From Propionibacteriaceae bacterium (lineage in GTDB: Bacteria > Actinomycetota > Actinomycetes > Propionibacteriales > Propionibacteriaceae), in contig JAUNVL010000017.1 of the NCBI GenBank assembly GCA_030537675.1, positions 1 through 34,514 of the forward strand: a stretch of DNA of 34,514 nucleotides, in the 5' to 3' direction. The translations under genes were made by a program, and so were the position numbers. The notes beneath the pieces are model-generated. The model was not told the origin of the DNA. It saw only the letters and a program-made list of their open reading frames with translations, and did no database searches. Below are positions 1 through 34,514 of this stretch, in pieces. Each line of letters begins with the position of its first letter. Position 1 is the stretch's first letter.

Positions 1-726
1 ATCGGGCGCTACGTGTTCCTGCCCGGGGATCCCGGCCGGTGCGAGGTGATCGCGCAGCACTTCGACAACCCCAAGTTCCTCGCCTCCCACCGTGAGCACA
101 CGACCTGGGTGGGAGAACTCGACGGCGAGCGGGTCGCGGTCACGTCGACGGGCATGGGCGGACCCAGCACGGCGATTGCTGTCGAGGAACTCATCCACGT
201 CGGCGCTGACACGTTCATGCGTGTTGGCACGGCAGGGGCCATGCAGCCCGAGACGCAGCCGGGCGACATCGCCGTGGTCAATGCAGCGATCAGGGACGAG
301 GGCACCGGCCTCCACTACCTCCCCATGGAGTTCCCGGCCGTCGCCGACCAGGACCTGATCAATGCGCTGGTGATCGCAGCCAAGAGTCTGGGCAAGAATT
401 ACCACGTGGGCGTGTCCCAGTCCAAGGACTCCTTCTACGGGCAGCACAGCCCGGATTCGATGCCCGTGGGACCGCTGTTGCGGGATCGCTGGGACGCCTG
501 GGTCAAGGGCGGCTGCCTGGTCTCGGAGATGGAGTGCGCCACGCTCTTCCTCGTGGGGTCCACGCGTCGGGTCCGCACGGGTGGCGTGATGATGGTCATG
601 GGGCACCACGACTTCTCACCAATGACGGACGAGGAGAAGGACGCCTCGCAGGTGGGCAACCTCATCCCCGTCGCCATCGAGGGAATGCGACAGGTCATCA
701 AGGCGGACAGGGCTCGCAACGCCTGA
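1..726 (+). CDS. udp: Uridine phosphorylase-type nucleoside phosphorylase, 5'-truncated by the window edge
   Basis: Partial gene: the reading frame is open from base 1 (I-G-R-Y-V-F-L-P-G-D-P-G-R), so the true start lies upstream; a GTG at 13 is in frame but falls inside the conserved phosphate-binding region and is not the start. About 241 residues are visible, close to a full-length PNP/UDP family domain (about 250-290). Family features seen are the PGDPGR motif, the G-MGGPS-AIAVEEL stretch and the SEMECATLF segment, which carries the ribose-binding Met/Glu. Enzymes of this family cleave uridine (or related nucleosides) with phosphate to base plus ribose-1-phosphate in cytoplasmic nucleoside salvage. 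Uridine rather than purine specificity is inferred from overall resemblance, not from a decisive residue. The gene ends 12 bp before the tail of the convergent Fe-S repair gene. Confidence 0.85.
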   Translation: MGRYVFLPGDPGRCEVIAQHFDNPKFLASHREHTTWVGELDGERVAVTSTGMGGPSTAIAVEELIHVGADTFMRVGTAGAMQPETQPGDIAVVNAAIRDEGTGLHYLPMEFPAVADQDLINALVIAAKSLGKNYHVGVSQSKDSFYGQHSPDSMPVGPLLRDRWDAWVKGGCLVSEMECATLFLVGSTRRVRTGGVMMVMGHHDFSPMTDEEKDASQVGNLIPVAIEGMRQVIKADRARNA

Positions 727-738
727 GCCGTCTGCTGC

Positions 739-1440
739 TCAGCGGGAGAGCTCGGCCTCCATCTCGAGCACACGCGGGAACAACACGTTGTTCTCCTTGT
801 GGATGTGCTCATGGAGGTCGAGTTCCATCTCCTCCAGGGCCGTCAGCATGGCGCGGTAGGAGTTGCATGCCCCCTCGGACACGGCGTAGCCATCGGTCAG
901 TGTTCGGATGTGCCGGAACAGGTTTCCGACCACCTCGTGCTCGTCGCGGAGTTGCTGGATGGGCTGGGCAAGCGATCCACTCGTCGCGGGGGCACCGGAC
1001 TTCTCCATGCGGCTGATGGCCGGGAAGATGATGCGTTCCTCGGTGGTCATGTGGGGGTCCAGTTCGGCCAGCGCCTGGGCGAAGGTGGTGTGGACCTCGG
1101 CGAGTTCTGGATGCTTGTCGCCGTGGGCGGCCAGCACCTTGTCCACCAATGCCTGGAGCCTCGGCATCTCCTCCCACATGTAGGCGTGGTGGGAATCGAC
1201 GATGTCGTGCGCGAGCGCGGAGTTCGCGCGCCCCACGCCGGTCGTCTCTGTGGGGGCGACTCCCGGCAGGTCCAGCGCCGATGCGATCTCCGCGAGATCC
1301 AGCCCGGCCGCGCTGGTCGCCTCGGAGAGGGAGCGATGGCCGTTGCAGCAGTAGTCCAGTCCAAAACCCTCCAGGATCCGTGAGCGGCGAGGGTCAGCGG
1401 TCACGAGGTCACCCAGTGGCATGTTCACATCAACAGTCAT
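739..1440 (-). CDS. ric: Iron-sulfur cluster repair di-iron protein (RIC/ScdA/YtfE family)
   Basis: 233-residue cytoplasmic protein. Residues 1-60 form the DUF542/ScdA_N domain with the paired cysteines of DYCCNGHRSL (C31, C32). The rest is a hemerythrin-like four-helix domain with His/Glu ligands in HHAYMWEE, EERIIFPA, DEHEVVGNLFRHI and LHEHIHKENNVLFPRV. The family carries a non-haem di-iron centre and helps restore Fe-S clusters damaged by nitric oxide or oxidants. The open frame extends further upstream, but I chose the ATG at 1440 because the domain starts there and because a TACCAT hexamer ends 6 nt before it, the leaderless pattern seen elsewhere in this window. It is transcribed divergently from glmU and convergently with the phosphorylase gene. 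The family call is strong; the stress it answers to is not visible here. Confidence 0.93.
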   Translation of the reverse strand: MTVDVNMPLGDLVTADPRRSRILEGFGLDYCCNGHRSLSEATSAAGLDLAEIASALDLPGVAPTETTGVGRANSALAHDIVDSHHAYMWEEMPRLQALVDKVLAAHGDKHPELAEVHTTFAQALAELDPHMTTEERIIFPAISRMEKSGAPATSGSLAQPIQQLRDEHEVVGNLFRHIRTLTDGYAVSEGACNSYRAMLTALEEMELDLHEHIHKENNVLFPRVLEMEAELSR

Positions 1441-1446
1441 GGACCC

Positions 1447-1452
1447 ATGGTA
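1447..1452 (-). promoter_or_regulatory. Candidate -10 element of ric (leaderless)
   Basis: TACCAT on the minus strand, followed by GGGTCC and then the ATG at 1440. The 6-nt gap fits a transcript starting at or next to the start codon. No clear -35 was seen. Confidence 0.45.
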
Positions 1453-1575
1453 TCTACAGGCCGCCATGGATAAAACGTTCGTATCTCGTGGTTGTGTTCC
1501 GACGCGAGCCGGGCCGGAAGGCGCTCTCTGTCGACGGCTCGTCATCCGCACCGGCACAGGCAAGCGAGCGACTGC

Positions 1576-1581
1576 TAGGCT
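1576..1581 (+). promoter_or_regulatory. Candidate -10 element upstream of glmU
   Basis: TAGGCT lies 37 nt before the glmU ATG, giving a leader of about 30 nt that contains a Shine-Dalgarno-like GGAGAA at 1611-1616. No convincing -35 was seen 17-18 bp upstream. Confidence 0.35.
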
Positions 1582-1618
1582 CGCTAACGGCGTAGCTCGC
1601 ACTCTTCCCGGGAGAACG

Positions 1619-3106
1619 ATGTCAGCGGAAAACCTCGAGAACGACCTTGGTCCTGTGTCGGCCGTCATTGTTCTGGCTGCCGGCGGGGGCTCCCGCATGA
1701 AGTCTTCAAAGTCGAAGTTGCTTCATGAGATCTCCGGCAAAACGATGCTCCACTATTCGGTGTCGGCCGGAGCCGCCCTCGACCCCGCGCACCTCGTGGT
1801 GGTGGTCGGCAAGTACCGCAACGAGGTCATCGAGGAACTGGGCCAGCTCTCCGCCTCCGTGACCACAGCCCTGCAGGAAGAACAGCTGGGCACCGGTCAC
1901 GCCGTGCTCTGCGGCCTCGCGGAACTCGGCGACCTGACGGGTGAGGTGGTGGTCACCTACGGCGACGTGCCCCTGCTCTCGGGCGACACCCTGCGCCAAC
2001 TCGTCGCAGTCCACCGCGCCAACCGCAACTGCGCCACCGTACTGACCGCACATGTCGCCGACCCCACGGGCTACGGGCGCATCGTGCGTGACGGTGAGCG
2101 AGTCGTCGGCATCATCGAGCATCGGGATGCCACCGAGGAAGAGCGCGGGATCACCGAGATCAACTCGGGCATCTACGTCTTCGACGTCGAGACGCTGCGC
2201 ACCGGCCTGGCTGAACTCAGCACCGACAACGCCCAGGGCGAGCAGTACCTCACCGACGTCGTGCAGTCCGCCCACGAGCGCGGCGATCGTGTGGGTGCGC
2301 TCATCACCGATGACATCTGGCAGACCGAGGGTGTGAACGACCGGATCCAGCTGGCCCGCATCAGTGCCGAGATGAATCGTCGTCTACTCGACACGTGGAT
2401 GCTCGAGGGCGTCACGATCGTCGACCCGGGATCCACGTTCATCGACGTCGACGTCGACCTTGCCCGCGACGTGGTCCTGATGCCCGGGACCATCCTGCAG
2501 GGCGCCACCACCATCGGTGAGGGCGCCATCATCGGCCCGGACACCAGCCTCATGAACGTGGAGGTGGGGGCCGGAGCAGAGGTCGTTCGGACTCACGGCT
2601 CGTTCGCCATCATCGGGGAAGGCGCCCACGTGGGGCCGTTCTCCTACCTGCGCCCGGGTACGCAACTGGGCCGCGACGGCAAGATCGGCGCGTTCGTGGA
2701 GACCAAGAACGCGGTGATCGGCGATCGTTCCAAGGTGCCCCACCTCGCGTACTGCGGGGACGCCATCCTCGACGAAGACGTCAACATCGGTGCCGGCACG
2801 ATCTTCGCCAACTACGACGGCGTCCACAAATCCCCGACGCATGTGGGCAAGGGCGCCTTCGTGGGTTCCAACTCGGTGCTGGTGGCGCCGGTCGACATCG
2901 CACCGGGCGCCTTCGTGGCAGCCGGGTCAGCGGTGACAGAGGATGTCCCCGCCGGTGGCCTCGCCATCGCACGGGGCAGGCAACACACTGCCGAGGGCTG
3001 GGTGGTCAAACGCCGCCCGGGATCGAAGTCTGCCGAGGCGGCGCTGGGCCACGACGGCACGATCCACCCGGCGATCGCGGAATCGCGTTCCCAACAGAAG
3101 GACTGA
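1619..3106 (+). CDS. glmU: Bifunctional UDP-N-acetylglucosamine pyrophosphorylase / glucosamine-1-phosphate N-acetyltransferase
   Basis: 495 residues, normal for the actinobacterial enzyme. The N-terminal nucleotidyltransferase domain opens with the sugar-nucleotide signature VLAAGGGSRMKSSKSKLL (about residues 18-35), and TYGDVPLL supplies the metal-binding Asp near residue 114. The C-terminal half (about 260 onward) is a left-handed beta-helix of hexapeptide repeats; PHLAYCGDAILDEDVNIGAG contains the acetyltransferase catalytic His. The enzyme acetylates glucosamine-1-phosphate with acetyl-CoA and then uridylylates it to UDP-GlcNAc for peptidoglycan and mycothiol precursors. The frame is open further upstream, but the ATG at 1619 has GGAGAA 2 nt before it and matches the family N-terminus. 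prs begins 8 bp downstream, so the two are probably co-transcribed. Confidence 0.97.
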   Translation: MSAENLENDLGPVSAVIVLAAGGGSRMKSSKSKLLHEISGKTMLHYSVSAGAALDPAHLVVVVGKYRNEVIEELGQLSASVTTALQEEQLGTGHAVLCGLAELGDLTGEVVVTYGDVPLLSGDTLRQLVAVHRANRNCATVLTAHVADPTGYGRIVRDGERVVGIIEHRDATEEERGITEINSGIYVFDVETLRTGLAELSTDNAQGEQYLTDVVQSAHERGDRVGALITDDIWQTEGVNDRIQLARISAEMNRRLLDTWMLEGVTIVDPGSTFIDVDVDLARDVVLMPGTILQGATTIGEGAIIGPDTSLMNVEVGAGAEVVRTHGSFAIIGEGAHVGPFSYLRPGTQLGRDGKIGAFVETKNAVIGDRSKVPHLAYCGDAILDEDVNIGAGTIFANYDGVHKSPTHVGKGAFVGSNSVLVAPVDIAPGAFVAAGSAVTEDVPAGGLAIARGRQHTAEGWVVKRRPGSKSAEAALGHDGTIHPAIAESRSQQKD

Positions 3107-3114
3107 GAACTTTT

Positions 3115-4089
3115 ATGACCGACAACGCCGCGAACACCAAACACCTGATGCTCTTCGCGGGCCGTGCGTATCCCGAGCTGGCAGAAGAAGTGGCCTCGCT
3201 CATGGAAACGGAGCTCGTCCCCACCAAGTCCTTCGCGTATGCAAACTCCGAGATCTACGTCAGGTTCGAGGAATCCGTTCGTGGCTGCGACGCCTTCGTC
3301 ATCCAGTCCCACACGGCTCCGGTCAACGAGTGGATCATGGAGCAGCTCATCATGGTGGACGCATTGAAGCGCGCCTCCGCCAAGCGCATCACCGTCGTGT
3401 CGCCGTTCTACCCCTACGCGCGCCAGGACAAGAAGCACCTGGGACGAGAGCCCATCTCGGCCCGCCTCATCGCCGACCTGTACAAGGCCGCCGGTGCAGA
3501 CCGCATCATGTCGGTGGATCTCCACGCAGCCCAGATCCAGGGCTTCTTCGACGGCCCCGTCGACCACCTGTGGGGACTCCCGGTGCTGAGCGACTACGTC
3601 AAGGAGAAGTACGAGAGCGACGAAATGTGCGTCGTATCTCCCGACGCCGGACGCGTGCGACTCGCTGACATGTGGACCGACCAGCTCAACTGTCCGCTCG
3701 CCATCGTCCACAAGCGCCGTGATCACGACCTGGCCAACACCGTGGCAGTGCACGAGGTGGTGGGCGACGTGCAGGGCAAGACGTGCATCCTCGTCGACGA
3801 CATGATCGACACGGCCGGCACCATCTCGCAGGCAGCCACCGCCCTGCGCGAGAGGGGCGCGAAGCGGGTCATCGCAGCCGCGACGCATGCCGTGTTCTCC
3901 GGCCCCGCGTCGGAGCGTCTGAACGCCTCCGACCTGGAGGAGATCATCGTCACCAACACGCTGCCCATCAAGACGCCCGAACCGATCGAGAACCTCACCG
4001 TCCTCTCCATTGCACCGTTGCTGGCCAAAGCCATCACAGCCGTGTTCACGGACGGATCCGTCACGTCATTGTTCGGCGGTCAGGCCTGA
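3115..4089 (+). CDS. prs: Ribose-phosphate pyrophosphokinase (PRPP synthetase)
   Basis: 324-residue class I PRPP synthetase, full length. Seen features: FANSEIYVRFEESVRG-type N-terminal segment (here YANSEIYVRFEES), the ATP-binding region FYPYARQDKKHLGREPISA, DLHAAQIQGFF, and the PRPP-binding loop CILVDDMIDTAGT. The enzyme transfers pyrophosphate from ATP to ribose-5-phosphate, feeding nucleotide, His and Trp synthesis. The start ATG has AAGGA (3098-3102) upstream, overlapping the end of glmU. The gap to glmU is 8 bp, and the glmU-prs pairing is a conserved actinobacterial arrangement. ldh follows one base after the stop codon. Confidence 0.97.
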   Translation: MTDNAANTKHLMLFAGRAYPELAEEVASLMETELVPTKSFAYANSEIYVRFEESVRGCDAFVIQSHTAPVNEWIMEQLIMVDALKRASAKRITVVSPFYPYARQDKKHLGREPISARLIADLYKAAGADRIMSVDLHAAQIQGFFDGPVDHLWGLPVLSDYVKEKYESDEMCVVSPDAGRVRLADMWTDQLNCPLAIVHKRRDHDLANTVAVHEVVGDVQGKTCILVDDMIDTAGTISQAATALRERGAKRVIAAATHAVFSGPASERLNASDLEEIIVTNTLPIKTPEPIENLTVLSIAPLLAKAITAVFTDGSVTSLFGGQA

Positions 4090-4090
4090 C

Positions 4091-5041
4091 GTGGAGGCCC
4101 GGCGGCGCAACAAACTCACAATCGTCGGTGCTGGCGCGGTCGGGTCCTCCTTGGCGTACGCCGCACTGATCCGCGGTGTGGCGCGCAACATCGTGCTCTA
4201 CGACGTCGACGGTGTGAAGGCGCGCGCCGAGGCACTCGACCTGGAACATGGCAGCGAGTTCACCCCGACGGCGCGGGTGGAGGGCTCCGATGACCCGGAG
4301 ATCACCCGCGGTTCCGACGTCGTGGTCATCACGGCAGGGGCGAAGCAGAAGCCCGGTGAGACGCGGATGGACCTGGCCGCCTCCACGGTGGACCTGATGA
4401 AGAAGGTCATCCCCCCGATGGTGGAACGCTCACCCGATGCGCTGTTCCTGATGGTCACCAACCCCGTCGATGTCACCACGTACGCAGCCCTCAAGATCAG
4501 TGGGCTGCCCCGCAACCAGCTGTTCGGCTCCGGCACCGTGCTCGATTCCGCGCGGCTGAGGGTGCTCGTGGCTCAGCACTGCGGCGTGGCCATCGGCAAC
4601 GTCCACGCCTACATCTGCGGAGAGCATGGCGACTCCGAGATCCCCCTGTGGTCCAGCGCCACCATCGGCGGGGTGCCGTTGCTGAAGTGGGAGAACCAGA
4701 CTGGTCGCCTGGGGGAGTCGGTGCGCGACGACATGGCTGATCGCGTCGTCAATGCCGCCTATGAGGTGATCGCGGGCAAGGGCGCCACCAACTACGGCAT
4801 CGGTGTCTCGGGCACGCGGATCATCGAGGCGATGTTCAACGACGAACACCGCGTGCTGCCGGTCTCCAGCCTGCTCGAGGGGTGGCACGGCATCTCGGAC
4901 GTCTGCATGTCGGTTCCCACCATCGTGGACCGGCGCGGCGTCGGCATGAACCTGGAGTTGCCGCTGCAGGACGGCGAGCTGGGCTGCATGCACGACTCGG
5001 CGCAGATCATCCGCTCGACGCTGCGCAACCTCGGCTTCTAG
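4091..5041 (+). CDS. ldh: L-lactate dehydrogenase
   Basis: 316 residues. The Rossmann dinucleotide motif is at the N-terminus (LTIVGAGAVGSSLAYA, about 9-24). AGAKQKPGETR carries Gln86, the position that selects lactate over malate substrates (malate dehydrogenases have Arg there). DSARLR supplies the substrate carboxylate Arg, and EHGDSEIPLWS contains the catalytic His179. It interconverts pyruvate and L-lactate with NAD(H) in the cytoplasm. I chose the GTG at 4091, one base after the prs stop; the in-frame ATG at 4010 would lie inside prs. There is no good ribosome-binding site, so translation is probably coupled to prs. An NADH-recycling fermentative role is inferred from the family. Confidence 0.95.
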   Translation: MEARRRNKLTIVGAGAVGSSLAYAALIRGVARNIVLYDVDGVKARAEALDLEHGSEFTPTARVEGSDDPEITRGSDVVVITAGAKQKPGETRMDLAASTVDLMKKVIPPMVERSPDALFLMVTNPVDVTTYAALKISGLPRNQLFGSGTVLDSARLRVLVAQHCGVAIGNVHAYICGEHGDSEIPLWSSATIGGVPLLKWENQTGRLGESVRDDMADRVVNAAYEVIAGKGATNYGIGVSGTRIIEAMFNDEHRVLPVSSLLEGWHGISDVCMSVPTIVDRRGVGMNLELPLQDGELGCMHDSAQIIRSTLRNLGF

Positions 5042-5070
5042 CCGGGGCATGTGACGGAAAAGTCCGGCTA
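5039..5070 (+). terminator. Possible terminator hairpin after ldh
   Basis: TAGCCGG (5039-5045, containing the ldh stop) is an exact reverse complement of CCGGCTA (5064-5070), with an 18-nt loop, followed by CTTTGG. The stem is sound, but the loop is long and there is no U-run, so this is a weak call. Confidence 0.3.
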
Positions 5071-5263
5071 CTTTGGCTGGACGGGGCGCAGGTAGGCCTT
5101 TTCGCGATCTGGCAGGCGTTCTACGTCAACAACGGCGTTCTTCGGGGTTCACCCGGGGCCAGTGACACCAGGGTGTGATGCTCGCGCCCGGCGCCGGGAC
5201 CCCTGGGCCGATCCGTGGCGCCCGTCGCTTTCCTACGCTGGGGGCGTCGACGAAAGGCATCAC
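5071..5263. other. Intergenic stretch with short palindromes upstream of the ABC operon
   Basis: No gene is supported here. It holds ACACC-AG-GGTGT (5165-5176), the perfect palindrome CCCGGCGCCGGG (5187-5198), a candidate -10 TACGCT (5234-5239) and a Shine-Dalgarno GAAAGG (5252-5257) for the ATPase gene. The palindromes could be operators or chance GC symmetry. Confidence 0.35.
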
Positions 5264-6022
5264 ATGTCCCAGCTCCCGCACCAGGCATCCCCGGTGGCAC
5301 CCGCCTGCGGAACCGAACATCTGAGCAAGGTGTACGGCCTGGGCTCCGACAGTCAGGTGGTGGCGCTGGATGACGTCTCGGTGACGATGGCCCCGGGGTC
5401 CTTCACCGCCATCATGGGACCCTCCGGCTCCGGCAAGTCGACGCTGATGCACTGCATGGCAGGGCTGGACCGGGCCACCTCCGGCAACGCATGGATGGGG
5501 GAGGCGAACCTCTCGCAGCTTCCGGAGAAGCAGGTTACGCGCATCCGCCGCGACAAGGTGGGATTCGTGTTCCAGTCGTTCAACCTGCTGCCGACGCTCA
5601 CCGCGCGCCAGAACATCGTCCTGCCACTCGACCTCGCCGGTCGGAAGGTGGATCGTGATCACTTCGCGGCCGTCGTCGAATCCCTGTCGCTCGGCGACAG
5701 GCTCACGCACCGTCCCAGCCAACTCTCCGGTGGCCAGCAGCAACGCGTCGCCATCGCCCGGGCGCTGATGACCCGGCCGCAGGTGGTGTTCGCCGATGAG
5801 CCCACCGGGGCACTGGACTCCAGGACGGGCACGGCGCTCCTGGAGTACTTGCGACGGTGCAGCACCGAGCAGGGGCAGACCATCATCATGGTCACCCATG
5901 ACCCGAAGGCCGCCGCCTACGCAGACCGGGCGCTGGTGCTGCTGGACGGACGCATCGTCGACGACGTGACCGGCCCCACCGCAGAAAGCATGCTCACCAC
6001 CTTCGGACGGTTGGGCGCCTGA
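5264..6022 (+). CDS. ABC transporter ATP-binding protein (MacB/LolD-type)
   Basis: 252 residues with all ABC ATPase motifs: Walker A GPSGSGKST (52-60), Q-loop FVFQSFNLLP (Gln104), signature LSGGQQQR (154-161), Walker B VVFADEP (174-180) and the H-loop MVTHD. The sequence style, including GLDRATSG and DEPTGALDS, is that of the MacB/LolD/FtsE class that powers FtsX-type permeases. The frame is open upstream, but the ATG at 5264 has GAAAGG 6 nt before it. The stop overlaps the next start (ATGA), so the permease at 6022 is its partner. The substrate is unknown; this class moves peptides, lipids or lipoproteins, or works mechanically rather than by classical import. Confidence 0.95.
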   Translation: MSQLPHQASPVAPACGTEHLSKVYGLGSDSQVVALDDVSVTMAPGSFTAIMGPSGSGKSTLMHCMAGLDRATSGNAWMGEANLSQLPEKQVTRIRRDKVGFVFQSFNLLPTLTARQNIVLPLDLAGRKVDRDHFAAVVESLSLGDRLTHRPSQLSGGQQQRVAIARALMTRPQVVFADEPTGALDSRTGTALLEYLRRCSTEQGQTIIMVTHDPKAAAYADRALVLLDGRIVDDVTGPTAESMLTTFGRLGA

Positions 6023-8430
6023 TGCTCCGCGACGCCACCAACGAGATCCGGCTCCATCCCGGCCGATTCGTGGCCACCCTGCTGGCCATCGCCATCAGCG
6101 TGGCTTTCATCGCCGCCATCTCGACGCTCGTCAGCACCGAACAGCGCTCGATGGCGCGCTTCACCCAGCTCCCCATCTCCAAGGCCGACGTCGTCGTCGA
6201 AGGCGACTTCGAGGACTACACCGCCGTCACGAAGGCGCTGCGTGGAGTGGAGGGCGTGACCGCGGCCGACTCCGCCACCAACGCAATCACGATGCTCACC
6301 AATGAGGACAAGACGGTGTTCGTCACCTTCGTGGGCGTCCCACTCGAGGAGTTCAGGTGGGCGAGCATCGCCGAGGGTCGCTGGCCCACTGACGACGACG
6401 AGCTGGCGCTGTCCGCCGACGGCCTCAGCAAGCTGGGGCTCTCCGTGGGGGACTCGGTGCTGGTGGAGGGTGCCGGGGAGCGTGCCACCATCGTCGGCAG
6501 GACAACCGATCCCAAGGCGTGGTTCGGCGTCACGGGCTACGTCGCCCCGCCCGGGGACTCGATGAATACCGGCGGCCCCTGGGTGGTGCGGACCGACGGC
6601 GACCCCGCCGCCCTGCTCCCGGCGATCAGGGATGCGCTGCCACCCCCATTTCCCGACAGCGAGCTCAAGGTCAGCACCGGCGACGACGCACGCGCGGCAG
6701 CCCTGAACGATCTGACCGGCGACTTCGACGTCTTCCGTACCCTGCTCCTGGGGTTCGCCGGCGTCGCGCTGGTGGTGGGCATCATCACGATTTCCAACAC
6801 CTTCACCATCCTCGTGGCGCAGCGGCGCCGACAGATCGGCCTGCTGCGCGCCGTCGGCGCGTCGACGGGGCAGGTCCGAGGACGCCTGGTGTGGGAGGCG
6901 CTGCTGCTCGGCATCCTCGGTTCCCTGATCGGCATTGCCGCGGGCATCGGGGTGGCCGCGGCGGGAGCCACGTTCACCGGCTCGATGTTCTGGGGCCTGG
7001 TGGTGCGCCCCGGTGAACTCCTCGCAGCGCTCGGCGTGGGTGTCCTCGCCACGCTCTTGTCCGTCGTCGGGCCCTCCCTGGTGGCCACCAGGGTGTCGCC
7101 CGTCGAAGCGCTGCAGTCGGTGCCGACGGCAACGCGCGCACGACGGCTTTCGACCACCCGCGCCATCATCTGCGGACTGTTCCTCGTGGGCGGCATCGCC
7201 CTCGTCGTCGTCAGCCGCACCAGCCCCGACTGGGCACTTGTCTGGGCGATGGGTGCGGGGTTCCTGCTCAGCGTCGCCATCCTCGGGGCTGCCCCATTCT
7301 ACATCCCACCGCTTCTGCGGTTGCTGGGAAGGGTCTTCGGATTCACGGGACCCACCACACGGTTGGCCGCCACGAACGCAGCCCGCAACCCGCAGCGTGC
7401 GGCAGCCACCGCGGTGGCACTCATGCTCGCCGTGGGTCTCGTGGTGACCCTGCAGGTGGCGGTCTCCACGGTGCGGACCTCGGGGGTGGAGGCCATCAAC
7501 CAGCGATACCCCATCGACCTCACGCTGACGGCCTACGACGGTGCGCTCCCGGAGACACTGTCGGGCCAGGTACTCGGCTTCGACGGCGTCTCGGATGCGG
7601 TGGAGGTGTCCAGCAAGACGGCGGACATCAATGACTACCCCACCTGGTCCATCCGCAACGTCAACCCGGCGCGCGAGCAACTCGGACTGCCCGCTGATCT
7701 GGCCGCACCCGAGGGCACCATCATTCTTGGCGACTACACCTTCCCCGCAACACTGGAGCTGCCGGGAGTCTCCGGCCCTGTCACGCTGAAGGTGAAGACG
7801 TCGCAGAAACTGGACTGGGGCGTGGCGGCGGTCTCGGAGGACACCTTCGCGCAGCTGGCCGGTGAACCACGGGTGAGCGAGTTGTGGGTGAAACTCGTGG
7901 ACCGCACCTCGGCCACCGCCCTCAACCAGGTGGTCGGCGCAGCCGAGGCAGCCGGCGACGTGTCGGTGGAGGGCAGCGCCATCTTCGCGGGCATTCTGCA
8001 ACAGGTGCTGAACGTGGTCCTCATCGTCCTGACGGCATTGCTGGGAGTGGCCGTGGTGATTGCGCTCGTGGGTGTGGGCAACACGCTGGGCCTCTCCGTG
8101 ATCGAGCGGCAGCGCGAATCCGCCCTGCTGCGGGCGCTCGGCATGCAGCGCTCCAGCCTGCGTGTGATGCTGCTGGTGGAGGCGCTCATGCTGGCGCTCG
8201 TCGGGACCGTGGTCGGCATCCTCGCGGGGGCGTTCTTCGGATGGCTGGGAGTCAGCTCAGCCATGTTGATGATGCCGCCGGAGTCGCGCTCGGAACTGAT
8301 CTTCAGCGTCGACGGGGGCCTCACGGCGCTACTGGTCGTGGTCTGCCTCGCCGCTGCCTGCCTCGCATCAGTCCTGCCCGGCCGGCGCGCCGCCAACGCC
8401 ACCCCCACGGAAGCGTTGGCCGTTGAATGA
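6022..8430 (+). CDS. FtsX/MacB-type ABC transporter permease with two FtsX modules
   Basis: 802 residues. A transmembrane helix near residues 12-35 is followed by an extracytoplasmic domain of about 200 residues, then three helices around 240-370 (first FtsX core, with AQRRRQIGLLRAVGAS), a central membrane-proximal segment, a second extracytoplasmic region (about 490-660), and a second FtsX core at the C-terminus (IERQRESALLRALGMQRSSLR). This tandem arrangement is typical of the long single-chain permeases common in actinobacteria, which may act without a second permease subunit. It starts by 4-nt overlap with the ATPase gene and ends by 4-nt overlap (ATGA) with the EEP gene. Export or lipid/lipoprotein handling is inferred from the family; no substrate is indicated. 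Confidence 0.93.
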   Translation: MLRDATNEIRLHPGRFVATLLAIAISVAFIAAISTLVSTEQRSMARFTQLPISKADVVVEGDFEDYTAVTKALRGVEGVTAADSATNAITMLTNEDKTVFVTFVGVPLEEFRWASIAEGRWPTDDDELALSADGLSKLGLSVGDSVLVEGAGERATIVGRTTDPKAWFGVTGYVAPPGDSMNTGGPWVVRTDGDPAALLPAIRDALPPPFPDSELKVSTGDDARAAALNDLTGDFDVFRTLLLGFAGVALVVGIITISNTFTILVAQRRRQIGLLRAVGASTGQVRGRLVWEALLLGILGSLIGIAAGIGVAAAGATFTGSMFWGLVVRPGELLAALGVGVLATLLSVVGPSLVATRVSPVEALQSVPTATRARRLSTTRAIICGLFLVGGIALVVVSRTSPDWALVWAMGAGFLLSVAILGAAPFYIPPLLRLLGRVFGFTGPTTRLAATNAARNPQRAAATAVALMLAVGLVVTLQVAVSTVRTSGVEAINQRYPIDLTLTAYDGALPETLSGQVLGFDGVSDAVEVSSKTADINDYPTWSIRNVNPAREQLGLPADLAAPEGTIILGDYTFPATLELPGVSGPVTLKVKTSQKLDWGVAAVSEDTFAQLAGEPRVSELWVKLVDRTSATALNQVVGAAEAAGDVSVEGSAIFAGILQQVLNVVLIVLTALLGVAVVIALVGVGNTLGLSVIERQRESALLRALGMQRSSLRVMLLVEALMLALVGTVVGILAGAFFGWLGVSSAMLMMPPESRSELIFSVDGGLTALLVVVCLAAACLASVLPGRRAANATPTEALAVE

Positions 8431-9473
8431 GGAGTCTCGTTTCCGTGTTCTTGGCCTTTGCAGGGCTGGGCTCGGTGCTCCTCGCGGCCATCCATCTGCT
8501 GCTCCCGTCGAGCGGTCTCAATGAGGCGCTTTCAACGGTGCCGGTCATCGCGCAGGGCCTCGCGTTTCCTCTTCCCGGAGGGCTCGCATTGGTGCTGATG
8601 GGGATGGTGGTGCTGCTGACGGTGGTCCTTCGTCCCCGACGCCAAGGCGCTCTGAGCCGACGGCCGGCACTCGTCACGGCCACGTGTGTTGCCCTGTCCG
8701 GAGTCCTCCTCGCCCTGTCTGCCACCGGAGTGGGGCTCCCCAGCCCGCGTGGGAACACTGAGGTCGACGCCAACGCCAGCTTGGTGATGGTGAGCTGGAA
8801 TGCCCTGGATCACTTCGACGCTGAGTCGGCAGAACAGATCTTCGGAGGACTCGCAGCGGATGTCGCGGTGCTGCCCGAACTGGAGAACCGCGACGGTGGT
8901 GCGGGTGCCCACCGCATCCAGGAGGCGCTGGCGGGGGGCGGGTTGGACCCGACGGAGTACGACATCTTCGAGTCGCCACCGACGGGGACCCACATCGCGC
9001 CGCTGGCGGTCATCGTCCGCAGGGGGTTTGGCATCTACGCATCCGTGGCCGTGGAACAGGTCACCTTTGGGACCGTGCATCTCGTGCCGCCGGCCGGATC
9101 GGGACTGCCTGAGATCGTCGCCCTCCACACTGCACCGCCGGTTCCGCGGTGGATGGCGGCGTGGGAGGCCGATCTCACGAGAGTTCGCGACCTCGCGCAG
9201 AACGCCGGTGGGAATTCCATCATCGCCGGTGACCTGAACGCCACGCTGCGCCACGGAGCCATGGGTGGCATCACCAGCCACGCGGATGTTCTCACCTCTG
9301 CCCCGGCGGTTGAGAGAGGTACCTGGCCAGCCACTGCACCGCCTGTCCTTCGATCCAGCATCGACCACGTGCTCATACCGACGAGTGCATTCGCGGTGGG
9401 TGACGCGGGCGTCCTCGACATCACCGGGTCGGACCACGCCGCTGTGGTGACAAGGATCTTCTTTCGTCCCTGA
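8427..9473 (+). CDS. Membrane-anchored endonuclease/exonuclease/phosphatase (EEP) domain protein
   Basis: 348 residues. Three hydrophobic segments (about 4-26, 47-68, 81-101) precede an EEP domain with a complete-looking active site: SWNALDH (Asn125), PELEN (Glu151, metal), ALHTAPP (His234), IIAGDLNAT (Asp269, Asn271), SIDH (Asp313, His314) and GSDHAAV (Asp336, His337). The fold serves DNases, sphingomyelinases and phosphoinositide phosphatases, so the substrate cannot be read from the motifs. With three helices and a cytoplasmic N-terminus the catalytic domain would face outside; this topology is an inference. Its ATG overlaps the permease stop (ATGA), which places it in the transporter operon. 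Confidence 0.88.
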   Translation: MRSLVSVFLAFAGLGSVLLAAIHLLLPSSGLNEALSTVPVIAQGLAFPLPGGLALVLMGMVVLLTVVLRPRRQGALSRRPALVTATCVALSGVLLALSATGVGLPSPRGNTEVDANASLVMVSWNALDHFDAESAEQIFGGLAADVAVLPELENRDGGAGAHRIQEALAGGGLDPTEYDIFESPPTGTHIAPLAVIVRRGFGIYASVAVEQVTFGTVHLVPPAGSGLPEIVALHTAPPVPRWMAAWEADLTRVRDLAQNAGGNSIIAGDLNATLRHGAMGGITSHADVLTSAPAVERGTWPATAPPVLRSSIDHVLIPTSAFAVGDAGVLDITGSDHAAVVTRIFFRP

Positions 9474-9529
9474 ACCAGCGAGCCACCGAGGCGAAAGGCG
9501 AGATGCGGTGCCCATCACGCCGCTCCCTT

Positions 9530-9535
9530 TAGGAT
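9530..9535 (+). promoter_or_regulatory. Candidate -10 of the di-iron protein gene (leaderless)
   Basis: TAGGAT ends 6 nt before the GTG at 9542, with no Shine-Dalgarno between. This fits a leaderless transcript and supports the GTG start. Confidence 0.5.
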
Positions 9536-9541
9536 GGTGGG

Positions 9542-10438
9542 GTGTCAGCCCCGAGGATCACCGACGCCTCTCTCAGGACGTTCGTCCTGAGACTGGGCGA
9601 CAAGCACCCACCCATTGCACTGGGCTCCGCTGACCGGCGGATCAACGATGCCGACGCCGTGAAGCAGCGCTTCGCCGGAACCATCGACTACCTCGCGCGG
9701 GTGGAACTCGAGGTGGACCGCAACGTCCTGGAGTTGCTGACCCTGCTGCCGAGCGTCAGCGACGTGGACAGGCTCTTCTACCAGGACGTCTGGTACGACC
9801 AGGAAATGGCGCACGGGTACCTCCTGGACCAGCTCCAGGTGGATCTCGGGATGGAGCCCGCAGACCCCTTCATGACGATCCCGCTGCGCATGAAGCTGCT
9901 GGGTGCACTGGCGCACTGGGAGCCCATCCACGACATCTCGCGGATGCTGTACTACCTGACCGGTGCCTCCACGGAGCGCCAGGCCGTGGTGGCCTACAGC
10001 ATCCTGATCCGTGAGCTGAAACTGATGGGCGAGGACGCCATCGCCGAGACGATCATCCATCCCATCAAGCAGCAGGAACCCGGCCACTACACCTTCTACA
10101 AGATGTCCGCCGAGAAGATGATGCAGGACAACCAGCTGCAACCCTGGCAGTTGTTCGTGACCAGGCTGCTGAGGTCACAGGCCTTCACACTCGTGGGCGT
10201 CGACTATGTGAAGAAGTACCAGCAGGACCTGGGAGGCGTGCTCACGGAACTGGGCATGGACCTGGAGATGGAGGTCTACGCCAAGGAGATTGGACGGTTG
10301 GAGGCGAAGCTGCTCTGGGCCAAGGACAAGGGCATGGAGTTCCCGCCGTACTTCCTGGCGTCGCTGCAGGAATCGGTGGAGATGTATCGCGGACAGGGGA
10401 ACTTCGATGCGCCCGTCAACAATCGCTTCATGATCTGA
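9542..10438 (+). CDS. Ferritin-like di-iron carboxylate protein of unknown substrate
   Basis: 298 residues, mostly helical, not recognised by name. The carboxylate pattern is E55 (VELEVDRN), E88-x-x-H91 (YDQEMAHGY), E145 (STERQAVVAY) and E179-x-x-H182 (QQEPGHYTF). Each helix-pair gap is about 33-34 residues, the spacing of acyl-ACP desaturase and AurF-type di-iron oxygenases (E, then ExxH, twice). I therefore infer an oxygen-activating di-iron oxidase, desaturase or N-oxygenase-like enzyme. No redox partner or biosynthetic gene is adjacent, so the substrate is open. The GTG start is supported by the leaderless promoter pattern. The stop codon abuts the -35 of the HEAT gene promoter 1 bp downstream, so the two genes are probably transcribed separately. 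Confidence 0.85.
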   Translation: MSAPRITDASLRTFVLRLGDKHPPIALGSADRRINDADAVKQRFAGTIDYLARVELEVDRNVLELLTLLPSVSDVDRLFYQDVWYDQEMAHGYLLDQLQVDLGMEPADPFMTIPLRMKLLGALAHWEPIHDISRMLYYLTGASTERQAVVAYSILIRELKLMGEDAIAETIIHPIKQQEPGHYTFYKMSAEKMMQDNQLQPWQLFVTRLLRSQAFTLVGVDYVKKYQQDLGGVLTELGMDLEMEVYAKEIGRLEAKLLWAKDKGMEFPPYFLASLQESVEMYRGQGNFDAPVNNRFMI

Positions 10439-10439
10439 G

Positions 10440-10470
10440 TTGACCCTGACGCCACGTCAGGCCGTAGCGT
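10440..10470 (+). promoter_or_regulatory. MerR-type promoter of the HEAT-repeat gene
   Basis: TTGACC (10440-10445) and TAGCGT (10465-10470) are separated by exactly 19 bp. A perfect inverted repeat, CCTGACG-CCA-CGTCAGG (10445-10461), sits in that spacer, sharing one base with the -35. Over-long 19-bp spacers with a central dyad are the known hallmark of promoters that MerR-family activators untwist. TAGCGT ends 7 nt before the ATG at 10478, so the message would be leaderless. A MerR regulator with a related HEAT domain is encoded at 11220-12329. Confidence 0.65.
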
Positions 10471-10477
10471 CGAGTGC

Positions 10478-11236
10478 ATGAACACCACACACTCGCTCGT
10501 CACCCAGTTCGCCACGTGCATCACCCATCCGGAGCGCGACGTGCGCCTGCGCGCGGCCATGGACGCAGGCACCCTCCATGATCCGCAGGTCACCGACATC
10601 CTGGTGTCCCGGCTCGGGGTGGAGGAAGATTCCCGCGTGCGCGAAATACTGACGTGGGCACTCGTGCAGCACGGCGATGCCGCTGTACCCGCCGTGCTCG
10701 CGCTGCTGGGCTCCGAGAACCCCCTGGAACGACGCCAGGCTGCCCACGTGCTGTCCAAGATCGGTGACCCGTCCCATGTCCCGTATCTGCTGCCGGTGGT
10801 GGCGGATGAGGATGCCGACGTCGCCATCAAGGCCTACCGCGCGGCTGCGAGCACCGGGAGTCTCGAAGTGGTGCAGCCGTTGGTCGCCCGCCTCGGCGAC
10901 GGCGACGCCGGGCAGCGCGATGCGCTCAGCAACGCCATGCAGCAGTTGGGTGAGCTCGGCGTCGACGCACTGATGGCGGCCCTGAGTGACAGCGACTCCG
11001 CAGTCCGGCTCCATGCAGCGGAGGCGATCGCCCAGGTCGGGGAGGACGCCGAGCCAGCCGCTGGTGCACTGGCTATCCGCGTCGACGACGAGGATCCGGA
11101 GGTGGCACTGGCCGCCGTGATGGCGTTGGGCGCCATCGGCGGCGACGCTGCGGCGGCAGCACTGTCCGATGTCATCACGTCGGGGCGCCAGCCGCTCGCT
11201 GCGGTGGCCCGACGGCTCGTCAGCGCCGCGGCGTAG
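10478..11236 (+). CDS. Stand-alone HEAT-repeat protein, paralogous to the sensor half of the neighbouring MerR regulator
   Basis: 252 residues made almost entirely of HEAT / PBS-lyase-like repeats of about 30 residues (for example RRQAAHVLSKIGDP and VRLHAAEAIAQVGEDA), with no signal peptide, membrane segment or catalytic motif. It lines up along its length with residues about 130-369 of the MerR protein at 11220-12329: VREILTWALVQHGDAA here against VREVLTWAVARHGEAA there, and QAAHVLSKIGD against QAAHALSKVGD. HEAT arrays bind proteins, nucleic acids or bulky ligands, so a binding or sequestering role is likely. The gene has its own MerR-like promoter and overlaps the regulator gene tail to tail by 17 bp. 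A function beyond binding cannot be named. Confidence 0.88.
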   Translation: MNTTHSLVTQFATCITHPERDVRLRAAMDAGTLHDPQVTDILVSRLGVEEDSRVREILTWALVQHGDAAVPAVLALLGSENPLERRQAAHVLSKIGDPSHVPYLLPVVADEDADVAIKAYRAAASTGSLEVVQPLVARLGDGDAGQRDALSNAMQQLGELGVDALMAALSDSDSAVRLHAAEAIAQVGEDAEPAAGALAIRVDDEDPEVALAAVMALGAIGGDAAAAALSDVITSGRQPLAAVARRLVSAAA

Positions 11237-12329
11237 TACGTCCGTCGCGGATCAGCCGCGCGGCAATGTGGCGCAGGCGGTCGTCGGAGGAGCTCCTTGC
11301 TCCTTCGATGGCCGCCGTTGCTGCGTCTCCGGGCAGCTGTCCCAGGGCGACGATCGCCTCGAAACGGACGCACGAGTCCGGGTCCCGAAGCAGCGGCGCC
11401 AGAGGTGCAGCGGCGGAGGGTGCCCCGATGAGTCCGAGCGCCTCTGCGGCGCCCGCCCGGACGCGGGGTGAGACGCCGTGCAGCAGCGGGACCAGCAGGT
11501 CCACCACGCCATCACCAGCATGCTCCAGCGCGGCCACCACCGCAGCATCCACATCGTCGGGGCCCTGACCCAGTGCCGCAACCAGTGCACGCTGGGCCGC
11601 CGGACCGCCGAAGCGGCCCAGGACCTGTGCTGCCTTGGCGGCCACGACGGGGGAGTCGTCCTCCAGGAGCTGCGCCACGATGGGTACCACCGAAATGTCA
11701 CCCACCTTCGACAGGGCATGGGCCGCCTGTGCCCGCACCACGGGATCCGGGTGGGTGAGCAGAGGTACCAGCGCATCCCTCGCCGCCTCGCCGTGCCGGG
11801 CGACGGCCCAGGTCAGAACCTCACGCACTCCTGGTTCAGGGTCGCTGACCAACTGCTCCACCAAATTCTCCAGCGGCACGCCCGACGTGACATCCAGCGC
11901 AGCCCGGAACCGAACGTGTGGTTGGGGATGACGAAGACTTTGTGCCTGCGCCACCGCGGACAGCACCTCGCGCCACCCCGCCTCGGCGGGACCTCGCAGG
12001 GCGCGCAACGTGCGCAGGAGCCGTTGCTCGGCGACGATCCGCTCCTCCACCTCGGTGATGTGGTCCTCGAGTACTTCACGTGCGTCGAAATCCTTGGCAC
12101 TCAGTGCCGCGGCCACCTCATCCAGGCTCAGGCCGAGCGACTTCAGGTGCTGGATCTGCAACAGTCGCCGCAGGTCCGCGGGGGAATAGAGCCGGTAGTC
12201 GCTGGCGGAGCGGCCGCTGGCCACCAACAGCCCACGCTGGTCCCAGTGGTGCAGCGTCCGCACGGACAGGCCGGCGTGTTTCGCCACCTCACCGACGGTC
12301 AACCATGGCTCCTCGACGCCTGTCTGCAT
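11220..12329 (-). CDS. MerR-family transcriptional regulator with C-terminal HEAT-repeat domain
   Basis: 369 residues. About 10-78 is a MerR winged-helix DNA-binding domain (LTVGEVAKHAGLSVRTLHHWD, then RLYSPADLRRLLQIQHLKSLGLS). About 80-112 is the long dimerisation helix (EDHITEVEERIVAEQRLL). From about 128 to the end there are HEAT repeats paralogous to the protein encoded at 10478. MerR proteins bind a dyad between -35 and -10 and activate when the C-terminal domain senses a ligand; the HEAT region is therefore the presumed sensor. A dyad of the right kind lies at 10445-10461, upstream of the HEAT gene. I chose the ATG at 12329, just before the HTH; TACGGT ends 6 nt upstream of it, as in other leaderless genes here. 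It is convergent with the HEAT gene (17-bp overlap) and divergent from rplY. Confidence 0.92.
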   Translation of the reverse strand: MQTGVEEPWLTVGEVAKHAGLSVRTLHHWDQRGLLVASGRSASDYRLYSPADLRRLLQIQHLKSLGLSLDEVAAALSAKDFDAREVLEDHITEVEERIVAEQRLLRTLRALRGPAEAGWREVLSAVAQAQSLRHPQPHVRFRAALDVTSGVPLENLVEQLVSDPEPGVREVLTWAVARHGEAARDALVPLLTHPDPVVRAQAAHALSKVGDISVVPIVAQLLEDDSPVVAAKAAQVLGRFGGPAAQRALVAALGQGPDDVDAAVVAALEHAGDGVVDLLVPLLHGVSPRVRAGAAEALGLIGAPSAAAPLAPLLRDPDSCVRFEAIVALGQLPGDAATAAIEGARSSSDDRLRHIAARLIRDGRTTPRR

Positions 12330-12335
12330 TGCGCA

Positions 12336-12341
12336 ACCGTA
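12336..12341 (-). promoter_or_regulatory. Candidate -10 of the MerR-HEAT gene (leaderless)
   Basis: TACGGT on the minus strand, then TGCGCA, then ATG at 12329. No copy of the CCTGACG/CGTCAGG dyad is present here, so autoregulation through that operator is not indicated. Confidence 0.4.
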
Positions 12342-12353
12342 GCGACCGTGGGG

Positions 12354-12359
12354 TAAGAT
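12354..12359 (+). promoter_or_regulatory. Candidate -10 upstream of rplY
   Basis: TAAGAT lies about 92 bp before the rplY start, which would give a leader of roughly 85 nt. The -35 is poor (TTGCGC, 12330-12335, 18-bp spacer). Confidence 0.35.
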
Positions 12360-12451
12360 CGCAGGGCTGCCTGGCGAGGGACCGAGTGAGTCCGTTATCG
12401 ACGAGCCTTCTCCTGCCGGCGCGCCAACGACTGACATACCCAGGAGACACA

Positions 12452-13072
12452 GTGGCTGAATTCAAGCTGACAGCAACCCCCCGAGACGAGTTCGGCAAGG
12501 GCGCATCGCGTCGCCTCCGCCGTGCAGGCCAGATCCCCGCCGTCCTCTACGGCCACGGCACGGACCCCCAGCACATCGCGCTGCCGTCCCACGAGACGTT
12601 CCTCCTGCTCCGGCAGTCGAACGTGCTCCTCCAGATCACGGTGGAGGGCACGAAGAAGGCCATCACCGCACTGCCCAAGCAGGTGCAGCGTGACCCCATC
12701 AACTCCGCCATCGAGCACATCGACCTCCTCATCGTGAAGAAGGGTGAGAAGGTCAGCGTCGAGGTGCCGCTGCACGTCGTCGGCGAGGCCGAGCGTGGCG
12801 CGCTCGTCAACGTGGACCTCACCTCCCTGCTGGTTCTGGCCCCCGCCACGGACATTCCGAACTTCATCGAGGTCTCCATCGAGGGACTGGTTGTTGGCGA
12901 TCAGATCCTCGCCGGTGACGTCGCACTCCCCGAGGGCGTTGTCTCGGAGCAGGATCCCGAGGCCATGGTCCTCAACGTCGCGCCGATGCCGACCGCTGAG
13001 CCCGAGTCCACCGTGGACGACGAGACTGCGGAAGCGGAAGAGGGCGACGAGGACTCCGAAGACGACGAGTGA
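12452..13072 (+). CDS. rplY: 50S ribosomal protein L25 / general stress protein Ctc
   Basis: 206 residues. The N-terminal L25 domain (about 1-95; KGASRRLRRAGQIPAVLYGHG) binds 5S rRNA in the large subunit. It is followed by the TL5/Ctc C-terminal beta domain (about 100-185) and a strongly acidic tail rich in Glu and Asp. The two-domain form is the Ctc type, longer than E. coli L25. The GTG start at 12452 has AGGAGA at 12442-12447; the frame is open further upstream but runs into the regulator of the opposite strand. pth starts by a 4-base overlap (GTGA), a common actinobacterial rplY-pth operon. Confidence 0.96.
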   Translation: MAEFKLTATPRDEFGKGASRRLRRAGQIPAVLYGHGTDPQHIALPSHETFLLLRQSNVLLQITVEGTKKAITALPKQVQRDPINSAIEHIDLLIVKKGEKVSVEVPLHVVGEAERGALVNVDLTSLLVLAPATDIPNFIEVSIEGLVVGDQILAGDVALPEGVVSEQDPEAMVLNVAPMPTAEPESTVDDETAEAEEGDEDSEDDE

Positions 13073-13662
13073 CGTCTGGAACCCATCTCGTGGTCGGGCT
13101 CGGGAATCCGGGCCCGACCTACGCGTTCACCCGGCACAACGTCGGGTTCTGGGCGGTCGACGATCTCGCCGACCGCCACGGTGCCCGATTCTCCTCAGCC
13201 TCCCGACATCGCGCCGAGGTGACCACCGTCACCCTGGCGCCCGCACCGGGGGTCGACGCCATCAAGCTCATCCTCATGCGGCCCACCACCTACATGAACG
13301 AGTCCGGACGCGCAGTCCAGGCGGTGGCGGCGTTCCACAAGATCGCCCCGGCGCAGATCATTGCCATCCATGACGAACTGGATCTCGACGCTGGACGCCT
13401 CCGCGTGAAGTTCGGCGGAGGGGACAACGGGCACAACGGACTGAAATCCATGCGCGCGCATCTTGGTACCGGCGATTTCAGTCGCGTCCGCGTGGGCGTC
13501 GGACGCCCCCCGGGCAGGCAGGCCGCCGCAGACTGGGTGCTCGCCAAGCTCCGGCCCAGCGACGCCGATGCCATGCGCGTCGACGCTGCCATCGCGGCCG
13601 ACGCCGTCGAGAGCTTGGTGCGCCAAGGCCTCGAGGCCACGCAGAACCGCTACAACAGCTGA
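13069..13662 (+). CDS. pth: Peptidyl-tRNA hydrolase
   Basis: 197 residues, family-typical length. Motifs: VVGLGNPGPTYAFTRHNVGF, with Asn13 and the catalytic His23; MRPTTYMNESG; IHDELDLDAGRLRVKFGGG with the catalytic-site Asp; and GHNGLKS. It cleaves peptidyl-tRNAs released from stalled ribosomes, recycling tRNA. The start is a GTG that overlaps the rplY stop (GTGA), so translation is coupled. mfd follows after 64 bp. Confidence 0.96.
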   Translation: MTSGTHLVVGLGNPGPTYAFTRHNVGFWAVDDLADRHGARFSSASRHRAEVTTVTLAPAPGVDAIKLILMRPTTYMNESGRAVQAVAAFHKIAPAQIIAIHDELDLDAGRLRVKFGGGDNGHNGLKSMRAHLGTGDFSRVRVGVGRPPGRQAAADWVLAKLRPSDADAMRVDAAIAADAVESLVRQGLEATQNRYNS

Positions 13663-13713
13663 TCAGAAACACCTGCCGGGCATCTGGATAAGCGTCACTT
13701 TGCGGCGGGCGGG

Positions 13714-13719
13714 TAAGTT
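13714..13719 (+). promoter_or_regulatory. Candidate -10 of mfd (leaderless)
   Basis: TAAGTT ends 7 nt before the mfd GTG at 13727, with no Shine-Dalgarno between. This suggests mfd can be transcribed independently of rplY-pth. Confidence 0.4.
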
Positions 13720-13726
13720 GTTCTGA

Positions 13727-16700
13727 GTGAAGTTTCCCGGCCTCGTCAGCGCACTCGAATCAGACCCCGCGATCCAGGCCACCGCCTCCGACGCCCGCTC
13801 AACGGGCGTCAACGCGCTCGACGTCACCGTCGTTCCTGCCTTCTTCCCCGTCGCAGCTGCCATGGTGGCCGCTGAATCCGGGCGGACGGTATTGCTCGTG
13901 ACGTCCACCTATCGCGAGGCGGAACAGCTCACCGGCGAGATGGAGAGCCTGCTGGGCGAGGAGGCCGTCTGTTACTACCCGGCATGGGAAACGTTGCCGC
14001 ACGAGCGGCTCTCACCACGCCCCGACACCGTTGGCCGACGACTCTCGGTGCTCCGGCGCCTCCGCGGCGACGCCTCACAGGTCCCCCAGGTGGTCGTTGC
14101 CCCTGTGCGATCCGTACTGCAGCCCCAAGTGCGAGGACTTTCGGCGATGCAGCCCGTCACCGTGACGGCGGGCCAGGAGTACGAGCTCTCGGCCTTGCTC
14201 TCGGACCTCGTCGGGGCCGCCTACAACCGCGTGGACCTCGTGGAGCGTCGTGGCGAGTTCGCGGTGCGCGGCGGCATCGTCGACGTGTTCGCGCCCACCA
14301 TGGAGCATCCCGTCCGGATCGATTTCTTCGGCGACGAGGTGGAGGAGATCCGTCCGTTCTCGGTGGCCGACCAGCGATCCACCGGTGAGACGCTGCCAAT
14401 GATGACCGCCTCGCCGTGCCGCGAACTGCTGCTGACCGACGAGGTGAGGAGTCGCGCCCGGAAGCTGATGATGCAGCACCCCGAGCTCTCCGACATGCTC
14501 GCCCGCATCGCCGAGGGGCATGCCATCGAGGGCATGGAGGCACTGATCCCCGCGCTGGTGGATGGCCTCGAACTCCTCGTCGACGTCCTGCCGGAGCACT
14601 CCATCATCCTCACCACCTCACCAGAACTGGTGCGCACCCGAGCCGCCGAACTGGTGGCGACGAGCCAGGAATTCCTGGAGGCGAGCTGGGCTGCCGCCGC
14701 TGGGGGAGGACAGTCGCCCATCGACCTGGGCGCCTCCACCTACTGGAGCCTCGCCGATGTCCGCAACCACGCGTTGGACCACGGCCACAAATGGTGGAGC
14801 CTGTCGCCGTTCGCCTCCGGCGATGAGGATGAGCCATACGATGCCTCCTCCGTCCACTCCCGGACACTGCGGGTCACACACCCCGAGGGCTTCAAGGGCG
14901 ACTACGACGCAGCGCTCACCCACATCCGGACCTTCGTGAACGACGGCTGGCGAGTGCTGATCGGCGTCGAGGGCCGCGGCCTGGCCAACCGGATGGTGGA
15001 ACTCCTCTCGGAGAACGGGCTCACGGGCGAGGTCACCGCCCTCGTCGACGAGCCCCGCCCCGGCGTGGTGGGCATCGTCCTGGGCTGCTTCAGCCAGGGC
15101 TGGCGGGCCGAATCCAGCCGCATCGAGTTCATCACCGCCACCGAGCTCTCGGGCCAGCAGGCCACCGATCGCAGCCAGCAGAAACTACCCAGCCGCCGCC
15201 GTAACACCATCGAACCGCTGGAGCTCAAGGCCGGTGACCCCGTGGTCCACGAGATCCATGGCGTGGGGCGTTTCGTGGAGATGATGCAGCGTACGGTCCA
15301 GGGCGCGGTCCGCGACTACCTCGTGCTGGAATACGCGCCCAGCAAGCGCGGGCACCCCGGCGACCAGCTGTTCGTGCCCATGGACCAGCTGGACCAGCTG
15401 ACGCGCTACGTCGGATCCGAGTCCCCGGCGCTGGACAAGATGGGTGGCGCCGAGTGGAACAAGCGCAAGACGAGGGCACGCAAGGCAGTCCGTGAGATCT
15501 CTGCGGAGCTCATCAAGCTGTACGCCGCCCGGCAGGCCACCAAAGGACATGCCTTCAGCCCCGACACGCCCTGGCAGCAGGAACTCGAGGACGCGTTCAG
15601 CTACGTCGAGACCCCGGACCAGTTGAGTGCCATCAGCGAAGTGAAGGCGGACATGGAGAAGCTCGTTCCCATGGACCGCCTGATCTGCGGGGACGTGGGA
15701 TACGGCAAGACCGAGATCGCCGTGCGCGCAGCGTTCAAGGCCGTCCAGGACGGCAAGCAGGTGGCTGTACTCGTCCCCACCACGCTGCTCGTCACGCAGC
15801 ACTACGCCACGTTCGCCTCACGTTTCGCCGGGTTCCCCGTGCACCTTGCCCAGCTCTCGCGCTTCCAGAGCGACGCCGAGGCCAAGGCCGTGATCGAGGG
15901 CCTGGCCACGGGCCGGGTGGACGTCGTCATCGGCACCCACCGCCTGCTCAGCAAGCAGACCCAGTTCAAGGACCTCGGCCTGGTGATCGTCGACGAGGAG
16001 CAACGGTTCGGCGTGGAGCACAAGGAGCGGCTGAAGGAACTCCGGGTGAACGTCGACGTGCTGTCCATGAGCGCCACCCCCATCCCGCGCACGCTGGAGA
16101 CGGCCATCACGGGCATTCGGGAGATGAGCGTCATCGCCACGCCGCCCGAGGAACGCCACCCGGTGCTGACGTTCGCCGGCCCCTACGACACGGCCCAGGT
16201 CAAAGCCGCCATCCGCCGTGAACTCGCGCGGGAGGGACAGGTGTTCGTTGTCCACAACAGGGTCAACACCATCGAGAAGTCGGCTGCGCAGCTCCGGGAC
16301 CTGGTGCCCGAGGCTCGCATCGTCACGGCGCACGGCCAGATGGCGGAGGCCCGGCTCGAGGCCGTCATGCAGGACTTCTTCGAGCGCCGCGCCGACGTGC
16401 TCGTGTGCACCACGATCGTCGAGGCCGGCATCGACATCTCCACCGCCAACACCCTCATCATCGAACGCTCGGACCAGCTCGGTCTCTCCCAGCTCCACCA
16501 GCTGCGGGGACGCGTGGGCCGCTCACGCGAGCGTGGCTACGCCTACCTCCTGTACCCGCCGGACAAGCCACTGACCGAGGCCTCGCACGAGCGTCTCGCC
16601 ACCATGGCCTCGCACACCGATCTCGGTGCGGGCATGTCCATTGCCATGAAGGACCTCGAGTTGCGTGGCGCGGGCAATCTGCTGGGTGGTGAGCAGTCCG

Positions 16701-17209
16701 GCCACATTGCCGACGTGGGCTTCGACATGTACCTGCGACTGGTGGGAGAGGCGGTCGCCAACTTCCGCGGCGAGGACACCACCCCAGAACCCACCATGCG
16801 CATCGAACTGCCCATCGAGGCCCACCTGCCGTCGGACTACATCACCTCCGAGCGGCTACGGCTGCAGATGTACAAGCAGATCGCCGAGATTCGCGACGAC
16901 GCCGACATCGACGCGGCGCGTGCCGAACTGGTGGACCGCTACGGCGAGCCACCCTCGCCCGTGGAGGACCTCCTGTCCGTGGCACACCTGCGCAACCTCT
17001 GCCGTGAACACGGCATCGAGGAAATCGTCGCCCAGGGCAAGAACGTGCGGCTCGCGCCCGTGAACCTGCCCGAGTCGCGGCAGATGCGATTGAAGCGGCT
17101 CTACCCCGGAGCTGCAGTGAAAGAGGTCACGGAACTGATCCTCGTACCGAAGCCCGACGGCGACCCCTTGGGCTGGGCCACGACCCTGGTGGAGCAGGTG
17201 TTCAGCTGA
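13727..17209 (+). CDS. mfd: Transcription-repair coupling factor
   Basis: 1160 residues, full length. The N-terminal UvrB-homology region includes [24 protein letters not shown]. The RNA polymerase-interacting CarD-like domain begins near residue 500 ([14 protein letters not shown]). The RecG-like translocase core has Walker A [16 protein letters not shown] (about 652-667), DEEQRFG (about 755) and [11 protein letters not shown], and [15 protein letters not shown] is the late helicase motif. The TRCF C-terminal domain occupies about 1015-1115. Mfd pushes stalled RNA polymerase off damaged DNA and recruits UvrA. The GTG start matches the family N-terminus. The downstream order (lipoprotein, mazG, eno, ftsB-like, DUF501, ppx) is conserved in mycobacteria, with small differences. 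Confidence 0.98.
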   Translation: [1160 protein letters not shown]

Positions 17210-17215
17210 GCGTTG

Positions 17216-17221
17216 TAGGAT
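17216..17221 (+). promoter_or_regulatory. Candidate -10 upstream of the SurA-like lipoprotein gene
   Basis: TAGGAT lies 33 nt before the ATG at 17255, with a purine-rich ribosome-binding site AAGAAGGA at 17241-17248. It would drive the lipoprotein-mazG pair. Confidence 0.4.
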
Positions 17222-17254
17222 CAGCCTCGCGTCGAAGTGGAAGAAGGATTTCGC

Positions 17255-17745
17255 ATGAAGCTCGCCCGTCTCGTCCCCCTGGTTCTGGTTGCCCTCGTGG
17301 GTTGCAGCCCCAGCCCGACGACCGCAGCGCAGGTGGGGGATGTCTCCATCTCCCAACAGCGTGTGATGAACCTGATGGAGACCTGCCCGAATGTCCAGGG
17401 GAACGAGGTCACCGACGCGGTGGCACTCACGTTCCTCGTGCGCACCGAACTGATCCGGGGAGTGGGTGCCAAGAACGGCATCGAGCTGACCGACCAGCAG
17501 ATGCGCGACTTCGTGAAGCAGGAGGAGGGTGCCAGCGAGTTCCTCGCCGCGCAACCCGAGTGCATCGACATCCTGCTGCCACAGGCGGCATCGCTCCTGT
17601 TGAGCGAAAAGGTGCCGGCTGAAGAGGCCGGGGCACAGCTCAACGCCATCAAGGTGGTCGTGAACCCCCGACACTTCGGATGGGACGCGGACCAGGCCGT
17701 CGTCGTCGAGGAATCCGGTTCCGTCTCTGTTCCCGACACCCTGGG

Positions 17746-17749
<4 letters not shown>
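17255..17749 (+). CDS. Small lipoprotein with SurA N-terminal-like domain
   Basis: 164 residues. A signal peptide of about 17 residues ends in the lipobox LVGC, so the mature protein is probably lipid-anchored outside the membrane. After a short Ser/Pro/Thr linker, the sequence AAQVGDVSISQQRVMNLMETC and the following helices resemble the N-terminal chaperone domain of SurA/PrsA-like proteins. No PpiC isomerase domain follows, so it is a short chaperone-domain-only form. I chose the ATG at 17255 because it directly precedes the signal peptide and has AAGAAGGA 6 nt upstream. The stop overlaps the mazG start (GTGA). A lipoprotein next to mazG and eno is also found in mycobacteria, but its role there is unclear. 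Confidence 0.85.
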
Positions 17750-19805
<2,056 letters not shown>

Positions 19806-19823
19806 GTCTGACGCTTCACCCGT

Positions 19824-19829
19824 CACACT
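19824..19829 (+). promoter_or_regulatory. Candidate -10 of the FtsB-like gene (leaderless)
   Basis: CACACT ends 6 nt before the ATG at 19836. A TGACG-N7-CGTCA inverted repeat (19809-19825) overlaps it. The hexamer departs from TAnnnT at the first base. Confidence 0.3.
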
Positions 19830-19835
19830 GGGTGA

Positions 19836-20480
19836 ATGGGTAGGCAAGGCAACAAGCAGAAGAGCACCGGTCCGGGTCGCGGTTCACCGCGTACCCGGAC
19901 CGCTGCGCGTCCGGGTGAGCGCACGGCACGGGACAAGGTGAACGCACGCACCGTCCCCGTGGAGATCGACGACGTCCCGCCACCGAGCGGGCCCCCGCCG
20001 TCGAGCACCAGGGGCGGGCGAGCCCTGGGCATCACCTGGCGCCTGTTGGTGCTGGGCGTGGTGATGGCCGCCGTCGCCATCACGTTGGCCCAGAGCCTGC
20101 GCGTCTATTTTGCGCAACGCCAGGAGATCGCCCAGTACCGTGTGCAGATTCTCCAGACGCGTGACGATATCGCGGAACTGGAGGACCAGCTGGAACGCTG
20201 GAATGATGCCGACTTCGTCCGCGCCGAGGCTCGCTCCAGGCTCGGCTGGGTCATGCCCGGCGAAGTGGGCTACAGGGTGATCGGCAGCGACGGGGAAGCC
20301 CTCGGCGGCGACTCTGCTGCGCTCTCCGCCCCGGAGGAGGCAGCCACGGGGGACTGGTGGCAGCGTGTCTGGGGTTCGGTCGTCGTGGCCGACCAACTGG
20401 CGCCACAGCCCCCACCTGGCGCATCCCCGACACCGGATCGTGTTCAGGAGCCCTCACCGACGCCCAGCGAAACACCGTAG
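19836..20480 (+). CDS. FtsB/DivIC-like septum formation initiator protein
   Basis: 214 residues. A basic, Pro-rich cytoplasmic N-terminus (1-67) is followed by one transmembrane helix (about 68-90), an extracytoplasmic coiled coil (about 92-128, AQRQEIAQYRVQILQTRDD) and the short conserved region FVRAEARSRLGWVMPGEVGYRVI that typifies FtsB/DivIC. The Pro/Ser-rich tail is low-complexity. Such proteins bridge FtsL and FtsQ in the divisome and help switch on septal wall synthesis. Placement between eno and the DUF501 and ppx genes is the usual actinobacterial order and supports the call. Confidence 0.9.
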   Translation: MGRQGNKQKSTGPGRGSPRTRTAARPGERTARDKVNARTVPVEIDDVPPPSGPPPSSTRGGRALGITWRLLVLGVVMAAVAITLAQSLRVYFAQRQEIAQYRVQILQTRDDIAELEDQLERWNDADFVRAEARSRLGWVMPGEVGYRVIGSDGEALGGDSAALSAPEEAATGDWWQRVWGSVVVADQLAPQPPPGASPTPDRVQEPSPTPSETP

Positions 20481-20497
20481 AAGCAGGAACGTGAACA

Positions 20498-21013
20498 ATG
20501 CTCACCGAACCAACCCCTGAAGATCTCGCCGACGTCGAAGCGCAGTTGGGGCGTGCGCCGCGAGGCGTGACCGCCGTGGCCTGGCGCTGCCCCTGTGGCA
20601 AGCCGGGCGTGGTGAAAACCATGCCCCGGCTCGAGAACGGCACCCCGTTTCCGACCACGTACTACCTGACGTGCCAGCGCGCCATCGCCGGATGCTCCAC
20701 CCTGGAGGCCAACGGTGTCATGGCGGAGATGACCGCGCGGCTGGGCCAGGACGAGGAGCTCGCCGCCGCCTACCGCCGGGCACACGAGGCCTACCTGTCC
20801 GATCGTGCCGAACTGGGGCACGTGGAGGAGATCGAGGGCATCTCCGCGGGAGGCATGCCCACCCGCGTGAAGTGCATCCACGTCCTCGTCGGACACGCCC
20901 TGGCCGCCGGACCCGGGGTGAATCCGTTGGGGGACGAGGCGCTGGAGGCCATCGGTGAGTTCTGGCTGAAGCCATGCCAGCTCGAGTACCCGACGCCCGC
21001 GGACAAGCCGTGA
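20498..21013 (+). CDS. DUF501 domain-containing protein
   Basis: 171 residues covering the DUF501 family. Conserved-looking parts are the Cys-containing RCPCGKPGVVKTMPRLENG, FPTTYYLTCQRAI, and GGMPTRVKCIHVLVGHALA. The Cys and His residues (RCPCG, TCQ, KCIH) could bind a metal, but this is not established to my knowledge. No biochemical function is known to me. It lies 17 bp after the FtsB-like gene, with an AGAAGCAGGA ribosome-binding region, and its stop overlaps the ppx start by 4 bases. Confidence 0.9.
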   Translation: MLTEPTPEDLADVEAQLGRAPRGVTAVAWRCPCGKPGVVKTMPRLENGTPFPTTYYLTCQRAIAGCSTLEANGVMAEMTARLGQDEELAAAYRRAHEAYLSDRAELGHVEEIEGISAGGMPTRVKCIHVLVGHALAAGPGVNPLGDEALEAIGEFWLKPCQLEYPTPADKP

Positions 21014-21921
21014 GGACCGTCGCCGCCGTGGACTGCGGCACCAACTCCATCCGGTTGCTGATCCTGCGGAAACAGGACGACGGCACCGTGACGGAGTTGT
21101 GCCGTGAGGTGAGACTCGCTCGTCTCGGGCAGGGCGTCGATGCCACCGGTGAATTCCATCCCGAAGCGCTGCAGCGCGCATTCGTCGTCTGTGACGAGTA
21201 CGCGAGGACCATCGAGGCCAGCGGCGTGGACAGGCTGCGATTCGTCGCGACGTCCGCCGCACGGGACGTCTCCAACCGTCAGCTGTTCTTCGACGGTGTG
21301 CGCAGCCGGCTGGGGGTGGGCGTTGATGTCATCAGCGGGGACGAGGAGGCGCGCCTCTCCGCGAGCGGTGTGCGCAGCGGGATCGTCGCGCCCGAGCCCA
21401 CTCTGATCATTGACATCGGTGGTGGCTCCACCGAACTCGTCCTGGTGGACGACGACGATGTCCAGCACGCGACCAGCCTTGACGTGGGGGCGGTGCGGAT
21501 CCGCGAGCGTTTCCTGCACACCGACCCTCCCACCGCCCAGGAACAGGAAGACGCCCGGACGTTCATCGGTGCCCTGCTGGACGGTGCAGGCATCGACTTC
21601 ACCTCGATCCGCACCGCCGTGGGCGTGGCCGGCACGGTGACGTCGGTGGCCGCAGCGGCGTTGGGCCTGCAGTCCTACTCGCGCGAGGCAGTGCATGGCA
21701 CGGTGCTCCACCGCCACGACGTCACCGGCGCAACCACCCACTGGCTGGAAACGCCCGTCGCCGTGATCGAGACGGAGCCGTGCATGCATCCGCTGCGGGC
21801 CGGAGTGATCGGTGGCGGCTCCATGATCCTCGACGAACTCTCCGCTCGCATCCCCGGCGGCGCCATACTGGTGAGCGAGACCGACATTCTCGACGGCATC
21901 GCCCACGAGTTGCTCGCCTGA
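21010..21921 (+). CDS. ppx: Exopolyphosphatase / guanosine pentaphosphate phosphatase family protein
   Basis: 303 residues with the ASKHA ATPase-like fold of the Ppx/GppA family: AAVDCGTNSIRLLI at the N-terminus (phosphate-1 loop), LRFVATSAARDVSNR, ISGDEEARLS, and the phosphate-2 loop IDIGGGSTELVLV. It is the short, two-domain form without the C-terminal HD domain of E. coli Ppx. The activity may be on polyphosphate, pppGpp or both; sequence does not decide. The GTG start at 21010 overlaps the DUF501 stop (GTGA), matching the family N-terminus. Confidence 0.94.
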   Translation: MRTVAAVDCGTNSIRLLILRKQDDGTVTELCREVRLARLGQGVDATGEFHPEALQRAFVVCDEYARTIEASGVDRLRFVATSAARDVSNRQLFFDGVRSRLGVGVDVISGDEEARLSASGVRSGIVAPEPTLIIDIGGGSTELVLVDDDDVQHATSLDVGAVRIRERFLHTDPPTAQEQEDARTFIGALLDGAGIDFTSIRTAVGVAGTVTSVAAAALGLQSYSREAVHGTVLHRHDVTGATTHWLETPVAVIETEPCMHPLRAGVIGGGSMILDELSARIPGGAILVSETDILDGIAHELLA

Positions 21922-21951
21922 GATCCGGCGAGCGGAAACTCAGCGGAACTG

Positions 21952-21970
21952 CACCATGGTGTTGAACACC
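21952..21970. repeat. Overlapping palindromes downstream of ppx
   Basis: CACCATGGTG (21952-21961) is a perfect palindrome, and GGTGTT-G-AACACC (21958-21970) is a perfect 6+1+6 inverted repeat that overlaps it. They may be an operator, or alternative hairpins at the end of the ppx transcript. No U-run follows. Confidence 0.3.
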
Positions 21971-22075
21971 CGATTCGTCGACTCATGGGGGGAGTCCTTC
22001 GTTGGAAACGGTCCCCACCGGCTCAGGGAGATCAACACCGGCCAGCCCCGACACCCACCACATGAACAGTGCGCC

Positions 22076-22081
22076 TAGACT
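22076..22081 (+). promoter_or_regulatory. Candidate -10 of the tRNA gene
   Basis: TAGACT ends 14 nt before the mature 5' end of the tRNA, a normal distance for a short 5' leader. A matching -35 was not evident. Confidence 0.45.
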
Positions 22082-22095
22082 GCTTCGCGGAGCAG

Positions 22096-22173
22096 GCCCT
22101 CGTAGCCCAATTGGCAGAGGCAGGCGGCTTAAACCCGCCACAGGTGCGGGTTCGATTCCCGTCGGGGGCACCA
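22096..22173 (+). tRNA. tRNA-Leu (anticodon UAA), short variable region, CCA encoded
   Basis: A full cloverleaf can be drawn. The acceptor GCCCTCG pairs with CGGGGGC (one U-G pair), followed by A73 and an encoded CCA. The D stem is 3 bp (GCC/GGC) with a Leu-like AATTGGCAGA loop. The anticodon stem GGCGG/CCGCC (22123-22127, 22135-22139) encloses CTTAAAC, giving anticodon TAA at 22130-22132. The T arm is GCGGG-TTCGATT-CCCGT. Only six bases (ACAGGT) separate the anticodon and T stems, whereas tRNA-Leu normally has a long variable arm. Anticodon, A73 and D loop argue for leucine; the variable region is atypical. It would read UUA, a codon I did not see used in the genes of this window. Confidence 0.88.
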
Positions 22174-22220
22174 GGAACTTCGGCGCGCGACGTGCACGGC
22201 CCATCCCCGCCACAGCCCGG

Positions 22221-22226
22221 TACAAT
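22221..22226 (+). promoter_or_regulatory. Candidate -10 of the BI-1 family gene
   Basis: TACAAT lies 32 nt before the ATG at 22259. The leader has only a weak ribosome-binding candidate (AGAAAG). Confidence 0.45.
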
Positions 22227-22258
22227 GGTGCCCAGTATCCCCATTAGAAAGTTGCACC

Positions 22259-23095
22259 ATGGCGAACCCCATTTTCAGGAACAGTGAGACGTTCAACGGT
22301 CGCACGAGCCCGACACCCGGCCAGTACCAGCAGACCCAGGGCCAGTGGGCTCAGCAGCAGCCCGGATTCCAGGGCCAGCCCCCGCAGGGCTACCAGCAGC
22401 AGAGCTATCAGCAGGCACCCGCCGGTGGCGTGATGACGTTGGACGACGTGATCGCCAAGACGGCTGCCACGCTTCTCGTGGTGTTCATCTCCGCTGCGCT
22501 CACCTTCATGTTCATGCCGCCCACCCTGATGGGGCCGGCCCTCATCGTTTCTGCGCTGGTAGGCCTCGTAACGGTCTTCATGGTGGCGCGCCGCCGCGTC
22601 ATTCCCGTGGGAGGCGTGCTGTTCTACGCCGCCGTCGAGGGAGTGTTCGTCGGTGCCTTCTCGAAGATGTTCGAGATGATGTACTCCGACATCGTGTTCA
22701 CCGCCGTGCTGGCGACGTTCGTTGCCGCTGGCGCGACGCTCGCCGCGTACAAGTTCTTCAACATTCGCGTGACGCAGAAGTTCCGCAAGATGGTCTTCAT
22801 CGGAACCGCCGCCATGGCCGGTGTGTTCCTCGTCAACTTCGTGCTGGCACTCGCGGGCATCGACACCGGCATTCGTGACATCGGCAGCAAGGCAGGCATG
22901 GTGTCCATTCTCATCTCCGTGCTCGCGGTGGGCCTGGCAGTGTTCAACCTGATCATCGACTTCGACTACGTCGAGCGCGGCATCGCCTCCAAGGCCCCGG
23001 CCAGCGAATCGTGGCGCGCAGCGTTCGGCATCACGGTCACCATGGTGTGGCTCTACGTGGAGATCCTGCGCATCCTGTCCTACTTCAGAAACTGA
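22259..23095 (+). CDS. Bax inhibitor-1/YccA family membrane protein
   Basis: 278 residues. The first 55 or so are Gln/Pro/Tyr-rich and probably cytoplasmic. About seven hydrophobic helices follow (from about 70 to 275), separated by short basic loops such as ARRRVIP and RVTQKFRKM. The pattern, the conserved stretch VEGVFVGAFSKMFE and the acidic IIDFDYVERGI before the last helix fit the actinobacterial BI-1/YccA-like family, whose best-studied bacterial member is a pH-sensitive calcium leak channel. Function here is inferred only at that level. It is convergent with a Nudix gene, the two overlapping by 16 bp at their 3' ends. Confidence 0.88.
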   Translation: MANPIFRNSETFNGRTSPTPGQYQQTQGQWAQQQPGFQGQPPQGYQQQSYQQAPAGGVMTLDDVIAKTAATLLVVFISAALTFMFMPPTLMGPALIVSALVGLVTVFMVARRRVIPVGGVLFYAAVEGVFVGAFSKMFEMMYSDIVFTAVLATFVAAGATLAAYKFFNIRVTQKFRKMVFIGTAAMAGVFLVNFVLALAGIDTGIRDIGSKAGMVSILISVLAVGLAVFNLIIDFDYVERGIASKAPASESWRAAFGITVTMVWLYVEILRILSYFRN

Positions 23096-23778
23096 TGGGG
23101 GGTCAGCGAGCGGAGGTGTCGCGCCAGCAGCGTCCGTGAGCTGATCGTCCAATGCAAGGTGCGCCACGCGCGCAGATGCACCCAGTCGGCCCGTTCCGTC
23201 GATCCACCGAGGTCGTGGACAACGGGGTCGCTGGGTGTTTCGCATGTTGCGCCGTAGACGATGCGCAGGGCGTGGAAGTTCTCCAGCACTCCGGTGGTGG
23301 AGCGGCCGATCCAGTGATCGGACTCCAGCGCAAGCACCTTGGCGATGCGAATGTTCTGCCCTGCCTCCTCGAACACCTCGCGCAGCACGGCATTCGACGG
23401 CGACTCGCCCTCTTCGATGCCACCACCCGGCAGCGCCCACGTGCCCGGCGCGCCAGTGAGGGAGGAGTTGACGGTGCCCAGCAGACCCCTCTGCGAGACC
23501 ACGACGGCGTATGCGCCGACGCGTTGGTGTTCCACGGGTGGCTGGGAGGCGTCGGGTTCCTCATGGACCACGTGCCGACGGCGGGGGCGACGATCCCCGG
23601 AGTTCACCTCGCGCACCAGATAGGTGAAGACGATCTCCTCTGCCACCAGCGTTGCCGAGAGTGGCCGGATCGGCACGAACCCGTGGGTGAACAGTGCCTC
23701 GGCGGGATGCTCCCCATGCGCAATGGTCACGTCGACGCTCTGGGAGCCCACTGGTGAGAGGACTCCGACGACACGCAT
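23080..23778 (-). CDS. Nudix hydrolase with an N-terminal extension
   Basis: 232 residues. The Nudix box is at about 119-141 (GGIEEGESPSNAV then LREVFEEAGQ), matching G-x5-E-x7-REUxEExGU. About 85 residues precede the Nudix fold; I do not recognise them. Nudix enzymes hydrolyse nucleoside diphosphates linked to another moiety; the substrate cannot be told from the box. The ATG at 23778 is preceded by TAGACT with a 6-nt gap, a leaderless arrangement. It is convergent with the BI-1 gene (16-bp overlap). Confidence 0.88.
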   Translation of the reverse strand: MRVVGVLSPVGSQSVDVTIAHGEHPAEALFTHGFVPIRPLSATLVAEEIVFTYLVREVNSGDRRPRRRHVVHEEPDASQPPVEHQRVGAYAVVVSQRGLLGTVNSSLTGAPGTWALPGGGIEEGESPSNAVLREVFEEAGQNIRIAKVLALESDHWIGRSTTGVLENFHALRIVYGATCETPSDPVVHDLGGSTERADWVHLRAWRTLHWTISSRTLLARHLRSLTPHQFLK

Positions 23779-23784
23779 TGCATC

Positions 23785-23790
23785 AGTCTA
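23785..23790 (-). promoter_or_regulatory. Candidate -10 of the first Nudix gene (leaderless)
   Basis: TAGACT on the minus strand, then GATGCA, then the ATG at 23778. Confidence 0.45.
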
Positions 23791-23839
23791 TCGACTGTGT
23801 GCAGTGGCCCAGCTGGTCCTCCTGGCCACCCTGCTCGGC

Positions 23840-23845
23840 TACGAT
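23840..23845 (+). promoter_or_regulatory. Candidate -10 of the zinc metallopeptidase gene
   Basis: TACGAT lies 30 nt before the ATG at 23876. A G-rich stretch around 23865-23870 may act as ribosome-binding site. Confidence 0.35.
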
Positions 23846-23875
23846 GAGCGGGCCGAATGAGAGCAGGGGGTCCAG

Positions 23876-24766
23876 ATGGAGTACAGGGATGATGCCCGGA
23901 TCGACACCACGGAGGTGCGCCGAGGAGGCGGATCAGGGCGCCGCGGAGGTGGTCGCGTGGCCATCGGCGGTGGTGTCGGAGGCATGGTGGTGCTCGTGCT
24001 GGTGCTGCTCTTCGGCAACAATCTGGGCATCAACGTCGACGATGTCCTGGGCTCGGGAGACACGGGCTCGGACACGCAGAACACCCAGAGCGACATCTCG
24101 TGCAAGGGGCTGACGGGCAAGGACCTCGAAGCCAACCCCGAATGCCGGTGGGATGCCTACTCATCCGCGATCCAGGGATACTGGTCGGGCGTCGTTGACG
24201 GCTACGAGCCTGCTCCCATGCAGATCTTCAGCGGCCAGGTGCCCACGGCGTGCGGCACTGGTTCCTCCGAGATGGGGCCGTTCTACTGCCCCGGAGACTC
24301 GACGGTCTACCTCGACACCCAGTTCACGGAGAAGCTGCTCACCCAGTTGGGGGCGCAGGGTGGGGACGCTGCCGAGGCCTACGTGGTGGCACATGAGTTC
24401 GGTCATCACATCTCCAACCTGACCGGGCAGATGGAGAAGTCGCGCGCCGGGGGCAACGACACCGGTCCGAAGTCCAACCAGGTGCGGTTGGAGTTGCAGG
24501 CCGACTGCTACGCGGGCGTGTTCTTCGCCAACACCGTACGTGACGAGAACTCACCCATCGAGAAGGTCACGAAGGAGGACCTGGCGCGGGTCGCCGATGC
24601 CGCGAGCGCCGTCGGGGACGACCACATCCAGAAACAGGGCAACGGCCGCGTGGTGCCCGAGAGCTGGACCCACGGCTCTTCCGAGATGCGCCAGCGGTGG
24701 GTTGCCAACGGCTTCGACAGCGGCGACCCCAACGTCTGCGACACGTTCTCCACAGAAGACCTCTGA
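23876..24766 (+). CDS. Neutral zinc metallopeptidase, YpfJ family
   Basis: 296 residues. A Gly/Arg-rich N-terminus leads into one transmembrane helix (about 28-47), a short linker, then the catalytic domain with HEFGHH (173-178, HExxH zinc site) and the downstream LQADCYAGVFFANT carrying the likely third ligand region. The sequence VPTACGTGSSEMGPFYCPGD and C-terminal QRWVANGFDSGDPNVCDTF are typical of this predicted metallopeptidase family. The catalytic domain should be outside the membrane, and the several Cys residues could form disulfides. Physiological substrates are not known to me. Confidence 0.93.
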   Translation: MEYRDDARIDTTEVRRGGGSGRRGGGRVAIGGGVGGMVVLVLVLLFGNNLGINVDDVLGSGDTGSDTQNTQSDISCKGLTGKDLEANPECRWDAYSSAIQGYWSGVVDGYEPAPMQIFSGQVPTACGTGSSEMGPFYCPGDSTVYLDTQFTEKLLTQLGAQGGDAAEAYVVAHEFGHHISNLTGQMEKSRAGGNDTGPKSNQVRLELQADCYAGVFFANTVRDENSPIEKVTKEDLARVADAASAVGDDHIQKQGNGRVVPESWTHGSSEMRQRWVANGFDSGDPNVCDTFSTEDL

Positions 24767-24767
24767 G

Positions 24768-24780
24768 CCACGGGGCGTGG
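24768..24780. terminator. Weak hairpin between two convergent genes
   Basis: CCACG-GGG-CGTGG, a 5-bp GC stem with a 3-nt loop, lies in the 22-bp gap between the metallopeptidase and lipoprotein stop codons. It has no U-run on either strand. Confidence 0.25.
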
Positions 24781-24788
24781 GCGCGTGC

Positions 24789-25820
24789 TCAGCGGAGTTG
24801 GTTGGTGAGGTCCGTTCCACGCAGGTCGGAGTGGAAGGTCTCGCCGTCGCACTGGTAGGTCACGACGGGCTGGACGCGTTCGAAGCTGTTGTCGATCTGC
24901 ACGTTGCACCCCGCGCTGCTGCTGTGCGCAGCAATGGTCTCGGCGATGGCTGACGGGTCGATCAGACGCGGGTCAAAGCTCTCCATCGACGACGTCCCGG
25001 ATCGCTGCGACGAGAACATCGGGCGGTGGGCCATGCGTGAGCGACGCTCGATCACACCCTCTCCCACCGGGAGTTCAGCGTAGTAGCCGTTGCCGTCGAA
25101 CCCGATCTTGTAGACCTGCCGGGACCCGCCGGCCACCTCCGTCAGGCCGTCCCGGATGTCGGCCACGCTGCTACGGCCGAGGTCGCGGAAGACGGTGCCG
25201 TCCTTGCGGAAGAAGATGGTGTTGCTCTCCGGTGTCGTGGTGACACTCATGTACACGCGCCCCGGACGGTACTCGACCACCTGCAGCACCTGCCCGTTCG
25301 AGGAGGTGCCCAGCAGCGCGGCGACGTCGAAGATGCGGCGCACGTTCCCGAGCTCGAAGTCTGTGGGCCAGAAGCTTGTCTGTCGCAGGTATTCGACGTC
25401 GGTTTCAGCCAGTTCAATGATCCCGTCGCGCCAGCGGTAGCTGCGGACCTCCTTCCCGATGGAGAGGACCGTGAGGGTCACGTCGTTCTCGGAGATGTCC
25501 AGCTTGAGGGCCGGCCGCAGCCCGGAGATCTCGTGCAATTCACGCACCACGAGCGCGGCGCCGCCGTCGAGGATCGATTCAGAGACGGCAAACTCCGCGG
25601 GCAGCGAAGGCGTGGGCTCAGGGGTGGTGGAGGCCTGGGCACTGCGACTCGGCGTCGCTGCCGGGCTGGAAGACGGGGGCGGCGGTGAGGATGCCGACCC
25701 GGTGGGTGTGGTGATGGGCGACGTCGAGGTGGGCGCGGTGGGGGTGGAACCATCCGCCGGAACACAGCTCACGAGCAGCATCACCGCGAGGAGGGCGGGG
25801 CTCCACCGGGTGGGGTTCAC
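24789..25820 (-). CDS. Predicted lipoprotein, unknown function
   Basis: 343 residues. The signal peptide (about 1-18) ends in the lipobox LLVSC, so it is probably lipid-anchored. Residues about 23-75 are a Pro/Ser/Thr linker of the kind that spans the cell wall. The remaining 265 residues form a globular domain of mixed strands with two Cys near the C-terminus (AGCNVQI, TYQCDGE), possibly a disulfide. I do not recognise the family. The start is GTG at 25820, immediately before the signal peptide; TAGCCT ends 6 nt upstream, so the transcript is probably leaderless. It is convergent with the metallopeptidase gene. Confidence 0.82.
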   Translation of the reverse strand: MNPTRWSPALLAVMLLVSCVPADGSTPTAPTSTSPITTPTGSASSPPPPSSSPAATPSRSAQASTTPEPTPSLPAEFAVSESILDGGAALVVRELHEISGLRPALKLDISENDVTLTVLSIGKEVRSYRWRDGIIELAETDVEYLRQTSFWPTDFELGNVRRIFDVAALLGTSSNGQVLQVVEYRPGRVYMSVTTTPESNTIFFRKDGTVFRDLGRSSVADIRDGLTEVAGGSRQVYKIGFDGNGYYAELPVGEGVIERRSRMAHRPMFSSQRSGTSSMESFDPRLIDPSAIAETIAAHSSSAGCNVQIDNSFERVQPVVTYQCDGETFHSDLRGTDLTNQLR

Positions 25821-25826
25821 CCTGCA

Positions 25827-25832
25827 AGGCTA
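25827..25832 (-). promoter_or_regulatory. Candidate -10 of the lipoprotein gene (leaderless)
   Basis: TAGCCT on the minus strand, then TGCAGG, then the GTG at 25820. Confidence 0.45.
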
Positions 25833-25873
25833 CTTGGCGGTGCACGTCTGCGCCCATTGTGTGCCCTGAGTGC

Positions 25874-26305
25874 TCAGCGCGTCTCGCGTGGCACCAAGCG
25901 GAGTGCGCCGTCGGGGAACAGCGGCGGCTGTCCCTGGAGCAGTTCATTCACGGGAACCCAGCGCACGGGGCTGCCCTCGTCCAGCACGCGAAGCTCGACG
26001 TCGATGGGGAGCGCAGCCAACTCCGCCGAGTCCACGGAGAAGACGTGGACGATCTCGTGCCCCGGCATGCCCTCGTACTCGAAAATGTTCTCGAGAACCC
26101 CCAGCAACTGTGCCGAGTCGATCCGGCACCCCAGTTCCTCGTGGAACTCACGATGCAACGCTGCCTCGGCCGTTTCACCGAACTCGATGCCGCCACCCAG
26201 CGCCCGGACGAAGTGCAGTCCACGGACCCTGTCAACGCCCTGTGAGACCAGGATGCACCCGTCCTTCAGGGGCAATCCCACGGCGAGGTTTCTGATGCTG
26301 GGCAC
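25874..26305 (-). CDS. Nudix hydrolase
   Basis: 143 residues, a minimal Nudix domain. The Nudix box spans about 38-60 (GGGIEFGETAEAAL then HREFHEELG), preceded by FVRALGGGIE. The C-terminal half contains FVNELL-type segments (WVPVNELLQG) common in ADP-ribose or mutator-type Nudix enzymes. I set the start at the GTG at 26305 because TACACT ends 7 nt before it, no earlier start fits the fold, and the upstream open frame is unconserved-looking. Substrate is unknown. The gene is not closely related in layout to the Nudix gene at 23080, which has a long N-terminal extension. Confidence 0.85.
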   Translation of the reverse strand: MPSIRNLAVGLPLKDGCILVSQGVDRVRGLHFVRALGGGIEFGETAEAALHREFHEELGCRIDSAQLLGVLENIFEYEGMPGHEIVHVFSVDSAELAALPIDVELRVLDEGSPVRWVPVNELLQGQPPLFPDGALRLVPRETR

Positions 26306-26312
26306 GACGATC

Positions 26313-26318
26313 AGTGTA
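26313..26318 (-). promoter_or_regulatory. Candidate -10 of the second Nudix gene (leaderless)
   Basis: TACACT on the minus strand, then GATCGTC, then the GTG at 26305. It decides the start chosen for that gene. Confidence 0.45.
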
Positions 26319-26336
26319 GGTGCCGGGTGGGCTGGG

Positions 26337-26342
26337 TAGGAT
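26337..26342 (+). promoter_or_regulatory. Candidate -10 of the small Cys-rich protein gene
   Basis: TAGGAT lies 32 nt before the ATG at 26375, which has GGGAGG at 26364-26369 as ribosome-binding site. Confidence 0.4.
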
Positions 26343-26374
26343 CGGAGCCGGAGACTACCCGGCGGGAGGTTGCC

Positions 26375-26587
26375 ATGGCAGCGAGATTTCTGGTGTCCCA
26401 TCCCTGCGAGGACGCGTGCTGCGAGGTCATGACGGATCAGGTGGTGGAGGGCGCGCCGGTGTACAGGTGCCCGGGCTGTGATTCGGAGTGGATCGAGTTG
26501 AGGGAGCGCTGGAGTGTGAAACCGGCGTCAGCCGGTGCCGACGTGGTGGACGAGGCAGTGCCGCCACGACTCCCCGGGGGTGAATGA
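26375..26587 (+). CDS. Small Cys-rich, possibly zinc-binding protein
   Basis: 70 residues, unrecognised. Cysteines fall in HPCEDACCEVM and in YRCPGCDSEW, so a zinc-ribbon-like knuckle is plausible. The last 20 or so residues look disordered. A good ribosome-binding site (GGGAGG, 6 nt from the ATG) and a TAGGAT promoter candidate support expression. The 3' 60 bp overlap, on the opposite strand, the end of the antiporter gene that encodes its zinc finger. This is a long overlap for two real genes, so one of the two ends may be less constrained than it appears. Confidence 0.6.
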   Translation: MAARFLVSHPCEDACCEVMTDQVVEGAPVYRCPGCDSEWIELRERWSVKPASAGADVVDEAVPPRLPGGE

Positions 26588-28369
26588 ACGCAGCACTGGA
26601 TGGCCCGTCTCCTCGAAGTGCTGGCGGGCGTGGTGCTGCTCAGCAATGCAGCCGATGTAGCCGCAGACGAGGCACAATGCCAGGTCCTCCGGGCGGAGGC
26701 CCTGTGCCTCGCAGGGCGAACAGCCCGTCATGGTGGCGGGCTTGATGTGCAGGGGGGCCTGCGCCAGGTCCTGACAGGGGGCGTCGTCGGGGCCTGCCAC
26801 GGGCGGCGCGTTCTCGATGGACTCGGACTTGTCGGAGTGCCGCTGCAAGCCGGCCTCCTGGATGTCGAGGGAACTCAGCAGGTCAGAGATCAGGGCCTGC
26901 TCCACCTTGTGCGTGCTGCGGAACTCCAGCACGGCCTCCCGCTGGGCCTGCAACATCTCCAGGTTGAGTTGGCGCTGCGTCGCCTCGGGCGTCTCAGTGC
27001 CCTGGCGGTCCAGACGGTCCCACAGGGAGTTGAGCCGTTGGGTGTTGCTGCGCACGATCTCGCTGAATGCGGCCTGTTCGTCGTCGGTCTCGATGGTTTC
27101 GCTCAGCGTGTGGATGGCTCGAACACTGGCACGGTGCGTGATGATGACCTCTTCGACGGCGTCCTCGCGCGCATCGGGTCCGTTCGTGCCGAGACGCCTT
27201 GCCAGGGCGGGGAGGGTGAGTCCCTGCCCGAGCAGCGTGACGAAGGTCACGAACAACGCCACGAACACCAGCACCTCACGGGCAGGGAAGTTGAAGGGCA
27301 GTGTCAGGGCAGCCGCGAGCGTCACCACGCCCCGCATGCCGGCCCAGCCGACGACGATCGCGCCGGGAACCGACGCCTTGCTGAGCTTGCGGGAGAGGAC
27401 CACGGAGCCGAGCGTCCACAGGATCCGCACCACCACGGCCGTCGCCAAGGTGGCCACGGACACCAGCAGAACCATGGTCCATGGCCAGTCCGAGGCGTTG
27501 GCGTCCGCGAAGATCGTCTTGGTCTGGAGGCCGACGAGCAGGAATACCGCGTGCTCCAACAGCCAGGAGATGGTGCTCCAGTTGACCTTCTGGGCAACCC
27601 TCGACTGCGCGTCCTGTTCGTTCTCCGAGCGGTGGTTCAGTACGAGTCCGGCGACGACGACGGCGAGCACACCCGAGCCGTGCAACTCCTCCACCGGAAT
27701 GTAGATGGCAAAGGGCACCAGCAGGGAGAGTGCGGTCCTCAACTGGGGCGCCTGGAACACGTGGAACAGCTTCCCGACGAGGCGCGCGCCGACGTAGCCG
27801 ATGATGATGGCGCTGAGGGCTGCCCAGGCGAAGTCGCCCGCGATCTGCCATCCTCCGATGGCCATGCCGAGTGCTCCGATGGAGGTCCTCAGCAGGACCA
27901 GGGCAGTGGCGTCGTTCACGAGCGACTCACCCTCGAGGAGGATGGTGATCTGCCGGGGCAGACCCACCTTCTTGGCCACGGCTGTGGCGGCCACAGCATC
28001 GGGTGGGGCCACCACAGCGCCCAGGGCGATCCCGACGGGCAGTGGAAGATCCAGCAGGGCTGATGCCACGAGACCGATGGCCAGCGCAGTGGCGATCACG
28101 AGTCCGATGGACAACCAACCGATGGCTGCCAGATTTCGGCGGAAGTCGATGAGTGAGGTGTTGAGGGCAGCGGCGTGCAGCAGCGGCGGCAGGATCCACA
28201 GCAGGATGAAGCTCGGCTCCAGACGGGGGACCTCAATGAACGGCAGGAACGAGGCTCCCAACCCCACCAGCATCAACAACAGCGGGGCGGAAACGTGCCA
28301 CCACTGCGCCAGCCGCGACACCACCAGCATGGCCAGCACGAAGATCGTGCCACCGATCATGATGCTCAC
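26528..28369 (-). CDS. CPA1-type Na+/H+ antiporter with C-terminal UBP-type zinc finger
   Basis: 613 residues. About 1-400 form some 12 transmembrane helices of a cation:proton antiporter, with VAPPDAVAATAVAKKVGLP and EGESLVNDATALVL (the Asn-Asp pair of CPA1 ion sites). A soluble helical region follows (about 405-520). The last 64 residues are a ZnF-UBP domain: C550-x2-C553, C566-x2-C569, C574, H579/H580, H584, H590 and C605, in the order known from ubiquitin-binding zinc fingers. Transport of Na+ or K+ out in exchange for protons is inferred from the family. The start is a GTG at 28369 directly after an in-frame stop; an ATG nine bases in is an alternative. No ribosome-binding site is evident. 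Confidence 0.9.
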   Translation of the reverse strand: MSIMIGGTIFVLAMLVVSRLAQWWHVSAPLLLMLVGLGASFLPFIEVPRLEPSFILLWILPPLLHAAALNTSLIDFRRNLAAIGWLSIGLVIATALAIGLVASALLDLPLPVGIALGAVVAPPDAVAATAVAKKVGLPRQITILLEGESLVNDATALVLLRTSIGALGMAIGGWQIAGDFAWAALSAIIIGYVGARLVGKLFHVFQAPQLRTALSLLVPFAIYIPVEELHGSGVLAVVVAGLVLNHRSENEQDAQSRVAQKVNWSTISWLLEHAVFLLVGLQTKTIFADANASDWPWTMVLLVSVATLATAVVVRILWTLGSVVLSRKLSKASVPGAIVVGWAGMRGVVTLAAALTLPFNFPAREVLVFVALFVTFVTLLGQGLTLPALARRLGTNGPDAREDAVEEVIITHRASVRAIHTLSETIETDDEQAAFSEIVRSNTQRLNSLWDRLDRQGTETPEATQRQLNLEMLQAQREAVLEFRSTHKVEQALISDLLSSLDIQEAGLQRHSDKSESIENAPPVAGPDDAPCQDLAQAPLHIKPATMTGCSPCEAQGLRPEDLALCLVCGYIGCIAEQHHARQHFEETGHPVLRSFTPGESWRHCLVHHVGTG

Positions 28370-28410
28370 GTGAACTCATGGGTTCCATGGCGGGGTCGTT
28401 GCATGATGTC

Positions 28411-28527
28411 CTACGCTTCCCGGGAGTTCTGCCCCACAGCAGACGTCACGTAGAACAGCACGAGGGCCGTCTGGATGAACGAGGCGCCAAGGCTCAGCAG
28501 AGGGCCTGGCCTCACATGTTTCTTCAC
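28411..28527 (-). CDS. Possible 38-residue single-span membrane peptide
   Basis: Short frame starting with GTG: basic N-terminus (KKHVRPGP), one hydrophobic stretch of about 20 residues (LLSLGASFIQTALVLFYVTS) and a polar end (GQNSREA). The charge pattern fits a small inner-membrane protein with its N-terminus inside. TTTACT ends 6 nt before the GTG, the same leaderless geometry as neighbouring genes. It fills an otherwise empty gap between the antiporter and the HTH-TOBE regulator, in the same direction as both. No homologue is known to me, and it could be chance. Confidence 0.4.
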   Translation of the reverse strand: MKKHVRPGPLLSLGASFIQTALVLFYVTSAVGQNSREA

Positions 28528-28533
28528 GGCGTC

Positions 28534-28539
28534 AGTAAA
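28534..28539 (-). promoter_or_regulatory. Candidate -10 of the small membrane peptide (leaderless)
   Basis: TTTACT on the minus strand, then GACGCC, then GTG at 28527. Confidence 0.25.
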
Positions 28540-28593
28540 GCACTTGGCTGATGCAGTGCTCGACGAACACCACAATGATGCTGGCGACCGCTG

Positions 28594-28986
28594 TCAGTCG
28601 TGCAGGCGATCCAGTACCACGTTGGTTGCCTTGATACGTGCTGCGGTGACCACGCCCGGCTCCAGTCCGAGGTCGCGCACCGCCTCCGTCGAGATCAGGG
28701 CAACGACGCGAAACGGTCCGCACTGCACCTCGACCTGGCTCATCACAGGATCGGAGAGCACCTTGGTCACCAGGCCGCGGAACATGTTGCGCGCGGATGT
28801 GTACTCCGGGCTGGAGACGTCCCCGGCGATCTCCTGGGCGAGGTGGGCAAGGTCGACACCGTCCACGACGCGTCGCCCGGAATCGTCCGTGGACGCAGGC
28901 AGCCGTCCCGCGTCGATCCATCGCCGAAGTGTGTCATCGCTCACGTTGAGGAACTGGGAGGCTTCGCTGATCCTGTAGTTCGGCAT
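28594..28986 (-). CDS. Helix-turn-helix regulator with TOBE (Mop) domain
   Basis: 130 residues. The N-terminal part is an excisionase/MerR-like HTH (YRISEASQFLNVSDDTLRRWIDAGRL). About 64-128 is a TOBE/Mop domain (SARNMFRGLVTKVLSD, then LGLEPGVVTAARIKATNVVL), a fold that binds molybdate or tungstate in ModE-like regulators and molbindins. It probably senses molybdate and represses or activates molybdenum uptake or cofactor genes, although no mod genes are adjacent in this window. The ATG at 28986 directly precedes the HTH, and TAGGCT ends 7 nt upstream (leaderless). Confidence 0.9.
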   Translation of the reverse strand: MPNYRISEASQFLNVSDDTLRRWIDAGRLPASTDDSGRRVVDGVDLAHLAQEIAGDVSSPEYTSARNMFRGLVTKVLSDPVMSQVEVQCGPFRVVALISTEAVRDLGLEPGVVTAARIKATNVVLDRLHD

Positions 28987-28993
28987 GCAGGAG

Positions 28994-28999
28994 AGCCTA
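28994..28999 (-). promoter_or_regulatory. Candidate -10 of the HTH-TOBE gene (leaderless)
   Basis: TAGGCT on the minus strand, then CTCCTGC, then ATG at 28986. Confidence 0.45.
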
Positions 29000-29067
29000 G
29001 TGCTCGCCATCACGGCCCAAGCCGCTCCGGGGGTGCCGGCCCCGGAGCCGTGTGTTGGGGCAGGGTC

Positions 29068-29721
29068 TCAGCCGCAAGCCACCCCGGTGGCATGAACCGG
29101 GCAGTAACCGTTGGGGTTCTTGTCGAGGTACTGCTGGTGCTCGTCCTCGGCGTAGTAGAAGGGTAGGTCCGCGGTGATCTCGGTGGTGATCTCGCCGTAG
29201 CCGGCCTCGGTCATGCGGAGCTGATAGGCGTCCCTTGACCGCTGGGCGGTCTCCAGCTGGCTGTGGCTGACGGGGAAGATCGCGGAGCGATACTCGGTGC
29301 CGACGTCGTTGCCCTGCCGCGCGCCCTGGGTGGGGTCGTGGTTCTCCCAGAAGGTGGCAAGCAGGTCGTCGTAGCTGACCTTCGAGGGATCGAAGACGAC
29401 GCGGACCGTCTCGGCATGGCCGGTACGTCCGGTGCAGGACTCCCTGTACGTGGGATTCGGTGTGTAGCCGCCCATGAAACCGACGGCGGTGTTGACCACG
29501 CCGTCGAGGCGCCAGAAGAGGCGCTCCTCGCCCCAGTAGCAACCCATGGCGAAGTAGGCCACCTCGCAGCCCTCGGGCACCTCGTCAAGCGGCAGGCCGA
29601 GCACGGTGTGGCGGGGGATGGGGTTCAGCACTGAGCTTTCGCGCCCGGGCATCGCCTCGTCCTTGGTGACCATCTGCGGTTTCAGTGTCTTCTTGATCCA
29701 GCCCATGACGTCGATATCCAT
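29068..29721 (-). CDS. msrA: Peptide methionine sulfoxide reductase A
   Basis: 217 residues. The catalytic motif is [10 protein letters not shown] (GCFWG in most enzymes, here Tyr for Phe). [19 protein letters not shown] and [26 protein letters not shown] are family-typical. The C-terminal [14 protein letters not shown] has two Cys that can act as resolving residues. It reduces methionine-S-sulfoxide in proteins or free methionine with thioredoxin or, in actinobacteria, possibly mycothiol-linked electrons. I chose the ATG at 29721: TAAACT ends 7 nt upstream, and the 40-residue extension before the catalytic domain is normal for this group. ung lies 40 bp upstream, same strand. Confidence 0.96.
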
Positions 29722-29728
29722 GTGGACA

Positions 29729-29734
29729 AGTTTA
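29729..29734 (-). promoter_or_regulatory. Candidate -10 of msrA (leaderless)
   Basis: TAAACT on the minus strand, then TGTCCAC, then ATG at 29721. Confidence 0.45.
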
Positions 29735-29761
29735 GGTCGGGGCACAACCGCTGGCCTCAGG

Positions 29762-30436
29762 TCACTGCACGCTCCAGTCGATGGGTTCTGCGCCCTGCTC
29801 CACAAGAGCGGCATTGGTGCGGCTGAACGGGCGTGACCCGAAGAAGCCGTACCGCGCCGACAGGGGGGAGGGGTGCGGACTGCAGATGGCGGGGATGTCG
29901 CCGAGCAACGGCAGGCAGGTCTGTGCGTCGCGGCCCCACAGGATGGCCACCAGCGGACCGCCACGGGCGGCAAGAGCGCTGATGGCAGCCCCGGTGAACG
30001 TTTCCCAGCCCTTGCGGCGGTGGGAGCCGGTGGCGCCGGGGCGCACCGTCAGCACGCGGTTCAGGGACAGCACGCCCTGGGTGAACCATGGGGTGAGATC
30101 GCCGTGCTCGGCGGGCGGGATGCCGAGATCGGACTCCATCTCCGCGTAGATGTTCTTCAGGCTGCGGGGCAGCGGAGAGACATCCCGTGCCACGGAGAAC
30201 GCGAGACCGACGGAATGGCCCGGCGTGGGGTAGGGGTCCTGTCCCACGATCAGGACGCGGACATCGGCCATGGGGCGGGTGAAAGCCCGGAGCACGTTCT
30301 CCGCTGCGGGCAGGTACCCATGGCCGTCGTCGATCTCCTTGCGCAGGAAATCACCGATCTGGTGGAGGGTGGGCTCCACGTCGGCGAGGGCCTCGGCCCA
30401 GTCGGGTGCGACGAGTTCAGCCAGGGATTGGGGCAT
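29762..30436 (-). CDS. ung: Uracil-DNA glycosylase (family 1)
   Basis: 224 residues. The water-activating motif [17 protein letters not shown] contains Asp67. The later [21 protein letters not shown] carries the catalytic His and the minor-groove leucine loop. It removes uracil from DNA after cytosine deamination, starting base-excision repair, which matters in a high-GC genome. The frame is open upstream, but the ATG at 30436 matches the family N-terminus ([10 protein letters not shown]). A GACGCT hexamer ends 6 nt before it, a weak leaderless -10. msrA lies 40 bp downstream. Confidence 0.96.
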
Positions 30437-30519
30437 GACTTCAGCGTCCCACAGAGACCATGCAGGCAATCGCGCTTGCCAATATCGAATCCAGCCTTGC
30501 CATATGTTCAAGACGAGTT

Positions 30520-30525
30520 CACAAT
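30520..30525 (+). promoter_or_regulatory. Candidate -10 of the DUF4097-like gene (leaderless)
   Basis: CACAAT ends 6 nt before the ATG at 30532. It differs from TATAAT-type hexamers at its first and third bases (C for T in both), but CACAAT recurs at the same distance before mca and the DUF4307 gene. Confidence 0.35.
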
Positions 30526-30531
30526 GATGCA

Positions 30532-31338
30532 ATGAGCAACGTTGATCTGAGCCCCATCCTGGATGACTTGGCTGCGGGGCGCATCGACGCCGCCGAAGCC
30601 AGCCGAAGGATTGATGAGCTGAAGAAGAAGGCTGCGCGGACAGCGCCACCCGAGGAGTCCGAGGCGAACAGGGAGCCACGGGGCGCGAAGGACCAGAGCG
30701 CCAGAACCGGCGGGCTGACGAAGGTCTCCATCACGTCAGTGGGACGTCGCGTGCGTGTGGAAGGCGATTCGTCGGTGTCCACCCTGGTGGTGGAGGGCAG
30801 GCACGTCCTGCGCCGCAACGGCACCGTCATGGAAGTCAGCAGCACCGGTGAATTCGGTCCCAGTTTCCAGGGATTCTCCCTGATCCGGCCCCCACGCAGT
30901 CTTGACGACTTCCGTGACATCGGACTCGGCAAGGAACTCCTGGTGCGAGTGAATCCCCACCTGCTGGTGGATGTGGAGGTGACCACCGGTGGCCTCAAGA
31001 CCACGGGAGTACCACGGCTTGGGCGCGTCCGCGTGACCGCCGGTGGCTGCACCATCGAAGGCGTTGACGAGGTCAATGACCTGTTGACGCAAGCCGGCGG
31101 CGTGACCATCGAGGGCCCCATCAGCACTGGGAGGTCCCGGCTGAAAGTGGAATCCGGCAGCCTCGGCATCACGCTGACCAAGGGGGCCAATGTGACGGTT
31201 CGTGCCGAGGCGCGTCTGGGACGCATCAGCTGGCCGGACGGCAATTCGGAGGTCGACGAGGTCATCATCGGCAACGGCTCCGCCCGGCTCGACATCTCCG
31301 TCGTCATGGGCATGGCAACGATCAAGGTGGAGGACTGA
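30532..31338 (+). CDS. SHOCT-like N-terminus plus DUF4097-type beta-rich protein
   Basis: 268 residues. Residues 1-33 ([25 protein letters not shown]) form a short helical SHOCT-like motif. A charged linker follows, then about 200 residues of repeating short strands ([44 protein letters not shown]), the beta-solenoid-like pattern of DUF4097/YvlB-type proteins. There is no signal peptide or membrane segment. Function is not established; relatives with this pairing are linked to cell-envelope stress in Gram-positive bacteria, which is an inference here. The gene is separated by one base from the DUF2089 gene, so they form an operon. The ATG at 30532 begins the helical motif and has CACAAT 6 nt upstream. 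Confidence 0.8.
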
Positions 31339-31339
31339 C

Positions 31340-31762
31340 ATGGCGCACCTGTATCACGCACCCGCGGACTGCCCCGTCTGCGGGGATGACCTGATCGTCA
31401 CCCGCAAGGGCTGCCGGACCTGCGGCACCGAACTGGCGGGCGAGTTCGCCAGCTGCGTTTACTGCGGACTCGAATCCTCTGAACTGGAACTGTTGCGCGT
31501 CTTCCTGTCCTCGCGTGGAAACCTGCGGGAGGTGGAAAAGCACCTGGGCGTGTCCTACCCGACGGCGCGCGCCCGGCTGGACGCGGTGATCGACAAGCTC
31601 GGGTTCACGGCCTCCGGTGATCCCACCGTCCAGGACTCACCTGCCACAGCCCCCACCGACGAACCACAACAGGGACTCACCGCACAGGAACAGATCCTGG
31701 CACGGGTTGCCACGGGGGAGATCAGCTCCGAAAACGCAGCAACCCTGCTGGCCGGACTCTGA
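31340..31762 (+). CDS. DUF2089 zinc-ribbon protein
   Basis: 140 residues. Three Cys pairs lie in the first 45 residues: CPVC (11, 14), CRTC (25, 28) and CVYC (39, 42). A helix-turn-helix-like segment follows (LSSRGNLREVEKHLGVSYPTARAR, about 57-80), which suggests DNA or protein binding. The C-terminus (ILARVATGEISSENAATLLAGL) repeats the SHOCT-like helical motif found at the start of the upstream product, so the two proteins may interact through it. DUF2089 genes commonly sit beside DUF4097-type genes. The start lies one base after the upstream stop. Confidence 0.9.
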   Translation: MAHLYHAPADCPVCGDDLIVTRKGCRTCGTELAGEFASCVYCGLESSELELLRVFLSSRGNLREVEKHLGVSYPTARARLDAVIDKLGFTASGDPTVQDSPATAPTDEPQQGLTAQEQILARVATGEISSENAATLLAGL

Positions 31763-31802
31763 AGGGAGCCGGCGCGCAGGGCTGCTGAGGACGTGGGGGA
31801 TC

Positions 31803-32303
31803 TCAGAGCGGGCGCACCGCCGTGATTGTGACGTGGATCGTCTTGCCGTTGGGTGCGTCGTAGGAGACGTCGTCGCCCACCTTCTTGCCGGAGACAGCAG
31901 CCCCCAGCGGTGACTGGGGAGAGACGGCCTGTTCAATGGAATCATCAGCGCCCAGCACCTCCCGGCTACCCAGCAGGAAGGTCTCCTGGTCGTCGGTGTC
32001 GCCGTTGTAGGCCACGGTGACGACCTTTCCCGGACCGGCTTCGTCGGGATCGCCCTGGGGTGAGCCGACGTGGGCGGTCCGCAGGAGATGCTCCAACTGG
32101 CGGATACGACTCTCCATCTGGCCCTGTTCCTCCTTGGCCGCGTGGTAACCGCCGTTTTCGCTGAGGTCACCCTCCTCGCGAGCAGCCTGGATACGGTTGG
32201 TCACTTCGGGGCGGCCAACGGTTTTGAGGTTGGTGAGCTCATCTTCGAGCTTGCTGTGGGCCTCTTGCGTCAGCCACACAACGTCAGGGGTGATGTCAGA
32301 CAT
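31803..32303 (-). CDS. greA: Transcription elongation factor GreA
   Basis: 166 residues. The N-terminal coiled coil (about 8-80) has the loop sequence EEGDLSENGGYHAAKEEQG, whose acidic tip residues reach the RNA polymerase active site. The C-terminal FKBP-like domain ends in SYDAPNGKTIHVTITAV. GreA restarts backtracked polymerase by stimulating transcript cleavage. The ATG at 32303 is preceded by TAGGGT with a 6-nt gap. greA, DUF4307 and mca in this order are conserved in mycobacteria. The tail faces the DUF2089 gene across a 40-bp gap with no clear terminator. Confidence 0.97.
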   Translation of the reverse strand: MSDITPDVVWLTQEAHSKLEDELTNLKTVGRPEVTNRIQAAREEGDLSENGGYHAAKEEQGQMESRIRQLEHLLRTAHVGSPQGDPDEAGPGKVVTVAYNGDTDDQETFLLGSREVLGADDSIEQAVSPQSPLGAAVSGKKVGDDVSYDAPNGKTIHVTITAVRPL

Positions 32304-32309
32304 TTGGCA

Positions 32310-32315
32310 ACCCTA
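32310..32315 (-). promoter_or_regulatory. Candidate -10 of greA (leaderless)
   Basis: TAGGGT on the minus strand, then TGCCAA, then ATG at 32303. It overlaps the end of the DUF4307 gene. Confidence 0.4.
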
Positions 32316-32726
32316 TCGGGTGAGGACACACCTTTCCACCGAAACGGACGTGGCCTCCTTGAGCGTCTTCATCGTGAGGTCCACCCTGGTCAGGGTCTCC
32401 GTACCCGGCGGAATCTCCACGTCCAGTTCGCCCACGTACTCAAAGCTCACCGCCTGTGCAGAAAGTGAGCACGTGGCCGCCTGGCCGGGATCACTGCGTT
32501 GGACCACGATGGTCACGGCGATCTCCTGGGGGGAGGTCACGTCGAACTGTCGCACCATCCCTGCCACCGGGGGGTTGGCGCGCTCCAGACCCGCCACCAC
32601 CACGATCCCCAGGGCGCCCAGCAACGCCAGGATCGCCACCGCGGCCACAATCATGTCGAGAGGTCGGCGCGACGGGTAGCGCGCTGCGATCCGCGCACGG
32701 TCCTCATCGCTCAGGGGTTTGCTCAC
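32313..32726 (-). CDS. DUF4307 domain membrane protein
   Basis: 137 residues. A basic cytoplasmic N-terminus (SDEDRARIAARYPSRRP) leads to one transmembrane helix (about 28-50) and an extracytoplasmic beta-rich domain with two Cys (ATCSL, ERCVL). This is the DUF4307 pattern. It has no known function. The GTG start at 32726 is my choice: CACAAT ends 7 nt upstream, and the alternative ATG at 32735 adds only three residues. It lies between greA and the divergent mca gene, a conserved actinobacterial position. Confidence 0.85.
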   Translation of the reverse strand: MSKPLSDEDRARIAARYPSRRPLDMIVAAVAILALLGALGIVVVAGLERANPPVAGMVRQFDVTSPQEIAVTIVVQRSDPGQAATCSLSAQAVSFEYVGELDVEIPPGTETLTRVDLTMKTLKEATSVSVERCVLTR

Positions 32727-32733
32727 GCACCCC

Positions 32734-32739
32734 ATTGTG
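32734..32739 (-). promoter_or_regulatory. Candidate -10 of the DUF4307 gene (leaderless)
   Basis: CACAAT on the minus strand, then GGGGTGC, then GTG at 32726. The rhomboid gene has almost the same 13 bases before its start. Confidence 0.35.
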
Positions 32740-32773
32740 CCGTGTCCGCGCAGTTCTCGCCTTTCGGTCAACT

Positions 32774-32804
32774 TTGACAGCGCTCACACGGCGCGCGACA
32801 CAAT
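32774..32804 (+). promoter_or_regulatory. Candidate mca promoter
   Basis: A consensus TTGACA (32774-32779) and CACAAT (32799-32804) are 19 bp apart, and CACAAT ends 7 nt before the ATG at 32812. The 19-bp spacer is long for a housekeeping promoter. It holds only a short GCGC-N9-GCGC symmetry, not the dyad found upstream of the HEAT gene. Confidence 0.4.
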
Positions 32805-32811
32805 GTGGCCC

Positions 32812-33711
32812 ATGACGACCACTGCCGGCTCGGGGCTGCGGCTCCTCCACGTGCACGCCCACCCCGACGACGAATCGAGCAAGGGTGCGGCAACCACCGC
32901 CAAGTACGTGGCCGAGGGAGTCGAGGTGATGGTGGCCACCTGCACCGGCGGTGAGCGTGGCTCGGTGCTCAATCCCAAGCTGGCGCACGACGAGAACATT
33001 CTCCGCAACATCGCCGAGGTGCGCCGCGCCGAGATGGCCGCCGCGCGAGAGATCCTGGGGGTGGAACAGCGCTGGCTGGGCTACGTCGACTCCGGATTTC
33101 CGGAGGGCGACCCGCTGCCGCCGCTGCCCGAGGGCTGCTTCGCGCTGCAGGATCCGGCGGTTGCCGCTGGACCGCTCGTGCAGATCATGCGCGAGTTCAA
33201 GCCGCACGTCGTCACCACCTACGACGAGGTGGGCGGCTACCCCCACCCGGACCACGTCCAGTGCCACAACGTCAGCATGGAGGCCTTCATCGCCGCGGCC
33301 GACCCGGGACGCTTCCCCGAGCACGGACCCGCCTGGCAGGCAGCCAAGCTGTACTACCACATGAGTTTTCACCGGCGTCGCTATGCGGCGCTGGAGGAAG
33401 TCATGCACCAGCACGGCATCCCCTCCACCCAGCCGGTGCCGATCCGGGACGACGACCCCTACTCCGATGGCCGGCTCACCACCTTCATCCAGTGCGCCGA
33501 CTGGTTCGAGGTCCGCAACGCGGCCCTGATCGCCCACGCGACGCAGGTGGATCCGGACGGTCCCTGGTTCGCGGTGCCGCTCGCCATCCAGCAGGCGGGC
33601 TGGCCGACGGAGGACTACCAACTGAAGATCTCCAAGGTGCCCACGATCATCCCGGAGGACGACCTGTTTGCAGGCCTGCGGGAGCCCCTGGTCTCCGACT
33701 ACGTCATCTGA
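32812..33711 (+). CDS. mca: Mycothiol S-conjugate amidase
   Basis: 299 residues of the LmbE/PIG-L-like zinc deacetylase fold. Zinc ligands lie in HAHPDDESSKGA and in YPHPDHVQCH; CTGGERGSVLNP and the C-terminal FAVPLAIQQAGWPTEDYQL are typical of Mca. It cleaves mycothiol adducts of electrophiles to a mercapturic acid for export plus glucosaminyl-inositol, so it is a detoxification enzyme of mycothiol-producing actinobacteria. MshB is the close alternative, but the SKGA form of the N-terminal motif and the genome position beside greA and DUF4307 favour Mca. The ATG at 32812 is used; the frame continues upstream into non-conserved sequence. It overlaps the convergent rhomboid gene by 13 bp. Confidence 0.95.
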   Translation: MTTTAGSGLRLLHVHAHPDDESSKGAATTAKYVAEGVEVMVATCTGGERGSVLNPKLAHDENILRNIAEVRRAEMAAAREILGVEQRWLGYVDSGFPEGDPLPPLPEGCFALQDPAVAAGPLVQIMREFKPHVVTTYDEVGGYPHPDHVQCHNVSMEAFIAAADPGRFPEHGPAWQAAKLYYHMSFHRRRYAALEEVMHQHGIPSTQPVPIRDDDPYSDGRLTTFIQCADWFEVRNAALIAHATQVDPDGPWFAVPLAIQQAGWPTEDYQLKISKVPTIIPEDDLFAGLREPLVSDYVI

Positions 33712-34292
33712 GACGAGCGTCGGCCCCTGCCGTACTGCAGCCAGGCCGCGAGCCCGCCGCCGAACGCGCCGCCCAGGTGGCCCTGCCACGAGACGCCGGA
33801 GGCCGTGGGCAGCACTCCCACGAGCACGCCACCGTAGATGAGGAGGACCACCACGGCAACGGCGATCTGGCCGGCACTGCGTGTGAAGAAGCCCCGCACC
33901 AACAGAAATGCCAGATAGCCGAACACGAGCCCCGAGGCGCCGAGAGTGATGGACCCGGGAGGTGCCGTCAGCCACACCGTGACGCCCGAAACGAGGATCG
34001 ACACCAGCGTGGTGATGATCCATCGCGCCAGACCCGCGATGTAGGTGAGCGCACCCAGCACCAGGAACGGGCCGGAGTTGGCGATGAGGTGGGGCCAGCC
34101 GAAGTGCAGCCATGGCGCCAGCAGGATGTGGCCCACGGCGTCCACGTCGCGGGGAATGATGCCGAACTGGTCAAGGCTGTTGTTGGTGGACTGGTCCCAC
34201 GCCTCCAGCACCCACATCAGCACCAGCAGCCCACCCACCACCATGACCGCGCGGAGCAGCCGATTGGGTCGCGTCGTCGCCTCATCTGCCAT
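33699..34292 (-). CDS. Rhomboid-family intramembrane serine protease
   Basis: 197 residues, about six transmembrane helices. The conserved [15 protein letters not shown] (His68, Asn72) is followed by the catalytic serine in GASGLVFG (Ser120) and the catalytic His in [12 protein letters not shown] (His172), giving the Ser-His dyad. It cleaves transmembrane proteins within the bilayer; the substrate is unknown. The ATG at 34292 fits the N-terminus before the first helix (17-31), with CACACT ending 7 nt upstream. The C-terminus overlaps mca by 13 bp. Confidence 0.92.
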
Positions 34293-34299
34293 GCACCCC

Positions 34300-34305
34300 A
34301 GTGTG
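34300..34305 (-). promoter_or_regulatory. Candidate -10 of the rhomboid gene (leaderless)
   Basis: CACACT on the minus strand, then GGGGTGC, then ATG at 34292. Confidence 0.35.
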
Positions 34306-34340
34306 GCAGGCCGGGAAAACCAGGGATGTCCACACATGGG

Positions 34341-34346
34341 TAGCCT
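34341..34346 (+). promoter_or_regulatory. Candidate -10 of the DUF255 gene (leaderless)
   Basis: TAGCCT, then TGCCGCC, then ATG at 34354. Confidence 0.45.
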
Positions 34347-34353
34347 TGCCGCC

Positions 34354-34514
34354 ATGCCGAACCGTCTCACCAACTCCGCCAGTGACTACCTGTTGCAACA
34401 CGCCCACCAGCAAGTGGACTGGTGGGAGTGGGGAGCGGAAGCCCTCGCGCACGCCGTCGAGACCGACAAACCCATCATGCTCTCGGTGGGGTATGCGTCC
34501 TGCCACTGGTGCCA
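34354..34514 (+). CDS. DUF255 (YyaL/SSP411-type) thioredoxin-fold protein, 3'-truncated by the window edge
   Basis: Only the first 53 codons are present. [25 protein letters not shown] and the CxxC-type [11 protein letters not shown] are the N-terminal signature of the long (about 650-700 residue) proteins with a thioredoxin-like domain followed by an alpha/alpha toroid. Their activity is poorly defined. An equivalent gene lies near mca in mycobacteria. The ATG at 34354 is supported by TAGCCT 7 nt upstream. Confidence 0.88.

What the first reader, a model, noticed from the sequence alone, without database searches (positions are those of the whole stretch)
10440..12329. A MerR regulator with a HEAT-repeat sensor, and a separate copy of the sensor under a MerR-type promoter
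Seen: the gene at 10478 encodes only HEAT repeats, and these match the C-terminal half of the convergent MerR protein segment by segment (VREILTWALVQHGDAA / VREVLTWAVARHGEAA; QAAHVLSKIGD / QAAHALSKVGD). Its promoter has the 19-bp spacer and spacer-centred dyad used by MerR activators. Known: in TipAL/TipAS, a MerR regulator induces a protein that is just its own ligand-binding domain, which sequesters the ligand. Inference: this locus repeats that logic with a HEAT-repeat sensor, the free HEAT protein acting as ligand sink, decoy or effector. I know of no described system of this kind.
Basis: partly seen in the sequence, partly recalled or inferred. Interest (0 to 1): 0.8.

Follow-up and report, generated by a model that had tools for sequence, protein, structure and literature searches.

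The report
MerR-HEAT switch with separate HEAT protein
A bacterial gene switch built from HEAT repeats appears to turn on mainly one kind of gene, a free-standing relative of its own sensor part; this two-gene unit recurs across actinobacteria and looks like an undescribed cousin of the TipA antibiotic-response system.

Summary
Window 11220-12329(-) encodes a MerR regulator with a C-terminal HEAT-repeat domain; convergent 10478-11236(+) encodes a HEAT-only protein behind a promoter with a 19-bp spacer and a perfect 7-bp dyad. In Propionibacteriaceae this operator lies before 36 of 37 free-HEAT genes examined in regulator-bearing genomes and before 0 of 13 where the regulator is absent, though this rests on only 3-4 independent events. 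Elsewhere in Actinomycetes the pair forms a tight HEAT -> MerR-HEAT operon with a related operator, 19-bp spaced in 30 of 30 loci read. Operator scans find few other sites; three additional ones in regulator-bearing genomes precede further HEAT genes, one in trans. So a regulator-operator-HEAT module is well supported. The free HEAT is not a recent sensor copy: free and regulator HEATs split 100/100, the free form carries residues the regulator lacks, and it persists without the regulator. A TipA-like ligand sink is plausible but unproven; decoy-only is disfavoured. The searches I made of an open-access library listed no such system.

The parts
10440..10470 (+). MerR-type promoter of the HEAT gene: -35 TTGACC (10440-10445), 19-bp spacer, -10 TAGCGT (10465-10470); ATG 7 nt downstream, so probably leaderless
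   Evidence: read; a 31-bp site of the same layout upstream of free HEAT scores over the 99.9th percentile of null windows in 36 of 37 regulator-bearing Propionibacteriaceae loci
10445..10461 (.). operator dyad CCTGACG-CCA-CGTCAGG
   Evidence: 7/7 complementary arms; the only zero-mismatch match to the operator pattern in the own draft genome, next best 2 mismatches
10478..11236 (+). free-standing HEAT-repeat protein, 252 aa (stop included in coordinates)
   Evidence: Pfam HEAT_2 3.1e-31, HEAT 3e-12; relatives in 32 of 147 family genomes searched at E<=1e-50, own included
11220..12329 (-). MerR-HEAT regulator, 369 aa (stop included); ATG at 12329
   Evidence: MerR_1 1.4e-18, HEAT_2 1.7e-34
12096..12299 (-). 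MerR winged-HTH part of the regulator (aa 11-78)
   Evidence: Pfam; best-scoring solved MerR chain for the profile is the TipA N-terminal domain 2vz4
11250..11942 (-). HEAT-repeat domain of the regulator (aa 130-360)
   Evidence: Pfam; profile-profile match to free HEAT over 247 columns, hhalign E=7.5e-42
11220..11236 (.). 17-bp tail-to-tail overlap of the two convergent genes
   Evidence: ORF coordinates

Best explanation
A MerR switch with essentially one kind of target. The MerR-HEAT dimer sits on the dyad in the over-long spacer of the HEAT promoter. When its HEAT domain meets a signal it distorts the DNA and turns the promoter on (MerR mechanism, known for the family, inferred here). The product is a free HEAT solenoid that binds the same ligand or client as the regulator and so buffers or neutralises it, in the manner of TipAS. 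In the operon form the regulator is co-induced, giving positive autoregulation; in the window's convergent form no operator lies before the regulator and only HEAT is induced. Supported by comparative evidence: regulator-operator-HEAT linkage, narrow regulon, old pairing. Inferred: activation, ligand identity, shared ligand, sequestration.
For: Operator 36/37 with vs 0/13 without regulator, Fisher p=4e-11, not corrected for kinship. The regulator label changes at least 3 times on supported branches (4 on the best tree) and the operator follows in 3 of 3 independent pairs. The operator pattern found three sites it was not built from in regulator-bearing genomes (G025 and G026 at 1 mismatch, G022 at 2), all before HEAT genes; in G025 no HEAT gene adjoins the regulator in the stretch read, and the target lies on another contig. 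Operon form: operator with 19-bp spacer in 30/30 loci, lowest score 35.5 against a null maximum of -7.8 over 274 windows (matrix trained on 24 of these same loci), HEAT stop to MerR start -14 to +7 nt. One operator at up to 3 mismatches in each of 15 of 16 genomes, none in the sixteenth, none with the reversed pattern. Spacers of 19-20 bp are typical of MerR promoters (PMC9909328, passages). An aligned Trp (W60 of free HEAT = W174 of regulator) in 60 of 60 domains; H90/H204 in 45 of 60, absent only from operon-type regulators. Best-scoring solved MerR chain is TipA.
Against: No ligand, expression or binding data. Residues 120-121 are Y-R or W-R in 30 of 30 free HEATs but A-F/Q or A-L/P in the 30 regulators, and H179 is in 30 of 30 free HEATs but 4 of 30 regulators, so the free form may do more than bind the same ligand. 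Operon-type regulators lack H204, and 14 of 15 lack K208. The sign test on independent events gives p=0.25, too few events. The alternative tree in which each module type duplicated its own HEAT is not rejected at 5% (p-AU 0.0755). One operator-like site at 1 mismatch (G009, a genome without MerR-HEAT) precedes a protease gene next to a TipAS-type MerR, so the motif is not exclusive to HEAT genes. Neighbouring genes give no hint of a ligand.
Confidence: 0.5

Rival explanations
1. Same regulatory link, but the free HEAT is an effector or adaptor with a different partner from the regulator's ligand (a protein client, for instance). The regulator's HEAT domain senses a related cue such as that partner's state.
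For: Free HEAT keeps signature residues most or all regulators lack and is kept without the regulator in 12 of 28 HEAT-bearing genomes checked. HEAT solenoids commonly bind proteins (general knowledge).
Against: Shared W60/W174 in all groups and H90/H204 in three of four suggest an overlapping binding face. In the loci examined, neighbours recur only among close relatives (radA in some Tessaracoccus, one synteny block in four genomes of one family), so no partner gene is evident.
Confidence: 0.25
2. Negative-feedback decoy: the free HEAT heterodimerises with, or titrates, MerR-HEAT and shuts the switch off.
For: Homologous domains, and a target promoter bearing the regulator-linked operator.
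Against: HEAT persists in 12 genomes with no MerR-HEAT found, four of them single-contig and 99-100% complete (G001, G464, G501, G515), so it seems to have a function of its own. In operon form both proteins should rise together.
Confidence: 0.17
3. Chance neighbours: two generic HEAT proteins side by side, with an unrelated promoter.
For: Raw pairwise score is comparable to that against artificial consensus HEAT proteins.
Against: Operator and regulator presence track each other; the pair recurs in two arrangements and several contexts; sites the pattern was not built from fall on HEAT genes in regulator-bearing genomes.
Confidence: 0.02

Closest known systems
TipA class (TipAL/TipAS, Mta, SkgA, AlbA)
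   Same: TipA and MtaN are the best-scoring solved MerR chains for the regulator profile; in the operon form a regulator and a sensor-like protein come from one unit headed by a MerR-type operator. TipA facts from PMC7762955, abstract and passages.
   Different: HEAT solenoid instead of the TipAS domain (PF07739 not found). The sensor-like product is a separate, diverged gene, first in the operon or convergent, not an alternative start within one gene. Ligand unknown.
BmrR / GyrI-like MerR regulators and stand-alone GyrI-like proteins
   Same: Large C-terminal effector domain on a MerR DNA-binding domain. That such an effector domain also occurs alone is recalled; a paper on a Vibrio integron drug-binding module, PMC3048380, was seen only in the listing.
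   Different: No GyrI-like domain here.
NblB / CpcE-CpcF (PBS-lyase HEAT proteins)
   Same: Same repeat type; weak NCBIfam matches of 19-48 bits.
   Different: Far below family cut-offs (300 NblB, 330 CpcE, 220 CpcF bits).

Membership tests
MerR family of regulators | N-terminal MerR winged HTH | tested here: met
   PF13411 67.1 bits vs cut-off 21.6
MerR family of regulators | operator dyad inside a 19-20-bp -35/-10 spacer | tested here: met
   window; 19-bp layout in the matrix matches (36 of 37 over threshold) and in 30/30 operon loci. Spacer rule from PMC9909328, passages
MerR family of regulators | ligand-triggered activation by DNA distortion | not testable with these tools
   needs in-vitro transcription
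TipA class | C-terminal TipAS domain PF07739 | tested here: not met
   absent from the Pfam scan at E<=1
TipA class | autoregulated unit yielding regulator and sensor-only protein | tested here: inconclusive
   gene order and operator fit in operon-type relatives; in the window only HEAT lies behind the operator; expression not measured
TipA class | second start codon inside the regulator gene | not tested
   internal starts were not examined; a separate gene supplies the HEAT-only protein
PBS-lyase / NblB HEAT proteins | score over curated family cut-off | tested here: not met
   NblB 35.5 and 47.7 bits vs 300

The most novel reading that the evidence does not exclude
A widespread actinobacterial chemical-sensing module in which a HEAT solenoid, not previously known to me as a bacterial transcription-factor sensor, is used twice: as the sensor of a TipA-like MerR activator and as the induced soluble binder. 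It would be a portable two-gene homeostasis or resistance unit, also carried on large Streptomyces plasmids.
Probability: 0.42. Interest if true: 0.85.

Novelty: new variant of a known kind. Interest (0 to 1): 0.72.

Why it matters
MerR effector domains decide what these regulators sense; the word HEAT does not occur in the text of a MerR review that I searched (PMC9909328). A conserved module with a narrow regulon and a defined operator is an easy genetic handle for finding what an orphan bacterial HEAT protein binds. The regulator was found in 67 of 394 sampled Actinomycete genomes. If the TipA analogy holds it would be a new kind of minimal binding-protein response, perhaps to natural products.

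Tried and rejected
PADLOC matches are partial HEAT or MerR matches (for example HEAT-ARM_XIII 47 bits over part of a 1972-position model, mad1 48.5 bits on the MerR part). PHROGs matched only the DNA-binding part (an unknown-function, a MerR-like and a transposase family). So no phage-defence role is claimed. One phage record had a weak match, not pursued. The ORF directly upstream (9542-10438) was considered as part of the module: by eye it also precedes HEAT in L004, L005 and L035, but its relatives in G022, G018 and G016 lie on other contigs than the HEAT gene, so I left it out. Neighbour genes as a clue to the ligand: none recurs beyond close relatives in the loci examined. A leaderless start versus a leader with a Shine-Dalgarno-like stretch varies among relatives and is not diagnostic. 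The argument that the free HEAT evolves more slowly was dropped because the two alignments hold different species sets.

Two rows of unknown status (DURG/L051 and G014/L242, contigs of equal length, probably one genome) both carry the operator; G014 has a regulator piece on another contig. G512 misses the 99.9th percentile (15.4 bits; 99th percentile 9.9) though a dyad is visible; G470 passes the matrix (28.1) but fails the stricter regular expression. For the tree test I scored G470, G512 and G014 as having the operator. G025 (regulator, HEAT in trans) and G012 (operon type) were not rows. The 13 rows without a regulator come from 12 genomes. The matrix was trained on regulator-bearing loci only, leave-one-out. 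An outgroup extraction used wrong frames and was redone, where outgroups have long branches and scatter; one search repeats the tree without them. The regular expression misses the tryptophan of 14 of 15 operon-type regulators, which the alignment shows.

Full report
What is in the window. The 369-aa product of 11220-12329(-) is a MerR-type protein: MerR_1 at residues 11-78, then HEAT repeats from about 130 to 360. The 252-aa product of 10478-11236(+) has only HEAT-type families over cut-off. The genes converge and overlap by 17 nt. They align over 204 aa at 38% identity and as profiles over 247 columns (hhalign E=7.5e-42). The HEAT gene starts 7 nt after TAGCGT, which lies 19 nt after TTGACC; a perfect 7-bp dyad spans 10445-10461. 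A MerR review gives 19-20 bp as the usual spacer of MerR-regulated promoters (PMC9909328, passages).

Is the similarity more than generic HEAT? By raw score, no: artificial consensus HEAT proteins of 200 aa or more score 68.5-166.8 bits against the free HEAT, the regulator's HEAT part 103.9. By other measures, yes. In the draft genome of 3.06 Mb, the HEAT_2 matches over cut-off lie only in these two genes. A tree of 64 HEAT domains from relatives splits 34 free from 30 regulator domains at 100/100. An aligned tryptophan (W60 = W174) is in 60 of 60 domains of four groups of 15, and a histidine (H90 = H204) in 45 of 60, all but the operon-type regulators. In eight unrelated HEAT ORFs, 21 motif-matched positions in that register held no tryptophan (a small sample, and the expression used misses 14 of the 15 operon-type regulators).

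Conservation of the pair. Of 35 same-genus relatives, 17 have a match over more than 330 of the regulator's 369 residues, and 4 more a partial, contig-cut, broken or operon-type one (my count). A named-genome scan gave 27 loci; 26 titles name Propionibacteriaceae or a genus of it (Tessaracoccus, Arachnia, Propioniciclava, Propionibacterium, Raineyella, Granulicoccus; placement of the genera partly recalled) and one says only Actinomycetes. In L040 the regulator lies beside radA (TIGR00416); L046, L047 and L049 look the same by eye. In two loci without the regulator (L057, L058) radA lies directly against the HEAT gene, as expected of a loss in place; in a third (L044) other predicted ORFs lie between.

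Operator and regulator travel together. With a leave-one-out matrix and 1441 null windows, the operator lies before the free HEAT in 36 of 37 regulator-bearing loci and before 0 of 13 HEAT genes (12 genomes) without the regulator (presence of the regulator). The weak one, G512, scores 15.4 bits. These genomes are related: the regulator label needs 4 changes on the HEAT tree (3 forced by well-supported branches), the operator follows in 3 of 3 independent pairs, and the sign test gives p=0.25 because there are so few events.

Further targets. A pattern scan of 23 genus genomes gave 19 places at 0-1 mismatch. By position, 18 lie before HEAT genes, 16 of them genes behind the pattern and two new (G025, G026). 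The other (G009, no MerR-HEAT found) precedes a DUF2268 protease gene followed by a TipAS-domain MerR. At two mismatches there are two places: the known HEAT site of G007 and a new one in G022, also before a HEAT gene. So the three new sites at up to two mismatches in regulator-bearing genomes all precede HEAT genes. In G025 that gene is on another contig from the regulator, so control would be in trans. At three mismatches there are 14 rows, 7 of them the same palindromes read backwards; the reversed-pattern control gave 14 matches over all mismatch levels, so these are background. Two of the other seven are the own promoters of GyrI-like MerR genes (the GyrI-like domain was tested for the own-genome one only).

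The operon form. A profile of regulators from other families found a match in 67 of 394 Actinomycete genomes (22 of 138 genera) at E<=1e-40, own genome included. A draw of 296 across the phylum gave 10, namely the own genome and nine of the same class that one search had already found. In the 30 best loci a free HEAT gene lies immediately upstream on the same strand, -14 to +7 nt from the regulator. All 30 have the operator TTGACC-TTGACACNGTGACAAGGTC-TTCACT or a variant with a 19-bp spacer. In 16 such genomes the pattern occurs once in 15 and not at all in one (G155, whose operator is divergent); the reversed pattern occurs in none. The regulator was also matched in 20 plasmid records: Streptomyces 16, Embleya 2, Nocardia 1, Tsukamurella 1, of which 15 cover at least 80% of it. 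In the seven annotated ones I opened, a HEAT gene precedes it and the other neighbours differ; an eighth had no annotation.

How it most likely works. The regulator holds and remodels the long-spacer promoter when its HEAT domain senses a cue (family mechanism, inferred). The output is essentially the free HEAT, and in operon form the regulator too. Shared W and H suggest an overlapping binding face. The free form's own invariant aromatic-Arg pair (120-121) and its His179, which only 4 of 30 regulators share, and its survival in 12 of 28 HEAT-bearing genomes without the regulator, say it has a job of its own. A TipAS-like binder of the same ligand fits best; an effector with a different partner is close behind; decoy-only is disfavoured.

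Compared with the known. It works like TipA in layout: narrow regulon, sensor-like product, and TipA as best-scoring solved MerR chain. It is not a TipA member: no TipAS domain, and the small protein is a separate, long-diverged paralogue. Literature: full-text searches for MerR with HEAT repeat, HEAT-repeat domain, HEAT-like or HEAT domain, and TipA with HEAT repeat listed no such system; of the 101 papers I saw 40. Subscription papers and preprints are not covered. PMC11272600 (passages and one section) describes Ccr1 (SCO1842), a Streptomyces protein some of whose homologues show slight HTH and HEAT signatures; it is not called a MerR in what I read, and I could not compare its sequence.

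Limits. No structure model could be run; there are no expression, binding or ligand data here. Absence of the regulator in draft genomes can be an assembly gap, although G001, G464, G501 and G515 are single-contig and 99-100% complete. The rival history in which each module type made its own HEAT duplicate is not rejected at 5%.

Noticed in passing
L180 (G009:C142), site 1479, genes 1517-2422 and 2432 onward: A near-identical operator with 19-bp spacer stands before a DUF2268 predicted Zn-protease gene followed by a TipAS-domain MerR: a TipA-type regulator apparently controlling a protease.
   Followed up: partly
L193 (G000:C88:335-1163): The own genome also has a MerR with a GyrI-like domain directly behind a similar dyad with a near-leaderless start, probably autoregulated; G032:C8 (L194) has a similar arrangement by eye.
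   Followed up: partly
window 9542-10438 (+): 298-aa ORF with no Pfam, NCBIfam, PHROGs or PDB match; relatives in 8 other of 37 genomes searched. It also precedes HEAT in the window's near relatives L004, L005 and L035 (by eye) but lies elsewhere in G016, G018 and G022.
   Followed up: partly
L178 (G025), L191 (G026), L192 (G022): Extra operon-type HEAT genes carrying the operator, with no MerR recognised beside them among the ORFs listed; the convergent-type regulator may have captured HEAT genes of the other lineage.
   Followed up: partly
L059 / L029 (Tessaracoccus coleopterorum): Both the HEAT gene and the regulator match in broken frames while the operator is intact; could be assembly error or decay.
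   Followed up: no
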